The position numbers and the translations under genes were made by a program. This document shows, piece by piece, positions 1 to 64,000 of a stretch of DNA of 64,000 nucleotides (the first letter of the stretch is position 1; each line of letters starts with the position of its first letter). The notes under the pieces were generated by a model. That model made no database searches, was not told where the DNA came from, and saw nothing but the letters and a program-made list of their open reading frames with translations. The DNA lies in assembly GCA_009927165.1 (NCBI GenBank), contig RFNO01000107.1:1-64000 (forward strand). The letters run 5' to 3'. This DNA is from Pseudomonadota bacterium (GTDB lineage: Bacteria > Bdellovibrionota > FAC87 > UBA2466).

Positions 1-5
1 CCTGT

Positions 6-81
<76 letters not shown>

Positions 82-88
82 TTCCCCC

Positions 89-709
89 ATGAATGCTTTT
101 ATTTCCAAGCTTAAGTGGCTCCTCATTATTCCGTTAATCTTCATGGCTGTTGTTTGGGTCTCTCAAAACACAACAAGAGATAAATTGCCGGTTCTTATTG
201 AGTTACCTGCTTTCGACCTTAAAACTCAAGATGGAGCACCTTTCTCGAAGCAAAACCTTTTGGGACACGTTACGCTCATCAACTTTATTTTTACGTCGTG
301 TCCGACGGTTTGTCCGCTGCTGACTCAAAGGATGAAATCGATTGTTTCTGCAACGGATAATCCCCAATTGAGGTTTGTATCCATCTCTGTTGATCCCGAA
401 ACGGATAGTCCGAATGTTCTCAAAAAGTATGGCGATAAATTTGGTGCGGATTGGACCAAGTGGACTTTCTTAACAGGAACTCTAGGTGCAATCTCGGAAG
501 TAGTGGTGAAAGGATTTAAAATAGTTTTGATTCGGGACAAGAAGAACACCACAACCAGCGAAGCTAAAGATTTATTTGATATTACTCATGGCGAACATTT
601 TGTCTTAGTGGATAAACACGCCAACATTCGAGCTTATCGCATGATTGCAACCGATACCGAGCAAACCGAAGTGCTTGACCTACTGAATGATCTTGAAAAG
701 GAAGATTAG
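89..709 (+). CDS. SCO1/SenC-family copper chaperone, membrane anchored
   Basis: This is a thioredoxin-fold protein of the SCO family, which delivers copper to the CuA site of cytochrome c oxidase or acts as a periplasmic thiol redox protein. One N-terminal membrane segment (about residues 8-26) would anchor the domain in the periplasm. The CxxxC copper motif is CPTVC (Cys71, Cys75), and the third ligand is probably His167 in ITHGEHFVLVD, placed as in other SCO proteins. At 206 residues it has normal family length. The ATG lies 7 nt after the CCA of tRNA-Asn; the only SD-like sequence (GGGAG) lies in the tRNA acceptor stem. No oxidase subunits are in the window, so the exact partner is unknown. 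Confidence 0.9.
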   Translation: MNAFISKLKWLLIIPLIFMAVVWVSQNTTRDKLPVLIELPAFDLKTQDGAPFSKQNLLGHVTLINFIFTSCPTVCPLLTQRMKSIVSATDNPQLRFVSISVDPETDSPNVLKKYGDKFGADWTKWTFLTGTLGAISEVVVKGFKIVLIRDKKNTTTSEAKDLFDITHGEHFVLVDKHANIRAYRMIATDTEQTEVLDLLNDLEKED

Positions 710-710
710 C

Positions 711-736
711 GCTTTTAGTTCTATCGAAATAAAAGC
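711..736. terminator. Weak hairpin between convergent genes
   Basis: The arms GCTTTTA and TAAAAGC form a perfect 7-bp stem with a 12-nt loop between the SCO gene and the convergent deiminase-like gene. It overlaps the last codons of the minus-strand gene. There is no long T-tract, so a bidirectional terminator role is only possible. Confidence 0.3.
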
Positions 737-1800
737 CGTTTTAATTCCCTCAAATCCATTTTTGGATAAGTCATAGTGATACAGTGGACTGAACCATTTC
801 CGTGATCAGAGAGAGTTTCGGAGTTTATAGATACAACATCAAGTCCCTGAGCACGGTAGGTTGCAATGGCCTCTTCATCATTGCTTTCATCGAAGACCGG
901 AACAAAAACTTTTCCATTAATAAGAAGTGAATTCACATAAGTACGATACTTGCCATTTTGAGGCTTGGGCAAAACCACAACTTCATAACCGAGTTGTGAA
1001 AGGGTGGAGACATAGCTAGGGGTATCAGTGAGAATGGTTTTTTCATTGATAAACTTTACTCGCTCATCAGCATGACCAATACCGGCGACGTGCTTCAACC
1101 GAACTAACTTCTTACAGCCGTAGATCTCATGAAAAACCGAATCAGGAATAGCTGCAGTTGCTGTTTTGTTTACGATGAGACAGTTACCTCTTTGATCAGC
1201 AACAAAGTTTCCTCCCTCAAACTGGTAGGGGTTCTTAACAAGTTGAATGTGAAACCATTGTGCAAGTGCCTCATCAGGAGCATCGCCGCCGTAGTAAACG
1301 GCATCTACCGCGCCCCACGAGCTTTGGTCCATTTGAGGAGCTAGTTTAATCGGAATAGGCGTATTGTCTCTCGCCCAAACGGCTCGATCCGATGAAGCAT
1401 AATCTAACGAGGCAATCTCAACATTCGATTTCCCTGCCAGAGCTTCATAATGTCTTTTGAGGTCGGGCACATCTTTTGGAGAGTCAGTGTAAACAAAAAG
1501 TTTTACGCCGCTGGGTAAGTTTTCTGCCAAAGTGTTTTTGATTCGACTAGCAGAAAAGGGGGCATCGGCATGAAAGAGGAGAAAGCCCGCTTCTTCAGTC
1601 TCCGAAAAAGGCCTTTCAACTGATGGTGTTGTTTCCAAAGAACGGTTGTAATCCCACTGATAGTTTCTGGAACCCAATTTCCGGTTCCATTGGATGGAAG
1701 CTGCTGTCTCTTCAAGAGACGGAGCCAAGGGTTTGTAGGTGCCTGCTTCCGCATAGCCCAGCCCTAGAAATAAAACCAAAAACAGTCCTGACAGTCGCAT
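721..1800 (-). CDS. Secreted agmatine deiminase / PPAD-family protein
   Basis: This belongs to the porphyromonas-type peptidyl-arginine deiminase and agmatine deiminase superfamily, which hydrolyses guanidino groups to ureido groups. Conserved features are the Asp in WARDNTPI (about residue 145), EGGN (195-198), the His in GHADE (about 243) and the catalytic Cys near the C terminus in GSVHC (about 340). I moved the start from 1830 to ATG 1800 because AGGAGG sits 5 nt upstream, and the protein then begins with a clean signal peptide (MRLSGLFLVLFLGLGYAEA). Agmatine deiminases are usually cytosolic, so the signal peptide suggests a periplasmic or extracellular role, possibly on peptidyl-arginine. 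The substrate cannot be told from sequence. Confidence 0.82.
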   Translation of the reverse strand: MRLSGLFLVLFLGLGYAEAGTYKPLAPSLEETAASIQWNRKLGSRNYQWDYNRSLETTPSVERPFSETEEAGFLLFHADAPFSASRIKNTLAENLPSGVKLFVYTDSPKDVPDLKRHYEALAGKSNVEIASLDYASSDRAVWARDNTPIPIKLAPQMDQSSWGAVDAVYYGGDAPDEALAQWFHIQLVKNPYQFEGGNFVADQRGNCLIVNKTATAAIPDSVFHEIYGCKKLVRLKHVAGIGHADERVKFINEKTILTDTPSYVSTLSQLGYEVVVLPKPQNGKYRTYVNSLLINGKVFVPVFDESNDEEAIATYRAQGLDVVSINSETLSDHGNGSVHCITMTYPKMDLRELKRLLFR

Positions 1801-1891
1801 GCTTTCCTCCTGTGAACCCCTCCTATCCAAGCGGCTGTAGGGCCCAAAGTCAACGCTGGGCGTCGCCTCTTTTTTTTCCGGCTATTGAAAA

Positions 1892-1921
1892 TTGCCATCT
1901 CTCTCCCTCGGCCCTTATAAT
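1892..1921 (+). promoter_or_regulatory. Predicted sigma-70-type promoter for the 1952-3344 operon
   Basis: TTGCCA (1892-1897) and a perfect TATAAT (1916-1921) are separated by 18 bp. Transcription would start near 1928, giving a leader of about 24 nt before the proposed TTG start of the first operon gene. Confidence 0.6.
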
Positions 1922-1951
1922 GTTATTTAAATTTAGCTGTTTAAGTGCTTC

Positions 1952-2341
1952 TTGAACCTAACTAAAATTAATCGAAAGGTCCTTTTTTATTGGGGAATTT
2001 TGTTGGTTTTCTCTTCGCTCGCTCAAGCAGGTGAGGAACGTCCCCGGTGCCTCGAACTACGTAAGGAGTTGGATGCGTACCAGGAAACCCATCAATCGGG
2101 ATTAGCAAAGCAAAAAGAACTCGAGGAACAATTTAAGAAGGTTCTTAAGCAGGAGATTCTCGCCCAAGTAGAGAAGAGAGATCGTTCTGCGGAAGAAGGG
2201 GAAGCTAAGAAAGTTTACTACGAACTCAGGAGAATTCGCGCCGAAGTAGAACGCGCGATTACTCAAGTTTCGAGAATTAGAAAAATCTACTGTCCAAATT
2301 GTCCTCCAACCGGATTGTGCGAAGAAGGAAAGTCATCATGA
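1952..2341 (+). CDS. Small secreted coiled-coil protein, function unknown
   Basis: I do not recognise this gene. It encodes 129 residues with an N-terminal signal peptide ending near SSLAQA, a charged heptad-like helix (about residues 30-105) rich in Glu, Lys and Arg, and a Cys-rich tail with CPNC and a further Cys. The start is a TTG with no clear SD; it is chosen because it gives a proper signal peptide and lies just after a good promoter. The stop overlaps the next start as ATGA, so both products are probably made together. The next protein also has a coiled coil, so the two may interact in the envelope; that is inference. Confidence 0.6.
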   Translation: MNLTKINRKVLFYWGILLVFSSLAQAGEERPRCLELRKELDAYQETHQSGLAKQKELEEQFKKVLKQEILAQVEKRDRSAEEGEAKKVYYELRRIRAEVERAITQVSRIRKIYCPNCPPTGLCEEGKSS

Positions 2342-2967
2342 GACGTTTGATTCCGTTCTTGGTTCTCGGACTATTTTTTTCTACCGGTCTACCCGCTACC
2401 CCAAAGCGACCTCAAACGGTTTCTGCCGAGGAAAACATTAAAAAGCTTGAGAGCCGAATTGAGCAACTGGAAACGAAAGTGGACTTACTCTCCGAGCGCT
2501 CAAATTTACTTGCTGAAAGAACCCTTATTGCCTTTTTAAATGCCAGTTACTTAAAGACCGGGTTTAATATTTTATTTCCCCGAGGGTCCACCTTTTCTTT
2601 CCCCACAGATACCGGTCTTGGCGTTTTCGTTGGAGGCGGACACTATTTTGGAAGAAACCATGTAGTAGATGGTAGTTTCGATTGGGATCTTTATCCGTCA
2701 CTTACTTTGAGATATCGGTATGAGTGGCGGAATGACAACGCTACTTTGAATTTGGGGCCGATTGTTGGTGTTAAAATCAAACTCGCTAATCAAAAGCCGC
2801 TGGACAACTTTTTAGATAACAGAGAATCACTTCAATCTTTCTATGGCGTAGTAGGGTTGGGCGCTGGATTTCCCCTCGGTCTGTCCGTTGTGCATAGTGA
2901 ATTGTTGGCATTGTTTAACCAGCAACTCGTTATCGTGGCCTCTTTGGGAATTCACTTTTTCATTTAA
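2338..2967 (+). CDS. Putative outer-membrane beta-barrel protein with N-terminal coiled coil
   Basis: After a signal peptide (MRRLIPFLVLGLFFSTGLPA) there is a short coiled coil (about residues 33-62, IKKLESRIEQLETKVDLLSE), then strands alternating polar and aromatic residues with Gly turns, ending in HFFI. Signal peptide, beta-rich body and a C-terminal aromatic strand resemble small outer-membrane barrels; no family is assigned. The start is moved from 2299 to ATG 2338, which overlaps the upstream stop (ATGA) and follows GAAGGAAAG. It sits in a three-gene operon with the secreted coiled-coil protein and a VanZ-like protein. A peptidoglycan- or partner-binding coiled coil plus barrel is plausible but unproven. 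Confidence 0.65.
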   Translation: MRRLIPFLVLGLFFSTGLPATPKRPQTVSAEENIKKLESRIEQLETKVDLLSERSNLLAERTLIAFLNASYLKTGFNILFPRGSTFSFPTDTGLGVFVGGGHYFGRNHVVDGSFDWDLYPSLTLRYRYEWRNDNATLNLGPIVGVKIKLANQKPLDNFLDNRESLQSFYGVVGLGAGFPLGLSVVHSELLALFNQQLVIVASLGIHFFI

Positions 2968-2972
2968 TTGTT

Positions 2973-3344
2973 ATGAAGCACAGAAACCTTATTCTGAAAT
3001 TGTTGCTTGGTGCTTATTGGCTCATTGCTTTTACTCTCACCCATATCCAGCTTTCTTCTCAAGTGGCCCCAAAACCCGGAATGGATAAGCTCTATCATTT
3101 AATCGGTTACTCTTTGTTAGGTTTTTTGTTGATGGCTTTCCTCATTGCTGAGAACCGGTTTTCTCAGAAGCGAATGAGGCAGTGTCTCATGATACTTATC
3201 TTCTACTCGTTTGTTGATGAGGCAACCCAACCTCTTTTTGGTAGGGACTTTGAAATTTTAGACATGTTAGCGGATGGGATAGGAGCTACTTTAGGAGTTT
3301 GGGGTTCTCAGAAAATCTTCCCATTGAAGTCAATCGATCAATAA
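2973..3344 (+). CDS. VanZ-like integral membrane protein
   Basis: This 123-residue protein matches the VanZ-like pattern: DKLYHLIGYSLLGFLL (about 38-53) and DEATQPLFGRDFEILDMLADGIG (about 82-104), with four hydrophobic segments. VanZ-like proteins are membrane proteins of poorly known role; some affect teicoplanin resistance, and most relatives outside van clusters have no known function. It follows the barrel gene by 5 nt and is the last gene of the operon. Its 3' end overlaps the convergent symporter gene by 59 nt, a long tail-to-tail overlap. Confidence 0.8.
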   Translation: MKHRNLILKLLLGAYWLIAFTLTHIQLSSQVAPKPGMDKLYHLIGYSLLGFLLMAFLIAENRFSQKRMRQCLMILIFYSFVDEATQPLFGRDFEILDMLADGIGATLGVWGSQKIFPLKSIDQ

Positions 3345-4536
3345 CCACCGCTACGGTGATATCTCCTAATACGTTGGTAAAGGATCGCATGCGCGCTAAA
3401 ACCCAATCGATGGCTAAAAGAAAAGTAATCGCTTCCGTGGGAAGACCCGTGCAAGATAAAACGATGGTTAGTGAAATAATTCCTGCTTCCGGTATTCCAG
3501 CGACCCCAATGCACGCTACGATAGAAATAACCGCTACGAATAACTGAGACTTCAAGGGCAGTGAAATTCCATAGGCTTGCATGAGAAACAGAGCAGCTAC
3601 GACTTCGTAGAGAAGGATGCCATCATTATTAAAATTAGTTCCTACACAAGCAGATAAACGAGCAGATGCTGGGCTAACCTTTAACCGGTCAAGCGCTTTC
3701 AGAGTGACTGGCAATGTGGCTAAGCTGCTATTAATCCCAAACGCATAAAGAGCTGGATCCAGAACCGATCTCCAGAAAAATCGAAGGTCTATCTTTCCGA
3801 ATTGTCGGATCCAAGTTTGGTAGATCAGCAAAATATGAAATGCCATCCCGCTTGAACAGGCTAAAAAGTAGGCAAGTAATCCCTTGGCAATAGTGAGACC
3901 CTGGGCACCGATGGCTTTTACGACAGCACAAAAGACGGCCAACGGGAGAAATAGAACAATGACATCAACTAAAAAGAATAGTTGGTGAAGTCCCCAATCC
4001 ATTAAACAAGTAAGTTTTGTAAACCAATCTTGCCGATGCTTTAAAAAAGTGTTCCTAAGTAAAAGAAGGCTGGATCCAGTCAGTAGAGAGATAAAAATGA
4101 CCAAGGTTGTGCCAGTTAGGAGCGAGCCTATCCCCTGATTGGGTAACATGGCATTCAAGTTTTTTAACCAAAGGCCGTCCGAAGAAAACACCGAATCAGC
4201 TGGGAGTTGAAGAGAAAGCCACCTTCCAGGCTTAAAAAAGTTGGAAATCATGAGTGCAATCGAGACAGCACAGACCGCATTGAACCCCGATACGAAGAGA
4301 AGAGCGATAAAGCCCCGCCCTTTAAATTCAGACCGAAGAAAACCATCCGTTATGGTCAGGAACAGTAAGGGCATTGCTAGAAATTTAATCGCGTTGACCA
4401 ATAAACGACTGACTTCACCCAAAAACAGGAGATTTTTTCCAAAAAAAGCCCCCACCACTATTCCAAGTACCATGGCAATAAGGGTTTGAAGAGTAATGGA
4501 CAGCTTTAAAGGAGATAACTTTTCTTTTTTGAACAC
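3286..4536 (-). CDS. Dicarboxylate/amino acid:cation symporter (SDF family)
   Basis: This is a GltP/DctA-type secondary transporter of the inner membrane that moves glutamate, aspartate or C4-dicarboxylates with H+ or Na+. Family signatures are SSLATLP in the first hairpin region, NFNNDGILLYEVVAALFLMQ (canonical NMDGTALYEAVAA), AGIPEAGIISLTIVL in the second hairpin, and AIDWVLARMRSFTNVLGD (canonical DRxLDRxRTxxNVxGD). The last differs from canonical in charged positions, so substrate choice may differ. At 416 residues it has normal length. The start is GTG, 21 nt after the cytochrome c gene; a CTCTAT/ATAGAG hairpin touches that start codon. It may be co-transcribed with the cytochrome gene. 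Confidence 0.88.
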   Translation of the reverse strand: MFKKEKLSPLKLSITLQTLIAMVLGIVVGAFFGKNLLFLGEVSRLLVNAIKFLAMPLLFLTITDGFLRSEFKGRGFIALLFVSGFNAVCAVSIALMISNFFKPGRWLSLQLPADSVFSSDGLWLKNLNAMLPNQGIGSLLTGTTLVIFISLLTGSSLLLLRNTFLKHRQDWFTKLTCLMDWGLHQLFFLVDVIVLFLPLAVFCAVVKAIGAQGLTIAKGLLAYFLACSSGMAFHILLIYQTWIRQFGKIDLRFFWRSVLDPALYAFGINSSLATLPVTLKALDRLKVSPASARLSACVGTNFNNDGILLYEVVAALFLMQAYGISLPLKSQLFVAVISIVACIGVAGIPEAGIISLTIVLSCTGLPTEAITFLLAIDWVLARMRSFTNVLGDITVAVVIDRLTSMGRFSENPKLLK

Positions 4537-4557
4537 TCTATAAAAGAAATAGAGTTC

Positions 4558-5034
4558 TTACTTGGATTTTGCAATCAAGAATTCTTTTAGCTTAGCCAAA
4601 TCTGCAGCTGGGATTGTCTTGGCCCTTCCTTGTGGGGGCATGTCTACGCCAGCCCGTTCAGCAGCGAGCGCCCAGTTGGATATCGGACCTTGGCTGCCGC
4701 CAACAGAATGGCAGGTAGCACAGTATTGAGTAAAAATAGCTTGCCCGTCAGTGGAGCCCAAGGTTCCGTTCGTGGAAGCCGAATCTGACTTTTTATCAGA
4801 TGAAGGGTGCCAGGTAGGTTTTTCGGAATCTTTAGCATCAGTGTCGGTATTTGACGGTCTTTCATTTATGCAAGCACTTAACTTCTGATACAAAGAGCTT
4901 TTCTTTTTTTCGGGTTCAGGTCGAGTTGTCGACGTGCTAGTGCCCGCCTTAGTGCTTTCCGAATGTTCTTCAGCAATAGCAAAACCACTCAAACAGCAAA
5001 AAGCCAGAAGTAATACCCACGTGGATTTCAACAT
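4558..5034 (-). CDS. Periplasmic monoheme c-type cytochrome
   Basis: A signal peptide (about residues 1-21) is followed by a long low-complexity Ser/Thr/Lys/Asp linker (about 22-90) and a small class I cytochrome c domain. Heme would attach at CATCH. The Met ligand is probably that in VDMPPQGRAKTI, and the C-terminal helix LAKLKEFLIAKSK closes the fold. It resembles the small cytochrome c5/c-555 type used as soluble electron carriers. The SD GAGG lies 6 nt before the ATG inside a predicted RNA stem (see the leader feature). It could feed electrons to an oxidase served by the SCO protein, but no oxidase is in the window. Confidence 0.85.
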   Translation of the reverse strand: MLKSTWVLLLAFCCLSGFAIAEEHSESTKAGTSTSTTRPEPEKKKSSLYQKLSACINERPSNTDTDAKDSEKPTWHPSSDKKSDSASTNGTLGSTDGQAIFTQYCATCHSVGGSQGPISNWALAAERAGVDMPPQGRAKTIPAADLAKLKEFLIAKSK

Positions 5035-5039
5035 AGCTC

Positions 5040-5096
5040 ACCTCAACAGCAACAGACTTACCGCCTCGGGCGGATAAGCCTGCCCATTGAGGTTGC
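5040..5096 (-). promoter_or_regulatory. Structured 5' leader that could hide the cytochrome SD
   Basis: Read on the minus strand, ACCTCAA (5093-5087) can pair with TTGAGGT (5046-5040), which contains the GAGG SD site. Inside is an 11-bp hairpin, GGCTTA-T-CCGCC / CGA / GGCGGTAAGTC (5080-5055), with one bulged T. A competing pairing, GCAAC (5096-5092) with GTTGC (5053-5049), would break the outer stem. This looks like a translational switch or RNA thermometer. It fits no riboswitch class I know; I specifically did not find c-di-GMP-I hallmarks. Confidence 0.5.
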
Positions 5097-5114
5097 AACA
5101 ATTTTGCCATAACT

Positions 5115-5142
5115 GAGAATACGAGACTGTGTCCGTATTCTC
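5115..5142. repeat. Perfect 9-bp inverted repeat in the lysA-cytochrome intergenic region
   Basis: GAGAATACG and CGTATTCTC flank a 10-nt spacer (AGACTGTGTC). There is no T-tract on either side, so it is more likely a protein-binding operator or a processing hairpin than a terminator. It lies about 80 nt upstream of the cytochrome ATG and 130 nt past the lysA stop. The rest of the 239-nt gap holds no gene I can support. Confidence 0.5.
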
Positions 5143-5273
5143 CTTGAGTAAATACCGGAATCACGACGTGATAAGCCCTAACTCCGTTTGACCGTTAAAT
5201 TTTGACAGGCCGAGAGCGTAATTTGGTGCTTCCCTGACAATGATTTAACACGGCACTGTCAGAATACAGCTGT

Positions 5274-6506
5274 TTAGGTTTCGTTTTTCCAAAGGTCTTC
5301 GATAGATTCACGTTTTCTAATGACGGTTGCAGATTTTCCGGAGACCAATATTTCAGCCGCATTTGGTCGGATATTATAGTGAGACGACATTGAAAAACCG
5401 TAAGCTCCCGCATGACTAATCCAAACTTTATCTCCCGATCCAATCGCGGGCAGTTTGCGACTCAGCCCCAGAAAGTCCGAGGTTTCACAAACGGGGCCTA
5501 CGATATCAAAAGTTTTTTCTCGTGCCTTTGATTTTCGGCAAGGTTGAATCAAATGAAACGCTTCATAGAGCGCTGGTCGTATGAGTTCTGTCATGGAAGC
5601 ATCTAAAATCAGAAAGTTTTTGTGAGGATTTGATTTTGTGAACAGTACTTCTGAGACCAACACTCCTGATTCGGCAACAATCCATCTTCCCGGTTCAACG
5701 ATGAGCGAATAGGGGGTTTTTTTTAGGGGTTTTTGTATCGCAGTAGCATAAGCTTTAAGGGAAGGGACTTTTTCTCCTCGGTAGGAAACACCAAAACCTC
5801 CCCCGAGATCCAGTATCTCAATTGAATGACCCTGGAGTCTCAAGGCGTTTGCAATTTCCACGAGACGTGCTGATGCTTTATGGTAAGGCGTAACTGACTT
5901 GATTTGGCTGCCTAAGTGGCACGAAAGACCAATAAGTTTTAGGACTGGCGAGCCTTGGAGAACGCGTAAAGCTTCAGATAGCTGGCTTTCTGGAATTCCG
6001 AATTTAGTTTTGTAGAGTCCTGTTGCAATGTAGGGATTAGTTTGAACATTAATATTAGGATTTACTCTCAAACAAATGTTAATGGAACTTTTCCGGGTAA
6101 AGCTGCCTAAAATTTTAAGTTCTTCGATTGATTCAACCTGAAAAGAAAAGATCCCAGCCGTTATTCCCGCCAGTAACTCTTCTTTGCGCTTTCCAACCCC
6201 AGAAAAAACAATTTTTTGGGGAGATACGTTAGCAAGAATCGCTTTTTTTAGTTCACCCACTGAAACAACATCGGCTCCCAATCCTTCTCCGAAAATCACT
6301 CGCAGCAGACTAAGATTTGAATTGGCTTTTAATGCATAGCATGCCTGAGTGGGATGATTACTAAACGTTTGCAAAAATTCGCGACAGCGCTGTTTTAGAT
6401 GGGCTTCCGAATAGACAAAGAGGGGAGTGCCGAATTTACTAGCTAGCTCACAAAGTGAAACTTTTTCTAAGTGAGCCTCTTCTCTTTTGTAAATGATAGG
6501 TGTCAT
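5274..6506 (-). CDS. lysA: Diaminopimelate decarboxylase
   Basis: LysA removes CO2 from meso-diaminopimelate to give L-lysine, the last step of lysine synthesis. It is a fold-type III PLP enzyme. Seen here: PLP Lys60 in CYALKANSN, His197 in CHLGSQ, the phosphate-binding Gly loop LDLGGGFGVSY (233-242), EPGR (271-274), Cys340 in GPVCETSDF and Tyr369 in AGAYGFSMSS. At 410 residues the length is normal. The start ATG overlaps the stop of the upstream glutamine amidotransferase gene by 4 nt (ATGA), so they form an operon. A broader role in carboxynorspermidine or arginine decarboxylation is less likely given the LysA-type motifs. Confidence 0.93.
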   Translation of the reverse strand: MTPIIYKREEAHLEKVSLCELASKFGTPLFVYSEAHLKQRCREFLQTFSNHPTQACYALKANSNLSLLRVIFGEGLGADVVSVGELKKAILANVSPQKIVFSGVGKRKEELLAGITAGIFSFQVESIEELKILGSFTRKSSINICLRVNPNINVQTNPYIATGLYKTKFGIPESQLSEALRVLQGSPVLKLIGLSCHLGSQIKSVTPYHKASARLVEIANALRLQGHSIEILDLGGGFGVSYRGEKVPSLKAYATAIQKPLKKTPYSLIVEPGRWIVAESGVLVSEVLFTKSNPHKNFLILDASMTELIRPALYEAFHLIQPCRKSKAREKTFDIVGPVCETSDFLGLSRKLPAIGSGDKVWISHAGAYGFSMSSHYNIRPNAAEILVSGKSATVIRKRESIEDLWKNET

Positions 6507-7171
6507 GGTCGATGTTGTGCACAGAGCGCAAGAAATTTCTCAAGAAGCCCATGCCCAAAGTTAAATTGTGAAGGATCCGAAGCTAGGCGTTTTTCCCTGA
6601 GCTCGAGAAATTTAGGTCCGGCTTCTGGGTGAGGTTGAAAAGTCCAAATGGGAAGGGCAGTATGGCTAAGCCCATCAATCACGATATCTTTACTTGAGGC
6701 ACTTACTTCAAAACCAGAAGGTACCGTCACTACTTGTTCATTGTGAGAAACGTAGAGGGGGCCTGTGCAGTCATTTCCCCAGAGTGGATTTGATTTCAAT
6801 TGCACTTCTCGGAAGCCCAAAAATTTCTTTTTTTCTGGGGTTACATAAGACACTGTTCCCCCAAAAAGATGGGCAATAAATTGGTGGCCAAAACAAAGTC
6901 CCAAAGTAGGTGTTTTGCTTTCGATGAGGGGTTTAAGAAATTCGCCCAACCGGATTTGCCATGGAAGCATCTCATTTACGCTACTGAGGCTTCCTAAAAT
7001 AATAATACCCTTGACCGAGTCCCTGGCACTCTCGAGAGAATTGAAGCCGTAGATTGCAGGTAAATGATAGGTCACGGGGAGCTTTGAAATCCGAGCTAAT
7101 AAATTAAAGCTCTCCAGCTCAGGGTTCTTAATCCCCGGATCTATGATTAAAACGTGGGGGCCTTTGGGCAA
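6503..7171 (-). CDS. Class I glutamine amidotransferase, GMP synthase GATase-like
   Basis: A free-standing class I glutaminase domain of 222 residues. The catalytic triad is visible: Cys93 in GLCFGHQ, His181 and Glu183 in FQPHPEA. Such proteins release ammonia from glutamine or hydrolyse gamma-glutamyl bonds. No synthetase domain is fused, and the acceptor is unknown. The start is TTG (LPKGPHV read as Met), backed by AGGAG 9 nt upstream. It is translationally coupled to lysA, so a role linked to lysine or diaminopimelate metabolism is possible; this is inference. The gene is divergent from ygiQ. Confidence 0.8.
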   Translation of the reverse strand: MPKGPHVLIIDPGIKNPELESFNLLARISKLPVTYHLPAIYGFNSLESARDSVKGIIILGSLSSVNEMLPWQIRLGEFLKPLIESKTPTLGLCFGHQFIAHLFGGTVSYVTPEKKKFLGFREVQLKSNPLWGNDCTGPLYVSHNEQVVTVPSGFEVSASSKDIVIDGLSHTALPIWTFQPHPEAGPKFLELREKRLASDPSQFNFGHGLLEKFLALCAQHRP

Positions 7172-7258
7172 TGCAATTGTCTCCTGTTGCGTCGTAAATC
7201 AAATAATATCAGCAATTTAGATGTTGGGCCAGACGGGCCTAGCTTTGTGAGAGCCAAA

Positions 7259-9256
7259 ATGATAATTTCGCCCAGCGTCATGAATCAAAATCGCCAAAAA
7301 TTCAGCTTTTTGCCGACGAATTCCACTGAGATGAAAGCTCGAGGATGGGAACAGGTGGATGTCGTTTTTGTTACTGGAGACGCGTATGTTGACCATCCCA
7401 GTTTTGCAATGGCGATATTGGGTAGAGTGCTTGAACGAGAAGGTTTTCGAGTTGCCATTTTAAGCCAACCAGATTGGAAGTCTTGCGAAGCGTGGAAGGA
7501 ATTTGGGAAGCCAAGATTATTTTTTGCCATTAGCGCAGGAAATATGGATTCCATGATCAATCATTATACGGCCAACAAAAAAGTAAGAAATGATGATGCT
7601 TATTCTCCCGGCGGAAAAATTGGCCTACGACCTGACCGGGCAACTTTGGCTTATTGTCAGAGAGCGAGGGAAGCTTATTCGAGTGTTCCTGTTATCGCTG
7701 GAGGAGTGGAAGCATCGCTTCGCCGGTTGGCTCATTACGATTACTGGAGTGATACTGTAAAGCGCTCGATAGTTCTTGATTCCAAAGCTGACCTTGTTGT
7801 TTTTGGAATGGGAGAAAAACCGATCATTGAAATTGCTCGGCGCTTGAAAAAAGGGGAGTCGGTAAAGCACTTGCGTGACATGCGGGGAGTTGCTTATGCA
7901 TTGGGCGCTAGTGAACCTCGACCAACAGAATTTGAAGGAAGAGCTGCTATCCAATTACCCAGTTTCGATCAAGTCAAAACTGATCGCTTTCAGTTCGCCG
8001 AAGCTACTAAGCTGATACATCTTCACACCAATCCTTTTAATGCTCATTTGCTTATTCAAGATCACGACAAGCAAGCTGTAGTAACAACCCCACCAACTCT
8101 TCCTGTCAGCAAAGAAGAAATGGATGGTATCTATGATTTGCCTTATTCAAGGCGACCGCATCCTCGATACAAAGAACCGATTCCAGCTTACGAGATGATC
8201 AAAGACTCAGTTACTATCATGAGAGGTTGTTTCGGAGGCTGTACTTTTTGTTCGATTACGGCCCATCAAGGAAGAATTATCCAATCTCGATCTCAACAAT
8301 CCATTTTGAAAGAAATAAACAAAATGACCGAGGACTCCCAGTTTAAAGGGACTATCAGTGATATCGGAGGACCAACTGCAAACATGTATGAAATGCGTTG
8401 CACGCGCCCTGATATAGAAAAGAAGTGCCGGAGGCAGTCGTGCGTGCATCCTACCATTTGCAAACTTTTAGGAACCGATCACGGTCCCTTAGTAGATCTG
8501 ATGAAAAAAGCGCGTAATCAGCCTGGAGTGAAAAAGGTTCTGGTGGCCAGCGGTATTCGAATGGATCTGGCTCAGCTTTCAGAAGAGTACATGAACGAGC
8601 TAGCAGCTCATCATGTAGGCGGATTATTGAAGGTGGCGCCTGAACACTCCGAAAAAGAAGTTCTTAATCTCATGAAAAAGCCCGATGCAGAGAACTTTGA
8701 AACCTTTTCTACAGAGTTTAGAAAAGCGACTGAAAAAGCCGGAAAGCCGAAACAATACATCGTTCCGTATTTTATTGCCAGTCATCCAGGTTCTTCTGTT
8801 GAAAGCATGATTGAGCTTGCGTTATTTTTGAAAAGAAACGGATACAAACCGGATCAAGTGCAGGATTTTATTCCAGCTCCATTTGATGTTGCTACCTGTA
8901 TGTACCATACGGGTTTGGATCCCTTCACAAAAAAAGAAGTATACGTCGCCAAACATTTGCGCGAACGAAAAGTTCAAAAAGCCCTTCTTCAGTTTTTTAA
9001 ACCCGAAAACTATTTTGAAGTAAGGAAGGCTCTAGAAGCTGCGGGCCGAACCGACTTGATTGGGCAGGGTTGTGACGCTCTCATTCCAGCGGTTGCTCCC
9101 AGAGAAGCTCTAGAGAAGCGGAGGAGTATTTCTGCAAAAATGCTGCGCGGAGAGTTTGTTCATCGAGTACAAACTCCTCCGCGAGCCAATAAGGGATACC
9201 GACCGAATCGTCCCACTGCTGTGAGACGAGACTTAACTTTACAAGCTTTGGTCTGA
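7259..9256 (+). CDS. ygiQ: YgiQ family radical SAM protein
   Basis: This is the UPF0313/YgiQ family. The N-terminal domain carries VTGDAYVDHPSF, and the radical SAM core binds a 4Fe-4S cluster through RGCFGGCTFC (CxxxCxxC, about residues 324-331 with the start used here). The C-terminal part has the family signature VKVAPEHSEKEVLNLMKKP-like sequence and the QDFIPAP region. The reaction of the family is not established. The ORF-track start at 7154 would overlap the divergent amidotransferase start; I prefer ATG 7259, although ATG 7280 is also possible and neither has a strong SD. Its last 18 nt overlap the convergent gene. Confidence 0.9.
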   Translation: MIISPSVMNQNRQKFSFLPTNSTEMKARGWEQVDVVFVTGDAYVDHPSFAMAILGRVLEREGFRVAILSQPDWKSCEAWKEFGKPRLFFAISAGNMDSMINHYTANKKVRNDDAYSPGGKIGLRPDRATLAYCQRAREAYSSVPVIAGGVEASLRRLAHYDYWSDTVKRSIVLDSKADLVVFGMGEKPIIEIARRLKKGESVKHLRDMRGVAYALGASEPRPTEFEGRAAIQLPSFDQVKTDRFQFAEATKLIHLHTNPFNAHLLIQDHDKQAVVTTPPTLPVSKEEMDGIYDLPYSRRPHPRYKEPIPAYEMIKDSVTIMRGCFGGCTFCSITAHQGRIIQSRSQQSILKEINKMTEDSQFKGTISDIGGPTANMYEMRCTRPDIEKKCRRQSCVHPTICKLLGTDHGPLVDLMKKARNQPGVKKVLVASGIRMDLAQLSEEYMNELAAHHVGGLLKVAPEHSEKEVLNLMKKPDAENFETFSTEFRKATEKAGKPKQYIVPYFIASHPGSSVESMIELALFLKRNGYKPDQVQDFIPAPFDVATCMYHTGLDPFTKKEVYVAKHLRERKVQKALLQFFKPENYFEVRKALEAAGRTDLIGQGCDALIPAVAPREALEKRRSISAKMLRGEFVHRVQTPPRANKGYRPNRPTAVRRDLTLQALV

Positions 9257-10159
9257 CTTTCTATTTCGGCGAATGACAAAGAAAGTGCCGATCAAAGTAC
9301 CGACCATTACCAAAGCCAAGGGAAATAAGTTCTTGCCCACAAATGCACTCATTTCTGCATAGGCAAGTTTAGCTTTGCTTTTAAACTTGTCAGAACGGCC
9401 AGCGTTTTCCGCTTCCTGGTCTACAAAAGCGTTAAGCTCGTCTGTTTCTTGGTTTTCAGCGGTTTTGCCGCGACGATGATGCCGCTTTTTTCGCCACTTT
9501 TTCTTGTGTTTGGAATCGATATCTCGCCCTTGTTCACTTTCCGGGGAAGAAGGCGTGACTTCCGAGTTGGGTTGGGACCCTTTGTTTTCGACACCTGAGT
9601 TTTCTTGGTTCTCCGCAGTAGCGATAAGAGACGCGATATCTTTTTCTACTACTTCATTTTTAACAGTTTCTGCGGGTTTTTCAGTTTCTTCTTTAGCTAA
9701 TAAAAACGATTGTTCATTGGTCACGACGGGTGCATTGGCTGTGACTTCAGTAACGGGCGCAGTTGCTGGAACCTCTTCAACAGTTTCAGAAGGCGTAACA
9801 CTTGCCACCGCTTCAGGCTCTACTGTTTCTGGAGCCTTTTCAGCTGGAACTGCGAAAGCACTTGTTCCTTCAGTAACCTCATCGTTGCTGACACTATCCT
9901 CTTTATTTTCATTATTTGAGGTTTCTTGAGCAGCGCTGGCTTCAGGAGCCACCGTTTCAGGTACTACAAAAGCTTCTTTATCTGAGGAATTTGATTCCGT
10001 GCTAGCCTCAGTATTTTGATTCTCAGAGCTTTCGCTGCTGGCTTCGGAAGAGAGCCCTTCCAATCCTGATACTTGGGATTTGGTGTGGGAGCAGGAAACG
10101 CAGAGGAAGAGAAATCCGGCTGCGAGAGTCAGTAAATTAAGTGAAAGAAATTTTTTCAT
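9239..10159 (-). CDS. Acidic low-complexity envelope protein with C-terminal membrane anchor
   Basis: No family is recognised. The 306 residues begin with a signal sequence ending in VSCSHTK, a weak lipobox (Cys at -3), so lipoprotein processing is uncertain. Residues about 35-200 are low complexity, rich in Glu, Ala, Ser, Val and Thr. Then comes a basic patch (KHKKKWRKKRHHRRGK, about 218-233), an acidic stretch, and a C-terminal membrane helix (FPLALVMVGTLIGTFFVI) followed by RRNRK. This layout suggests a periplasm-spanning or surface-exposed tether with both ends in membranes. The basic patch could bind an anionic polymer. All of that is inference from composition. Confidence 0.65.
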   Translation of the reverse strand: MKKFLSLNLLTLAAGFLFLCVSCSHTKSQVSGLEGLSSEASSESSENQNTEASTESNSSDKEAFVVPETVAPEASAAQETSNNENKEDSVSNDEVTEGTSAFAVPAEKAPETVEPEAVASVTPSETVEEVPATAPVTEVTANAPVVTNEQSFLLAKEETEKPAETVKNEVVEKDIASLIATAENQENSGVENKGSQPNSEVTPSSPESEQGRDIDSKHKKKWRKKRHHRRGKTAENQETDELNAFVDQEAENAGRSDKFKSKAKLAYAEMSAFVGKNLFPLALVMVGTLIGTFFVIRRNRKSDQSL

Positions 10160-10319
10160 GGAACACTGTCCTTGGTTTAAGTGGATTCAAACTTGTATCG
10201 ACGACCAACCCAAAGGACTTAAGAAAAAAAATCTGGATAGCCAATACTGGCAAGGGTTTCCGGCTGAGTATTCAATTAAAGAACTTGATTATTCACGGGA
10301 GGGTTTGGTCGAAGTTTAA
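10158..10319 (+). CDS. Possible small protein, 53 residues
   Basis: An ORF starting at ATG 10158 encodes MEHCPWFKWIQTCIDDQPKG followed by 33 more residues with a balanced, protein-like composition (Trp, Tyr, Asp, Lys). It fills the gap between two minus-strand genes, shares its CATG start with the minus-strand envelope gene and overlaps the LOG gene tail by 44 nt. There is no good SD. I list it because codon choice looks like real coding sequence, but chance is not excluded. Confidence 0.3.
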   Translation: MEHCPWFKWIQTCIDDQPKGLKKKNLDSQYWQGFPAEYSIKELDYSREGLVEV

Positions 10320-11067
10320 GATTACTCGCTGTGGCTTGGATAGTCGTAAGGGCAACTTTGGGGTCGTCCGTGATCGTGAGATAGGTCAGATCTTCTTGGG
10401 AAATAGCGCCCTGAGTAAGCAGGGTATTCTTCATCCAGTCTGTGAGCCCTTTCCAATAATCAGAGCCCATTAAGACCACCGGAAAATGATAGAGTTTGCC
10501 GGTTTGTATCAAAGTCAACGCTTCAAAAAACTCATCGAGTGTTCCAAAGCCTCCTGGCAACACCACGAAGGCAATCGAGTATTTCACCAGAATAACTTTA
10601 CGAACAAAAAAATAGTAAAAAGTAACAACTTTGCTTAGGTACCGGTTGGGTGCTTGCTCGTGGGGCAGAATAATATTGGCTCCGACTGACAGCTGCTTAC
10701 CCTCGAGGCCGCCGCGGCTCGCGGCTTCCATGATACCTGGACCTCCGCCCGTGATGATATTAAATCCCCCTTCGGCGAGAATCTTCGAAGTTTTTCTAGC
10801 AAGTTCATAATAAGGATGCCCCTCCGGAAATCGGGCAGAACCAAAAACGGTGACTGAGGGTCCTATAAAATGAAATGCCCGAAATCCCTTGATGAACTCT
10901 AGTGAAATCCTGAGTACTCTCAGAGCTTCATTGAAACGGGAGTGGGCACCCGCTAGAAAGTTGGCTTCGCCCATAAGATAGGGTTGGTCCCCAATCTTAT
11001 TTGGAATTGGCCGAAGTAATTTCCGTAAAAAGTTTTTAATTCGTTGCCACATTTTTCTTATTTGCAT
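10276..11067 (-). CDS. LOG family protein (lysine decarboxylase-like/TIGR00730)
   Basis: A Rossmann-fold protein of the LOG (LONELY GUY) family. Motifs are VTVFGSARFPEG, GGFNIITGGGPGIMEAASRGG and the signature PGGFGTLDEFFEALTLIQTG. Many members cut nucleoside 5'-monophosphates to free base and ribose 5-phosphate; plant and bacterial LOGs make cytokinins, while others act on purine or pyrimidine nucleotides. The N-terminal extension of about 45 residues resembles the larger PpnN-like and lipid-associated subtypes rather than short LOGs. The start overlaps the upstream peptidase gene by 32 nt; an internal ATG at 11052 is an alternative. Substrate unknown. Confidence 0.85.
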   Translation of the reverse strand: MQIRKMWQRIKNFLRKLLRPIPNKIGDQPYLMGEANFLAGAHSRFNEALRVLRISLEFIKGFRAFHFIGPSVTVFGSARFPEGHPYYELARKTSKILAEGGFNIITGGGPGIMEAASRGGLEGKQLSVGANIILPHEQAPNRYLSKVVTFYYFFVRKVILVKYSIAFVVLPGGFGTLDEFFEALTLIQTGKLYHFPVVLMGSDYWKGLTDWMKNTLLTQGAISQEDLTYLTITDDPKVALTTIQATASNLKLRPNPPVNNQVL

Positions 11068-13066
11068 TCATTCTATCGAAAAAGGGCGCAATGCTTTCCA
11101 GGGTATTTCGACCAAATGATTCGAATTTTAATGCTGGAGTAATGCGCCAGGGTTGCTCTACGTACCCAGAATTAATTTTTAAATTTTTTCCACGTTCAAT
11201 AATGGCTTGAGCCCATGGCTCTTGTATCGCTTGTAATGGCGCATGCATTTCAAAAAGTTTCACTAAGTTTTCTTGCTCTCGATTTGCCTTGATTTTCTGA
11301 AGCAGCCCCAGCACTTCAACTGCAACATCGTGAAATTTAGCATAATCTTTTACTCTCAGAATTTGATTGCTTGGCTTCATTGGCTGTTTGTTCCTTGATG
11401 CCCACTCGATTGCCCCCTTTTCCAGCAGCTCATGGATAAAAAGCCAGTGACCTCTTTGGTGCGCCTCCGTGAAAGTTCTTTGGCCTGAAGTCCTCCTCAA
11501 AAAATCAACTAAGTAGAGATCGTATTGTGCGTGTAACAGTTTCTTTGCTTCGTCGGCATCTTTGTACAGTCCAACTTCAACCAAAATCGGATCGCCCGCA
11601 AAAACCAGAGCAGTGAGATCGGCGCGCTGCTCTTCTAAAGCACTGGCAAGACTTCCCAGTGCAGAAATGGGGTCCTCATTTTTTTCAAATTTACTCTCGT
11701 CATAAGTGCCAGAACCGTGACCAATGATTTCGTGAAGCAGAACAAGCACTCTGTATACTTTTTCCCTGGCAAGGAGTAACTCCTCTGTTTTTTCGGAGGG
11801 GCCATATTCCCTCAAGACTTCTTTCCATAGACCTACGATGTCAGGGGCTGACGATTCTCCTGGGAGCGGAAGCCGGATTACGTTTTTAGCTCCAACATCT
11901 CTTCGTATATCATCAAAATTCGGAAGGTTGTAGCCTCCGGTGCGGTAGGAGGAAATTTCCTGAAAGTAGTAAACCATAATAGCCGGAGGTGCATAGTCTT
12001 TCGGAAATGTCTTTTTGAAGGCTCCATAAGGCATTCGGTTTTCGAAATACTGAGCGTGGCTAGCTAGAGACTGGGCTGTCTTGCTGACTTCGGGATCTAC
12101 AACTTGAACATAGGTCTCCCAGGAACCAATTTTCGCCAGCCAATCTTCGTAGACCTCAACCCACCCCATCATAAAATCTACCGGCGAATTAGCACGGTCT
12201 TTGACCCAAGAAATATTGGCATTCCTGAAATCATCAATCTCACCCTTTTCAAAATACTTGATCATGAATTCGATCTGCTTTTGTTGCTCGTCGGAAGCCG
12301 AAAAGGCTTTTGCTTCCTTAAGTTGGTTCACGATTTCAACAAGTCTTTCTCCGACAAATCCTGGGAGGGCCACCGTTTGCCTTTCTGCAGATAAAGCTTG
12401 TCCCTTCTTAATAATCCTCGTGTTTAAAGAGGGAACGAACCTTTTCCCAAGTTGTGAATTCACTTCATCTGCAGTAACTCCTTTTTGATACAAATTTCCA
12501 CCGCAGTCTTCTAACCCGAGGCCTTTGGGATCTTCCGGTTGCCTTTGAACTTCATAATTTTTATCAATTAATAACTTTACGATTTCAGTCTTGATTTCAG
12601 CTGGAAGGCTTTTTGTATGTTTTGAAAGGAGCGTCTTCAATTTTGTGCTGGGAACCTTGCTTAAAACATATTTGCGATTCGAACTTGAGTAGGGCCCAGA
12701 TTGATCGAGAAATTTAGCGGCATACCCGATAAATTCCGTGAATCCGGCTCGGCCCAAAAGAGTTTTGGTGGATTTGATTTCATCAGCTGAAAGGGAGTTC
12801 TCTAAAAAGTTTTTTATAGTCAAGCCATGGCGATGATTCTGGTAAAACAAGAGGTCTCTACCTACTCGAGCAGCTTCTAAAAGATGAAAAGCAAAACGCT
12901 TTTCCTTGTCACCTAAGCGATTCCAAACTTGTTCTCGTCTTGCCGCGTTTTCAATTCGGATAAATCTGGGAACTGGTAGCGGGGCTGAGGATTGACTCTC
13001 TGTTGCGGAAAAAACGGACATGGCGAAAGAAAGTATTCCACAAAAAAGGCAAAGCAACAAACGCAT
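11036..13066 (-). CDS. Secreted M49 (dipeptidyl-peptidase III-like) zinc peptidase
   Basis: M49 peptidases remove dipeptides from the N terminus of short peptides. The zinc motif is HEIIGHGSG (HExxGH, His445 and His450) with the third ligand Glu in LEEQRADLTAL (about 478-482), as in the family. At 676 residues the length is normal. I moved the start from 13084 to ATG 13066, because GGGAGGACTGGGTT places an SD 8 nt before it and it gives a clean signal peptide (MRLLLCLFCGILSFAMSVFSA). Most characterised DPP III enzymes are cytosolic, so this one probably works in the periplasm or outside, perhaps in scavenging peptides. It overlaps the LOG gene. Confidence 0.88.
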   Translation of the reverse strand: MRLLLCLFCGILSFAMSVFSATESQSSAPLPVPRFIRIENAARREQVWNRLGDKEKRFAFHLLEAARVGRDLLFYQNHRHGLTIKNFLENSLSADEIKSTKTLLGRAGFTEFIGYAAKFLDQSGPYSSSNRKYVLSKVPSTKLKTLLSKHTKSLPAEIKTEIVKLLIDKNYEVQRQPEDPKGLGLEDCGGNLYQKGVTADEVNSQLGKRFVPSLNTRIIKKGQALSAERQTVALPGFVGERLVEIVNQLKEAKAFSASDEQQKQIEFMIKYFEKGEIDDFRNANISWVKDRANSPVDFMMGWVEVYEDWLAKIGSWETYVQVVDPEVSKTAQSLASHAQYFENRMPYGAFKKTFPKDYAPPAIMVYYFQEISSYRTGGYNLPNFDDIRRDVGAKNVIRLPLPGESSAPDIVGLWKEVLREYGPSEKTEELLLAREKVYRVLVLLHEIIGHGSGTYDESKFEKNEDPISALGSLASALEEQRADLTALVFAGDPILVEVGLYKDADEAKKLLHAQYDLYLVDFLRRTSGQRTFTEAHQRGHWLFIHELLEKGAIEWASRNKQPMKPSNQILRVKDYAKFHDVAVEVLGLLQKIKANREQENLVKLFEMHAPLQAIQEPWAQAIIERGKNLKINSGYVEQPWRITPALKFESFGRNTLESIAPFFDRMNANKKNVATN

Positions 13067-13173
13067 AACCCAGTCCTCCCACATTTCAAAAGAAAAGAGA
13101 TATTAAAGCTCGCAGCAGGGTTTGGGGTCAATCTGCTTTGCGAGTTTTTCTGGGAAACAGTAAACTAAGCATT

Positions 13174-13800
13174 ATGGATAAGATTATTTGTTTGGGAAAA
13201 AACTATGCTGAGCATGCAAAAGAAATGGGTGAGGCAGTCCCAGAGAAACCGGTCATTTTTATAAAGCCTCCCAGCGTTCTAAAAAGCATCGAGCAAAACA
13301 CCCGAGTTGTTGAGGCGTTATTACCGAAAGACCAGGGTGAAGTTCATCATGAGTGTGAACTGGTTATTCGGCTAAAAAGAGGCGGCGAGAAGCTTACTGT
13401 GAAAGAGGCTATGGATTGCGTCGACGCCGTAACTATTGGCCTAGACATGACACTTCGTGACGTTCAGTTTCGTCTTAAGAAGCAAGGACAGCCCTGGACT
13501 GTGAGTAAGGTGTTTCGAGATTCGGCAATTGTTGGACCCTGGCTTACGCCCAAAGAACTTCCCCATTGGGCAAGCGAAAGATTTCAATTAGCCATAGATG
13601 GAAAAATCCGACAGGACGGGTCAGCTGAACTCATGCTTTTAAAAGTTCCGGAAGCTATTCAGTACATCAGTGAAAAGTTCCCATTGTGCCCAGGAGATTT
13701 AGTTTTCACCGGTACACCTCCTGGTGTGGGACCTGTGCACATGGGTACTCGAGCGGTGATCACCTGGGGTCCTATGAATTATGAGGTAATTTGGAGATGA
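13174..13800 (+). CDS. FAA hydrolase family protein (YcgM/FAHD1-like)
   Basis: The fumarylacetoacetate hydrolase fold family splits or decarboxylates 2-oxo acids such as acylpyruvates and oxaloacetate with Mg2+ or Mn2+. Recognisable motifs are CLGKNYAEHAKEMG at the N terminus, PVIFIKPPS, VHHECELVIRL (metal-binding Glu residues), TIGLDMTLRDVQ, GQPWTVSKVFRDSAIVGP and LVFTGTPPGVGPV. I shifted the start from 13138 to ATG 13174, where homologues of about 210 residues begin. The stop overlaps the start of the FAD oxidase gene (ATGA), so the pair may handle the same 2-hydroxy/2-oxo acid pathway; that is inference. Confidence 0.88.
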   Translation: MDKIICLGKNYAEHAKEMGEAVPEKPVIFIKPPSVLKSIEQNTRVVEALLPKDQGEVHHECELVIRLKRGGEKLTVKEAMDCVDAVTIGLDMTLRDVQFRLKKQGQPWTVSKVFRDSAIVGPWLTPKELPHWASERFQLAIDGKIRQDGSAELMLLKVPEAIQYISEKFPLCPGDLVFTGTPPGVGPVHMGTRAVITWGPMNYEVIWR

Positions 13801-15188
13801 CCGAAGAACTTTTGAAAAAACTCAGAGCTGCTGTTCCCTCGGCTATCATTCTCACCTCTGACGATGATTGCACGAATTACGGAATGGACTGGACCCGGAC
13901 CCCCGGGAAAGCTGGAGTAGTGGTTCTCCCGTCTTCAACACAGGATGTGTCAGTGGTTCTGCGTTTTTGTAACGAGAATAAGATTGCGGTTATTCCATCG
14001 GGAGGCCGGACAGGTCTTGCCGGTGGAGTGACAGCGACTCGCGGTGAATTAGCAATAAACATGAGCCGCATGAATAGGCTAGATCCAGTGGACTTGTTAG
14101 GTAGAACAGTGAGGGTGCAAGCGGGAGTCACCACACAATCACTTCACGAACATTGCGAAAGAGCTGGTCTGACATGGCCGATTGATCTTGCCTCAAAAGG
14201 CACCAGTCAAATTGGCGGAAATTTAGCTACAAACGCTGGGGGGGTTCGAGTCATTCGATATGGAATGGCAAGAAGATGGGTCAGTGCTATTCAAGCAGTG
14301 CTTATTTCAGGAGAGGTGATTGAACTGAATCAGGGACTTGAAAAAAATAATACAGGGTATGATCTGCTTCAGCTTTTGATTGGGAGCGAAGGTACGCTTG
14401 CCATCATTACTGAAGCGACGTTAAAACTGACTGTTCCCCCAATTCACTCCCACGTGTTTTTCTTTTCTTTGTCCCACTATAAAGCCCTTGAAAATCTCTA
14501 TGAAAAAGTCAGGCGCGGACCGTTCACACTCACAAGCTTTGAATTTTTTTCTGACAAATGTTTACAAAAAGTTGAGGCAAAGCTTCAGAAAAAATCTCGT
14601 TTGGAAAAGCCTTCAAGATTTTATGCATTAATCGATGTTGAAACAACAAGTGAAAATGCGCAATCGAAAGTGGATGGTTGGTTGGAAGATCTTATGGCCG
14701 ATGAAATTGTGGTGGATGGTTTAATCGCTGATGCTTCTGAGAGCCAGAAAGAAGTATGGGCTCTTAGGGAGAGCATTACCGAGAGTTTGCAAATGAGTGG
14801 AGCTGTACGAAAGTATGATCTGTGCGTGCCTGTAAAAAAAGCAGCTGATTTTCTTGATGAAGCACAGGCTCTTTTTGAGAAACTGAATTTACCAATCGAA
14901 TTATATGTTTTTGGACACTTTGGAGATGGAAGTCCCCATTTGAATTTTCTTAATGCACAGAACCTGCCGATTGAAGACTTTCATAGAGAAGTAAATCGTT
15001 ATGAATCCGAGCTCTACCCCCTTTTGAAAGCCTACTCAGGAAGTGTCTCAGCGGAGCATGGAGTGGGAATTCTTAAGAAAAATTGGGTTCTCTTCAGCAG
15101 AACACCGCAAGAGCTGCGTCTTTATAAGGCAGTCAAACAGGTATTTGACCCCAATGGCATTCTCAATCCCGGTAAGATCATCGATTAA
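13797..15188 (+). CDS. FAD-binding oxidase, GlcD/D-lactate dehydrogenase-like
   Basis: This is a VAO-type flavoenzyme of the GlcD group, oxidising D-2-hydroxy acids (glycolate, D-lactate or D-2-hydroxyglutarate) to 2-oxo acids. The FAD-binding N domain has PSGGRTGLAGG, TSQIGGNLATNAGG and GSEGTLAIITEATLKL. The C domain has GHFGDGSPHLNFL (metal or substrate His), VSAEHGVGILKKNW and DPNGILNPGKI. At 463 residues there is no fused Fe-S domain, so electrons must pass to a separate partner. The start is the ATG at 13797 (ATGA overlap with the FAA hydrolase), not the TTG at 13791. It overlaps the convergent gltX by 4 nt. Confidence 0.9.
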   Translation: MTEELLKKLRAAVPSAIILTSDDDCTNYGMDWTRTPGKAGVVVLPSSTQDVSVVLRFCNENKIAVIPSGGRTGLAGGVTATRGELAINMSRMNRLDPVDLLGRTVRVQAGVTTQSLHEHCERAGLTWPIDLASKGTSQIGGNLATNAGGVRVIRYGMARRWVSAIQAVLISGEVIELNQGLEKNNTGYDLLQLLIGSEGTLAIITEATLKLTVPPIHSHVFFFSLSHYKALENLYEKVRRGPFTLTSFEFFSDKCLQKVEAKLQKKSRLEKPSRFYALIDVETTSENAQSKVDGWLEDLMADEIVVDGLIADASESQKEVWALRESITESLQMSGAVRKYDLCVPVKKAADFLDEAQALFEKLNLPIELYVFGHFGDGSPHLNFLNAQNLPIEDFHREVNRYESELYPLLKAYSGSVSAEHGVGILKKNWVLFSRTPQELRLYKAVKQVFDPNGILNPGKIID

Positions 15189-16633
15189 CTATCTTTTTTC
15201 TTTTTAAGATAGTCTGAAGCCAATCGAATCCGTCTTCTGGACATTTCTTTTCCAAGAACCTGAATCGTTTCGAATAGCGGGGGAGAAACCATAGACCCTG
15301 AGACAACAATTCTGAGGGTCATGTAAAGATCCTTAGTCTTGATCCCCTTTTCTGCAACGTAAGCTTCACATGCACCTTTTATTTTCTCGGTTGTCCATTG
15401 GTCTAAGCCTTCAAACTTTTCCAGAAGCTCCACTAACCAATCGGCAGCATCTTTGCTAACAACCCCCTTTGGAGGAATGGGGGAGTTTTCGTAATTAAGA
15501 TCACCACTGAAAAAGAAATAAGTGTTGTCGATAAACTCTTCGAAAGCATTTACACGTTCTTTTACCAAGGGAATCATCTGAATGAGATAATCCTCATTAA
15601 AAACATCGTTTCTAAGCATTTGCGCCCATTCGCGATCGGTTTTCTTTTTTAAATATTGGCCATTCATCCAAAGTAGTTTTTGAATATCGAAAACAGGCCC
15701 GCCCAAGGAAAACCTATCCCAGCTAAACTTCTCAATCATTTCATCAGTCGAGAATATCTCTTGATCATTTCCAGGATTCCATCCCATCAGCGCTAGAAAG
15801 TTTCTTAAAACCTCTGGAAGGATCCCTTTCCGCTTATAGTAAAGAATACTGGTGGGGTGCTTTCGCTTGGAAATTTTAGATTTGTCTGGATTTCTCAATA
15901 AGTTTAAGTGTGTAAAATGGGGAGCTTCCCAACCAAAGGCTTGATATAACAAAACGTGTTTAGGAGTAGAGGAAACCCACTCTTCGCCACGGATGACGTG
16001 AGAAATTTTCATGAAATGGTCATCAACCACACTAGCCAAGTGATAAGTGGGAAACTTATCGGCCTTTAGAATCACCAAATCGTCGAGTTTCGAATTTTCA
16101 AATTCTACTTTTCCTCGAATACCATCTTCAAACGAAGTGGTTCCAGTTGTTGGGACTTTGAACCGGACTACGTGCTTCTCACCTTTTTCTGCTCTCTCTT
16201 GTGCTTCAGCCAACGAAATGTTGCGACAATGTCGGTCGTATCCCGGAGGGAGTTTACTCTCTGTTTGTTTTTTCCTAAGCTCTGCTAATCGATCTACGGT
16301 GCAGAAACAATAGTACGCATGTCCTTTTTTGACTAATTCCTCTGTCCACTGTTGATAAAGAGGTAATCGGGCACTTTGTTTATATGGCCCGTATTCTCCA
16401 CCTTTGTCTGGGCCTTCATCCCATTGAATTCCAAACCAGCGAATCGCATCTAAAATCATGGCCTCGCTTTCGGCTCGGTAACGGGTTTGATCCGTGTCTT
16501 CAATACGAATGATAAACTTGCCAGCGTGTTTTTTGGCAAAAACGTAATTAAAAAGGGCAATATAGGCAGTCCCGATATGGGGATCTCCGGTGGGAGAAGG
16601 GGCAATTCGCACTCTTACGTCTTTTTGCGTCAT
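15185..16633 (-). CDS. gltX: Glutamate-tRNA ligase
   Basis: GltX charges tRNA with glutamate. The class I signatures are RIAPSPTGDPHIGTAYIALFNY (HIGH-type motif HIGT) and SKISKRKHPTS (KMSKS-type motif). FIIRIEDTDQTRYR and IRWFGIQWDEGP are typical of the family. The 482 residues include the helical anticodon-binding domain at the C terminus. Whether it is discriminating or also charges tRNA-Gln cannot be told from sequence by eye. It is monocistronic, convergent with the oxidase gene and divergent from the KimA-like gene. Confidence 0.96.
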   Translation of the reverse strand: MTQKDVRVRIAPSPTGDPHIGTAYIALFNYVFAKKHAGKFIIRIEDTDQTRYRAESEAMILDAIRWFGIQWDEGPDKGGEYGPYKQSARLPLYQQWTEELVKKGHAYYCFCTVDRLAELRKKQTESKLPPGYDRHCRNISLAEAQERAEKGEKHVVRFKVPTTGTTSFEDGIRGKVEFENSKLDDLVILKADKFPTYHLASVVDDHFMKISHVIRGEEWVSSTPKHVLLYQAFGWEAPHFTHLNLLRNPDKSKISKRKHPTSILYYKRKGILPEVLRNFLALMGWNPGNDQEIFSTDEMIEKFSWDRFSLGGPVFDIQKLLWMNGQYLKKKTDREWAQMLRNDVFNEDYLIQMIPLVKERVNAFEEFIDNTYFFFSGDLNYENSPIPPKGVVSKDAADWLVELLEKFEGLDQWTTEKIKGACEAYVAEKGIKTKDLYMTLRIVVSGSMVSPPLFETIQVLGKEMSRRRIRLASDYLKKKKDS

Positions 16634-16723
16634 GGGTTTTCCTCAAGCTTTTTAGCTACCTTACAAGGTTTCTTGCTTTTAGTTAAGGCCCAGGAAACAG
16701 GGGGTTGTTACGCGACGCATTAC

Positions 16724-16774
16724 CCCGTGTTTTTGTTGGTGTAAACGCCACTGTTTCTCTGCTATCAACACGGG
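16724..16774. repeat. Inverted repeat in the gltX-KimA intergenic region
   Basis: CCCGTGTT (16724-16731) and AACACGGG (16767-16774) are perfect 8-bp inverted arms 35 nt apart, ending 32 nt before the ATG of the permease gene. It could be an operator or the base of an RNA structure. I looked for ydaO/c-di-AMP riboswitch hallmarks, which would suit a KimA gene, and did not see them. Confidence 0.4.
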
Positions 16775-16806
16775 TTACAATTTAAGACTTTAAGGATAAA
16801 AACGTT

Positions 16807-18834
16807 ATGCCTCTTACTCGGCTTCCTGAATCTCCGTTAAAACGTTTGTGGCATGCCATTATTGGAACCGCAAAAGATCCCCATGATCCCAATCTCACCC
16901 ATCAACTTTCCTTAGTGGCATTTCTGGCCTGGGTGGGACTTGGTGTAGATGGACTTTCATCTTCTGCGTATGGTCCTGAAGAAGCTTATCGTGCTTTGGG
17001 GAGTCATACTTATTTGGCAGTGATGCTGATGATTGCCACTAGCTTCACAGTGCTCGTGATCTCAGTTGCCTATAGCAAACTCATTGAGCAGTTTCCACAT
17101 GGTGGGGGGGGCTACCTGGTAGCTACTCAAATTTTAGGGAAATCTCCCGGAGTGATCTCGGGCTGTGCTCTTCTGGTTGATTATGTCCTCACAATTACGG
17201 TATCGATTGCGAGCGGTGGCGATGCAATTTTCAGTTTATTACCGTTAGATCTCCAGCCGTACAAATTGCCGTTCGAAGCTTTTGCCATTTTATTTTTGGT
17301 CTTCATGAATATGAGAGGACTAAAAGAATCGGTAAAAGTTATTGTTCCTTTCTTCCTGTTGTTCATTGTGACTCACGCCATTGTCATTTTTGGAGGAATT
17401 GGAATTCACTTGAGTGATTTTCCGGCCCTTTATGAAAGAACAAAAGCTGGCTATGAAAGTGGAATTTCCACTATGGGAAAATGGGGACTGTTTTTGTTGT
17501 TTTTAAGAGCCTATTCGTTTGGGGGTGGAACTTACACCGGTATTGAAGCGGTTTCCAATGGGGTAGGAACTCTGCGTGAACCCCGTGTTGCGACGGGAAA
17601 AAGAACGATGGCTTATTTGGCCCTTTCGCTCTCAATTACTGCAGGTGGCTTACTCCTTTGTTACATGTTGTACCAAGTGGTTCCAGTCGAGGGAAGAACC
17701 CTGAATGCTCTTCTAGTAGACCAGTTTGCGGGGCATTGGGAATTTGCAGGCATTCCTATTGGTAAGGGATTTGTTTGGGCAACCGTTTTCTCGGAATGTG
17801 TGCTTTTATTTGTGGCCGCTCAAACTGGTTTTATCGATGGTCCTCGAGTTATGGCAAACATGGCAGTGGATTCGTGGCTCCCCCGACGGTTTGCAGCTCT
17901 TTCGGATCGTCTTACTATGCACAATGGAATTTTTATTATGGGATTGGCCGCTTTGGCCACTCTTCTCTACACGCAAGGGCACATCACTTTATTGGTGGTG
18001 ATGTACAGCATTAATGTGTTCATTACTTTCTCCATGACAGAAGCTGCTATGGTCAAATTCTGGATTTCTGAGCGAAAAGACCGACCTAACTGGAAAAGTA
18101 ATCTAGCGTTACATAGTGTTGGATTTCTCCTTTGCTTCTCTATTCTGTGGGTGATGATTTTGGAGAAGTTTTTAGAAGGTGCTTGGGCAACAGTTGTTAT
18201 TACATCTGTTTTTGTTTTTTTAGCCTTTGTAATCAAACGACACTACTTGAAAATTGGTCAGAGAATTAAGCATATCGAAGGAAAAATTCGCGAAGTAACC
18301 CGACATCCGAAAGAGGGAGCCACGCCGTACGTTCCTGAGTTTGATCCGACTGAACCGGTGGCAGCTATTTTAGTAGGGGGCTATAGCAAGTTAGGCCGTA
18401 GGAGCCTTCTTGCAGTGCTTAGAGCTTTTCCTAAAACATTTAAGAATGTTGTTTTTCTGTCTGTGGGAGTTGTAAATTCCGAATTCTTTCATAAAGGTGA
18501 TGTCAGTGCTCTCGAGCACCGGACAGAAGAAACATTGAAAGGGTACGAAGGTATCGCAAATCGGTTGGGGTTGGCGGCTCGTCATGCTTTTCGAATTGGA
18601 ACTGATGTCGTTCAGGAAGCATCCCAACTTTGCCTAGATGTTTCCAAAGATTATCCCCAAGCCATTTTCTTTGCGGGAGAGTTGGTTTTTGAAAACCCGC
18701 ATTGGTTTGACCGATTATTACATAACGAAACTGCTTATGCGATTCAGAGACAAATTCGGCATGCAGGTCTTGCTATGGTCATCCTGCCACTCGTTTTACA
18801 TGAAGAGGAACCCCAGCCTTCCGAATTACCTTGA
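16807..18834 (+). CDS. KimA-like APC-superfamily permease, probable potassium importer
   Basis: The 675 residues have about 12 membrane segments followed by a cytosolic C-terminal domain of about 190 residues (from KRHYLKIGQRIKH). The segment GLGVDGLSSSAYGPEEAYRAL and the loop EQFPHGGGGYLVA match the KimA/YdaO-type branch of the APC superfamily, whose characterised member is a high-affinity K+/H+ symporter, rather than amino acid transporters. GTYTGIEAVSNGV and ERKDRPNW are also typical. The C-terminal domain (VGGYSKLGRRSLLAVLRAFP, GVVNSEFFHKG) resembles a nucleotide-binding-like regulatory fold. It stands alone with its own leader containing an inverted repeat. Substrate is inferred from family only. 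Confidence 0.82.
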   Translation: MPLTRLPESPLKRLWHAIIGTAKDPHDPNLTHQLSLVAFLAWVGLGVDGLSSSAYGPEEAYRALGSHTYLAVMLMIATSFTVLVISVAYSKLIEQFPHGGGGYLVATQILGKSPGVISGCALLVDYVLTITVSIASGGDAIFSLLPLDLQPYKLPFEAFAILFLVFMNMRGLKESVKVIVPFFLLFIVTHAIVIFGGIGIHLSDFPALYERTKAGYESGISTMGKWGLFLLFLRAYSFGGGTYTGIEAVSNGVGTLREPRVATGKRTMAYLALSLSITAGGLLLCYMLYQVVPVEGRTLNALLVDQFAGHWEFAGIPIGKGFVWATVFSECVLLFVAAQTGFIDGPRVMANMAVDSWLPRRFAALSDRLTMHNGIFIMGLAALATLLYTQGHITLLVVMYSINVFITFSMTEAAMVKFWISERKDRPNWKSNLALHSVGFLLCFSILWVMILEKFLEGAWATVVITSVFVFLAFVIKRHYLKIGQRIKHIEGKIREVTRHPKEGATPYVPEFDPTEPVAAILVGGYSKLGRRSLLAVLRAFPKTFKNVVFLSVGVVNSEFFHKGDVSALEHRTEETLKGYEGIANRLGLAARHAFRIGTDVVQEASQLCLDVSKDYPQAIFFAGELVFENPHWFDRLLHNETAYAIQRQIRHAGLAMVILPLVLHEEEPQPSELP

Positions 18835-18843
18835 GGAAGGGGT

Positions 18844-18873
18844 GGGAACGGCGGCCGTTTTACCGCCATTCCC
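18844..18873 (+). terminator. Hairpin after the KimA-like gene
   Basis: GGGAACGGCGG and CCGCCATTCCC pair over 11 positions with one mismatch around an 8-nt loop, 10 nt after the permease stop. It lacks a T-tract (GGGGGGAGAC follows), so it may stall or protect RNA rather than terminate alone. A 12-bp palindrome, AGAGACGTCTCT, lies at 18909-18920. Confidence 0.45.
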
Positions 18874-18942
18874 GGGGGGAGACATCATGCAAAACAGCTT
18901 TCAAATAAAGAGACGTCTCTCACCGAGAATTTGTGACGAAGT

Positions 18943-19707
18943 TTAAAATAACTTAAGCTGGGTTAGTGCATCCATCGATAAGGCCTGAGCTCGTTCGGAA
19001 GTGACAGGCTCTTTACTTCCAGAACCTTTTGTCATGAGCGTCACAAAAGTCCAACTTTCCTTTTGATTCCTGAGCTGTCCAACAAACCAGGCCGTTTCTG
19101 CGTCTTCACCCTTTTGTCCCCAAACCTCAATGCCAGCTCTATACTTGCCAATATAGAAAAGCTTTTTGGTTAACGCCCAGCTTGTGGATTTTACTTGCAC
19201 CGCTTCCTGGAAAAAAGTTTCTGCAAAAGCCAATTGCTTTACTGGAGACATTTTTAACTCTCTTGGATCTGTGCTTTCATTTCCATATCTAAACATAGAA
19301 AGATACTTTTTGAGTGGCTCTTTCCCAATTTGACGGGTTAGTCTTTCGGTTACCCAATCCACGCGATTCTGAATCCAATCAACGGCGAATTGATCTTTAT
19401 TCCAAGTGGGATTCTCATAGTGAGTTCCATCCCATTTAAAAAGGGTCTTCTCATCTTGGAGAAGTCCTAAATCATTTGCGATCAGGGTCAGTGGCAAATA
19501 AAAAGTCTGATTGGGAGATACTTCTTTTGAGCAAACTCTCCCCCCCCATTTTAAGTCGGTGTTTTTTGAAAGTGAGTTCTTAAGAAGGAAACAGGCCCTT
19601 TCCCCCTCGAATACTTCAGCTATCTTATTTGTGGAATGAGCTGGTAGCGATAAAGCCGTTAGGCTTAACAAAGACGACAGGAAACAAAGGCTTGTAAAAA
19701 AGTTCAT
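18943..19707 (-). CDS. Degenerate class D beta-lactamase-like periplasmic protein
   Basis: A signal peptide (about 1-24) precedes a domain that follows the OXA beta-lactamase layout: FKWDGTHYENPTWNKD, the YGN motif in FRYGNEST, ELKMSPVKQLAF (canonical SLKISPxEQ) and AWFVGQL. The catalytic positions are changed. Where OXA enzymes have STFK, this has QTFY (about residues 67-70), so both the Ser nucleophile and the carbamylated Lys are missing; the SxV motif reads NRV, and no clean KTG is present. It is probably not a hydrolase but may bind or sense something. The start is ATG 19707, overlapping the antiporter stop as TAATG; the ORF-track TTG 19719 is less likely. Confidence 0.7.
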   Translation of the reverse strand: MNFFTSLCFLSSLLSLTALSLPAHSTNKIAEVFEGERACFLLKNSLSKNTDLKWGGRVCSKEVSPNQTFYLPLTLIANDLGLLQDEKTLFKWDGTHYENPTWNKDQFAVDWIQNRVDWVTERLTRQIGKEPLKKYLSMFRYGNESTDPRELKMSPVKQLAFAETFFQEAVQVKSTSWALTKKLFYIGKYRAGIEVWGQKGEDAETAWFVGQLRNQKESWTFVTLMTKGSGSKEPVTSERAQALSMDALTQLKLF

Positions 19708-20975
19708 TAGACCACCCAAAAGAACATAATAGTCACTAATGTGGGTAAAATAGCATAAACGAAAAGTTTTGTAGGGCTAATTCCTTCAGGACCAAACGTA
19801 GAATTTAAAATCGAAAAACCAGCTGGGTTGGGTGCATTTGCAATGACAGTGAGTCCGCCCCCAGTGACGGCCCCGGCGACGAGCGCATATTTTAGTTCGT
19901 TTGTAATGTGAGGAACTTGAGACCCTAAATAGGTAAGAGCTGCATTATCAAGAAAGGCTGTCAGTCCCGTACTACCGAAATAGAGTGCCGAAGAAGAAAG
20001 AGAATTGAGCAGAGGCTCTAACCACCATCTTTGGAAACTACCTAAAACGACCAGCCCCCCCAAGAAAAAGCTGACTAAGAGGCTTTCTTTAATCTTAAGA
20101 TCGATTTGGTGTTCTTTGGTAATGCTGACTAATCCCAAGAAAAACAAAAAGAGTCCTATAAAAATAACTGCATGGTGTGCAGAAAGAGTCACTAGAGAAA
20201 GAAATAGGACATGAATCGCTATCAGCCAAATGGGTGTTTTTCGGTCGTCTGAAGCCAAGCTCGCCTGTAGAGCCGACAACTCCTTGCGGAATAAAGCCCC
20301 TAAAATAAGGGAGTTCAAAAACACAGTGAGAGCAGCTCTCCAACCAAAATGAGCCAGCATAAAGCTGAGATCCCAACCCCATTGGGAACTGACCATAAGA
20401 ACGGGAGGGGCGGCATAGGGCGTAAGAGTGCCTCCAATGGAAATATTTACGAAAAGTACGGCTAAAGTAAGATACTTGAAGGATTCGCTCTGAGTTCTAT
20501 CAAAAAACCTATCTTTGAGAATAAAAGCAGTCACTGTCATGGCGGCAGGCTCTGTGATTAAGCTACCAAACAATGGCCCTAAAGTAAGTGTGGCGATTAA
20601 GAAAGAGCAGTCTTTACCTAAAGGTAACCAACGACTGACCCATGAGATTAATCGTTGAGTAATCGAAAGAATGGGTTTTGTTGCAGCCATTGTCATGATT
20701 ACAAAAACGAATAGAGGCTCATTAAAGTTAAGAGATTCCAAGTGTTCAAGAACTGTGCTTCCTCCGGTAAGGCTTGCTAGCAACAACAAAAGCCAAAAAG
20801 ACCAAAACCCAAAGACAATTTCTACTTCCCCAAGAAGATGAAAGAGATTTTCTAATAAGCTGCCGTCGGGAAATTTTTGCGCCAAATGCTGAAACCATTT
20901 TATGGCAAAAGAGTGAATAACTGCTACAGCGAGAAATACTGCCCCTAAAAGTTCGGACACACCGGGATTGTTCAT
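19707..20975 (-). CDS. Putative Na+/H+ antiporter family membrane protein
   Basis: About 11-12 hydrophobic segments in 422 residues match the putative Na+/H+ antiporter family (Pfam PF07399 type). Conserved-looking stretches are SLITEPAAMTVTAFIL, GGTLTPYAAPPVLMVSSQWGW, FLDNAALTYLGSQVP and AVTGGGLTVIANAPNPAG, the last resembling the ion-transporter superfamily re-entrant loops. Ion and direction are untested for the family. The stop codon shares bases with the start of the degenerate beta-lactamase-like gene (TAATG), so the two are translated together. Pairing an ion antiporter with a penicillin-recognising fold is unusual. Confidence 0.78.
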   Translation of the reverse strand: MNNPGVSELLGAVFLAVAVIHSFAIKWFQHLAQKFPDGSLLENLFHLLGEVEIVFGFWSFWLLLLLASLTGGSTVLEHLESLNFNEPLFVFVIMTMAATKPILSITQRLISWVSRWLPLGKDCSFLIATLTLGPLFGSLITEPAAMTVTAFILKDRFFDRTQSESFKYLTLAVLFVNISIGGTLTPYAAPPVLMVSSQWGWDLSFMLAHFGWRAALTVFLNSLILGALFRKELSALQASLASDDRKTPIWLIAIHVLFLSLVTLSAHHAVIFIGLFLFFLGLVSITKEHQIDLKIKESLLVSFFLGGLVVLGSFQRWWLEPLLNSLSSSALYFGSTGLTAFLDNAALTYLGSQVPHITNELKYALVAGAVTGGGLTVIANAPNPAGFSILNSTFGPEGISPTKLFVYAILPTLVTIMFFWVV

Positions 20976-21037
20976 ATCGTCATTCTACCGAACATGGCAT
21001 GACCTATGCACTCATTTTTCACAGAAGGAGTTATTTG

Positions 21038-21364
21038 ATGAAGTTTAGATTTAAATCATGCCTAGTTGGGTTTTTTTCACTCTTTATGAGTTTATCTGTC
21101 AGCGCAAATTGCATTCGGGACCTTGGACCCTATGAGGATCAATACGGATTTGCCATTTTTCCTTTTTTAAATACTTGCGATGAAGCGGTGACAGTAAATC
21201 TTTGCGTAAAATCCTTTCCCGCAGGAAGAAATCGTGCGGTTTTCAATCTTTATTCAGGTTCGGGGAGTGGAAGGAACACGATCTACATCACTGATGGCAA
21301 ATGGAAAGACTATTATTCCTATCGTTGGATGGAAAATGCCAGCGTAGAGTGTCCTTTCTACTAA
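21038..21364 (+). CDS. Small secreted Cys-containing protein, function unknown
   Basis: I do not recognise the family. From ATG 21038 (AAGGAG 7 nt upstream; the ORF-track start at 20999 is too early) it encodes 108 residues: a signal peptide ending at SVSA, then a mature domain of about 85 residues with four Cys (NC, TC, LC, EC), enough for two disulfides. Aromatic residues (DYYSYRWM) cluster near the C terminus. It is probably a small exported beta-rich protein. The next gene is 26 nt downstream with its own SD. Confidence 0.65.
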   Translation: MKFRFKSCLVGFFSLFMSLSVSANCIRDLGPYEDQYGFAIFPFLNTCDEAVTVNLCVKSFPAGRNRAVFNLYSGSGSGRNTIYITDGKWKDYYSYRWMENASVECPFY

Positions 21365-21390
21365 AAGGAAACATTTAACAAGGAGTCTGT

Positions 21391-21843
21391 ATGATAACCG
21401 AAGCAAGAAAGATGGAATATGCGGCACAACCCACTTCTGAGGAATCGCTCACCATTATTCAGAAATACGTTTTATTAAGAGCCCATCCCAGGAGATTGTT
21501 TCTCGATGTAGCAGCGCTCATCTGGGAAGTTTACTTTCTTTGGAATCAAAACTGGAAGGCAGCTCTCGGGGTTTTTCTGGCCATGAATACCGTAGGGCTT
21601 TTGGCAGTGAGAAAGATTAACTATCAAGAGTTTGCAAAAACCACTTTAGGCAAGATGGCTCTTCTGCATCTTCATCCCATGAATCTAACAATCCAGCTAG
21701 TGGGTGCAACTTTGAGCATTTACGGTATTTGGTGGCATGACACTTTAACGGTGTTGACTGGTATAACTCTTCTCTATGTTGGTCACTTTTATGGTTGGTC
21801 GCGCGTTCATCCCTCGCTAAAAATGAAGGAACGGTCAGCTTAA
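21391..21843 (+). CDS. Small integral membrane protein, function unknown
   Basis: The 150-residue product has about four hydrophobic segments (about 39-52, 57-73, 96-113, 117-133) and a polar N terminus. No family is recognised. AAGGAG lies 8 nt before the ATG, so it is well translated. It lies between the small secreted protein and the first glycosyltransferase of the glycan locus, so it may mark the left border of that locus. Confidence 0.65.
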   Translation: MITEARKMEYAAQPTSEESLTIIQKYVLLRAHPRRLFLDVAALIWEVYFLWNQNWKAALGVFLAMNTVGLLAVRKINYQEFAKTTLGKMALLHLHPMNLTIQLVGATLSIYGIWWHDTLTVLTGITLLYVGHFYGWSRVHPSLKMKERSA

Positions 21844-21931
21844 CTTGCTCGGTGCCTATTCCTTATTTCACGAAGGGACTAGGCACCGTCTCTTCTTGTC
21901 TTCTTTGCCCTGTTATGGGAAGAAGACCCCG

Positions 21932-22801
21932 ATGAAGCACAGTCTTTCCATCATCACAGCTATCCACAATGGCTTACCCATGAATCGACTATTCTGGAAG
22001 GCACTGTCGCAAAATACCCAATCTCATTTTGAACTAATTGTTGTGGACAATCACTCCACGGATGGATCTGAAAAGTTTTTTGAGTCACTTGCTAGCCAAA
22101 CGCGAGCCCGTTCACAAAGGGTGGTTTACCTCCGGAATGAAACCAACCAGTCCTATCCGCAAAGCCAAATACAGGGAATGGAAAAGGCCCAGTACCCAGT
22201 CCTCTGTTTCCTTAACAATGACATTTGGATGCCAAAAGGATGGGACCAACCTTTTCTGGATGCTTTAGAAAAAAATTCCTTGTTGATTCTGAGTCCCAGT
22301 GGTCAAGAGGCTCAGCCTACGCAAAGGGAATCTGATTTATTGAAGCGTCGTTGGAAGCACGTATTGTGGTGTTCGAAGGTTTGGGCAAGCCTTTTTAGAA
22401 AAACCGAAGAGGACAGACTTTGGAAGAGCCTTCAGTGGATGTATGGGGATTTGGATAGTTTCTCTTCGCCTACTCGAGGCCCAAAAGAGTGGATGCCCGG
22501 TATCAAGGGAGACTCGGTTATTCTCCATCGAAACGTCACAGAGCGATTAGGTACTCTTTGGGATCCTCACATACAGGCTGCTGACTGGCACTTGTACTTA
22601 AAGGCCGCAAAACTTCACGAGGAAGATCCGAGTTTTCCCCTGCCTCGGATTCTGTTAAAGACGTACATCCACCATTTTGGAAAGTACTCTGCCAGGCAAA
22701 ATTATGAGGCTCTCCCCCCTGGCTTGAAATTCAAAAGTATCGATGAAGTTTGGGGCCAAGAGACGGTTCAAAAACTTTGGTGGGGATACCACTTACCGTA
22801 A
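21932..22801 (+). CDS. Glycosyltransferase family 2 protein
   Basis: A GT-A fold inverting glycosyltransferase of 289 residues. It opens with SLSIITAIHNG, has FELIVVDNHSTDGSE (nucleotide-binding Asp) and the DxD-type metal motif CFLNNDIWMPKGW. The remaining part (WMPGIKGDSVILHRN, DPHIQAADWHLYLKAAK) is typical of the acceptor half. The start was moved from 21845 to ATG 21932, because homologues begin just before the first beta strand. It is the first gene of the surface-glycan locus. Donor and acceptor are unknown. Confidence 0.82.
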   Translation: MKHSLSIITAIHNGLPMNRLFWKALSQNTQSHFELIVVDNHSTDGSEKFFESLASQTRARSQRVVYLRNETNQSYPQSQIQGMEKAQYPVLCFLNNDIWMPKGWDQPFLDALEKNSLLILSPSGQEAQPTQRESDLLKRRWKHVLWCSKVWASLFRKTEEDRLWKSLQWMYGDLDSFSSPTRGPKEWMPGIKGDSVILHRNVTERLGTLWDPHIQAADWHLYLKAAKLHEEDPSFPLPRILLKTYIHHFGKYSARQNYEALPPGLKFKSIDEVWGQETVQKLWWGYHLP

Positions 22802-22849
22802 TTTGATTGGGTTCTTGCCAGTTGGGGGTTCGTTGTCTAGGCTGCCTTT

Positions 22850-23623
22850 ATGCTGAACGGTCAAAGAATAGTTTGTGTGTTACCTGCTTATAACGCCGAA
22901 AAAACTTTAGAAAAGACGTTGAGAGATGTCCCTGAAGGGATTGTGGATCGCTTTATTCTGGTGGACGATTGCTCTAAGGACGAAACGGCCAAAACTGCTC
23001 GTTCTCTGATGGATGCTTGGCCGATCAGAGTAATTCAGCATGAAAAAAATTTGGGCTATGGCGGCAATCAGAAAACTTGCTATCAAGCTGCCCTTAATGA
23101 GGGCGCTGATATCGTTGTCATGCTCCATCCCGATTATCAGTACGAACCCAAACTATTGGGAGCTTTGGTTTGGATGATTGCTTCCGGTGTTTATGATATC
23201 GGGTTGGGTTCTCGTATTTTGGGAAAAGGTGCTTTGAGTGGTGGAATGCCCATTTGGAAATATGTTGCTAATAGATTACTCACTTTTGTAGAGAACTTAC
23301 TGATTGGTCAAAAGCTTTCCGAGTATCATACAGGATATCGGGCTTATTCTGCTCAAGTGCTGAAGACACTTCCCCTAGATTCATTCAGTGATGATTTTGT
23401 TTTTGATAATGAGTTTCTGGTCATGGCCAATTCAATGGGCTTTCGAATGGGAGAAGTTTCGGTGCCTACAAAATACTTTCCAGAAGCGAGTTCTATCAAT
23501 TTCGCTCGTAGCGTGAAATATGGCTTAGGAGTGCTTCGTTGTTCTTGGTGGGGACTCAGAATGAGGATGTCCGGATCTAAAAGTCTTCAAAATCCAAATC
23601 CAGCACAGTATCAAACTGCCTAA
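22850..23623 (+). CDS. GT2 glycosyltransferase, dolichol-phosphate-sugar synthase-like
   Basis: The 257 residues begin VCVLPAYNAEKTLEKTL and contain FILVDDCSKDETAK, the family Gly-rich KNLGYGGNQKTCY and HPDYQYEP where DPM1-type enzymes have their metal site. Such proteins transfer a sugar from NDP-sugar to a polyprenyl phosphate or to a glycan. It lacks membrane helices. Its 3' end overlaps the convergent GT87-like gene by 99 nt. That neighbour uses polyprenyl-phosphate sugars in its family, so this gene could make its donor; that is inference from context. Confidence 0.84.
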   Translation: MLNGQRIVCVLPAYNAEKTLEKTLRDVPEGIVDRFILVDDCSKDETAKTARSLMDAWPIRVIQHEKNLGYGGNQKTCYQAALNEGADIVVMLHPDYQYEPKLLGALVWMIASGVYDIGLGSRILGKGALSGGMPIWKYVANRLLTFVENLLIGQKLSEYHTGYRAYSAQVLKTLPLDSFSDDFVFDNEFLVMANSMGFRMGEVSVPTKYFPEASSINFARSVKYGLGVLRCSWWGLRMRMSGSKSLQNPNPAQYQTA

Positions 23624-24694
23624 AATCAAAATTCCTTGGAGAGAGTAGTGGCTTACTAGAAGATCCCAAGTGTCGATAGGCCACAGCCATTGTGGCAGAA
23701 GTGCATACCCGATTGCTAAGAGCCAAAATATTTTAGAAGGGTTCCTGCATAGTACAGCCGACAAAAATGGGTAGCAATAAAGGAAGCCACAGGCCCAGAT
23801 CCGTGAAAACGAACAATAAAGAGTCGAGAGAATCAAAGCGAACCCAAGCGCCTTTTCACCACGTTTCTCTAAGCGTAGGGCCCAAAAAAAAGCCCATCCC
23901 CAAAAGGCTAACCCGATGACTTTTTCGATAAAGGCGAACTGACTTAATGTAACTGACGAAAAGAAATAGAAGGAGCGACCCAAAACAGCCATGGGAGTTT
24001 GGAAAGCGGGTACTAAAATCGATGCAGCTTGTTCATAAAGTGGAAGTGCCGAGAACCAATGAGTCCACCATAGCCTTGGGTTAGGAAGAACCAACAAAGT
24101 GAGAGCGATCCAAGCCGCCGTCCAACCAAAAAACCAGATGAGCATTCGTCGGCGCCCCGGGGAAAGAACAAAATAAGGAAGCAATAAAAGGGGCATGGGT
24201 CTTAGGGCGACAGCAACTGAGAAGAAGAGTCCAGAAAGGAGCTGGCCCCATGGCTCTTTCCTCAAACTCCATTCATGGCATGCCCACATAAGAACAAGGC
24301 CCAAAAAGAGAAAATTCAGAGATAAGAAAACGTCTGAAATCGCATGGGTGAAAAAAAGAAGTAACAAAAAAGCACTTGGGTTAGTCAGATTTCCTAACGT
24401 GGCTCGCCTAAAAAGGTAGAAAAGTCCTCCGAATGAATAGGCCCAAGCAATAAGCTTAGCGATCCCCATTGGCAGAAGAGCGAGCGGGATGAGAAAAACC
24501 GCAGTGATAGGAGATTGAAAAAAGTCACCGTTTTTAGCTGAATGGGTCGGATAGGGTGGATTAAGCCCCTGCAGAAGGGAAACATTCATGCTCTCAAGAT
24601 ACCCGCGAAAATCAATTCCCTTTAAAGCTTGGACCGAACACAGTAGGGCGATAACCACAAAAACAGATTGAATGGCATTACCTTGCTTTTTCAT
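23525..24694 (-). CDS. GT87-like polyprenyl-phosphate-sugar glycosyltransferase (DUF2029)
   Basis: An integral membrane protein of 389 residues with about ten hydrophobic segments. The first loop has GIDFRGYLESMNVSLLQGLNPPY, matching the DFxxYyxaaraxlxGxxPY pattern of GT87 and related GT-C enzymes, where the acidic residue is catalytic. GT87 members add mannose or other sugars from polyprenyl-phosphate donors on the periplasmic face. The start overlaps the stop of the upstream GT2 gene (TAATG). The C-terminal 33 residues lie in the 99-nt overlap with the convergent gene. Confidence 0.75.
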   Translation of the reverse strand: MKKQGNAIQSVFVVIALLCSVQALKGIDFRGYLESMNVSLLQGLNPPYPTHSAKNGDFFQSPITAVFLIPLALLPMGIAKLIAWAYSFGGLFYLFRRATLGNLTNPSAFLLLLFFTHAISDVFLSLNFLFLGLVLMWACHEWSLRKEPWGQLLSGLFFSVAVALRPMPLLLLPYFVLSPGRRRMLIWFFGWTAAWIALTLLVLPNPRLWWTHWFSALPLYEQAASILVPAFQTPMAVLGRSFYFFSSVTLSQFAFIEKVIGLAFWGWAFFWALRLEKRGEKALGFALILSTLYCSFSRIWACGFLYCYPFLSAVLCRNPSKIFWLLAIGYALLPQWLWPIDTWDLLVSHYSLQGILILGSLILCWIWILKTFRSGHPHSESPPRTTKHS

Positions 24695-25665
24695 TAGAAG
24701 GTTTTCATCTGTGGGTTACGCTGCTGTTTCTTCAGAAAACTCACTACTTCTTGTGTACTAAAAACCGGTTTCTTATCTTCAAAGTTCCGTCGAGACTTGT
24801 TGACTTTGTCCTTCAGCCGCCAAAAGTCCACGATCGCGCGGTAATAGGTAAAGTCTCCTATCATCCATCTTGTCAAACAATCCCATGTAAGCTTCGAGAA
24901 AAACAAAAACCTCTTAGTGGAGCTCAAATGAATATCATGAAGAATGAGCCGGTTTCGTAGGGAAATGGTTCGGATTTTTTTCGGCGTGTTATGCTTCGCT
25001 ATTGTAGAGGAAGCTGAGTGGTAAGCTTTTGCTTCCGGCTCGAAATAACATTTCCAGCCCATTCGCCAAGCGCGCAATCCTAAGTCCACGTCTTCATTAT
25101 AGAAGGGACTAAAGATTTCATCGAAAAAACCAATCTGCTCCAACTTTTTTCGATCCATAAGGGCATTAGCACCCGAAAGGAAGAAAGTGAGCAGAGCGTT
25201 TTTATCCACAATCATTAAGTTTTTTGTAGACCGGAAAATACCCAGCCAGGATTGCTCACAGACCTTAGCAGAGTCGGCTAATCTGGACAGTTCGGGATCC
25301 CACAGAGCTCCCATGACTCCGAAAGTTTCAGGCTCAGAAAAGTACTTTAGGAGCGAATGGAAATAATTAGGAGCCAACGAAGCATCGTTATTGAGAGCGA
25401 GAACTAAATCGTTTTTGGCTTTTCGAAATCCCCGATTGATGTTGGCGCTGAACCCCTTGGTTGCCTGACCCTCAACAATCACAACACTTGGAAATCGAGC
25501 TTTTAAAAATGAAACTGATTCGTCAGATGAACTGTCATCGGCCACGATGACTTCATGTTGTAATAAAGAGAGTTGTAGGGCGTTGAATACCGATGGCAAG
25601 TGTCTTTCTAGCAGGTCCCTGCCATTAAAGTTTGGTATGACAACTGAAAGAGAGAGTTTAGACAA
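24694..25665 (-). CDS. Glycosyltransferase family 2, rhamnosyltransferase-like
   Basis: A 323-residue GT-A enzyme: SVVIPNFNGRDLLERHLPS at the N terminus, VIVADDSSSDES, LALNNDASLAPNYF (DxD-type NND) and FSPFYNEDVDLGLRAWRMGWK, the ED catalytic base region common to WcaE/rhamnosyltransferase-type GT2 proteins. Start TTG, with GAGGA upstream. It is coupled to the GT87-like gene below and follows the next GT gene by 13 nt, so the minus-strand genes from 29662 down to 23525 form one long operon. Confidence 0.85.
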   Translation of the reverse strand: MSKLSLSVVIPNFNGRDLLERHLPSVFNALQLSLLQHEVIVADDSSSDESVSFLKARFPSVVIVEGQATKGFSANINRGFRKAKNDLVLALNNDASLAPNYFHSLLKYFSEPETFGVMGALWDPELSRLADSAKVCEQSWLGIFRSTKNLMIVDKNALLTFFLSGANALMDRKKLEQIGFFDEIFSPFYNEDVDLGLRAWRMGWKCYFEPEAKAYHSASSTIAKHNTPKKIRTISLRNRLILHDIHLSSTKRFLFFSKLTWDCLTRWMIGDFTYYRAIVDFWRLKDKVNKSRRNFEDKKPVFSTQEVVSFLKKQQRNPQMKTF

Positions 25666-25678
25666 AGGCTTCCTCGAA

Positions 25679-26632
25679 TTAAAGATTCTGTATCGTCCCG
25701 ATTAAGCGGGTCTTCTTTCGAATTCGCCTACTCAAATAACGAAGTTTTTCAGTGAAGGTTTTCTTCCAGGGTTGAATACCAAAGGATAAAGGACCGCCGT
25801 TTTCCCCAATTAATAAAGTTATGTGTTCTAGATAAGGGGCATAAAAAAGCTTCTGCGTATTTCGAGAAATAAAATAGCCATCGAAGAGGCATGTTCTGTC
25901 CAGAAACAACCTAAGTCCGTGAAAATGATATAAAACAGGTCTGGCCGTTTTAGACGACATGCTGCTGTTCAAGTACCACTCTACATTCCAAGGCGCTAGA
26001 GTGTGTTGCGGCTTAGTATAGACATGAACAGAATTAGCAAATAGGTCGGGCCAAACATCTAGGTATTTCTGGTCCCCAAATTTTCCATCTTCAAAACGGG
26101 CAAAGCACCATTCGAGGCAGCGACTTTTCCACCAATCCAAAACCTCTCGGGCCCCTTCGCTTCTTTGAAAAGAAGTGAACTGAACGCAAAACCGGCCGCA
26201 GTTTTGGGTTTGGTCATATTTAGGATCGTAACCATGTTCTGTTATTAGGACCTGTTTTCCACTTAGCTGCAATTCATTCAATATCAGTTGTGGAGAAGAC
26301 AGGAACCAGACATCCGCGTCCACATAGGTCACTGTATCGATATTGGAAAAGTTTCTTAGGACATAGTCGGGTAGAAACGGGGTGAGAGTCCAACAGTATT
26401 CCCCTCGGCTGCGAGTTGGTTTCACATTCAATAATTCAGGGGTCTCAAGGTCTGATAGAGGAATGACGTGGACAGAGCTCCCAAACACTTTTCTTAAAAG
26501 AACGGGTACCTGTTCATCCATGGCCAGCACGATTCGATCCGCTTCGGGCATGAACTTCTCAATAGACTGCAAAAGAGCGATGCCTTGAGGAGCAAACCCG
26601 ATATCGAAAAGTGTACAAAAGGCCTGTTTCAT
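25679..26632 (-). CDS. Glycosyltransferase, GT8-like/nucleotide-diphospho-sugar transferase
   Basis: The protein shows TLFDIGFAPQGIALLQSIEKF, then a DxD motif in TVTYVDADVWFLSS and a C-terminal region with KFGDQKYLDVWPDLF and LAPWNVEWYLN, the pattern of retaining GT-A enzymes related to GT8. Using ATG 26632, one base after the stop of the aminotransferase gene (TGAAATG), gives 317 residues; the ORF-track start at 26662 would overlap the upstream gene. It probably adds one sugar of the surface glycan. Specificity cannot be read from sequence. Confidence 0.78.
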   Translation of the reverse strand: MKQAFCTLFDIGFAPQGIALLQSIEKFMPEADRIVLAMDEQVPVLLRKVFGSSVHVIPLSDLETPELLNVKPTRSRGEYCWTLTPFLPDYVLRNFSNIDTVTYVDADVWFLSSPQLILNELQLSGKQVLITEHGYDPKYDQTQNCGRFCVQFTSFQRSEGAREVLDWWKSRCLEWCFARFEDGKFGDQKYLDVWPDLFANSVHVYTKPQHTLAPWNVEWYLNSSMSSKTARPVLYHFHGLRLFLDRTCLFDGYFISRNTQKLFYAPYLEHITLLIGENGGPLSFGIQPWKKTFTEKLRYLSRRIRKKTRLIGTIQNL

Positions 26633-26633
26633 T

Positions 26634-27749
26634 TCATCTCTGGAAGGAATTGATAGCATCAATCACTCTGGTTACTTCATCGTCGGTCAATTGCGGATGA
26701 ATGGGAAGTGACAGGCATTGGTTGGCAAACAACTCAGCCCTGTTTAATCCCTTGGGGTCTCTCTTAATTTCTTTAACACTATGTTGGTGGTGTACCGGGA
26801 TAGGATAGTGAATATGAGTCTGGATTCCCCGATTTTTAAGGTGAATTGATAAGTCAGAACGGTTGGAAGCTTTAACGACAAAAAGATGAAAAACATGAGA
26901 CTTTGGGTGAGACGGTTTCCTTAACATTTCAACGTCAGGATTTTCTATTTCATTAAAATAACGAGCCGCTATGGTCCTACGTCGATCGGTAAACTGATCG
27001 AGCCAATTTAATCTCACACTGAGGATTGCAGCCTGCATTTCATCCAAACGACTATTTAACCCAAGCACCGGGTGGTGATATCGCTCCGTTTGACCATAGT
27101 TTCTGAGGACAGAGCAATGCTCGAGCAGCTCAGCATGATTACTTACGATACACCCACCATCTCCGATGCAGCCTAGGTTTTTAGTTGGATAGAAACTGTA
27201 TGCTCCGAGCGCTCCAAAACTCCCAGCCCGTAGGCCATTGTGTTCAGCGCCATGGGCTTGCGCACAATCCTCTATAAAAAATAGGTTGTGGGCAGAACAG
27301 AATTGTTGAAAAGGAGCAGGATCAAGGATTTGTCCATAAAGGTGAACCAACAAAACCGCTTTGGTTTTTGGAGAAAGACACCGCGAAAGAGATTCGATAT
27401 CGAGTTGTGCTGTCGAGGGATCAATATCAGCTAGAACCGGCTGAGCTCCTGAACGAACAATGGCCAACACAGTTGCAAATGCGGTGAGCGGAGTGGTGAT
27501 GACTTCGTCGCCAGGCCCTATCCCAAGACTTCGGAGTCCAATCTCAATAGCATCCATTCCGTTTGCCACGCCCACTGCACCCCGTACCCCACAATAAGTG
27601 GCCCACTGTTTTTCAAACGATTGAACTTTGGGGCCCAAAATATAATACCCACTTTTTAGAACACTTTTAATTGCCTCAAACTGTGCCTCGACCAGTGATT
27701 CCGGCTCTTTGGTAAAATCATTCATGAGAATGGGTTTGAGATCTGTCAC
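26634..27749 (-). CDS. DegT/DnrJ/EryC1-family sugar aminotransferase
   Basis: A PLP-dependent enzyme that aminates a keto sugar nucleotide, usually 3-keto or 4-keto. The PLP Lys is K190 in SFYPTKNLGCIGDGG, and the cofactor-binding Asp is in FIEDCAQAHGAE (about 161). It resembles the FdtB/QdtB group (3-amino-3,6-dideoxy sugars) more than PseC, which is encoded separately at 36952. The GTG start overlaps the upstream epimerase stop (GTGA). No 3,4-ketoisomerase is in the window, so the exact keto sugar is not known. Confidence 0.87.
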   Translation of the reverse strand: MTDLKPILMNDFTKEPESLVEAQFEAIKSVLKSGYYILGPKVQSFEKQWATYCGVRGAVGVANGMDAIEIGLRSLGIGPGDEVITTPLTAFATVLAIVRSGAQPVLADIDPSTAQLDIESLSRCLSPKTKAVLLVHLYGQILDPAPFQQFCSAHNLFFIEDCAQAHGAEHNGLRAGSFGALGAYSFYPTKNLGCIGDGGCIVSNHAELLEHCSVLRNYGQTERYHHPVLGLNSRLDEMQAAILSVRLNWLDQFTDRRRTIAARYFNEIENPDVEMLRKPSHPKSHVFHLFVVKASNRSDLSIHLKNRGIQTHIHYPIPVHHQHSVKEIKRDPKGLNRAELFANQCLSLPIHPQLTDDEVTRVIDAINSFQR

Positions 27750-28720
27750 AAATATTTTCCTAAATGCTGTTTATAGTAACTTAAGCTTTTTCCAAGCCCA
27801 TCTTTCAATGTAACACTTGGTCTCCACCCTAAGTCGTTCGTTATTCTAGAAAAATCACTGTAATAATCGCCAATATCAATAGCTTTCCTGTCAGGTGGAA
27901 ACGGGATGAGTTCGCACTTGCCAGTTCCAAACACTGAAACCATGGTTTCAGCCAGTTCTTTTAGTCCGATGCGTTCAGGGCCGCCCAGGTTGTAAATTTT
28001 CCCCACGGCTAGTTCAGAATTGATGGCATTGAGCATTGCATCTACTACATCATCTACAAAATTAAAGTCTCTCAGTTGCAGTCCATCTCCGAAAATCTGT
28101 AATGGTTTTCCTTCTACGAGATTTTTGATCCAAATTCCCAGAAAAGTTTGTCGAGCGTCTTTAACTCTCATTCCGGGCCCATAAGTATTGGTAAGACGGA
28201 GCACCACCGTTTTTAGTCCGTAAACTCGGTGATACAAAAGATGATAATGCTCACCGGCTAGCTTGTTGATCCCATTCACATCTACGGGAATTAGAGGATG
28301 ATTTTCGTCTACTGGTAAGTACTGTGGCTTACCATAAATTTGCCGAGTACTTGCAAATACTATCCGAACTTTTGGATTAATTTTTCTACAGCTCTCTAAA
28401 ATCGAAAGTTGGGCTTTTGCATTAATATCTAAGTCGGTAAAGGGATCAGTCATGGAGTCCAAATGACTGGTTTGCCCAGCGAGGTTGAACATCCAATCTT
28501 GGCCCTCTAAAAGACGCGGAAACGAATGAGGATCTCTCACATCAGAAACATTGATTCGAACAGAATCCTTTATGTCATCAACGTTAAACAGATTGCCGCC
28601 ATACAGGGGGATCAAACTGTCTACCAATGTTACTTCATGGCCTAAACCGACGAGGCGGCGAGCGAGACTAGACCCAATGAATCCAAGTCCTCCAGTAATG
28701 AGTATTTTCTTGCTATTCAT
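27746..28720 (-). CDS. NAD-dependent epimerase/dehydratase, extended SDR, atypical active site
   Basis: The NAD-binding Gly motif is ITGGLGFIGSSLARRL, and the family motifs FNLAGQTSHLDSMTDPF, VFASTRQIYG and RLTNTYGPGM are clear. The active-site YxxxK of SDR enzymes reads NGINK here (in VDVNGINKLAGEHY), so the usual catalytic Tyr is Asn while the Lys stays. This is not a random loss, since the rest of the site is conserved. I moved the start from TTG 28729 to ATG 28720. It acts on a nucleotide sugar and is coupled to the DegT aminotransferase, so the two probably work in sequence. Confidence 0.83.
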   Translation of the reverse strand: MNSKKILITGGLGFIGSSLARRLVGLGHEVTLVDSLIPLYGGNLFNVDDIKDSVRINVSDVRDPHSFPRLLEGQDWMFNLAGQTSHLDSMTDPFTDLDINAKAQLSILESCRKINPKVRIVFASTRQIYGKPQYLPVDENHPLIPVDVNGINKLAGEHYHLLYHRVYGLKTVVLRLTNTYGPGMRVKDARQTFLGIWIKNLVEGKPLQIFGDGLQLRDFNFVDDVVDAMLNAINSELAVGKIYNLGGPERIGLKELAETMVSVFGTGKCELIPFPPDRKAIDIGDYYSDFSRITNDLGWRPSVTLKDGLGKSLSYYKQHLGKYL

Positions 28721-28738
28721 GTTTCCCAAAGTCCCTTT

Positions 28739-29662
28739 TTAACCTCTCTGCGCAAACAGCAATTGAGGTGTCGCCCTTAGAATGCGAGTCAGTTTTTTTA
28801 GAAAAGGTAACCTATTTCTCTGGTATCGAGAAACTCGAAGTTCCGCTTCTCGGTTTGGTCCTACGTCATCCGGAAGAGAGGGCTTTTTGCAAAACCAAAA
28901 GGGGTCCCAGCTCTCTTTTGTATTTTCCTTCTCACAATGAGTGCCGGAGCCATCAAAACCAGTATTTTTGACCAAGCTGATAGCTGGGAAGAGGGTCAGC
29001 ATGTTTCTTAGATAAGTGGAAGCATGCCATCGAATTGCCCATGACTGATTTTTACCAGTAGTCTGATTTTTTAACATCTTCGAATAAGGATAAGAACCTT
29101 CCAGGTCGAACTTCCATGAAAGTTTTTGGTGTTTCAGGTTCTTGAGGAGAATACTTCCATCAGCTTCAAAATGTTGCCAAGACCGTTTCCAAGTTGCCCA
29201 TCCCCAACAATCAGCACCGAGCATAAAAAAAGACTCAGGCAATCCTGAGGGAGAGATGGGGTACATATAACCGCAGATACTCGCCACTCGCTCATCTTTT
29301 TCATATCGGCTCAGTCCTTCCAAGATAAACGGCAGAAAGTCCGGTGCAACTTCGATGTCGTCTTCAAGCACGATGACTTGAGAAAATCTCTCAAGGACGT
29401 AAGTCACTCCTGAGATAATTGATGCTGCAAGACCTTGGTTATGATCCTGCTCAATCACCCATTTTTTTTCAAACCGTCTTTCTGAATGTATCAGTTCTCT
29501 TACAGCCGCAACGCCGGGTTGATCTGCTGAGTTTCGAGGGCCATCACAAAAAAAATAAATAGGCAGTTCAGTTGCACCGGGACATTTGGCAAATGCATCG
29601 AGCGTATTTTTAAGGTGCAAAGGACGATTAAAAGCAAAGACGGCAACGGCCGGATAAATCAT
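28739..29662 (-). CDS. Glycosyltransferase, GT-A fold, GNT-I-like
   Basis: The 307-residue protein starts YPAVAVFAFNRPLHLKNTLDAF and carries VIVLEDDIEVAPDF, the EDD metal motif of the GT2/GT13-like glycosyltransferases related to N-acetylglucosaminyltransferase I. CWGWATWKRSW and the C-terminal GFDGSGTHC region are typical of bacterial members in O-antigen loci. It heads the minus-strand operon ending at 23525. The donor is not known. Confidence 0.82.
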   Translation of the reverse strand: MIYPAVAVFAFNRPLHLKNTLDAFAKCPGATELPIYFFCDGPRNSADQPGVAAVRELIHSERRFEKKWVIEQDHNQGLAASIISGVTYVLERFSQVIVLEDDIEVAPDFLPFILEGLSRYEKDERVASICGYMYPISPSGLPESFFMLGADCWGWATWKRSWQHFEADGSILLKNLKHQKLSWKFDLEGSYPYSKMLKNQTTGKNQSWAIRWHASTYLRNMLTLFPAISLVKNTGFDGSGTHCEKENTKESWDPFWFCKKPSLPDDVGPNREAELRVSRYQRNRLPFLKKLTRILRATPQLLFAQRG

Positions 29663-29673
29663 GGGAACAGTTC

Positions 29674-29898
29674 CTAAAAAAAGTGGAAACCCTTTCCCAC
29701 TTCTATCCTTGGAAGGCCACTCTGGGAAGCCAAACTTAACTTGCTAGCAGAGAAGCCAGCCAAAATCCGTAAAAAGCCAATTATTTCAAATGTATAGCGC
29801 TGAGGCTCTGTCCTGCGTATTGGGTCCAGTTTACGGAGGACAAACGCCCAAAAAGCGAGTAAACCAAGGGAATTAAGTAAGAATAATAATCTCTTCAT
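29674..29898 (-). CDS. Doubtful small membrane protein ORF
   Basis: A 74-residue ORF in a 234-nt gap. It begins MKRLLFLLNSLGLLAFWAFVL, a plausible membrane segment, then DPIRR and a basic tail. Its ATG shares CATG with the start of the plus-strand gene at 29897, and it has no convincing SD. It may be real, or the region may only be the divergent promoter for the two operons. Confidence 0.25.
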   Translation of the reverse strand: MKRLLFLLNSLGLLAFWAFVLRKLDPIRRTEPQRYTFEIIGFLRILAGFSASKLSLASQSGLPRIEVGKGFHFF

Positions 29899-30772
29899 GT
29901 ATAAGACGAGTGCTCTCCATACTTTTCAAATCGGGACCCTAAAATCTTTGGGGTACGAATCGCGTGTCACTTTGGTGAATAATTCCATGCGATGCCCCCA
30001 ATGGGCGGGTCCTGTGATCGTGGATGTTACTGTGCATTCAGTTGGTAAGCCTGTTCACTACCTAAAGCACTTGGTTGAAATTCCACTGGGGGGGCGTGCG
30101 ATCATTGAGTGTAGTCAATTGGAGGCTGTTGCGAAGAGTTCAGATAACCAATCTGTTGTTTTTCATTTAATACCGAAGACGTTGTACGGTCAGGAAGAAT
30201 GCAACATGGATCGAGCTTCTATTTGGTCCTTGCTCACAGCTCAGGACCATTACGTCGAATACTATCTTCCGAATGGTTATGCGGCTGGAGTCCTTTACCA
30301 ATCAGGCTCTTTTAATTATGAACAATTTAGTCAAGAGAGAACTACTCTAATTCAAGCCCCAAAGGTTTATACTTCTCAGAACCTGTCGACCTATCTTATG
30401 CTCATCAACAATGGTTTTGATGAAGGTTATCAGGTAACGGCGGTGATGGATTGTGTTCTTGTTGATTCTCATGGCAAAACATTTGCCAAATGGGAAGAGA
30501 CCATTGCTCCATTCCAAGTGAAGTTGATTAATCTTTCGGAAAAAAAACCTCTCCAATTGCATTCACTTGAAAACGACTTGAGTTTTAGTACTTTCTACGG
30601 TTTGTGCCGGAACGCCACTTTGTTACCCCTAACGATTACGAAAAATGGTGAGTCAAACGACCTCGCTGTGGAACACTCTTTGCCGCCCAATTATTATGCA
30701 GGGGGATTTACCGGGCCAGTCAGAAAAAGAGGAATAATAGATCTGGGACGAACCCAGGTTTTTGGAAATTAG
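29897..30772 (+). CDS. Unknown beta-rich protein, first gene of exporter operon
   Basis: I do not recognise this 291-residue protein. There is no signal peptide or membrane helix, and it is rich in predicted strands. Recognisable points are HYVEYYLPNGYAAGVLYQSG (about 118-137), IAPFQVKLINLSEKK and a C-terminal YYAGGFTGPVRKRG. The next gene encodes a similar layout (ASHFFVFYRASNGSMGH, FETRVVEF), so the two look like diverged relatives. It leads a five-gene plus-strand operon with a GT-B-like protein, an ABC exporter and an Asp2-like hydrolase. It may be a substrate-handling or modifying protein of that export system. Confidence 0.7.
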   Translation: MYKTSALHTFQIGTLKSLGYESRVTLVNNSMRCPQWAGPVIVDVTVHSVGKPVHYLKHLVEIPLGGRAIIECSQLEAVAKSSDNQSVVFHLIPKTLYGQEECNMDRASIWSLLTAQDHYVEYYLPNGYAAGVLYQSGSFNYEQFSQERTTLIQAPKVYTSQNLSTYLMLINNGFDEGYQVTAVMDCVLVDSHGKTFAKWEETIAPFQVKLINLSEKKPLQLHSLENDLSFSTFYGLCRNATLLPLTITKNGESNDLAVEHSLPPNYYAGGFTGPVRKRGIIDLGRTQVFGN

Positions 30773-30788
30773 ATTTGAGTTTTTAATT

Positions 30789-31631
30789 ATGGTAACCACG
30801 CAAACTATTTATCATGAGATGAAGAAGCGGCTACCCAATTGGTCCAAAGACATTATTCGACCGTTGGTTTGGAGTGTTACAAAGGCTCATTTCGCTCCGC
30901 CAGTTGCCCAAATGTATCTTTGCAATGCTGAAATGGAATCTTACTTGGGGATTAACAACTTTTATTCGTTGTTGTCTCCTACTCAAGACACGGAAGTCAT
31001 GATCAAGATAGACTTGTATGACTCAGCAGGAGTTTTCATCGGTAGCGTAGAACGACAAGGACGGCATTTTTCTGGAGTTGGCATTCGAGTTGCTGATTTA
31101 CTTAAAAAGTTCTCATCTAACTCTCCGATGGGACTCATCACATGCGAACTAATCCCTCGACACCCCCGAAGAGCTATTTATAAGCCGCTCGGTATTTGTG
31201 CTTCTCATTTTTTTGTTTTTTATCGTGCGAGTAATGGAAGCATGGGACATATCCACCCTTCATCTGTCCTGGACCCCAAAAACACTCCGAGTGCTCCTTT
31301 TGTAAGCAATCAAAGTATCTCATCTGTAGGTCTCCAAAAAATTTCCTTGCTCCAGTTGAATCCCTGCAAGGTGCCTGTTCAGGTAGAGCACCGGGTTTTA
31401 TCCTTGAATTCTCAGGTTACCGCCCGAGACGGGGCTACTATTCTTTGCAAAAAACTTTCTTTGATGGGGCCTTTCGAAACTAGAGTAGTGGAGTTTGAAT
31501 CGGAAAAGGATTTTCCTGCTGCTAACCATCCGTATCTCACGGTTGGAGTCGATCCTTTGCCCTCAAGTAATTCAAAGCCCTTGTTGTTTCGTTACTACAA
31601 AGGGCTGCACTTTAGTGTGAGTCATTCATGA
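30789..31631 (+). CDS. Unknown beta-rich protein, relative of the preceding gene
   Basis: From ATG 30789 (the ORF-track start is a TTG at 30762 that would overlap the previous gene) it encodes 280 residues without signal peptide. The segments GLITCELIPRHPRRA, ASHFFVFYRASNGSMGHIHPSS and ILCKKLSLMGPFETRVVEFES match positions of similar segments in the gene before it, so I read them as paralogues. No known enzyme motif is visible; a His pair in GHIHP is notable. It starts 16 nt after the previous gene and ends 19 nt before the GT-B-like gene. Confidence 0.68.
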   Translation: MVTTQTIYHEMKKRLPNWSKDIIRPLVWSVTKAHFAPPVAQMYLCNAEMESYLGINNFYSLLSPTQDTEVMIKIDLYDSAGVFIGSVERQGRHFSGVGIRVADLLKKFSSNSPMGLITCELIPRHPRRAIYKPLGICASHFFVFYRASNGSMGHIHPSSVLDPKNTPSAPFVSNQSISSVGLQKISLLQLNPCKVPVQVEHRVLSLNSQVTARDGATILCKKLSLMGPFETRVVEFESEKDFPAANHPYLTVGVDPLPSSNSKPLLFRYYKGLHFSVSHS

Positions 31632-31650
31632 TCTGTCGTGTGAGGTTTTA

Positions 31651-33123
31651 GTGAATAACTTTGTAAATGTTGCTGACTCTGTTGGTTCTGGGGGGTTCCG
31701 CATTGCTCATCGATTAAAACGGCTCTTAGCAAACTTTTACGATCGTCATTTTGTGTTACCGCCCCATCGTGGGGTGAGACCGCTTTACTGGTGTGGACTA
31801 GAAATACCACTCTACGTGCTCCCGTTATTTTTTTACTATAACCGGCGCGCTTTGCTGCGTTTTTATCAATTGCGTCTTCGAGGGTTAAATCCAGCTGTCG
31901 TTCTTTATTTAAATGAAGCAGACGGACGTTTCACCCGGGCAGCTCAGTTGTCCGCAGAGAGAACCGACATGGTACTCTTCAAGCTTCACAAACATCTGTT
32001 GGGGGCTGAGCTATTTATTTTCAGTCGCGGACCGAAAAGGACCGTCGGATTCTATGATGATGCTCGAATGATCTACATGGAAACTTGGAATGAACAGAAT
32101 CGGAAAGATTATTTTTCCTACTGTTTAAAGTTTGTGAAGGCATTTCGATTTGTTCTAGGCCGTTGGGATTTGTTACTTGGGGGCAGTAACAACGACCGTC
32201 TTGCTGTTGAATTAATAGGGGCATTTCAATCGCTTGGTGGATCAGCGGTTATTTGCGAGCGAGAGGGTACCGGAACTGATTACTCGTATGAGGGTGAAGC
32301 GGAGTGTTTCAAAGCATCTCAGTCTATTCAAGCCCACTATATTTTTACGGCTAACGAAAAACACCGTCAGATGTTTAATCATGCACGACTGCCTTCGGTC
32401 AGAGAAATCAAAGTGTTGGGAGAGCTAGACACTGATTTTTGGTTTCATTGGAACCGTCAATTTGTTCGACCTGAATATAAGGCATGGGACTCTTACCGAA
32501 AAAAATTTCTGTTTTTGACTTTTGGGGTTCGAAACTACATCGAACCGTATCTGTTTCCCCAGTATCCTGAGATCAGCTGGTCTCAATTGCTTTCTGACAC
32601 CGAAGACGAAGTCTTTAAGCTCGCCTGCACGAATCCAGACGTTCTAGTTTTTTATAAAATGGGACACCTTGAAGATAATAACAAGGCCTTCATAAAAAAA
32701 TGCAAAGATGCAGGTTTGACCAATGTGGTTGCACTGGATCGTTCCTTCCCCTGTGAGGAATTGATGCTTTATTCGGATGCCATCATTGGATTTCAAACTA
32801 CCGCTCTCTTTGAAGCACTGTTTACGCAGAAACCTGTACTGTTTCTAAAGTGGGCGATTCCTGATTGTATTGATCAAAAGACACAAATGTTACCTATTGA
32901 TCGTTTGGATGCGGTCGATGTAGCCCACTCAAAGTCCGAGTTGGCTGACTGGATTAGAAGATGGCTCGAAGATGATAAAAGTCTGGCAGATATGACCCCA
33001 GAAAGACTGGCAGCTAGAAAGCGAACCCGAGAAATTATGTTTTTTGATGCGGATGGACGCGGCGGAGAAAAGCTAGTGCTTGAACTCGAACGATTATTAA
33101 AGGAAAGCTCCTTTGAACGCTAA
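31651..33123 (+). CDS. Surface carbohydrate biosynthesis protein, GT-B-like
   Basis: The 490-residue protein has a GTG start with GAGG 6 nt upstream. The central and C-terminal parts look like the second Rossmann domain of GT-B glycosyltransferases or CDP-glycerol glycerophosphotransferase-like proteins: NPDVLVFYKMGHLEDN, ELMLYSDAIIGFQTTALFEALFTQKPVLFLKW and a closing helix. The phrase D-A-I-I-G-F-x-T-T-A-x-F-E-A matches nucleotide-sugar or CDP-polyol binding regions. The N-terminal 60 residues are hydrophobic and basic and may associate with membrane. The exact reaction is not known. The stop overlaps the ABC exporter start by 11 nt. Confidence 0.68.
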   Translation: MNNFVNVADSVGSGGFRIAHRLKRLLANFYDRHFVLPPHRGVRPLYWCGLEIPLYVLPLFFYYNRRALLRFYQLRLRGLNPAVVLYLNEADGRFTRAAQLSAERTDMVLFKLHKHLLGAELFIFSRGPKRTVGFYDDARMIYMETWNEQNRKDYFSYCLKFVKAFRFVLGRWDLLLGGSNNDRLAVELIGAFQSLGGSAVICEREGTGTDYSYEGEAECFKASQSIQAHYIFTANEKHRQMFNHARLPSVREIKVLGELDTDFWFHWNRQFVRPEYKAWDSYRKKFLFLTFGVRNYIEPYLFPQYPEISWSQLLSDTEDEVFKLACTNPDVLVFYKMGHLEDNNKAFIKKCKDAGLTNVVALDRSFPCEELMLYSDAIIGFQTTALFEALFTQKPVLFLKWAIPDCIDQKTQMLPIDRLDAVDVAHSKSELADWIRRWLEDDKSLADMTPERLAARKRTREIMFFDADGRGGEKLVLELERLLKESSFER

Positions 33124-34882
33124 AGCACATAGGGAGTCCAACCATACCACTCAGCTTCGGCGCTGGATCGATATTTTGGGTTCTAAGACTATCTTCTTCT
33201 TGCTGGGGGGAGTTTCTCTGGGCTCCGTCGCCGGCATGCTAGAAGCGGGAGTTGCTTTAGTGATTCAGCTCTTTCTCAAATCACTTGGTATGATCCCTCC
33301 GGCAGTCGAAATCCCCTATCTTCATCAGCTCAACCTCTCTCTCATTTCTGTATTGATTCTCCTAGCCGGGATCATTTGCACTAAAGCTGGGGTCACTTTT
33401 CTGGGAACACAGATGGTTTCCTTCGCCAGTGAACGATTTAATTGCTCCTTAAAAAATCTTGCCGCGTTTGAGTTTTTAGAGGGCAAAACTAACAGTAAGA
33501 CGAGCACTTCCGATTTGTTTTTTCGCTTTCAAGAAGTGATCCCGAAGACTGTTGGAACCCTTATCATGTTGTCCCAACTGGTTTCGACTTTAGTTCAACT
33601 CTTGTTCCTTTATTTGGCGATGCTGTTTTTGCTTCCGAAAGAGGCGCTTTTGGCTACTGTTGGAATTGTTGTTTTAGGGATAGCAGTGGATCTTCTGTCT
33701 CGAAAAATACGACCCATTTCTCAGTCTGTTACTTCTGAGTCGAGGTGTTACACGCGAGAAATTCAAAGTGCGATTCCGAATATTCTATTCTTTAGAGTAA
33801 TGCGGATGACAATGACGGAATACAATAGATTAGCAGATCGAATGGCACGACTTTCCGGTGCGGTTGTTTATTCCAGTGCAGTTAGTGGACTTGTTTCTGC
33901 TTTGCCAGCGGCGTTCGGAACCATTTTGGTCTGTATTGTCATTTATGTGAGTCACGAAATTTGGGGGAACGTGGGGCCTGCACTTTTATCATTTCTCTAC
34001 CTGCTTCTTCGATTTGTTCAGTATTTGGCCACCATGACCTCAAGTTTTGCGAGCTTTCGAGTGTACAGTGCGCAGTGTGAAACTGCTTTTGAGTTCGTAC
34101 GAAAAATACCCGAAGCTAGCTTCCAGAGGTGGCGTTCCTGTCATGTTAATGACTTTAATCTCATGGGGCGGCTCACAAAAAGTTACGATATCAACTCAAA
34201 AATAAATAAGATCGACAATGGCACTCAACCATCCGGGGTTCTGTGCACTCCCTCGGTGCAAGTTGAAGGAATTTCATTCAAATATCCCGAGTCCGACAAG
34301 TTTGTTATCAAGGATTTGAGGATGAGCATCCCAAAAGGAGAGCATATTGGCATTGTGGGTCGGAGTGGCGCGGGGAAAAGCACGTTGCTACGACTTTTAA
34401 TGGGCCTTGAGAAACCTACTCATGGAAGAATTTGTTTTGATGGAATGGACCCAGAAGTTTACTTTTCTCAAGGCGAAAATCGGATCGGTTATGTGGGAGT
34501 AGAGCCCTTTTTGTTTCACGGAACTTTAAGAGAGAATCTTAAGTACGGAATCCAGATTGAGGTGACCGATCGACAAATAAAAGAAGCGGTGAAATTGGCA
34601 CAACTATCTGATTTTGTGGACGAAGTTGGGCTGGACTATGTGATATCAGAAGACCTTTCGGGTTTGTCGGCAGGACAGAAACAGAGGCTCTGCTTAGCTC
34701 GGGCCCTTTTAAATAACCCCACTGTTTTGGTTCTTGATGAGGCTACTGCTAACTTAGATGAAAGAACCGAAATTTCTATTGCAGAGGATCTGCGCTCTTT
34801 GAAAGGAAAATTGACTACCTTTATTGTCGCCCATCGACGGGAAATATTACGTCATGTGGATCAATTGATACCCTTGGATTAG
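33113..34882 (+). CDS. ABC exporter, MsbA-like fused membrane and ATPase domains
   Basis: A half-transporter of 589 residues. Residues about 25-315 hold six membrane helices; the ATPase domain (about 383-589) has Walker A GRSGAGKST (417-425), signature LSAGQ (518-522), Walker B VLVLDEATANLD and H-loop VAHR. Where most exporters have the Q-loop Gln (YVxQ), this reads YVGVEPFLF, so the Gln seems to be replaced. Such proteins flip lipids, lipid-linked sugars or peptides. The start is TTG with AAAGGA upstream and overlaps the GT-B-like gene. Its neighbours suggest export of a glycan or glycolipid made in this locus. Confidence 0.85.
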   Translation: MNAKAHRESNHTTQLRRWIDILGSKTIFFLLGGVSLGSVAGMLEAGVALVIQLFLKSLGMIPPAVEIPYLHQLNLSLISVLILLAGIICTKAGVTFLGTQMVSFASERFNCSLKNLAAFEFLEGKTNSKTSTSDLFFRFQEVIPKTVGTLIMLSQLVSTLVQLLFLYLAMLFLLPKEALLATVGIVVLGIAVDLLSRKIRPISQSVTSESRCYTREIQSAIPNILFFRVMRMTMTEYNRLADRMARLSGAVVYSSAVSGLVSALPAAFGTILVCIVIYVSHEIWGNVGPALLSFLYLLLRFVQYLATMTSSFASFRVYSAQCETAFEFVRKIPEASFQRWRSCHVNDFNLMGRLTKSYDINSKINKIDNGTQPSGVLCTPSVQVEGISFKYPESDKFVIKDLRMSIPKGEHIGIVGRSGAGKSTLLRLLMGLEKPTHGRICFDGMDPEVYFSQGENRIGYVGVEPFLFHGTLRENLKYGIQIEVTDRQIKEAVKLAQLSDFVDEVGLDYVISEDLSGLSAGQKQRLCLARALLNNPTVLVLDEATANLDERTEISIAEDLRSLKGKLTTFIVAHRREILRHVDQLIPLD

Positions 34883-34892
34883 GAAAAATATC

Positions 34893-35837
34893 ATGGTAGC
34901 TCATTTAACGACAAATGAATCAGGTGGCCAAGTTTACACTGATATTTCCGGACGGAAATTTAACTATCGTCTGATAGAGCGTCCCGAGACCAAAAAACTG
35001 GTCGTGCACTTTTCTGCTTTTTTTGGAGACTGGGGTGACAAAAAGGAATTTAAACAAAATTATCAAGGTTATTTTCATCGATTTCGCATGCTGAAAGATG
35101 AGCCCTTTGCGAGCATGCTTTTTCTGTGCGATGAATATGGTTTGACCAAAAATGGGACTTACTACTTAGGTGAGCATGGAGATTTGTTTGTTGAGCGTGC
35201 CATGATCGAAATCATTCGGAAAGTGGCTTCCCAACTGGGTGTGCACTACTCCAATATCATTATGATCGGTTCCTCAATGGGAGCTTGTGCTGCTCTGAAG
35301 TTTGGCATCGAATTCAACTGCAAAGCGATTATTTCGATTTGTCCTCACATTGATTTAGATATTTGCGCTGAAAAGCAAGGCAGGTTCGAGCATGTCAAAT
35401 TTGTTCTGAAGGACGGCAATCCTTATAGCCAGGATAACTTTCCGGTTACCCGGCGTATTCGAGATTTGGTTCACAATCGCACTATAGAAGGTCGCAAGTT
35501 ACCCATGCTCTTTATGCACTCCTGCAAAGATGACCATGGGGTTCATGTTGAGCAAGTGCTTCCGTTGGTGGAGGCTTGGCACAAAGCCAAGTCCGTCGTT
35601 TTTTTTGATGAGCGACCTTACGGAGGTCACGGGAGTGACTTTTGTACCAAAGCGATGATCGTGGACTTACTTAGGTCACTTTTTGAAGCTAAACCAATCC
35701 ATGTCTCCAAGTACCGTCGTGAGAGGTTTTTGCCCCCCAATGAGCGGTTTTACTATCGGGTCAGTCGGAAGTTGAAGTCCGGAGTTAAAAGACCTATCAA
35801 GCTCATTTTGAAAAATCTGGGCCTGTGGCAGGCTTAA
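34893..35837 (+). CDS. Alpha/beta hydrolase, Asp2/XcbB-CpsF-like
   Basis: The nucleophile elbow GSSMGA puts the catalytic Ser at residue 128, and a His late in YGGHGSDF (about 243) can complete the triad with an upstream Asp. The overall layout (IMIGSSMGACAALKFG, AIISICPHIDLD, LFMHSCKDDHGVH) recalls the XcbB/CpsF capsule family and the Asp2 proteins of accessory Sec systems, some of which O-acetylate sugars. It follows the ABC exporter by 10 nt. I infer acyl transfer to, or removal from, the exported glycan; no direct evidence. Confidence 0.7.
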   Translation: MVAHLTTNESGGQVYTDISGRKFNYRLIERPETKKLVVHFSAFFGDWGDKKEFKQNYQGYFHRFRMLKDEPFASMLFLCDEYGLTKNGTYYLGEHGDLFVERAMIEIIRKVASQLGVHYSNIIMIGSSMGACAALKFGIEFNCKAIISICPHIDLDICAEKQGRFEHVKFVLKDGNPYSQDNFPVTRRIRDLVHNRTIEGRKLPMLFMHSCKDDHGVHVEQVLPLVEAWHKAKSVVFFDERPYGGHGSDFCTKAMIVDLLRSLFEAKPIHVSKYRRERFLPPNERFYYRVSRKLKSGVKRPIKLILKNLGLWQA

Positions 35838-35917
35838 CCTACCGAAAACTTAAGATTTACTTGAAAAACTACCAAATCATCGATACGTCAGATAGGTAAC
35901 TATTCAGAGTTAAAGCC

Positions 35918-36928
35918 ATGCTAAACGGAAAAAGAGTACTCATTACCGGGGGAACTGGTTCTTTCGGTAAAAAATTCGTGGAAATTGCCCTGAAGAAATA
36001 TCCGGATATTTCCAGGCTGGTGATTTATTCTCGCGACGAGCTGAAACAGTATGAAATGGCCCAATTGTATCCTGAGGCCAAATTTCCACAAATCCGTTTT
36101 TTCATTGGTGATGTTAGGGATAGAGATCGTTTGAAGCGTGCTTGTGAGGGTATTGACGTTATCGTTCACGCAGCCGCCTTAAAACATGTTCCCATCGCTG
36201 AATATAATCCCATCGAATGCATCAGCACGAATGTGCTTGGAGCAGAAAATTTAGTTCATGCCGCTTTAGATTGCGGAGTTCAGCAGGTAGTCGCTCTTTC
36301 TACTGATAAAGCTGCTGCTCCTATCAATCTGTATGGCGCCACCAAGCTTTGTTCAGACAAGCTTTTGATTGCCGCCAATAACATGAAGGGTAAGCGAGAC
36401 CTACGATTTTCGGTAGTGCGGTACGGAAATGTTTTGGGAAGTAGAGGTTCTGTTGTCCCTTTTTTCTTGAAAAGAAGAGCCAGCGGTATTTTGCCCATCA
36501 CTCACGAAGAAATGACAAGATTCAACATTACCCTTGAAGAGGGGGTTGAAATGGTTCTTTACGCTATAAAAAATGCCTGGGGCGGAGAGCTTTTTGTTCC
36601 CAAGATTCCTTCTTATAAAATAAATGATGTGGCTGAAGCCATTGCTCCTAATTGCAAAATGGACATTGTTGGAATTCGTCCTGGTGAAAAACTCCACGAA
36701 GAGATGATTACTGAGACGGACTCTTTGTCTACTTTTGATTGTGGTAAATACTACGTTATTGTACCTGCTGTTCCAGTTTGGGATCTGGAGCAGTGGACAC
36801 AGAAATTCAACGCAAAAAAGGTACCGCAAGGCTTTAAATATCACAGTGGAACTAACAACGAGTGGCTGACTGTAGACGAGTTGCGTTCGCTGATAAAAAA
36901 ACACGTTGATCCTAACTTTTCGGTATAA
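35918..36928 (+). CDS. pseB: UDP-N-acetylglucosamine 4,6-dehydratase (inverting)
   Basis: PseB starts pseudaminic acid synthesis: it converts UDP-GlcNAc to UDP-2-acetamido-2,6-dideoxy-beta-L-arabino-hexos-4-ulose. The NADP motif TGGTGSFGKKFV (10-21), the active site LSTDKAAAPINLYGATKL and PGEKLHEEMIT at the C terminus are the hallmarks of the short soluble FlaA1-type enzymes. At 336 residues it has the usual length and lacks the membrane domain of CapD-type relatives. It opens the run pseB-pseC-spsF-like-pseH. The 80-nt gap upstream is AT-rich and could hold the promoter, but no clear sigma-70 boxes are seen. Confidence 0.93.
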   Translation: MLNGKRVLITGGTGSFGKKFVEIALKKYPDISRLVIYSRDELKQYEMAQLYPEAKFPQIRFFIGDVRDRDRLKRACEGIDVIVHAAALKHVPIAEYNPIECISTNVLGAENLVHAALDCGVQQVVALSTDKAAAPINLYGATKLCSDKLLIAANNMKGKRDLRFSVVRYGNVLGSRGSVVPFFLKRRASGILPITHEEMTRFNITLEEGVEMVLYAIKNAWGGELFVPKIPSYKINDVAEAIAPNCKMDIVGIRPGEKLHEEMITETDSLSTFDCGKYYVIVPAVPVWDLEQWTQKFNAKKVPQGFKYHSGTNNEWLTVDELRSLIKKHVDPNFSV

Positions 36929-36951
36929 AAATACCACGTAGGGCCAGGCCC

Positions 36952-38097
36952 ATGATTCCATACGGAAAACAATCGATAACTCCTGAAGATATCGAAGCAG
37001 TTGTGCGAGTTCTTCAAGGAGATTTTCTCACTCAAGGTCCCGAAGTGGATCGTTTCGAGAACCTCATACAATCCGTCACCGAAGCCCCCCATGCAGTGGC
37101 AGTTGCTAATGGGACTGCTGCTTTGCATTTAGTGGTTATGGCTCTTGGTATTAAGCCTGGTCAAAAAGTGATTTGTCCGCCTTTGTCTTTCGTGGCTTCA
37201 GCTAATTGTGTTTTGTATGCTGGAGGCTGCGTAGAGTTTGTGGATATTGACCCCAAAACTCTTTGTCTTGATCCTCAGTTGGTTGAAGAGAAGTTGAAGT
37301 CTGCCAAGCCGGGAGAATATGCTGGGGTTATTACAGTTGATTTTGCTGGGTATCCCTCTTCTTTGAGGCAGCTTAAGGAGTTAACTTCCAATCGAGGAAT
37401 ATGGCTTTTGGAAGATTCCTGTCATGCTTTAGGGGCAGAATATTTCTCGGGTCGTGACAGCACCTTTTTAAAAGCGGGGTCTTGTTCCCATGCAGATGCC
37501 GCTATTTTTTCATTCCATCCTGTTAAGCATATTGCAGCGGGCGAAGGCGGAATGGTGACCACCGCTCATGAGAAAGTTGCAAAAAGAGTTAAGTTATTGA
37601 GGACCCACGGAATTACTAAAGATCCCAAAGAGCTTACCAAAAATGAGGGGCCGTGGTTTTATGAAATGCAGGAACTTGGTTTCAATTACCGAATGCCGGA
37701 CATTCTATGTGCTTTAGCGAGCTCCCAGCTAGGCCGGCTAGCTAAAAATCTTGAACGTCGGAGAGAGATTGCAAATCGTTATGCTTTAGAGTTCAAGAAT
37801 CTCCCTTTAACCACGCCAGAAACTACGTCTGAAGTGAAGCATGCTTGGCATCTTTATGTCATACAGACAGAAAAACGGGCGCAACTTTTTAATCATTTGA
37901 GAGCTAATGGGATAGCCCCTCAAGTTCACTATATTCCAATTCATACACAACCCTATTACGTTAAGCACTTTGGAAAGGTATCCATGCCTTGCTCTGAGCA
38001 ATTTTATAGCCGAGCGCTCTCTTTACCCATGTACCATGGCATGAACGACCAGGCCCAGGACCAAGTCATTAGAGCAGTGAAGAGCTTTTATGAGTAA
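36952..38097 (+). CDS. pseC: UDP-4-amino-4,6-dideoxy-N-acetyl-beta-L-altrosamine transaminase
   Basis: PseC adds an amino group at C4 to the PseB product using glutamate and PLP. The PLP Lys is K192 in FSFHPVKHIAAGEGG, the family-specific context of PseC, and the cofactor Asp is in LLEDSCHALGAEY. MIPYGKQSITPEDIEAV at the N terminus and RANGIAPQVHYIPIHTQPYY near the C terminus are also typical. The 381 residues match the family. It starts 23 nt after pseB, and its stop is overlapped 8 nt by the cytidylyltransferase gene. Confidence 0.93.
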   Translation: MIPYGKQSITPEDIEAVVRVLQGDFLTQGPEVDRFENLIQSVTEAPHAVAVANGTAALHLVVMALGIKPGQKVICPPLSFVASANCVLYAGGCVEFVDIDPKTLCLDPQLVEEKLKSAKPGEYAGVITVDFAGYPSSLRQLKELTSNRGIWLLEDSCHALGAEYFSGRDSTFLKAGSCSHADAAIFSFHPVKHIAAGEGGMVTTAHEKVAKRVKLLRTHGITKDPKELTKNEGPWFYEMQELGFNYRMPDILCALASSQLGRLAKNLERRREIANRYALEFKNLPLTTPETTSEVKHAWHLYVIQTEKRAQLFNHLRANGIAPQVHYIPIHTQPYYVKHFGKVSMPCSEQFYSRALSLPMYHGMNDQAQDQVIRAVKSFYE

Positions 38098-38815
38098 AAT
38101 TGGGATCATTACCCAAGCTCGAATGACAAGTACCCGCTTGCCAGGGAAAGTTCTTTTGAAGGCTGGAAATAAGAGTCTACTTGCTTTGCATTTGGAGCGA
38201 CTAGCCACCGCTGGTGTACCCGTTTTTTTGGCAACCACCGTTAATAGAACGGATGATCCTATTGTAGAAGAGTGTCGGCGCTTGAGTATTCCATGTTTTC
38301 GTGGTGATGAACTGGATGTTTTAAACCGTTTCTCAGAGACCGCTCGCGAATTCGAGTTGGAACATGTGGTTCGAGTTACTTCCGATTGTCCTTTAATTGA
38401 CGGTGCCGAGATAAAAAAGGGAATCCAGCTCTACTTGAAAGAGCAGTCTCAAAATATTTATCTTTCCAATTGTTTACGTAGGACGTTCCCTCGTGGAATG
38501 GACTTTGAAGTTTTTTCAGCCGTCAGATTGTTTGAAGCAGATCAAGAAGCAACAGCGCTATCAGACAGAGAGCATGTGACTCCTTACCTAAATAAAAACC
38601 GCTCTGGGCAGATGATTTTGATTGATTATTTAGCTCCTCAGGACAACTCGGACCTGCGTCTAACAGTGGATGAATCTGCTGATTTTCAGTTGATCGAAGA
38701 GCTCATCACAAAGTTTCACGCCAACATGTTATCGGTTGATCGGATTGTAGATCTCTTGAGAAAGCACGGCGAGTTAATCCGAGTTAATCAGCACGTGGAG
38801 CAAAAACATCTATGA
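38090..38815 (+). CDS. SpsF-like cytidylyltransferase, probable CMP-pseudaminate synthase
   Basis: The 241-residue protein opens IGIITQARMTSTRLPGKVLL, the nucleotide-binding motif of NeuA/KdsB/SpsF-type cytidylyltransferases. HVVRVTSDCPLID and LRLTVDESADFQLIEEL follow. The SpsF branch often stands in pseudaminic acid operons where a standard PseF is missing. In this order (between pseC and pseH-like) it most likely activates Pse5Ac7Ac with CTP to CMP-Pse. It overlaps pseC by 8 nt and the acetyltransferase by 4 nt, so expression is tightly linked. Function is by family and context. Confidence 0.82.
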   Translation: MSKIGIITQARMTSTRLPGKVLLKAGNKSLLALHLERLATAGVPVFLATTVNRTDDPIVEECRRLSIPCFRGDELDVLNRFSETAREFELEHVVRVTSDCPLIDGAEIKKGIQLYLKEQSQNIYLSNCLRRTFPRGMDFEVFSAVRLFEADQEATALSDREHVTPYLNKNRSGQMILIDYLAPQDNSDLRLTVDESADFQLIEELITKFHANMLSVDRIVDLLRKHGELIRVNQHVEQKHL

Positions 38816-39264
38816 ACCTCTCTCTGCGACCAGCTACTTTGGAAGATGCTCAAAGACTCTTAGATTGGAGGAATGACATCCAAACGAGACTGAACTCGTT
38901 CAACAAAGAAGAAGTGTCTTGGCTGGATCATGTAGAGTGGCTGAAAAAGTCACTCCAGAGCTCCGATCGAAAAATTATAATTGTTGAATGGGGCGATCTT
39001 TCGGTAGGAACCATTCGGTTGGACTCGCACTCTGATCATATCGAGTTATCATGGACCGTTGCTCCCGAACACCGAGGAAAAGGCTATGGTTCGCAGATGC
39101 TGCAGGCAGCCTGTCAACTCATTAAGTCTGGAAAAATCATAGCCAAAATTCATTCAGGTAATATGCCATCAATACAGATGGCCAAACGGTCAGGTTTCAA
39201 GCCGTTGGATATGAATGAAGAGTGGCAAACTTGGGTCTTAGAAAAAAAGCCCTCATTGCTGTAA
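38812..39264 (+). CDS. pseH: GNAT N-acetyltransferase, probable PseH
   Basis: A 150-residue GNAT protein with the acetyl-CoA loop PEHRGKGYGSQML (motif A, about 84-96) and the closing region HSGNMPSIQMAKRSGFK. In the pathway PseH acetylates the 4-amino group of UDP-4-amino-4,6-dideoxy-beta-L-AltNAc. The N-terminal LRPATLEDAQRLLDWRNDIQTR is typical of sugar-amine GNATs (PseH, WecD-like). Operon position after pseB, pseC and the cytidylyltransferase makes PseH the best call. Its last 12 nt overlap the convergent NHL gene. Confidence 0.82.
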   Translation: MNLSLRPATLEDAQRLLDWRNDIQTRLNSFNKEEVSWLDHVEWLKKSLQSSDRKIIIVEWGDLSVGTIRLDSHSDHIELSWTVAPEHRGKGYGSQMLQAACQLIKSGKIIAKIHSGNMPSIQMAKRSGFKPLDMNEEWQTWVLEKKPSLL

Positions 39265-40404
39265 ATTCTTAAAAAACTGAACCCGTTTATTTCCGCTGTC
39301 AGCTACTACGAGTAAATCATTAAACAATTTTGCGTCGTAAATTTTTGAGAATCCGCCCGGAATTGAGCTTTCAGTAGACGCACCTTCAAACCGCCATTTA
39401 AGACTGATGCCTGCGTTTGAATCGGCACCCATCCACCCCGAGAATTGCCCATTGGATAAAAATCTTTGAACTCTGCTATTTCCGTGTTCGCCCACTAAGA
39501 GATATCCCTTTGAGAACTGAATTGAAGTCGGACTAGAGAAAGCTCCTAAAGCTTTGTTAGCAGAGGAGCTTCCGTCATATTTCCAATGGGCCGAGACTTC
39601 GCCTTTGGCGTTTGCACCCAACCAACCCCGACATTTTCCAGAGGTTAACTCAAATCGTTGAATTCGATGATTGGCAGTGTCTGCGACGTAGAGATTATTG
39701 GCCGAATCAAAAGCGACCATATGGGGGTAATTTAATCCCCCCAGCTCACTTGAAGCTACTGTGGGAAACTGGTGCCAACCTTGACACCCAGCTTGGTTGA
39801 GAGCGGCGCCTAATCTACCTAGAAATTCCCCCCGGGGTGAAATTTTCTGTATTGAGTGAGAAGAATAGTCAGCAACGTAGATGTTGCCATCCGGACCATA
39901 AAAGGCAGTCGCAGGCCCCGATAAAACTCCAGTCACTGGCAAAGGAGCAGGGAGAGGGTTCGATAGAAAGCGTACTTCATCCTGGTTCGGACCTTTTGAG
40001 GGGACTCTTTGATAGACCCCCATAAACTGGCCGGTTTTTGTAAAAAGTTGGAGCCGTTGCCCACCGAATTCAGTGACTAAGATATTGCCCTCCGGAGAGA
40101 AAGCAATTGAATGGGGCATATTAAATTGCCCAGGCCCAGACCCTGCCGCCAGTGGTTTCTGCTCGGCAATGAAGCCATGAGCCGATAAATAATCAGCCCG
40201 TTTAGTCTCCAAATTAAGTCGGATAACTCGATGGGACTGTCTGAAATCTGCAATGAAAAAAGCTCCATTGGAATCGCGACTCACTCCAAACGGTTCAACA
40301 ACATCAGAAAAAATAAAGGGTTCCATAACAGCTCCAGCACTTAGTTGTTGGGAAAGGAATCCCACTAATAAACAGGTGGCCAAACGGAAATTGAAATTCG
40401 ACAT
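39253..40404 (-). CDS. Secreted NHL-repeat beta-propeller protein
   Basis: After a signal peptide (FNFRLATCLLVGFLSQQLSA) the 383 residues hold about six NHL blades, for example PHSIAFSPEGNILVTEFGGQ, GPDGNIYVADYSSHSIQKIS, NNLYVADTANHRIQRF and LLVVADSGNKRVQFF. A second repeated motif, GWLGANAKG / GWMGADSNAG followed by W and a short charged stretch, lies between blades. NHL propellers bind proteins, sugars or RNA; here, exported, it may bind the surface glycan. Start ATG 40404, 8 nt after hisF, fits; the ORF-track start at 40503 would run into hisF. It is the last gene of the amidation operon. Confidence 0.82.
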   Translation of the reverse strand: MSNFNFRLATCLLVGFLSQQLSAGAVMEPFIFSDVVEPFGVSRDSNGAFFIADFRQSHRVIRLNLETKRADYLSAHGFIAEQKPLAAGSGPGQFNMPHSIAFSPEGNILVTEFGGQRLQLFTKTGQFMGVYQRVPSKGPNQDEVRFLSNPLPAPLPVTGVLSGPATAFYGPDGNIYVADYSSHSIQKISPRGEFLGRLGAALNQAGCQGWHQFPTVASSELGGLNYPHMVAFDSANNLYVADTANHRIQRFELTSGKCRGWLGANAKGEVSAHWKYDGSSSANKALGAFSSPTSIQFSKGYLLVGEHGNSRVQRFLSNGQFSGWMGADSNAGISLKWRFEGASTESSIPGGFSKIYDAKLFNDLLVVADSGNKRVQFFKNLQQ

Positions 40405-40412
40405 AAGCAATT

Positions 40413-41168
40413 TTACTGAATCCTTACGGGTATACCAGACCGGTGTAAGGTCTCTTTGATCGCAAGTGGCGTAGTTTGAGTGTAGTGAAAAATACTTGAG
40501 CAAGCGATGGCATTAGCACCTGCAGATACTGCAGGTACAAAGTGTTCCAAATTTCCAGCTCCGCCACAGCAAATTATCGGTACTTTGCTTTGCGAAGCAG
40601 TGAGGTTTATAAGCTCCAAATCGTAACCTGCCATTTTTCCGTCTCGATCAATGGAATTAATGAGAATTTCACCTGCTCCTCGGGACTGAACTTCCCTAAT
40701 CCAATCAATGAGGTTTTTTTGAGTAGGAACTTTTCCTCCATGACTAAATACTTTGTATTCTCCTTGTTCGTCTTTTTTTACATCAATAGAAAGTACTACA
40801 CATTGACTGCCAAACGAGCGTGCAATTTCATCGATGAGGCTAGGTTTTTCCAAAGCATGAGTGTTAATGGTAATTTTATCTGCACCATTCTGAATAAGGG
40901 ATGTCACATCAGCAAGATTTCTAATACCTCCCCCAACAGTCAGAGGCATGAAGCATTCCTCCGAAATATCCCTAACATACTCCAAATCGGGTCCGCGATT
41001 TTCTTGGGTGGCATCAATATCAAGAACAATAAGCTCGTCCACTCCTCGAGAGTTATAAACGCGAGCAAAATTGGTCGCCACTCCCAACGGACGATAAACA
41101 GAAAACTCCACTGTTTTAACGACGCCAAAATTGCGAAGCAGTATGATCGGGATGACTCTGACTTTCAT
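40413..41168 (-). CDS. HisF-like synthase subunit of the sugar amidation system
   Basis: A TIM-barrel HisF homologue of 251 residues. The usual catalytic Asp of HisF in the N-terminal CLDV is lost: this reads VIPIILLRNFGVVKT, while the second Asp (VLSIDVKK) remains. This change is typical of the HisF-type proteins that work with HisH and an N-acetyl sugar amidotransferase in surface polysaccharides, not in histidine synthesis. The complex probably channels ammonia from glutamine to the amidotransferase. The start is ATG 41168, which overlaps the hisH stop (ATGA) and has GGAG upstream. No other his gene is nearby, which supports this role. Confidence 0.85.
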   Translation of the reverse strand: MKVRVIPIILLRNFGVVKTVEFSVYRPLGVATNFARVYNSRGVDELIVLDIDATQENRGPDLEYVRDISEECFMPLTVGGGIRNLADVTSLIQNGADKITINTHALEKPSLIDEIARSFGSQCVVLSIDVKKDEQGEYKVFSHGGKVPTQKNLIDWIREVQSRGAGEILINSIDRDGKMAGYDLELINLTASQSKVPIICCGGAGNLEHFVPAVSAGANAIACSSIFHYTQTTPLAIKETLHRSGIPVRIQ

Positions 41169-41788
41169 GTGGAGCTCCCGTTCCACATAGCGAAATTTTT
41201 AAATAAGGCCAACCCAGCTTTTTGGCTTTTTTCAGGATGGAACTGAGTCGCCCAAATATTGTCCTTCACAATGGAACAACAAAACTTTTCTCCGAAAAAT
41301 GAAGTTCCTGCAATGTTGTCCGGATTTGTCGGCTTGAAATAAAAGCTATGAACAAAATAGAAACAGGAGCCAGCCTGTATTTGGGAAAACATACGTTGAT
41401 TGAGAAAAGATACTTCAGCCCATCCTACATTTGGCACCGGCAAATCAAATGAAAGTTCTCGTAACGGACGCACTTCGCCCGGGACGTATCCAAGCCCTTC
41501 AAAAACACCATTCTCATAACTCTTGTTAGCTAACAATTGAAGACCAAGACAAATACCTAGGAGGGGTTTTTTCTGTACTAGGACATTATCATTTAACGCT
41601 TCAACCCAGCCGCCTTTTTTAAGATTGTTGATAGCGACTTCGAAAGCACCGACTCCAGGTAGAACAACGTGACTGGCTTGATAGAGCTGTTGGGGATCTT
41701 GGCAAATCTGAGCGTCCACTCCGACTGCCTCAAAAGCTTTTTGGACCGAGCGCAGATTGGCAAGGCCATAATTTACGATAGAAATCAG
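41165..41788 (-). CDS. HisH-like glutaminase subunit, apparent CTG start
   Basis: A class I glutaminase with Cys in GICLGLQLL and His/Glu in TQFHPEKSQ. It would supply ammonia to the HisF-like subunit and the amidotransferase. The ORF track starts at GTG 41719, which misses the first beta strand. Reading upstream in the same frame gives L-I-S-I-V-N-Y-G-L-A-N-L-R-S-V-Q-K, matching the HisH N terminus (M-I-x-I-V-D-Y-G-x-G-N-L-R-S-V) exactly to a CTG at 41788. No ATG, GTG or TTG exists there. The CTG overlaps the TGA stop of the upstream gene as CTGA. With it the length is 207 residues, normal for HisH. Confidence 0.8.
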   Translation of the reverse strand: MISIVNYGLANLRSVQKAFEAVGVDAQICQDPQQLYQASHVVLPGVGAFEVAINNLKKGGWVEALNDNVLVQKKPLLGICLGLQLLANKSYENGVFEGLGYVPGEVRPLRELSFDLPVPNVGWAEVSFLNQRMFSQIQAGSCFYFVHSFYFKPTNPDNIAGTSFFGEKFCCSIVKDNIWATQFHPEKSQKAGLALFKNFAMWNGSST

Positions 41789-42930
41789 ACGTTGTCCGGA
41801 TGATATAACTTAATCAGGCTACCATCCGCCTCCCGTTCAAAGCTTCCATCGGATCGCCTTTTGAAGATTTTTTTGTTGGTGTAGGAATCGATAACTTTAT
41901 CAAACTCGCTTTTGGACATTTTATAGAACTCAAGAAATGCTTTTAAATGCTCTTTGGGGTAGCGGCCATCATGTTCACGAACTAATTTGCACGCTTCTTC
42001 TCGAGTGATTCGTCCGTTTCGAATGTCAATTCCTGCATGATCCGTAGCTCGTCCAAATCCAAACTTCACATATTTTAAATAGTCGTGAATATAGTAAGTC
42101 GACTCATCTAAGTTTTCGTGGTTTCCATAGGTTCCTTCGACAGGACCATCCGATTTGGGTGACCATCCAAATTCTTTTACAACTTCAATTTGAGACCGTG
42201 CATCCCAGGGAATATAGTGTCCAAGGAAAAGACCGGTAACTCCAACTTCTTCGAGCTCTTTATCCGATGGATAAAGGTAGGGAATGACGTCTTTTTCTGT
42301 GATGCCATCCACACCAATCATATCGTATATTCTGTTCCCAAGAAGTCCTCCGAATTCTTCTAACCAGCGGCGATTAAGAATATTAGAGTCTTGAGCGGAA
42401 GCCGGTCCGCCATACTCGGACTGAGAATTTTCTCCCCAGATCAGTAATGGGATTTTAAATTTAACTGCCGTGATAACAGGCACGGTAAAAATGCCAATAT
42501 GATTGGGCCATTCATGATCTCCCACTCGTTTAAAAGCTTCCAAACCCATGGCTCGGTAAACATGTGGATTCTTGTCCCAGGAAATCAAGTCTACACCTAA
42601 GTTTCTTAATGCCTTGAGATTCTTTAATCCAAGTTCAGTTCGGCAAGTGGGCTCAAAATGCACCGCTAGGGGGTTCATACCCAATTTATATTTCATGTAC
42701 CAAACCTGAAAAGTGCTGTCCTTGCCACCGCTGACCGGCACAATACAGTCATAGTAACCGTTTCGAGAACGAAACCGGTCAACAATCGCTAAAAGCTCTT
42801 TCTTTCGAGCTTCCCAATCGATAGTTGCTTTTTTTCTGGCTGCAAATTGGCAGGCACTGCAAACCCCGTGTTCATTAAATGTAAGATCAGGTTTCGTATC
42901 TGGAAAAACACAAAGCTTACAAAACTTCAT
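41785..42930 (-). CDS. N-acetyl sugar amidotransferase (PseA/WbpG-like)
   Basis: A PP-loop ATP pyrophosphatase of 381 residues. The P-loop is PVSGGKDST (about 65-73), and N-terminal Cys pairs (CKLC and CSAC) suggest a zinc site. WGENSQSEYGGPA is the family signature. WbpG/PseA proteins replace an N-acetyl oxygen with ammonia to give an acetamidino group, using ATP, with HisH/HisF-like partners feeding ammonia. Next to pseI, it probably makes the acetamidino form of pseudaminic acid or of another N-acetyl sugar. AGGAGG stands 8 nt before the ATG. The stop overlaps the CTG start of hisH. Confidence 0.88.
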   Translation of the reverse strand: MKFCKLCVFPDTKPDLTFNEHGVCSACQFAARKKATIDWEARKKELLAIVDRFRSRNGYYDCIVPVSGGKDSTFQVWYMKYKLGMNPLAVHFEPTCRTELGLKNLKALRNLGVDLISWDKNPHVYRAMGLEAFKRVGDHEWPNHIGIFTVPVITAVKFKIPLLIWGENSQSEYGGPASAQDSNILNRRWLEEFGGLLGNRIYDMIGVDGITEKDVIPYLYPSDKELEEVGVTGLFLGHYIPWDARSQIEVVKEFGWSPKSDGPVEGTYGNHENLDESTYYIHDYLKYVKFGFGRATDHAGIDIRNGRITREEACKLVREHDGRYPKEHLKAFLEFYKMSKSEFDKVIDSYTNKKIFKRRSDGSFEREADGSLIKLYHPDNV

Positions 42931-42941
42931 AGTTCAGCCTC

Positions 42942-44012
42942 CTAGAGGAAACGTAAAATGTCTACGGGGGTAATCGGTGTTCCTCGAGCAATATCTCGTT
43001 CCGAAACCGTTCCCACCAATTTAGTGTAAAAACGAGGTGCTACTCCTAAGCTGGGTCGAATGACTCGAATGTTTTCAGCTGAAAAACGCTCTCCTCGTTT
43101 AATATCCTTAACTGCATAAACTGACCGTCGAAATAATCGAGACTTACTTTCGGACTCAGTTCCGTTGTAGGTAACCGATCCCAAAGCTTGCCATGCACGC
43201 AAAGCTTCTGTGACTAGCAAAGAAAACTCCTGGGGTTCCAATGAGAATGCAGAATCAACTCCTCCATCCGCACGCGCCAAAGTAAAATGCTTTTCAATCA
43301 CGGTAGCTCCAAGAGCAATGCTTGCTACGGCCACTCCTACTCCCATAGTGTGATCTGAAAGTCCGACTTGAGTTTTGAAAAGGTCTCTCATGTGCGGGAT
43401 TGTCAAAATGTTACTGTCCAAGGGTTCGGCGGGATAACTACTCGTACATTTTAGAAGAACAATCTCCGGGCAACCATTTTCTCGTGCACAATCGACCATT
43501 TCCTGAATTTCGATTGGAGAGGCCATTCCCGTAGAGGCAATTAATGGCTTCCGAGTTTTAGCAATTTTTGCCACGAGCGGAAGATGAGTAATTTCGAAAG
43601 ATGCGAGTTTATAGCAGGGAGAGTCCAGTGCCTCCAAAAAATCTACTGCTTCCTCATCAAAGGGAGTGGAGAAACAAATTAATCCCAGTTCTTTGCAGCG
43701 ATCAAAAATTGGTTTGTGCCAGTCGTAAGGAGTTGCCGCTTCTTGGTAGAGCGAGTAGAGCGTTCGCCCCTTCCAAAGGGATTTTTCGTCAGCAATCTTG
43801 AATTCAGGTCTGTCACAGTCTATGGTCAGGCTGTTGGCAGTGTAAGTCTGTAGTTTAATAGCATCAGCGCCGGTTTTCGCGGCTGCCTCAACCAATTCTA
43901 AGGCACGAGCTAAAGATTGATTGTGATTACCCGACAGCTCGGCGATGATGAAAGGTCGATGTTGAGTTCCGATTAATCGATCTGCAATTTGAATCGAATT
44001 CTGATTTTCCAT
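42942..44012 (-). CDS. pseI: Pseudaminic acid synthase
   Basis: PseI condenses 2,4-diacetamido-2,4,6-trideoxy-L-altrose with phosphoenolpyruvate to give pseudaminic acid. The NeuB-type TIM barrel shows FIIAELSGNHNQSLARALELV, GADAIKLQTYT, CFSTPFDEEAVDFL and GLSDHTMGVGVAVASIALGA; the C-terminal antifreeze-like SAF domain begins near RRSVYAVKDIKRGE. ELSGNHN is closer to PseI than to sialic acid NeuB. The ORF-track start at 44186 adds 58 residues antisense to pseG; I use ATG 44012 ([15 protein letters not shown]). This ATG shares CATG with the pseG start on the other strand. Amidation genes follow in the same operon. Confidence 0.92.
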   Translation of the reverse strand: MENQNSIQIADRLIGTQHRPFIIAELSGNHNQSLARALELVEAAAKTGADAIKLQTYTANSLTIDCDRPEFKIADEKSLWKGRTLYSLYQEAATPYDWHKPIFDRCKELGLICFSTPFDEEAVDFLEALDSPCYKLASFEITHLPLVAKIAKTRKPLIASTGMASPIEIQEMVDCARENGCPEIVLLKCTSSYPAEPLDSNILTIPHMRDLFKTQVGLSDHTMGVGVAVASIALGATVIEKHFTLARADGGVDSAFSLEPQEFSLLVTEALRAWQALGSVTYNGTESESKSRLFRRSVYAVKDIKRGERFSAENIRVIRPSLGVAPRFYTKLVGTVSERDIARGTPITPVDILRFL

Positions 44013-46812
44013 GAATCGTTTTGGTCGAACAAATTTAACAATTGCTATGAGGTGCGATGCCTCATCATTCATCGGCTCTGGCCATGTCATGCGAACATTG
44101 ACGCTAGCAGACGAACTATCTCGGCAAGGTAGCACCGTGGTTTTTGTTTGTAAACGCCAGGAGGGCAATCCGTATTCGGTAATCACCGAACGAGGGTATC
44201 CCGTAGAGGAAATAGAAAACGATGAAGAATGGATAGCTCGGAAATGCCCCCTTTTAGGTCTCCCGGAAGGGGTTTTGCCGGAGATACTCCTAGTCGATAA
44301 TTATGGAATTGATCGGGAGCTGGAGGCAAAATTTCGCCCTTTTTTCAATAAAATAGCGGTGATCGACGACCTGAATGATCGTGTTCATGATTGTGATCTT
44401 TTGATAGACCCCAACTTCCATGGGGCTGATTTCCTAAACTCAAATAAAGTAAGGGTCCTGGGAAACCCCCGAAAATTGATAGGTCCTGAATATGCGCTTT
44501 TACGACGGCAGTTCACTGAAGGGAGGCAGAAACAGCAGCTTACTCCTACGATTGAAAAATCTGTGGTTTTATCTCCATTGATCTTTTTTGGGGGTACAGA
44601 TCCTCGCGGTGACACGCTTCGATTTTTACAGGCCTACGAGCAGGCTCTAAAGAATACGAAAAACTCTCAAAATGTAACTCCACACCTTTTGTTGAGCCAG
44701 TCTTTGGCTGATAAGTCAGAAATTTTGGATTTGGCTGCCAGAACTGGGGTCGTAACCGTAATTAATCCAAAGAATGTGGCTGACGTCATGGAGAAATGCG
44801 ATTTTTATTTGGGAAGTGGGGGTACCGTAACTTACGAGCGAATGTCACTCGGTTTAACGGGTTGGGTAATCAGTGTAGCTTCCAATCAAGATGAGATTTC
44901 TGCTGCTTTAGCCGAAGTAGGCGCTCAATATTTTTTGGGCTCAAGTGAAGACGTCAATTATTTAGAGCTGTGTCAAAACCTTCTTCGAGGAGTGACAGTC
45001 CCCCATCAAATGCGAGAAATCTGCTTGAAGCTAGTAGATGGAAAAGGAGCTGAAAGAGTAGCTGAACAGCTACTCTTATTGGGAAAAAACCGAATCTTAT
45101 TTGTTTCTCCTTTTTCCGGGATTCTCCCCCACAGTATTTCAGACTTCCGTGTCGCTCGTGTGCTGCAACAAGACGGATTTCAGATCGACTACCTCAGTTG
45201 CGGGGCAGTGTTGAGCGAGTTTTGTGTATCAATGAGTGCAGCGGGCTTAGAGAGAACGAGCTCCGAGAATGAAAAAAAAACCGCCTGCAAAGTCTGCCAG
45301 AAATGCTCAGATGTCTTGAGTAAACCCTTTAATCGCAAATGGCTATTATCATCTGAGCACTCAAAAGTGGTCAGCGAATACCAGCGCTTTTTAAGTCGTT
45401 TTACAAAAGAAGATTTCTATCATTATAGGTACCAGGGCATCGAAGTTGGAAAATATGCATCTTATGAGTCCCTGCTGAAATACAAAAAGAAATCTCTTCA
45501 GTTTAGCGACGACGAGTATCGGGACGTTGCTCTCAATGTTCAGCAGTGTATTCAGATGATAGAAACCTTGTCTCAGTTGCAAGAGGAAATCGGAGGCTGG
45601 GAGTCTGCTGTCGTTTACAACTCTTATTACGGAGTTAATGCGGTTGCTCGAGAGTTTTTAAAAATGAGGGGCGTAAAAGTTTTTTCCATCCATGCTGGCC
45701 CTAATTTGTCCTACTTTTATGACTCACTACTGGTGGCCCGCGAGCACAACCTCAATTATTATCTGGATCTTAAAGCAAAGTGGGATGCTGCTGACGGACC
45801 TCCGGTTAGCTTGAGAGAGAAAAAAATGTTGGACCAACACTTTGACGAGTTATTTAAGGGTAAATCGGCTTTCGTTTACTCTCGTCCCGTTGGTTCTCAA
45901 TCGATTGATGTTAGGACCTTTTACAAGATTCCATCAGCATCAAAGCTCGTTTTGGCAGCAATGAGTAGTTATGATGAGCGGTTCGCGGCGCAATTTGTGG
46001 GTGCGATTGATCCTCCTTCGGATGCCGTTTTTCCGGATCAAGCATCGTGGATCAAGAGCTTAATCAATTTTGCCGAGCGGAATCCTGATGTATTCGTTCT
46101 CATTCGGGTGCACCCTCGTGAATTCCCCAATAAACGCGAAGGATATACGTCAGAGCATGCCAGAGAGCTGTCTGAAATTTTCAAACAAATGCCAGCCAAT
46201 GCTGCGGTAAATTGGCCAGAGGACAATATTTCGCTCTATGAATTACTGTTGCAGTCTCATGTTCTGGTATCGGCTTGGTCTAGCGTAGCCAAAGAAGCAA
46301 CGCTTTTAGGGTTGCCCGCTCTTTCCTATATGAGCAAGCCCCTCTTGTTTCCTTCTTCATTGATTCACGTCGGTAAGGATGAAAATGAATATCACAAAAA
46401 GTTAAGAGAACTTTGTGACAAGGGCTGGTCGCTCGAAAAAGCCATAGGTATGATGAGATGGTTAGTTTCTGAACAAATCAGAGAAGTGGTTTTCGTGGGA
46501 CGACATTTGTTCCAAAACAGAAGCTTTCTCTTGAGAGCAATTGAGAAAGTGATACGAACTATTTCTATTAAGTGGTATGTGAAGTGGCTAACAGTAAAAC
46601 CCAGAGGTATTGATCGCCAAAAAATTGAGCTTCTGTTTTCTGGCGATTCTCAGAGAAAACTGAGTGCTCCTCAAGAAAAGACAGATGTTCAAGATACCTC
46701 CAAAGACTACCAAACCCTCGTACAGCTTCGAGCAAAATTAATCGAGCGTATAATCAGTAACTCTGATTCCGAAGTTTTAAACTCGTGGCGAGATCCGATC
46801 GCTTCCAAGTGA
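44011..46812 (+). CDS. pseG: PseG-surface polysaccharide GT-B-like fusion protein
   Basis: The 933-residue ORF is a fusion. Residues about 1-355 are PseG, the hydrolase that removes UDP from UDP-2,4-diacetamido-2,4,6-trideoxy-L-altrose: [15 protein letters not shown] (His25), FGGTDPRGD and [15 protein letters not shown]. Residues about 358-933 form a second unit starting [10 protein letters not shown], with Cys397, Cys405 and a CxxCxxC (426-432), then a GT-B-like half with [16 protein letters not shown] and [27 protein letters not shown], as in capsule-type transferases. No internal start or stop separates them. The second domain may be a transferase using the sugar or its product; that is inference. 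It ends in a 36-nt overlap with fcl. Confidence 0.85.
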
Positions 46813-47745
46813 TTGGGTTTTTAGATACCACTGATAAGTTGATCTCAATCCTTCTTTTAAGGATGTCTTGTGTTTCCATCCCAAAGAATGAATTTTTGTG
46901 GAATCCATGAGCTTTCGGGGAGTTCCGTCAGGCTTGGAAGAATCAAATTCAATTTTCCCGGAATAACCCACAACATCAGCCAGTAAGTGTACCAGACTTT
47001 TGATTGAAACTTCTTCTCCTGAACCCACGTTGATAAATTCAGCTCCTTCATAATTTTCCAAAAGGAAAAAACACCCATCAGCGAGATCATCAACAAGCAT
47101 AAACTCACGGAGCGGTGCACCCGTTCCCCAAGCAGTGAATACCGGCTGATTAGCTATTTTGGCATCGTGCAATCGTCGCATTAATCCAGGAATCACATGC
47201 GAATTCTCAAGGTGAAAGTTATCTCCCATTCCATAAAGATTCGGAGGCATTGCGGAAATGAATCGTTTCCCGTATTGGCGATTGTAGTACTCCGCTAATT
47301 TAATGCCCGTAATTTTGGCTATCGCGTAGCCTTCATTGGTCGGTTCCAAGGAGCCGCTCAAAATACTGCTTTCCTTGATGGGCTGCTCCGCAAATTTTGG
47401 AAAGATACAGGAGCTACCTAAAAACAATAATTTTTCTACATTTGAGTTAGCTGCCGTGTGGATGACATTGGAAGCAATCATTAAATTGTCATAAAGAAAT
47501 TCGGTTGGAGAATTTCTGTTGGCGATGATTCCTCCGACTCGGCCTGCAGCTACAAATACAAAATCGGGTCGTTCCTTAGCAAAAAAGTCTTCCACTCGAT
47601 CTTGTCGAGTAAGGTCCAATTCCTGGTGCGACCGAGTAATAATATGGTTGAATCCTTTTTGTTCAAGAAGACGTACCATCGCAGAGCCCACCATTCCTCG
47701 GTGACCAGATACAAAAACTTTGGCGCTACGGCTAAGGGATTTCAT
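46777..47745 (-). CDS. fcl: GDP-L-fucose synthase
   Basis: This extended SDR (WcaG/Fcl) converts GDP-4-keto-6-deoxy-D-mannose to GDP-L-fucose by epimerisation at C3 and C5 and NADPH reduction. Motifs are [18 protein letters not shown], the active site GSSCIFP with [10 protein letters not shown], and [23 protein letters not shown] use ATG 47745 ([14 protein letters not shown]); ATG 47766 is also possible and no SD decides. The partner Gmd (GDP-mannose 4,6-dehydratase) is not in the window. Its 3' end overlaps the pseG fusion. Confidence 0.92.
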
Positions 47746-47887
47746 AGGTTGATATTGAGTTACCATATTGGATGGCAAATGGTCTACTGAAGAGAGAGTA
47801 GATAACTGATGTTGCGCACCGCCTCAGAAGCTTGCATTTCATTTTATGTCCGTTTCTGATAAGCCCGCATAGCTGCAGTAAATAAAA

Positions 47888-48844
47888 ATGGAAAAAATTC
47901 TTTTTATCAAGCTAGGGGCCATTGGAGATGTTGTGATGGCACTTACTGCCCTCCAGCGTCGGCTGGAAGACATACCCCAGGAGATTTCCTGGGTTTGCGG
48001 TAAAACCGTTGAGCCTTTGATCCATCGTTTTTTGCCTTCTGTGAATCTTTTCTCACTAGATGAGCAAAAACTGTTTCAGGCTTCCCCCATGAAGGCCATG
48101 CAAGAGATCATTCGTGTGAATTGGAACTTAAAAGGGCAAAAATTTGATCGAATAGTAGTGGGTTATCGAGATCCTCGGTATCGACTTTTTACTCTTTCTG
48201 CCCGTTCTAAAATTAGAAAGTTTTTCACGTCCATCCCGGGTAAGTACCATGCCGATATTTATTACGAACTCCTGGGAGGGGACGCTCAGAAGTTAATTAC
48301 CCATCCTTTAAATCCCAAGTCACTGGTTCCTAAAGCCCATCAGAGTCAGGGGTGGGTAATTGCACCAGGAGGAGCCAAAAATATCCAACGAGATGATCAC
48401 CTTCGACGGTATCCCATTGAGCATTATGTTAGGCTGACGAAGCTGATTCTCGACAAGAAAAAAGAGGTTACGGTGTTGGGTTCTCAAACCGACGAATGGG
48501 TTAGGCCTTTCTTTAAAAATTTGCCCGTAAAGTGGGCTCTAGGAACGGTAAGCTTGGTCGACTTGCCCTTGTGGCTGCAGCAATTTGAGCGATTAGTGAC
48601 GCATGATAGTGGGCCCATGCATCTGGGATTTATGGCCGGGATTCCCGTTACCGCTCTTTTCGGTCCGACTCGAGCGGATGAAAAGGTCCCTAAAAATGCC
48701 AAGGAAAATGGCTCGGTAATTATTCAAGGAGGATTGGGTTTACCCTGTGCCCCTTGCTATGACGGTAGAAATTATGCTCAGTGTGAGCATCAAAAGTGTT
48801 TGGCTGAAGTACAGCCCGATTGGCGCACATTCACCGCCACTTAA
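47888..48844 (+). CDS. Glycosyltransferase family 9 (heptosyltransferase-like)
   Basis: A GT-B enzyme of the ADP-heptose:LPS heptosyltransferase family, 318 residues. It begins ILFIKLGAIGDVVMALTAL, and the C-terminal donor-binding half has VIAPGGAKNIQ, VTHDSGPMHLGFMAGIPVTALFGPT. The C-terminal CAPC and CEHQKC Cys pairs occur in many GT9 proteins. It probably adds heptose or a related sugar to the LPS core, so the organism likely makes a Gram-negative LPS. It overlaps the convergent GT2 gene by 14 nt. No clear promoter is seen in the 142-nt gap upstream. Confidence 0.88.
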   Translation: MEKILFIKLGAIGDVVMALTALQRRLEDIPQEISWVCGKTVEPLIHRFLPSVNLFSLDEQKLFQASPMKAMQEIIRVNWNLKGQKFDRIVVGYRDPRYRLFTLSARSKIRKFFTSIPGKYHADIYYELLGGDAQKLITHPLNPKSLVPKAHQSQGWVIAPGGAKNIQRDDHLRRYPIEHYVRLTKLILDKKKEVTVLGSQTDEWVRPFFKNLPVKWALGTVSLVDLPLWLQQFERLVTHDSGPMHLGFMAGIPVTALFGPTRADEKVPKNAKENGSVIIQGGLGLPCAPCYDGRNYAQCEHQKCLAEVQPDWRTFTAT

Positions 48845-49625
48845 AAAATCGCCAAACTTTTATCAATCCCCCCAAGCCCCACTTCGAGAAATAGTTCTTC
48901 AAGTGAATTCGGTTTCGTCTATTACTTAGAGCTTTTTGGGCTTCTAAATTCCAAAGCTGATTTTTTTTGAGCGCTCTTTCAGCTTCCTCGACCGATTTAA
49001 GTTCATTGACTGTAGATGCTCCCCCTGAATGCATAACTGCCAATGGAGCGCCCTCGATATAATATCCTTTCAGCTTGGTCTCTAGTGGATTCAAATACAA
49101 CCGACAAATCAGTTCAAAATCCATGGCGTAGCTAAAACTTTCATCAAAAAGTCCTAACTTATCGTAAAAACTTTTTCGAACAAAGAAAGCCGGATGATTG
49201 AAAGGCATAGCTTTTGTAATCGGACCTTGGAGAGGACGTCGAATTTGAGAGCCATGCACGGGATCGACAAAGAGCATGTTTCCGTGCACAAATTCCAAAT
49301 CTGGCTCAGCTAAAAATGCGGAAGTAACTCGCTCTAAAGTATGTTCATCAAAAAAAGCATCATCACTATTGAGAATTGAAATAATATCACCGCTAGCTAT
49401 TCGAATTCCCTTGTTGAACGCATCACTAATTCCCCGATCCTTTTCTGAAACGATTTTAGGGCTACGTTTTGATTGGTTGTTGATCATGGAAACAGTTTGA
49501 TCGGAACTCAGATTGTCGATGAAAATATGCTCCGTTTCAGGATGCAGTTGAACATTCACACTCTGAATATTTCGTCTAATACTAGCTTCTGAGTTGAAGG
49601 TCGGAGTGATGACAGAAATTTTCAT
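48831..49625 (-). CDS. Glycosyltransferase family 2 (WcaA-like)
   Basis: A 264-residue GT-A enzyme: ISVITPTFNSEASIRRNIQSV, HIFIDNLSSDQTV, KDRGISDAFNKGI and the metal motif ISILNSDDAFFDE. FNHPAFFVRKSFYDKLGLFDESF is common in colanic-acid-type GT2 proteins. Its ATG lies 25 nt after the CCA of tRNA-Ser on the same strand, with no SD in between, so tRNA processing would leave a short leader. It is the last glycan gene and marks the right border of the locus. Confidence 0.87.
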   Translation of the reverse strand: MKISVITPTFNSEASIRRNIQSVNVQLHPETEHIFIDNLSSDQTVSMINNQSKRSPKIVSEKDRGISDAFNKGIRIASGDIISILNSDDAFFDEHTLERVTSAFLAEPDLEFVHGNMLFVDPVHGSQIRRPLQGPITKAMPFNHPAFFVRKSFYDKLGLFDESFSYAMDFELICRLYLNPLETKLKGYYIEGAPLAVMHSGGASTVNELKSVEEAERALKKNQLWNLEAQKALSNRRNRIHLKNYFSKWGLGGLIKVWRFFKWR

Positions 49626-49650
49626 GGGAAGTATTTACTGGGGTCTTGAA

Positions 49651-49741
49651 TGGCGGAGAGAGAGAGATTCGAACTCTCGATAGGCTATTAACCTATACAC
49701 GCGTTCCAGGCGTGCGCCTTCAACCACTCGGCCATCTCTCC
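49651..49741 (-). tRNA. tRNA-Ser (anticodon GGA)
   Basis: The minus strand folds into a class II tRNA of 91 nt: acceptor GGAGAGA/TCTCTCC, anticodon stem CACGC/GCGTG around loop CTGGAAC (anticodon GGA), a long variable arm with ATAGG/CCTAT, T arm GAGAG-TTCGAAT-CTCTC, discriminator G and encoded CCA. It reads UCC and UCU codons. It borders the surface-glycan locus; I found no second copy of its 3' end in the window that would mark an integration. Confidence 0.97.
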
Positions 49742-49819
49742 GCAAAAAAATAATCACCCAGACAGTTAACACAGACCGGTGTACCTGGTCTACTCTGGAA
49801 ACGAATGAAATTACAGGAA

Positions 49820-50293
49820 TTACGCTCCGCGTTTAGAGCGCTTGGTTTTGAAGTACTGGCTGAGCGCGGAGCCACATTTTTCGCCTAAAACTCCCCCTCG
49901 AACGACTTTAAACCGATGATCGAATACTCCTTTTTCAATTAGAGGTAATAACATTTCTAAACCAGCTCCTTTGGGGTCTTTTGCGCCATAAAAAATAGAC
50001 TCGACTCGGCCCCACAAGAGAGCACCTGTGCACATCATGCAAGGTTCAATCGTGACATAGAGAGCAGTTTCGAGAGGCAAACGCCATTGGCCAGTTCGTC
50101 GATTGTAATCTTCCAGGGCCTCGATTTCAGCGTGCGCCGTGGTTTTTCCACTCTTTTCCCGCAAGTTATAGCCTTGTCCAATCACTTTTCCGTCATGAAC
50201 TAAGATGGCCCCTATCGGAACTTCATCTAGTCGTTCGGCAGAACTGCCGAGATCCAGGGCAAGTTGCATGAATTGTTCATGATTAAAATCCAT
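49820..50293 (-). CDS. tadA: tRNA adenosine(34) deaminase
   Basis: TadA converts A34 to inosine in tRNA-Arg(ACG). The zinc site is HAEIEAL (His and the catalytic Glu) and PCMMC. MDFNHEQFMQLALDLG at the N terminus matches the family start. The ORF track begins at 50398 inside tRNA-Leu and gives the familiar false peptide GGIGRHAGLRSL; ATG 50293 is the real start and gives 157 residues. This ATG is only 7 nt (TTCTTTT) after the tRNA-Leu CCA, so no SD can exist in a processed mRNA. tRNA-Ser follows 78 nt downstream on the same strand. Confidence 0.93.
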   Translation of the reverse strand: MDFNHEQFMQLALDLGSSAERLDEVPIGAILVHDGKVIGQGYNLREKSGKTTAHAEIEALEDYNRRTGQWRLPLETALYVTIEPCMMCTGALLWGRVESIFYGAKDPKGAGLEMLLPLIEKGVFDHRFKVVRGGVLGEKCGSALSQYFKTKRSKRGA

Positions 50294-50300
50294 AAAAGAA

Positions 50301-50385
50301 TGGTGCTCGGCGGGAGACTCGAACTCCCACGGGTCGCCCCACAGGCTTCTGAGACCTGCGTGTCTACCAATTCCACCAGCCGAGC
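50301..50385 (-). tRNA. tRNA-Leu (anticodon CAG)
   Basis: The minus strand gives an 85-nt class II tRNA: acceptor GCTCGGC/GCCGAGC, D arm with TGGTGGAATTGGTAGACA, anticodon stem CAGGT/GCCTG with loop CTCAGAA (anticodon CAG), variable arm, T arm GGGAG-TTCGAGT-CTCCC, discriminator A and encoded CCA. It reads CUG. It lies directly upstream of tadA. Confidence 0.97.
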
Positions 50386-50453
50386 GAAATTTCGGCAAAA
50401 TTTACAAACAAATACTTAACTGGAGAGGCCCAATTTGTCTATGATGCAGAGTC

Positions 50454-51131
50454 ATGGCCAAGCGAGGTTTTTTTATCAGTTTTGAAGGCGGGGAGGGGGG
50501 AGGAAAGTCTACCCAAATTAAACGTTTGAAAACGGTCCTGCGACGTAATCGAGTGCCTTTTCTGGTAACTTTAGAGCCTGGAGGGACTCGGATTGGAAGA
50601 AAAATTCGGGAGCTTCTCTTAAACCCCAAAAATAAGAACTTATCCAATCGAGCTGAACTGTATTTGTATGAAGCAGACCGAGCTCAACATGTGGAGGAAG
50701 TGATTCGACCTGCTTTGGAGGCGGGTAAAGTTGTTATTACGGATCGTTATGCGGATTCCTCTTCCGTTTATCAAGGTATCTGCCGTGGGTTGGGAGTCGG
50801 ATGGACGGAAAAACTCAATGACTTTGCTACCCAATATCTTTATCCCGATTTAGTTATTGTTTTAGATGTACCTGAATCTGTCGGTCTCTCAAGGGTCCGC
50901 AACCGGCTTCAGAGTGATCCGAAGCTGCGAGGAAAGCGCAGAGTAGTAAAATTGGACCGCTTAGAGCGTGAACGCTCTTCTTTTCACCGAAAAGTTCGGA
51001 AAGGTTTTATTGCACTTTCGAAGAAACATTCTGAACGAATTAAATTAATAGATGCCACACAAAGTCCCGATAATGTCTCTCAACAGATTTTAGCCCTCAT
51101 TCAAAAACGCTGGGGAAAGAGACTCAGATGA
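50454..51131 (+). CDS. tmk: Thymidylate kinase
   Basis: Tmk phosphorylates dTMP to dTDP. The P-loop is FEGGEGGGKST (10-20), followed by LEPGGTRIGRKIRELLL (the family TREPGG region with Leu for Thr-Arg), the DR(Y/H) motif ITDRYADSSSVYQG and VLDVPESVGLSRVRNR. At 225 residues the length is normal. The gene is followed by the delta-prime subunit gene with a 4-nt ATGA overlap, the standard tmk-holB arrangement. A ThyX-type synthase for the preceding step lies at 61626. Confidence 0.95.
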   Translation: MAKRGFFISFEGGEGGGKSTQIKRLKTVLRRNRVPFLVTLEPGGTRIGRKIRELLLNPKNKNLSNRAELYLYEADRAQHVEEVIRPALEAGKVVITDRYADSSSVYQGICRGLGVGWTEKLNDFATQYLYPDLVIVLDVPESVGLSRVRNRLQSDPKLRGKRRVVKLDRLERERSSFHRKVRKGFIALSKKHSERIKLIDATQSPDNVSQQILALIQKRWGKRLR

Positions 51132-51952
51132 ACGCTGGAGTTTTGGGGGTTCAAGGAAATATCGCGGTCCAAGAACGGTTGTTTCGGTATTTGTCATCAG
51201 GAAGGGTTCACCCCGGTTTGATTTTTTCTGGCCCCGATAAAAGGTCGAAATGGCAAGTCGCAATTGGAATTGCTAAGTTTCTGTTTTGTAACCACCGAGG
51301 CAAAGATGCTTTTTGTAATCAGTGCTCGAGTTGCAAAAGAATCGAAAAAGAAATTCATCCAGACGTACTTCTCTTTAAGAATGATGAAGATGACTCGTTA
51401 AAAGTAGAAACCATTCGAGAAATTACGCACCAAATGGAAGTAGCTCCCTTAGAGGGCGGCGCAAAGATTTGTGTGATTGAGGAGGCTCATCGGATGAATC
51501 ATGCTTCTGCTAATGCATTTTTGAAGACGTTGGAAGAACCCAAGCCTCATCGTTATTTTATTCTCCTAACAACACAGTTAGGATCGTTTTTGCCCACTTT
51601 GTTGTCCCGTTCTATTGTTTTTCATTTTAGGCCTGAACAGGAAGTACTCACTTTTACAGCCGAGGAAACAGAAAGGTATCAAAAATTGGTGGAATCCTTT
51701 CAACGCACTAGAGATCCGAGGCCCATCATTGAAAATTGTGAAGAAAAAGAGGCCTGTCTTAGATTTATTCAATTTTTGCAAACAGAGTTGAGGAAAGCAG
51801 CAACAGGAGATGAACCTCAGACCCTGTTTAGTTCATGGAGCAGTTATGATTGTGCCAAAAAATTTGATGAAATAGTTCAATTAGAGGGGCGTTTGCGTTC
51901 AAATGCCAATTACGGTTTAATGCTAGAGAGTTTTTTGCGTCAGGAATTTTAA
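51128..51952 (+). CDS. holB: DNA polymerase III delta-prime subunit-like protein
   Basis: A clamp-loader AAA+-type protein of 274 residues. The Walker A position reads SGPDKRSKWQVA, without GKT, as is common in delta-prime subunits that do not hydrolyse ATP. A zinc-type Cys set follows (CNHRGKDAFCNQCSSC), then VETIREITHQMEVAPLEGGAKICVIEEAHRMNHASANAFLKTLEEP, very typical of HolB/DnaX. It is shorter at the C terminus than E. coli HolB, so the collar domain is reduced. Coupled to tmk; metG follows after 18 nt. Confidence 0.9.
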   Translation: MNAGVLGVQGNIAVQERLFRYLSSGRVHPGLIFSGPDKRSKWQVAIGIAKFLFCNHRGKDAFCNQCSSCKRIEKEIHPDVLLFKNDEDDSLKVETIREITHQMEVAPLEGGAKICVIEEAHRMNHASANAFLKTLEEPKPHRYFILLTTQLGSFLPTLLSRSIVFHFRPEQEVLTFTAEETERYQKLVESFQRTRDPRPIIENCEEKEACLRFIQFLQTELRKAATGDEPQTLFSSWSSYDCAKKFDEIVQLEGRLRSNANYGLMLESFLRQEF

Positions 51953-51970
51953 ACAAGTGTTCAATCAGAC

Positions 51971-53530
51971 ATGAAAAAAAGCTATTACATTACCACTCCC
52001 ATTTATTATGTAACCGATGCACCCCATATTGGGCATCTTTATACTACGGTGGCCGCTGATATTCTTAGCCACTATCACCGCTTAATAGGTGAAGATGTGT
52101 GGTTTCTTACTGGAACCGACGAGCACGGACAAAAGTGTGAAAAAAGAGCTAAGGAAACCGGTGAAACGCCCCAAGCTCTCGCTGATCGGGTTGTTGAACG
52201 GTATAAAGTAGCGTGGCATCGATATGGAATCCGCTACAGCGACTTTATTCGAACTACAGAAGAGCGGCACAAGAAAGTAGTCACGACTTACATCCAGCAG
52301 CTCATGAAAACTGGAGATGTTTATCTAGCTGAGTATGAGGGTCTTTATTGTGTTCCTTGCGAAACGTATTGGACTGAGACCCAAGCAGTAGAGGGAAAGT
52401 GCGCTGACTGTGGGCGGCCTGTTGAGCGTCTGAAAGAGGAAAGTTATTTCTTTAAGATGTCCGCTTATGAAAAACCGCTCCTTGAGCACTTAGAGCGGCA
52501 CCCCAATTTCATTTTTCCGGAAAGCCGGCGCAATGAAGTATTAGGTTTTATTCGACAAGGACTCAAAGATATCAGCATTAGTCGAACAACGATTCAATGG
52601 GGAATCCCCATGCCAAAGGATCCTAAGGCAACCAAAGACCACAAAGTTTATGTTTGGTTTGATGCGCTCACCAATTATTTAGCTGCGCTTGGTCCATTGG
52701 AGTCGGATGCGAAGTACGGAAAGTATTGGCCAAATGCCATTCATTTGGTTGGAAAAGACATTCTCAGGTTCCATGCTGTTTATTGGCCGACTTTTTTGAT
52801 GGCGCTGGGTCTACCATTACCTAAACAGATAGTGGCTCATGGCTGGCTTACTGATTCGAATCGAAAAATTAGCAAATCTTTGGGAAATGCGATTGACCCT
52901 CTAGCTCTTGCTGATGAGGTCGGTGTCGATGGAATGCGTTACTTCTTGTTTCGTGAGTTTGTGTTTGGTCTCGATGGGGAATACACGAAAGAGATTATGT
53001 ATCAGAGAATCAATTCTGATTTGGCAAACGATTATGGCAATTGCATTAGTCGTGTGTGTTCGATGATTTTGAAATATTGTGGTGACCAGTCTGTAAATAT
53101 CCAGGAACTGATTAAGCCTGCAAGCGAGCCCAAACAAACGGTAGGAGAAGTTATTCCCGTTTTTCACAATGAAATGCAGAATTACGGATTTCAACGTGCG
53201 TTAGAAGCTGTCTGGAAAATTATTTCGTCGGTTAATCGGTACATTGATAGTTCAGCTCCGTGGACATTAGCCAAGTCGGGTACTCCGGAAGATCAGCTGA
53301 AGTTGAAGCAAGTTTTGTTTCAATGCCATGAAGCGCTCAGAGTTGCCTCTATTTTTCTATTACCGTTTATACCCACGAGCGCCCGGAAGGCTCTGACGAC
53401 TTTAGGTGCTTTCGAATCTGTTACGGGTGAAGCTCCTCTTCTCCAAAACGTTGGTTGGGGCCAGGGACCTGCCGAAGTACAAATTAAAAAGCCGGAACCG
53501 CTTTTTCCTAGATTGGAACTGAAAAAGTGA
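51971..53530 (+). CDS. metG: Methionine-tRNA ligase
   Basis: MetRS charges tRNA-Met. It has YYITTPIYYVTDAPHIGHLYTTV (HIGH), TGTDEHGQK, the zinc knuckle CVPCETYW...CADCG, VWFDALTNYL and NRKISKSLGN (KMSKS). The single knuckle with four Cys and 519 residues match the MetG2-type found in many bacteria; there is no C-terminal EMAP/tRNA-binding domain. Its TGA stop overlaps the GTG start of tatD as GTGA. Confidence 0.96.
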   Translation: MKKSYYITTPIYYVTDAPHIGHLYTTVAADILSHYHRLIGEDVWFLTGTDEHGQKCEKRAKETGETPQALADRVVERYKVAWHRYGIRYSDFIRTTEERHKKVVTTYIQQLMKTGDVYLAEYEGLYCVPCETYWTETQAVEGKCADCGRPVERLKEESYFFKMSAYEKPLLEHLERHPNFIFPESRRNEVLGFIRQGLKDISISRTTIQWGIPMPKDPKATKDHKVYVWFDALTNYLAALGPLESDAKYGKYWPNAIHLVGKDILRFHAVYWPTFLMALGLPLPKQIVAHGWLTDSNRKISKSLGNAIDPLALADEVGVDGMRYFLFREFVFGLDGEYTKEIMYQRINSDLANDYGNCISRVCSMILKYCGDQSVNIQELIKPASEPKQTVGEVIPVFHNEMQNYGFQRALEAVWKIISSVNRYIDSSAPWTLAKSGTPEDQLKLKQVLFQCHEALRVASIFLLPFIPTSARKALTTLGAFESVTGEAPLLQNVGWGQGPAEVQIKKPEPLFPRLELKK

Positions 53531-54303
53531 AGGGTTTCATTGATACTCATGCCCATTTAGCGATGCTTCAGCACTCCAGCTTGACTGAAGTAATGGAGAG
53601 AGCTCAAGCATCACAGATAGAAAAAATGGTTACTGTATCTGTGGATGAGAAAAGTTGGGAAGCCAATCGAATTTTAGCTGAGAGTCATTCGAAAGTTTGG
53701 TACTCGTTAGGACTTCATCCCCATGAAGCTAAGGATTGGGTAAAATGCCGCCCTCGATTTTTAGAGGCATACAAAAAGTCGCACAGTAATAAAAAGTGTG
53801 TGGCTTTGGGAGAAATGGGATTAGATTTTTTCTATAACCATTCGGAACGGGACGTTCAAATTTCCTGTTTTACCGATCAATTGCAGCTCGCAAAGCAATG
53901 GAATTTGCCGGTCATTATTCACTCAAGGGATGCTTTCCAAGATACGTACGATACGATTAGAAAAGTCGGATTGGGACCCAAAGGTGGCGTTATGCATTGC
54001 TTTACTGGCAATGCCGAGCAAGCTAAAGAAGCAGTAGATCTGGGGTTGTTGATTTCCTTTTCGGGTATTTTGACGTTTAAGACAGCAACCGAACTGAAAG
54101 AAGCTGCGAAAAGTTTGGACAAATCCAAGATTGTCATTGAAACGGATTGTCCGTTTTTGGCACCCGTTCCTTTTCGCGGAAAACCAAATGAGCCATCGCT
54201 TTTACCGGAAGTAGCTAAAGTCCTGGCCCAACTCAAAAATTGTTCAGTTGAGGAAATTGCCGAGAATACCAGCGATAATGCTTGCCGCCTTTTTTGTATT
54301 TAG
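53527..54303 (+). CDS. tatD: TatD family metal-dependent hydrolase/DNase
   Basis: A TIM-barrel amidohydrolase-like protein of 258 residues. Metal ligands are HAH in IDTHAHLA, Glu in ALGEMGLDFFY, His in VIIHSRDA and in GVMHCFTG, and Asp in VIETDCPFLAPVPFRG. TatD proteins are 3'-5' exonucleases or DNA-repair nucleases. The GTG start overlaps the metG stop, the common metG-tatD order. A structured inverted repeat follows its stop. Confidence 0.93.
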   Translation: MKGFIDTHAHLAMLQHSSLTEVMERAQASQIEKMVTVSVDEKSWEANRILAESHSKVWYSLGLHPHEAKDWVKCRPRFLEAYKKSHSNKKCVALGEMGLDFFYNHSERDVQISCFTDQLQLAKQWNLPVIIHSRDAFQDTYDTIRKVGLGPKGGVMHCFTGNAEQAKEAVDLGLLISFSGILTFKTATELKEAAKSLDKSKIVIETDCPFLAPVPFRGKPNEPSLLPEVAKVLAQLKNCSVEEIAENTSDNACRLFCI

Positions 54304-54307
54304 AAAT

Positions 54308-54384
54308 CGAAGGGATGATAAATAGCTTTGCCTCTTCGCCCCCCACATTGAGTGAATTAGCAATTTGATTTACTCATCCCTTCG
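54308..54384. repeat. Long inverted repeat between convergent genes, possible RNA or terminator
   Basis: CGAAGGGATGA (54308-54318) and TCATCCCTTCG (54374-54384) are perfect 11-bp arms 55 nt apart. Inside, AGTGAAT and ATTTACT form a further stem of 7 pairs with one G-U. On the plus strand TCTTTCTTTCTCCT follows. It sits between tatD and the convergent gene, so it may end both transcripts, or be a small structured RNA. Confidence 0.5.
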
Positions 54385-54397
54385 TCTTTCTTTCTCC

Positions 54398-54883
54398 TCA
54401 AGGTATTTTAGGTATTGAAGCTCCATGACCAAAAAGCTGCTGCTTCCCACAGATCCCAACATTTGAGATACCAAAAACATAGATAGGCTTTCCACGGTGC
54501 AAGTGAGCCCAGTCGCCTAAGGGAATCGCAAACCTGTGGGCGCCCCCGCTGATTTTGCACCAAGGAGTGAGCGCAGGTTCGCTTTTTAAGTTTGCGACGG
54601 TCTCTTTGACGAGTAATCCCTTTTCTTTTTTTTCTGACTTGCTTACAAAAATTCTAATTTTTACAGGAATCTTCTCGCCGTGCTCACAAGCCCATCCAGT
54701 TAGGTGATTGTTCTGCACGCCATCAATAAATCCAGAAATTTTCTGACCAGTTGGTGAGCATACTGGAGAATCATTACCGAAATCAGTTTTTAAGGCACTC
54801 TCGTTATTAGATTTTCCATAGGCTTCACTTGGAAACAATAGTTGTAACAAAATACAACAAGCTATTAAGTAAACCTTTAACAT
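54398..54883 (-). CDS. Small secreted protein with GWA-type beta domain
   Basis: A signal peptide (about 1-22) precedes a domain starting ISGFIDGVQNNHLTGWACEHGEKIPVKIRIFV and ending GAHRFAIPLGDWAHLHRGKPIYVFGIS. The pattern G-x-(I/L)-D-x-V...GWA...v.v.v...H.f...l resembles a beta-sandwich module found in many exported bacterial proteins, often next to glycan-active domains. Four mature Cys could form disulfides. AGGAG lies 5 nt before the ATG. Function is unknown; binding is more likely than catalysis. Confidence 0.68.
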   Translation of the reverse strand: MLKVYLIACCILLQLLFPSEAYGKSNNESALKTDFGNDSPVCSPTGQKISGFIDGVQNNHLTGWACEHGEKIPVKIRIFVSKSEKKEKGLLVKETVANLKSEPALTPWCKISGGAHRFAIPLGDWAHLHRGKPIYVFGISNVGICGKQQLFGHGASIPKIP

Positions 54884-55085
54884 CGGGGCTCCTATTAAAG
54901 GTGGGGGTATGCCAATGTGTTATTGCACTCGGGGTGCCAAACCTGATTAGCCTTAATTCAATCGAAAAGGAGAACGACAGGTGTAAAAACAATGGACGCA
55001 AACATCCAGAATACGGGCTAAGACCTTATTCTCAATAAAAAAGTAACCAGCCAATGTTTGTACACTTAAACCGATCAAGGGATAA

Positions 55086-55763
55086 TCAGCGACTTTCGAG
55101 CAGTTCTCTGACGATTTTTCTGCCTGAGCCATTGAGTGAATGGCCTAAATCGGGAAGAGTGAAGAATTTAGCCCCATATCCTAATCGGGTAATCATTTCA
55201 AAGGAGCTTTTTGCCTGTGCGTAGGGAACAATTTCATCTTGGGCACCGTGAATGCCGTAAACTTTTACCAACGAGACCCCCTCGTAAGCTTCGGCTCTAT
55301 AAGCGGCACCCACGCCAATGATAGTATTGCAATTCAAGCCCGCTTTGAGGAGGAATGGAGCAAAGAATCCTCCTTGGGAAAAGCCGAGAATGGTCCAGTC
55401 AAGATGGTCCAGACCGACTTGAGCAATCAGATTCATCAGGGCTTCCGCAGCAAATTCAGGCGAAATCATTTGTTTCCCGGATTGGGGATCTCGAAAATAC
55501 CAAGCGTAAGCTTCTTTAAATTCACTGTTCTTCTTTGATGGACAAGGAAAAAGCCCATTGGGAATAAGAACGTGAAAGTGGGGAACCGGTTCGTCTCCCA
55601 AAAGTCTCTTCTTCACACTTTGGGCCCGGTCGGTAAATCCATGCAGAACTAAGAGCCCTCTCTCACTCTTCTCGCTGGGCTGATACAGATAGGACGTTTC
55701 CAGCCGGATATCAAGGGGGATAGTTTGAGATGAAAATTCAGAGGCATTTATCTTTTGTGACAT
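55086..55763 (-). CDS. Alpha/beta hydrolase, phospholipase/carboxylesterase-like
   Basis: A 225-residue serine hydrolase. The oxyanion region is LLVLHGFTDRAQS; the nucleophile elbow is GFSQGG; Asp lies in GAQDEIVPY and His in LGHSLN. The order and spacing fit the carboxylesterase/lysophospholipase (YpfH/EstB) group. No signal peptide is present, so it is cytosolic. The 202-nt gap after its 3' end (54884-55085) shows nothing I can support. It is divergent from the PDZ gene. Confidence 0.85.
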   Translation of the reverse strand: MSQKINASEFSSQTIPLDIRLETSYLYQPSEKSERGLLVLHGFTDRAQSVKKRLLGDEPVPHFHVLIPNGLFPCPSKKNSEFKEAYAWYFRDPQSGKQMISPEFAAEALMNLIAQVGLDHLDWTILGFSQGGFFAPFLLKAGLNCNTIIGVGAAYRAEAYEGVSLVKVYGIHGAQDEIVPYAQAKSSFEMITRLGYGAKFFTLPDLGHSLNGSGRKIVRELLESR

Positions 55764-55794
55764 AAAATATGAAACCTATTCTAACGGAATCGCC

Positions 55795-55844
55795 CGACTA
55801 GCTCAAATAGTGTGTGCTCCCCACAGATGATCATCGGCTAGTCG
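55795..55844. repeat. Inverted repeat in divergent promoter region
   Basis: CGACTAGC and GCTAGTCG are perfect 8-bp arms 34 nt apart; a 10-bp palindrome GATGATCATC lies just inside the right arm. The position between two divergent genes suits a regulator-binding site. Confidence 0.4.
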
Positions 55845-55914
55845 CACTCAATCTGTCTACGGCTTAAGAATTCAGCCTGCTGACATGGAATAAGGGTTGC
55901 ACCTTGATTGGTCG

Positions 55915-57765
55915 ATGCCAAAAGTGAAGAAAAAGAACACTCTGCGAATACGATATTTTTTGGGGACAGCATTTCTTTGTTTCCCCCTCTCCGCTTACCC
56001 TGAACTTGGCGAGTTCTATATCAACAATCAAGTTTTAAACGAGTTACAAGTTATCAATGTCGAAAACACCCCGTTTACCAAAAAGGGGAGACGAGTTCAG
56101 CCTAATCTCACGATTCGCTTAAATCCTCAGTTAGTAGATGACGACGAAAAAGTAAGTTTAAATCTTAATATTGATCTTGAAGGTACTTCCCATAGTTCTG
56201 GAAGCACTCCCGTAGTCGGACAAAAAAAGGTGTTCTCCTCGATAGATGCGGATGTGCGTGCTCGTTACCAGCAGCAACTCAGTTATGGAGTGGATGGACT
56301 TCAAGCAGGACGGTTCACTGGAACCCCCACGATCACGCCCAAAAATATCTCTGTTAGAAATAACTTTGGTTTGCTCAATCGAATCGTTCAGAAAAAGGCA
56401 CAGGCTAAAGCTCCTCAGCAGGTCTTTTCTGAACTTCCCCAGGAACGTCGTGAACTGGACCAAAAGTTAAGGTCCGAAGTTAAAAGAGGGGTAGATAAGG
56501 CGAAACAGTTTATTGAACAAGCCACAGTGGAAGCCCAGTCGGTTGTTTCCCAAGCGAACAACCTTCCGTTTAATACCAAATTTTCCTCAAAAACCGGCCC
56601 ACAAGGCGGCGTGAGAGTTGTCCTGTCAGACAAAGAGGATAACAAGCCGGTCACAGCCGCACCGGAATTTAAGAAAAAGGATCAGATTGCTGCATCAGGG
56701 GTGTTTCGCCAGGAGGTTCTGGAAAAAACGATTGCCCAGGAAATTGCAGGAAAAGAAATGAAAATTATCGAATTAAAACAGCACCTATGCAGCGACAAAA
56801 TAAAAAGCCTCATTAATTTTTGCGACACCCAAAAAACCAATGACAGCCTTGGTCTGTCGGTTGTCTTCGATGAGAAAAAGCCGGTGGAAGTGTTGTTTCA
56901 AAATGGAAAAGTAACACTAAAAATAAATGCAAGAAATCGTGTCGGCGCTTATCAGGGTTTACTTGATTCAGGAGCGTTGCTGCAGCAGGCCTCAGTAGAC
57001 CGACTCCCCTCCATTGAATTGGAGCCTTATCAAGTAGAAATGACTTATTCTCTGAAAGATGGTCGTGCCAAGCTTGATAAGTTAGAAGTTCACGATCGTA
57101 GTTCCGCAACAGTAGCACTCAGCAAAGGACCCAAAGGTAAACATGCTTCTGCTTGGAATGGCGTTGAGCTCTGGGGGCAGGTTCGTAGAGCCGGCGGAGC
57201 GCTGATGAATTGGGGCACGAAAACCGCTCTCGAGAGTGAATATCGAGGCGTTATGAAAGATGAGTTAGATTTCCCCAATATTTCGATACCCACAAAACTC
57301 AAAGCTGTTCCCCAAGGAAGCACCAATCCCCCCGAAATCTTGGAGGCCGGAAGTTTCATTCCCATGGAAGTGCACGTTCAGGATGGCTGGTTTGCAGTCT
57401 CGTCCATATTTTGTACTGAAAAGACGAGACCCCTAGGGATTGTTTTTGATCAACAAAATCGAATTTCCGAAATTCAAAAAGGTAGCCCCGCAGAGTCTGT
57501 GGGCTTAAAAGTAGGAGATCGCATTGACTCTTTTGGAACTCCTGAGGAGCGCCACCAGCCATTTTTTTCTGATAACCAGCCCTTTCTCAATTTCATCAAG
57601 GAAAAAGCAAGCGGAAAAAATTCAGATCAGCGGACAATCGAAATATCTGGGAGAAATAAAGCTGGAGAATCCCTTCATAAAACCGTCACACTTTGCCCTA
57701 ACAACCTGGATCATCGACAGAAAGCAGCCGATTTGTTCTATAAGGAGAAAAAAAATCCAGGATGA
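55915..57765 (+). CDS. Secreted PDZ-domain protein, function unknown
   Basis: The 616-residue protein has a signal peptide (RIRYFLGTAFLCFPLSAYP), a beta-rich N part of about 120 residues (LNLNIDLEGTSH), a charged helical region (about 155-240), more beta-rich segments, and one PDZ domain near the C terminus (PLGIVFDQQNRISEIQKGSPAESVGLKVGDRIDSF, about 500-600). No protease triad is seen, so it may be an adaptor. The N-terminal part faintly resembles secretin-type N domains (LNPQLVDDDEKVSLNLNIDLEG), though no secretin domain is present. ATG 55915 replaces the track's TTG 55897. It is coupled to the next gene (ATGA), a lytic transglycosylase. Confidence 0.72.
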   Translation: MPKVKKKNTLRIRYFLGTAFLCFPLSAYPELGEFYINNQVLNELQVINVENTPFTKKGRRVQPNLTIRLNPQLVDDDEKVSLNLNIDLEGTSHSSGSTPVVGQKKVFSSIDADVRARYQQQLSYGVDGLQAGRFTGTPTITPKNISVRNNFGLLNRIVQKKAQAKAPQQVFSELPQERRELDQKLRSEVKRGVDKAKQFIEQATVEAQSVVSQANNLPFNTKFSSKTGPQGGVRVVLSDKEDNKPVTAAPEFKKKDQIAASGVFRQEVLEKTIAQEIAGKEMKIIELKQHLCSDKIKSLINFCDTQKTNDSLGLSVVFDEKKPVEVLFQNGKVTLKINARNRVGAYQGLLDSGALLQQASVDRLPSIELEPYQVEMTYSLKDGRAKLDKLEVHDRSSATVALSKGPKGKHASAWNGVELWGQVRRAGGALMNWGTKTALESEYRGVMKDELDFPNISIPTKLKAVPQGSTNPPEILEAGSFIPMEVHVQDGWFAVSSIFCTEKTRPLGIVFDQQNRISEIQKGSPAESVGLKVGDRIDSFGTPEERHQPFFSDNQPFLNFIKEKASGKNSDQRTIEISGRNKAGESLHKTVTLCPNNLDHRQKAADLFYKEKKNPG

Positions 57766-58490
57766 GAAACACCAGAAAACAATTTGTTGTCTTGTTAATG
57801 GTTGCAATCCTAGTCGAGATGTTCTTTTCTCGACAAGCTGTCGGCGACGATGATTATAATCTACAAGAAATTGCACGTGCTCTTTATTTAGTGCGTCCTC
57901 AATTATCCGAATCCAAGATTGTTCGGTACTCAAAAGCAATAGTAAAAGCCGCTCAAACTTTTCAGATTGAGCCTCTGACACTGGTGGCTATTGCTCAGCA
58001 GGAATCAACTTTCAGAGAAAATCTACCTGAGGGCAAAGCAGGTGAGATTGGAATGCTTCAGATACGGAAGAGTTGGTTGAAAAACTCTAAATTCCGAAGG
58101 GTTTTTAAAAATGCACAGATCCGAGACTTGCATCAGCCGGAAAAAGCGTTTCTCTACGCTGCATGGATATTAAAAGATTTAAGAAGCAAAGGATATAAGA
58201 CAAATCTTCCGTACTGGACTTTCTATAACGCTAGGAAGTTTCACCACCGTTTCAAGTATTACCTTCGGGTCAAGCGGCACTTGAGCTCCATTGTGTCGAA
58301 AATGCAGAGAAATAAATTCATTGCCGTGGAATCCGCAGGTGAATGGCAGCCTGATTTATTGGTGAAGAATGAAACTTCTTATTCCGTTCATAGCTCAAGG
58401 GAAGTCTTGCACAATCTACTCAGCCAAATCAATTGGGTTCAAAAAGCAAGTGACGCCATCCGGGAAATGCCGCGTATCTATCTTGATTAG
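57762..58490 (+). CDS. Soluble lytic transglycosylase-like protein (SLT domain)
   Basis: An SLT domain cuts peptidoglycan between MurNAc and GlcNAc. The catalytic Glu is in AIAQQESTFREN, followed by GEIGMLQIRKSWL and AFLYAAWILKDL, the standard motif order. A signal peptide (about 1-28) sends it to the periplasm. The tail (about 170-242) has no known domain. The start overlaps the stop of the PDZ gene (ATGA), so the PDZ protein may guide or hold the enzyme, for example to open the wall for an envelope machine. Its stop overlaps the convergent MBL gene by 4 nt. Confidence 0.87.
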   Translation: MRNTRKQFVVLLMVAILVEMFFSRQAVGDDDYNLQEIARALYLVRPQLSESKIVRYSKAIVKAAQTFQIEPLTLVAIAQQESTFRENLPEGKAGEIGMLQIRKSWLKNSKFRRVFKNAQIRDLHQPEKAFLYAAWILKDLRSKGYKTNLPYWTFYNARKFHHRFKYYLRVKRHLSSIVSKMQRNKFIAVESAGEWQPDLLVKNETSYSVHSSREVLHNLLSQINWVQKASDAIREMPRIYLD

Positions 58491-59116
58491 CGAAGAAAAG
58501 GATTGTTTCGTTTCTCTTGTCCGATCGAAGTAGTGGGGCCGTGCCCAGGATATACTCGTATATCGTCGTCCAAAACGAGGAGCCTGGTTTTTATAGATTG
58601 TATCAGCTGATCAAAGTTGCCTCCCCACAAATCAGTCCGGCCAATACTTCCGCTAAAAAGGGAGTCTCCCGAAAAAACCTGCTCAGCACCATCTAGGAGT
58701 TTGAAGCAAACACCGCCGGGACTGTGTCCCGGCGTGTGAATGACCTGAATCCGATGTTGGCCAAAAGATAAGATCTCTTCATCCGAAATAAACTTATCAA
58801 TGGGGCTCGGTTCCTCAAACTGCATCCCGAACATCTGTCCTTGTGCCGACAGCATTTTATAAATGGACTCATCACCTTTATGCAAACAGATGGGTGCCAA
58901 GGTTTTCTCTTTGACCCCTTTGGTGCCACCAATATGATCAAAATGCGCATGGGTGTGTAACAGATATTTCACAGTAACCCCCTGTCGGTCGAGCTCTGAA
59001 ATGATTCTTTGAGGCTCATCTCCTGGGTCGATCAAGACTGCTTCGAATGTCTTCTCACAGGCCAATAAAGTACAGTTGCATTGGAGGGGACCAACAACCA
59101 TTGTGTCTAGAATCAT
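58487..59116 (-). CDS. MBL-fold metallohydrolase, glyoxalase II-like
   Basis: A 209-residue metallo-beta-lactamase fold hydrolase with the metal motif THAHFDHIGG (HxHxDH), HTPGHSPGG, FSGDSLFSGSIGRTDL and PGHGPTTSIGQEKRNNPFL. The last two are typical of the YcbL/glyoxalase II-like subgroup that hydrolyses thioesters. The start was moved from 59134 to ATG 59116: GGGAGA lies 5 nt upstream and the ATG overlaps the stop of the previous gene (ATGA). It is the last gene of the dus-GT22-MBL operon. Physiological substrate unknown. Confidence 0.9.
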   Translation of the reverse strand: MILDTMVVGPLQCNCTLLACEKTFEAVLIDPGDEPQRIISELDRQGVTVKYLLHTHAHFDHIGGTKGVKEKTLAPICLHKGDESIYKMLSAQGQMFGMQFEEPSPIDKFISDEEILSFGQHRIQVIHTPGHSPGGVCFKLLDGAEQVFSGDSLFSGSIGRTDLWGGNFDQLIQSIKTRLLVLDDDIRVYPGHGPTTSIGQEKRNNPFLR

Positions 59117-60534
59117 GAAAATCTCCCGACGCAATCATGCGTCCCAAAAAGGAAAATACTCCCACGTCTTCCGTTTTTTCGAGGATTGAGTCTGACCAGT
59201 ATCTGTTCGAGCGGGCCAGGTTTCGACTCGAGAACCATATCGAACTGTGACTTGAGCTCGGGATGGTTATCTAAGACATCTCTTCTGGCGGCAAGTATTC
59301 CGTCACATTTTCTGTTCGATTCAGAAAACATCTGAGTTTCATTGATGTGCCTAACTGAAAACTTTTTCAGGCTAAACGCATCCGGAATTAAAACCATGGA
59401 GTCATCAAGATCATATAAAGTCGTAATTTCCTGTTTTCGGTCTAGGTACTGAACAACGCCAATGACGTTGCTCTGAGGGGCTGAAAATGTGGCAAAGGGA
59501 AGCAGAAGAAAATTAACCGTACAAAAATATATTACGCGCCAGCTGGGAAGGTTTTTTTGGAAGTGAAAGAGAGCCAACGGAGTAAGGAGAACCAAAAAGA
59601 GAACCAATATGGGAACCATGAAGCGTTCCTCTTTGTGTGGAACGATTGAATGAAAAAACAAAAAAATCGCAAAATAACAAACAACTGGGGTTAGGGTTCG
59701 GTAGGATTGCTGCCACCCAAAGCCACGGGCCCCTCCGAAAAAAGTAGGTGGAATGGAAAGAGCAACGAAAAGCAGGAGGTACGTGTAAAACGGAGTAGTA
59801 CCGTAACTGGAAGAAAAATGTATATTGTATTCAACGTATCTTAACAGTGAGCGGTGAAACCCCCCGGTGAGATAGAGATCCAGCAGTCCAGTAAGAAAGA
59901 ATGCTAAGATCCCTGTAATAAAAAAGGCTAGGATTCCTTTAGAGTCTTTCCGTAGAAGGGGAAGTAGAAAAAGTCCGAACACGCAAACTCCCGTTTGAAA
60001 GCGAAAGAGTGAAGCTCCAGAAATGGCTATCATGGAAAGGGCAACCCATCGATTTCTCCCTTCGTTCCAATAAAGATAAGCAAAAAAGGCGCTGAGAGTT
60101 ACGAAAGCTCCCGCCATGTTCTCGATAAGGGGCCGAGTAAAAATAAGGGGCAGAACAAAATAAAAACTGACGAAGAATTGAGAAATGGCTTTCTTTTTTG
60201 AGTCATCGAAGAAGTGTTGGACACAGTAGCTTTGAATTAAAAAGAATACTGCCCCGATAATTATAAGGACAAATCGAAGTTGATGAGTAGGACTCGTAAG
60301 TCCGAGCCACAGAGCTAGTTTACTTAAACCCAACAGGACAATAGCTTGAAACGGCATTCGGATTCCGGTTGTGGACAGAATCGTTTCTACTGAACTGGTC
60401 TGTGCAGGGATAAAGCGTGCAATTCCTTCGGAATAATCATCCAGCGCAATAATGCCTTGGTTGAAATATCCGGTGAAAATGGTGAGAAGGAAGCCGGTCC
60501 AGAAAAACAAACGAGTCCACCGACTGATGCTCAT
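59113..60534 (-). CDS. GT22/Alg9-like integral membrane mannosyltransferase
   Basis: A GT-C membrane enzyme of 473 residues with about ten hydrophobic segments. The first periplasmic loop has ALDDYSEG (acidic pair at 32-33), and the family signature PHKEERFMVPI is at 299-309, the HKEERF motif of Alg9/PIG-B/GPI mannosyltransferases. Eukaryotic members use dolichyl-phosphate mannose; a bacterial one would use a polyprenyl-phosphate sugar. It starts in an ATGA overlap with dus and ends in one with the MBL gene, so it is expressed with housekeeping genes, away from the glycan locus. Confidence 0.82.
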   Translation of the reverse strand: MSISRWTRLFFWTGFLLTIFTGYFNQGIIALDDYSEGIARFIPAQTSSVETILSTTGIRMPFQAIVLLGLSKLALWLGLTSPTHQLRFVLIIIGAVFFLIQSYCVQHFFDDSKKKAISQFFVSFYFVLPLIFTRPLIENMAGAFVTLSAFFAYLYWNEGRNRWVALSMIAISGASLFRFQTGVCVFGLFLLPLLRKDSKGILAFFITGILAFFLTGLLDLYLTGGFHRSLLRYVEYNIHFSSSYGTTPFYTYLLLFVALSIPPTFFGGARGFGWQQSYRTLTPVVCYFAIFLFFHSIVPHKEERFMVPILVLFLVLLTPLALFHFQKNLPSWRVIYFCTVNFLLLPFATFSAPQSNVIGVVQYLDRKQEITTLYDLDDSMVLIPDAFSLKKFSVRHINETQMFSESNRKCDGILAARRDVLDNHPELKSQFDMVLESKPGPLEQILVRLNPRKNGRRGSIFLFGTHDCVGRFS

Positions 60535-61538
60535 CCATGTCCTCCCATCAAAAAAGGCTGGCCATCGTCGACAGGTTTTTGAAAGTTGCAGCTAGAGAAA
60601 AACTCGATAGCTAATTTCTTCAATTCGTCTACATCGTGAGTCTGAAAAATCTTGCCTCGAAAAGCTGAGCTGTAGGGGAATCCAGAAGCATACCAACCCA
60701 TGAATTTTTTTAGTGAGAGAAAAGCTCTGTCTCTATCCTTTTTTTCTATGGCCAGATCAAAGTGCTCCGAAATGAGATCAGTGAAGTTATAGTCGACACT
60801 AGACGAACCCAGGATTTCTTGAAATATCCAAGGATTTTTCAAGGCGCCCCGGCCTATCATCACTCCATGACTGTAACCATCATCGATTCGCTTTTTGGCT
60901 TGAGTCGAAGTGATGATGTCGCCGTTGCCAATAATCGGAATAGAACTGGATATAGCCACTTCTCGAATAAGCTCCCAGTCGGCGAGCCCAGAGTAACCTT
61001 GCGCTCGAGTTCTGCCGTGAATAGCAACCCAACTAACACCACAGTCGGCAGCTACTTTAACAACTTCCTTTACGTTTCGACTGGTTTCGTCCCACCCCGT
61101 TCTTACTTTAATCGTTAAGGGTATTCTCAAGTTGCTTTTAAGGGTGGTAAGTAGTTCTCCCATCTTGTTAGGATTCTTTAGCCAAGCAGAACCGCTCCCG
61201 TCGCAAACTACTTTTTTTACAGGGCATCCAAAATTGATATCGACGAAATCGGCACCTTCTTCTTGGACAATCTTAGCTGCTTGGTTCATGGTTTCGATAC
61301 TTGAACCGAAAATTTGAATGCCTACGGGTCTTTCTCTTTCATCAAAACGAAGCATTTGACGAGTTCTTTCGCCCCCGCGAACCAAACCTTCAGCGGATAA
61401 GAGTTCAGAAATAACAATCTGGCTGCCCATTTTTCTCATGAGCAGACGAAAAACGGTGTCAGTGATTCCGGCCATCGGGGCCAAAACAAAACGAGCATTT
61501 CCAAAACGCTCTTTGAACAATTCAATGGGGGGTAGCAC
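60531..61538 (-). CDS. dusB: tRNA-dihydrouridine synthase (DusB-like)
   Basis: An FMN enzyme that reduces uridines in tRNA D-loops. LAPMAGITDTVFRLLMRK, ISELLSAEGLV, PVGIQIFGSS, VDINFGCPVKKV (catalytic Cys) and IHGRTRAQGYSG, then IIGNGDI and GVMIGRGALKNPWIF are characteristic. The family KVNRKGAGSA segment is KVVCDGSGSAWLK here, somewhat divergent. Start GTG 61538. At 335 residues it has normal length. It is the first gene of a three-gene operon. Confidence 0.92.
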   Translation of the reverse strand: MLPPIELFKERFGNARFVLAPMAGITDTVFRLLMRKMGSQIVISELLSAEGLVRGGERTRQMLRFDERERPVGIQIFGSSIETMNQAAKIVQEEGADFVDINFGCPVKKVVCDGSGSAWLKNPNKMGELLTTLKSNLRIPLTIKVRTGWDETSRNVKEVVKVAADCGVSWVAIHGRTRAQGYSGLADWELIREVAISSSIPIIGNGDIITSTQAKKRIDDGYSHGVMIGRGALKNPWIFQEILGSSSVDYNFTDLISEHFDLAIEKKDRDRAFLSLKKFMGWYASGFPYSSAFRGKIFQTHDVDELKKLAIEFFSSCNFQKPVDDGQPFLMGGHG

Positions 61539-61625
61539 GGGGGGAGACTACACTAAAGGGGTGGCAAAGATCCAGTATGCTCTGAATGGCAGGAGAACGC
61601 CATAAAAGTACATAAATACAATAAC

Positions 61626-63197
61626 TTAGATGCTCTTCCGCTGGTAGTCATCAATCGAGTATTTCCAAACTGGAAGACCACAGTAACGATCGCCTTCAGG
61701 ACAGTAAGGTGTGATTCCTGCTCGAAGCCGCAAGTAACAAGGTGCTCGGAGGTGTTCTCCTACTTGGGGTGCCACTGCTTTTACTTGCTGAATCTCATCA
61801 ATCGTTGCACGGAAAATTTCTTCTTGAGCATTGTAACAACTTCGCATTTTCCATTTGTGTTGATAGGCCTGTAAATCTCCCGAAGAGATCATTCGAATCG
61901 CCGTGCTATTAGGCAGCAAGTAAAATGCCGAATCTGGTCTTTCCCCAATTTCTAAAAGTTGCTTCACAGCTTGGAATGACCTCTCCATGCACTGGTTGTA
62001 GATCTGTTCAGCTTCACTTGACTGGGTAATTCCATAAGGTGTGATGAAATCGACTTTGCCCGTAAATTGAGTAATAAGCACTGGCCGACTCGACATGACC
62101 ATCCGGTGCCGTTGATCCTGAGAATCCGCCGTGTGGCTAATTTTCTTTTGAAAAGTAAAATGAACATGATGAAAAATTTGGCTCAGTCGATCAAATGTCG
62201 AAGCATTTAGGGGATCTGCCAACATGGGATTACTTCGAGGATCGAGTAGGAGAGATAGCGCTTCTTGATCGCTCAACTCCTTCTCAGTTTGACCTAAAGC
62301 AGTGCGAGTGGCTTCAGCCAACACTTTTTCTGTTCCCAGGCTGTAGTCGATCAGTTTGGATGTTCTTCCTTCTAACTTGCGATCAAATTCAGCAATAAAC
62401 TGTTCAGAAGCTAATTGGTTTCTTTGATTGAGTGACTGAACGAAAGAATGTTCCAAAGTTTTTTCTAGAGGAATTGGATCTTGGATTTCCTTTTCAAACA
62501 GAGGGTCAGCTTTTTTTACGGCATCCAACATTTTTGCAACAACCACTTTTTGTTCCAGCGGAGTTTCAAAGTGATGACAAAGTCGCCAGTAACGAAGTAA
62601 AGTCAATGCGCTTATCGTATGATAAAGATAAGCAGTAGTTCCTACCCCGAGAGCATAACGAGCAACTTCATAAAGTCTCTTTTCGACTTGGGGATCCCAT
62701 TTCTCAGCATACTTGCGCCGAGATTTAAACCTTTCATAGTAATCATTTCGAATAGGGGGCCGCAAAACCTCTATCAACTGCTCGTAGACATCCATTTGAT
62801 GGCGAATGGTTTGCTCATAAATTTTTTGCCCCTTTTCAGACAAGGGAGGCACCACAAAACTAGATGGCTTCACTTTAACGTAACGTTGGCTGACTTGTTC
62901 CGAGTTATAGAAAGGATGGCTATGCAAAAAACTCCAAATGAATTGTCTTGAGACACCGGAGATCGCAAATACAAAATGGGCATGTTGACGAGTAGTTAAG
63001 TGACCAGCTTCTAAAGTAGAGGAAGCAATTTTGTCTCTTAAAGCAATCGCTTTTTCATCTTTAGAAATGTCTTCAGGGTAAATGACTCCCTTACCGGAAT
63101 AGCAGGTTCGGGCTGATGCCACTGCAATCTCATAGGGCTGTTGAATCGATCCCACTAATTCCACTTTTATGTCATCAAATGTTCTTAAATTATCCAT
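61626..63197 (-). CDS. thyX: FAD-dependent thymidylate synthase, double-length form
   Basis: ThyX methylates dUMP with methylene-tetrahydrofolate and NADPH. Ordinary ThyX has about 220-250 residues; this one has 523 and looks like two ThyX halves. The N half has HLTTRQHAHFVFAISGVSRQFIW and SEQVSQRY (about 99-106) but LHSHPF where RHR should be. The C half has RHRMVMSS (363-370) and LPNSTAIRMISSGDLQAYQHKWKMRSCYNAQEEI but lacks the SEQSxRY part. So each half seems to keep part of the site. Long ThyX forms are known, for example in chlamydiae. It starts in a TAATG overlap with the recombinase gene. Confidence 0.87.
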   Translation of the reverse strand: MDNLRTFDDIKVELVGSIQQPYEIAVASARTCYSGKGVIYPEDISKDEKAIALRDKIASSTLEAGHLTTRQHAHFVFAISGVSRQFIWSFLHSHPFYNSEQVSQRYVKVKPSSFVVPPLSEKGQKIYEQTIRHQMDVYEQLIEVLRPPIRNDYYERFKSRRKYAEKWDPQVEKRLYEVARYALGVGTTAYLYHTISALTLLRYWRLCHHFETPLEQKVVVAKMLDAVKKADPLFEKEIQDPIPLEKTLEHSFVQSLNQRNQLASEQFIAEFDRKLEGRTSKLIDYSLGTEKVLAEATRTALGQTEKELSDQEALSLLLDPRSNPMLADPLNASTFDRLSQIFHHVHFTFQKKISHTADSQDQRHRMVMSSRPVLITQFTGKVDFITPYGITQSSEAEQIYNQCMERSFQAVKQLLEIGERPDSAFYLLPNSTAIRMISSGDLQAYQHKWKMRSCYNAQEEIFRATIDEIQQVKAVAPQVGEHLRAPCYLRLRAGITPYCPEGDRYCGLPVWKYSIDDYQRKSI

Positions 63198-64000
63198 TAG
63201 GTACTCTCATCCTGTTTGAGACGTTCTTTCGGATGTGTTTTCTTATAAGCTGCTTTTAATCTTTCGACGTCAACTTGAGTGTATTTTTGAGTGGTGACTA
63301 AAGACTGATGTCCCAAAAGCTCCTGAATTTCTCTCAGACCCGCCCCTCTAGATAATAAATGGGTAGCACAGGAATGCCGTAGGGTATGGGGAGTCACTTG
63401 TGAACCCAGAGGCCCTAGAATTTCAGTAGCAAACTCTCGCAAGTTTCTTTGAACGCTTCTAACCGACAGTGCTTTGCCCTCTTTATTCACAAAAAGAGGG
63501 GTTTGGGGACCCTGCTTTTGAAAAGATGGCATCGAATAGATGTAATCTAAAAGAGCTTTCTGGCAGTGACGCCCAATAGGTACAGCCCTTTCCTTGTTAC
63601 CTTTTCCCAAAACAAGGATGGTGCCAGAGCGAAAATCAATTTTCTCATAAGTAAGCGCAGCCAGCTCCGAAACGCGAATTCCCGTCGAATAGAGAAGCTC
63701 CACAATTCCTCTCATGCGTTTTTCTCTTAAAGAGTCGGTCGGTATTCCTTCTATCAGCTTAATTACGTCTTCCGGTTTTAAGACGAAGGGAAGCCGTTCA
63801 CCTTGTTTAGGAAGAGAAATGAGTTTTGCAATATTACTTTCTAAGTATCCCTCTCTATGAAGGTATTTGAGAAAGCCTTTAATTACTGAGAGCCTACGCC
63901 CTACCGTAGCACGGGAATATTTTTTCATTTCCTCTGCTAAGTATTCTCTCAAAAGGGAAAAATCGGAAAGTCGAGACAGTTCAAATGACCCGACAGACTT
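63197..64000 (-). CDS. xerC: Tyrosine recombinase XerC/XerD-like, 5' end cut by window
   Basis: The catalytic set of tyrosine recombinases is visible: Arg in STGIRVSELAAL, Lys in LGKGNKERAVP, HTLRHSCATHLLSRG (His-x-x-Arg), His in LLGHQSLVTTQKYT and the Tyr nucleophile in that last motif. The frame stays open from the listed TTG at 63952 to the window edge, reading SVGSFELSRLSDFSLLREYL, so the true start lies outside. The N-terminal SAM-like core-binding domain is partly present. Chromosomal dimer resolution (XerC or XerD) is most likely. The stop overlaps the thyX start (TAATG). Confidence 0.88.
   Translation of the reverse strand, partial: KSVGSFELSRLSDFSLLREYLAEEMKKYSRATVGRRLSVIKGFLKYLHREGYLESNIAKLISLPKQGERLPFVLKPEDVIKLIEGIPTDSLREKRMRGIVELLYSTGIRVSELAALTYEKIDFRSGTILVLGKGNKERAVPIGRHCQKALLDYIYSMPSFQKQGPQTPLFVNKEGKALSVRSVQRNLREFATEILGPLGSQVTPHTLRHSCATHLLSRGAGLREIQELLGHQSLVTTQKYTQVDVERLKAAYKKTHPKERLKQDEST

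Follow-up and report, generated by a model that had tools for sequence, protein, structure and literature searches.

The thrT-tufB and metY-nusA-infB transcripts of Escherichia coli are tRNA-mRNA co-transcripts, in which a tRNA gene lies 5' of a protein gene, both are transcribed together and the RNA is split by processing, with a spacer long enough to leave room for a normal ribosome-binding site. In bacterial leaderless mRNAs, the start codon stands at or near the 5' end without a Shine-Dalgarno (SD) sequence, since transcription mostly begins at the start codon itself (PMC3848588, PMC4633059), and in mitochondrial tRNA punctuation the tRNAs abut protein genes (cited in PMC4633059; PMC4394434). 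Each of these three is known separately; in the searchable literature, outside which most subscription journals lie, we found no report of tRNA 3' processing giving rise to a leaderless mRNA in bacteria.

In the 64,000-nucleotide stretch of DNA analysed here (the window), a tRNA-Leu(CAG) gene stands directly before tadA. As in the E. coli cases, the tRNA gene lies 5' of the protein gene, and we propose co-transcription followed by splitting; the spacer, however, is only 7 nt and there is no SD. The tadA message would share with leaderless mRNAs a start codon near the 5' end and the lack of an SD, whereas its 5' end would stem from tRNA 3' processing. As in mitochondria, excision of the tRNA would make an almost leaderless mRNA 5' end; unlike there, a minority of the tRNAs is concerned, the genes lie on a bacterial chromosome with its own promoters, and the processing is read from the arrangement of genes. 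On the sequence evidence, we consider it reasonably probable that tRNA-Leu(CAG) and tadA are co-transcribed, that a cut in the spacer yields a tadA mRNA with a short leader and no SD, and that the layout reflects a habit of the genus rather than a circuit dedicated to TadA.

The tRNA-Leu(CAG)-tadA junction and its conservation

The locus belongs to a 2.47-Mb assembly of 137 contigs (G000), which we compared with two other genomes of the same genus (G001 and G002). Its features in the window are:

49651..49741, minus strand: tRNA-Ser(GGA), downstream of tadA (ARAGORN; compared tadA loci)
49820..50293, minus strand: tadA, 157 aa, ATG start, HAE and PCxxC motifs (Pfam, PDB sequence search, NCBIfam, N-terminus alignment)
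50294..50300, minus strand: spacer TTCTTTT, putative 3' endonucleolytic cut site (sequence)
50301..50385, minus strand: tRNA-Leu(CAG), CCA encoded (ARAGORN; genome tRNA set)
50386..50453, no strand: 68-bp region from tRNA-Leu to the divergent tmk, likely holding divergent promoters (DNA alignment)
50454..51131, plus strand: tmk (dTMP kinase), divergent neighbour (NCBIfam TIGR00041, 181 bits)

The CCA of the tRNA occupies 50303-50301 and the tadA ATG 50293-50291, so the 7-nt spacing claimed by the sequence-only reading is exact. The tRNA is the sole CAG-anticodon leucine tRNA found in G000. It lies on the same strand as tadA and directly upstream, and 7 nt are too few to hold a terminator, or a promoter of its own together with a leader.

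The identity of the downstream gene is supported by a match of its product (residues 5-156) to the TadA structures 7cph and 2b3j at an E-value of about 1e-34, by the deaminase domains found with Pfam and by the zinc deaminase motifs HAEIEAL and PCMMC; its score against the NCBIfam TadA model NF008113 is 134 bits, below the 150-bit cut-off of that model. By homology, the start at 50293 is correct. The next in-frame methionine, codon 9, is an invariant residue across the aligned TadA sequences, and several residues precede it in the homologues (two outside TadA sequences in this alignment were entered by hand; the PDB alignments are independent of these). The earlier judgement that the TadA-like N terminus MDFNHEQF makes a later start unlikely therefore stands. 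Upstream, the tadA frame is open back through tRNA-Leu, and the sole listed start codon, the TTG at 50398, precedes the tRNA. The corresponding frame through the tRNA is without any start codon in G001, and that of G002 crosses the tRNA in a different phase, which makes an upstream start of tadA unlikely. Translation through the tRNA was rejected on the same grounds, as G000 and G001 have no usable start codon inside it.

The gene order is kept in all three genomes of the genus, and the tRNA-Leu(CAG) sequence is 100% identical among them. The leader, on the other hand, measures 22 nt in G001 (ATG start) and 23 nt in G002 (GTG start). The comparison of spacing in related genomes, which had been suggested with the original observation, thus upholds the order but not the distance, and a 7-nt leader is no conserved requirement. 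By sequence comparison, the junction dates to the ancestor of the three genomes and its exact length is not tightly constrained. In G002, a five-codon ATG frame, ATGACGATTTTCTTGTGA, follows tRNA-Leu (L003:510-550), and its stop overlaps the tadA GTG, a possible case of translational coupling.

Outside the genus, the other family members examined do not have this order and encode tRNA-Leu(CAG) at other loci. Of 42 tadA loci from named genomes, only the one from a member of the genus (L192) has a tRNA directly upstream. The tRNA-Ser(GGA) on the other side is common in the phylum and beyond, tRNA-Ser genes following tadA in many of the loci examined. The locus thus shares the tRNA-Ser 3' of tadA with many bacteria and differs by the upstream tRNA-Leu(CAG), found only in this genus.

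Proposed transcription, processing and translation of tadA

Co-transcription, the cut site, the enzyme and the mode of translation are steps that we infer, and leaderless translation in the genus stays putative. In the proposed mechanism, tRNA-Leu(CAG) and tadA would form one transcription unit, whose promoter would lie in the 68 bp that separate the tRNA from tmk. There, the DNA alignment of all three genomes shows a conserved block of promoter size (about 50405-50440), which likely contains the divergent promoters of the tRNA and tmk. Scanning the 68 bp revealed no convincing sigma-70 promoter for tRNA-Leu and a promoter-like site for tmk only; a TATGAT (within window positions 50434-50456) ends 8 nt before the tmk ATG and would give a nearly leaderless tmk mRNA. 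With 8 sites at -16 to -11 among 135 SD-less first genes, -10 motifs near start codons are too few to amount to a genome-wide leaderless promoter signal, and none is claimed. The joint tRNA-tadA transcript that had been proposed is the simplest interpretation, supported by the upstream block, by the absence of a detectable promoter inside the tRNA and by the order kept in three genomes.

Since the mRNA follows the tRNA 3' end, this position requires endonucleolytic cleavage. If the U-rich spacer were cut directly behind the CCA, the tRNA precursor would be separated from the tadA mRNA, and exonucleases such as RNase PH would go on to trim the 3' end of the tRNA. For the cut, the best candidate is RNase E: profile searches place RNase E/G and RNase PH over the cut-off in all three genomes, and gave no clear match to RNase Z in any of them. 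An encoded CCA normally protects a tRNA from RNase Z. The RNase E/G match is split in G000 (G000:C2:17795-20068) and in G001: within a single open frame, about 1 kb separates profile positions 1-69 from 73-415, which suggests a large insertion between the two profile parts. In Propionibacterium acnes, RNA-seq located cuts a few nucleotides beyond the encoded CCA of tRNAs, which fits the proposed position (PMC3848588).

After such a cut, no more than about 7 nt would precede the AUG in the tadA mRNA of G000; the near-leaderless message foreseen by the sequence-only reading thus follows, conditionally, from the 7-nt junction. No SD precedes the tadA start in G000, nor is there one in the leaders of G001 and G002. 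Within the tRNA 3' end, an SD was considered and rejected, the only candidates being a GAG 12 nt from the ATG and a GGGAG about 34 nt away. In a survey of 464 kb of G000 (287 predicted genes, with a crude start prediction), an SD-like 4-mer preceded about 31% of all genes (26% of those that come first, 41% of the internal ones), against a background of about 10% in a control stretch. Most genes of G000 are clearly without a strong SD, and tadA without one is therefore ordinary here. The statement that the junction leaves no room for an SD applies to an mRNA severed right behind the tRNA; as an anomaly it falls away. Like other messages that are leaderless or nearly so, the cut mRNA would be translated in the absence of an SD.

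In the uncut RNA, the folded tRNA would reach to about 11 nt from the AUG and should hinder the 30S subunit, so that translation is probably dependent on the cut. Structure predictions leave the first 19 nt of the cut RNA unpaired; in the uncut RNA they keep the acceptor stem closed and allow a weak hairpin of 4 bp between the 3' CCAU and the AUGG at the tadA start. Compared with shuffled sequences, the fold does not clearly gain in strength (z -1.2), and a start-masking structure of 4 bp that is not conserved was discarded.

These data bear on three other explanations. Were a promoter to lie inside the tRNA gene, tadA would have its own transcript, which would either be leaderless or begin with the 3' half of the tRNA, and the abutment would reflect compaction. 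Leaderless transcripts made from promoters are indeed common in some bacteria (PMC3848588, PMC4633059), and some other genes here, such as tmk, carry a -10-like motif just before the start. However, a scan of the minus strand of tRNA-Leu found no sigma-70-like site and no TANNNT-type motif at the right distance; moreover, tRNA function constrains the sequence, which is identical in three genomes whose leader lengths differ, so that a single internal promoter would yield differing leaders. We regard an internal promoter as improbable. Initiation at Met codon 9 (50269-50267), which would lengthen the leader to about 31 nt, can invoke the in-frame ATG and a matching position that could serve as a start in G001 and G002; no SD precedes this codon either, and the residues that homologues carry before the invariant methionine make it very unlikely.

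The remaining explanation is feedback, in which the unprocessed tRNA would block tadA translation and tRNA maturation would gate TadA synthesis. The predicted contrast between the closed, CCAU-AUGG-paired uncut form and the unpaired start of the cut RNA would suit it, but the 4-bp hairpin is unavailable in G001 and G002, where leaders and start regions differ, and the fold does not stand out from its shuffles. Moreover, tRNA-Leu(CAG) has C at position 34 and is not TadA's adenosine substrate, and the usual bacterial substrate, tRNA-Arg(ACG), is encoded elsewhere in the genome (L068/L073). The C34 of the tRNA, the varying spacing, a hairpin that is not conserved and the same layout before genes unrelated to tRNA speak against a TadA-specific circuit. 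A dedicated regulatory reading of the junction is thus unlikely, and feedback of this kind very much so. The earlier proposal that maturation of tRNA-Leu specifically controls a tRNA-modifying enzyme finds no support.

Other tRNA-gene junctions in the genus

Co-transcription with a spacer cut, the explanation we favour, would make tadA one case of a genus habit in which tRNA genes act as transcription starters for unrelated downstream genes. A second junction of the same kind lies in the window itself:

6..81, plus strand: tRNA-Asn(GTT) (ARAGORN)
82..88, plus strand: spacer TTCCCCC, 7 nt from the tRNA-Asn CCA to the next ATG (sequence)
89..709, plus strand: SCO1/SenC family protein, 206 aa, with an N-terminal hydrophobic segment (Pfam PF02630, E 1.5e-27)

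This pair is spaced by 7, 26 and 22 nt in G000, G001 and G002, respectively. In the same order, a thioesterase gene starts 6, 8 and 8 nt from the annotated end of tRNA-Arg(UCG). Further pairs are tRNA-Ala(UGC) with a DUF1275 gene (7 nt in G001, 12 nt in G002), tRNA-Gly(UCC) with a D-Ala-D-Ala dipeptidase (10 nt in G001, 7 nt in G002) and tRNA-Cys with a thiamine-binding protein (28 nt in G000, 9 nt in G001). A looser junction joins tRNA-Thr(CGU) to a PLP enzyme with an ACT domain, probably threonine dehydratase, whose ATG is 38, 14 and 38 nt away in the three genomes.

Two details of these pairs are worth recording. The amino acid of tRNA-Thr(CGU) matches the threonine-dehydratase-type enzyme encoded after it (L061, L111, L141), which may be chance. 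The tRNA-Arg(UCG) gene has no encoded CCA in G000 (L072, G000:C114), and CCA is encoded in G001 and G002 (L126, L150).

Taken together, a coding sequence starts within 15 nt of about 12 of the 84 genus tRNAs, versus 2 of 84 in the relatives G006, G007 and G018 (Fisher p about 0.01, for a post hoc test devised after seeing the data, in which orthologous pairs are not independent and one counted genus case, the tRNA-Arg of G002, sits at a contig end outside the denominator). The count covers tRNAs with enough flank, some tRNAs at contig ends being left aside, and cases backed by homology or gene order. G018, a relative at the phylum level, is a single contig of 2,657,893 bases. The two cases in the relatives are a tRNA-Gln followed by a VF530 gene at 7 nt and a tRNA-Leu followed at 14 nt by an acetyltransferase-like gene, the latter named by eye. 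A coding-score filter alone retains fewer junctions, 9 in the genus and 0 in the relatives. The notion of the U-rich leader as a conserved regulatory element was dropped: the spacers resemble ordinary tRNA trailers in the genus and in G018.

Implications for the genus

A punctuation-like trait is present in the sense that several tRNAs of the genus abut different protein genes, and this broader pattern is more interesting than the tadA case itself. A bolder extension, which we put forward only tentatively, is that the genus uses tRNA punctuation, with tRNA 3' processing as the only source of the 5' ends of several mRNAs, that of tadA included, and leaderless translation of these mRNAs, so that the rate of tRNA maturation would set their expression jointly. 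If true, bacteria would have a counterpart to the tRNA punctuation of mitochondria, and the capacity for tRNA processing would bear on how strongly several mRNAs are expressed. The tRNA-Leu(CAG)-tadA junction would then offer a natural test of ribosome start on leaders of at most 7 nt, outside the lineages known for leaderless genes.
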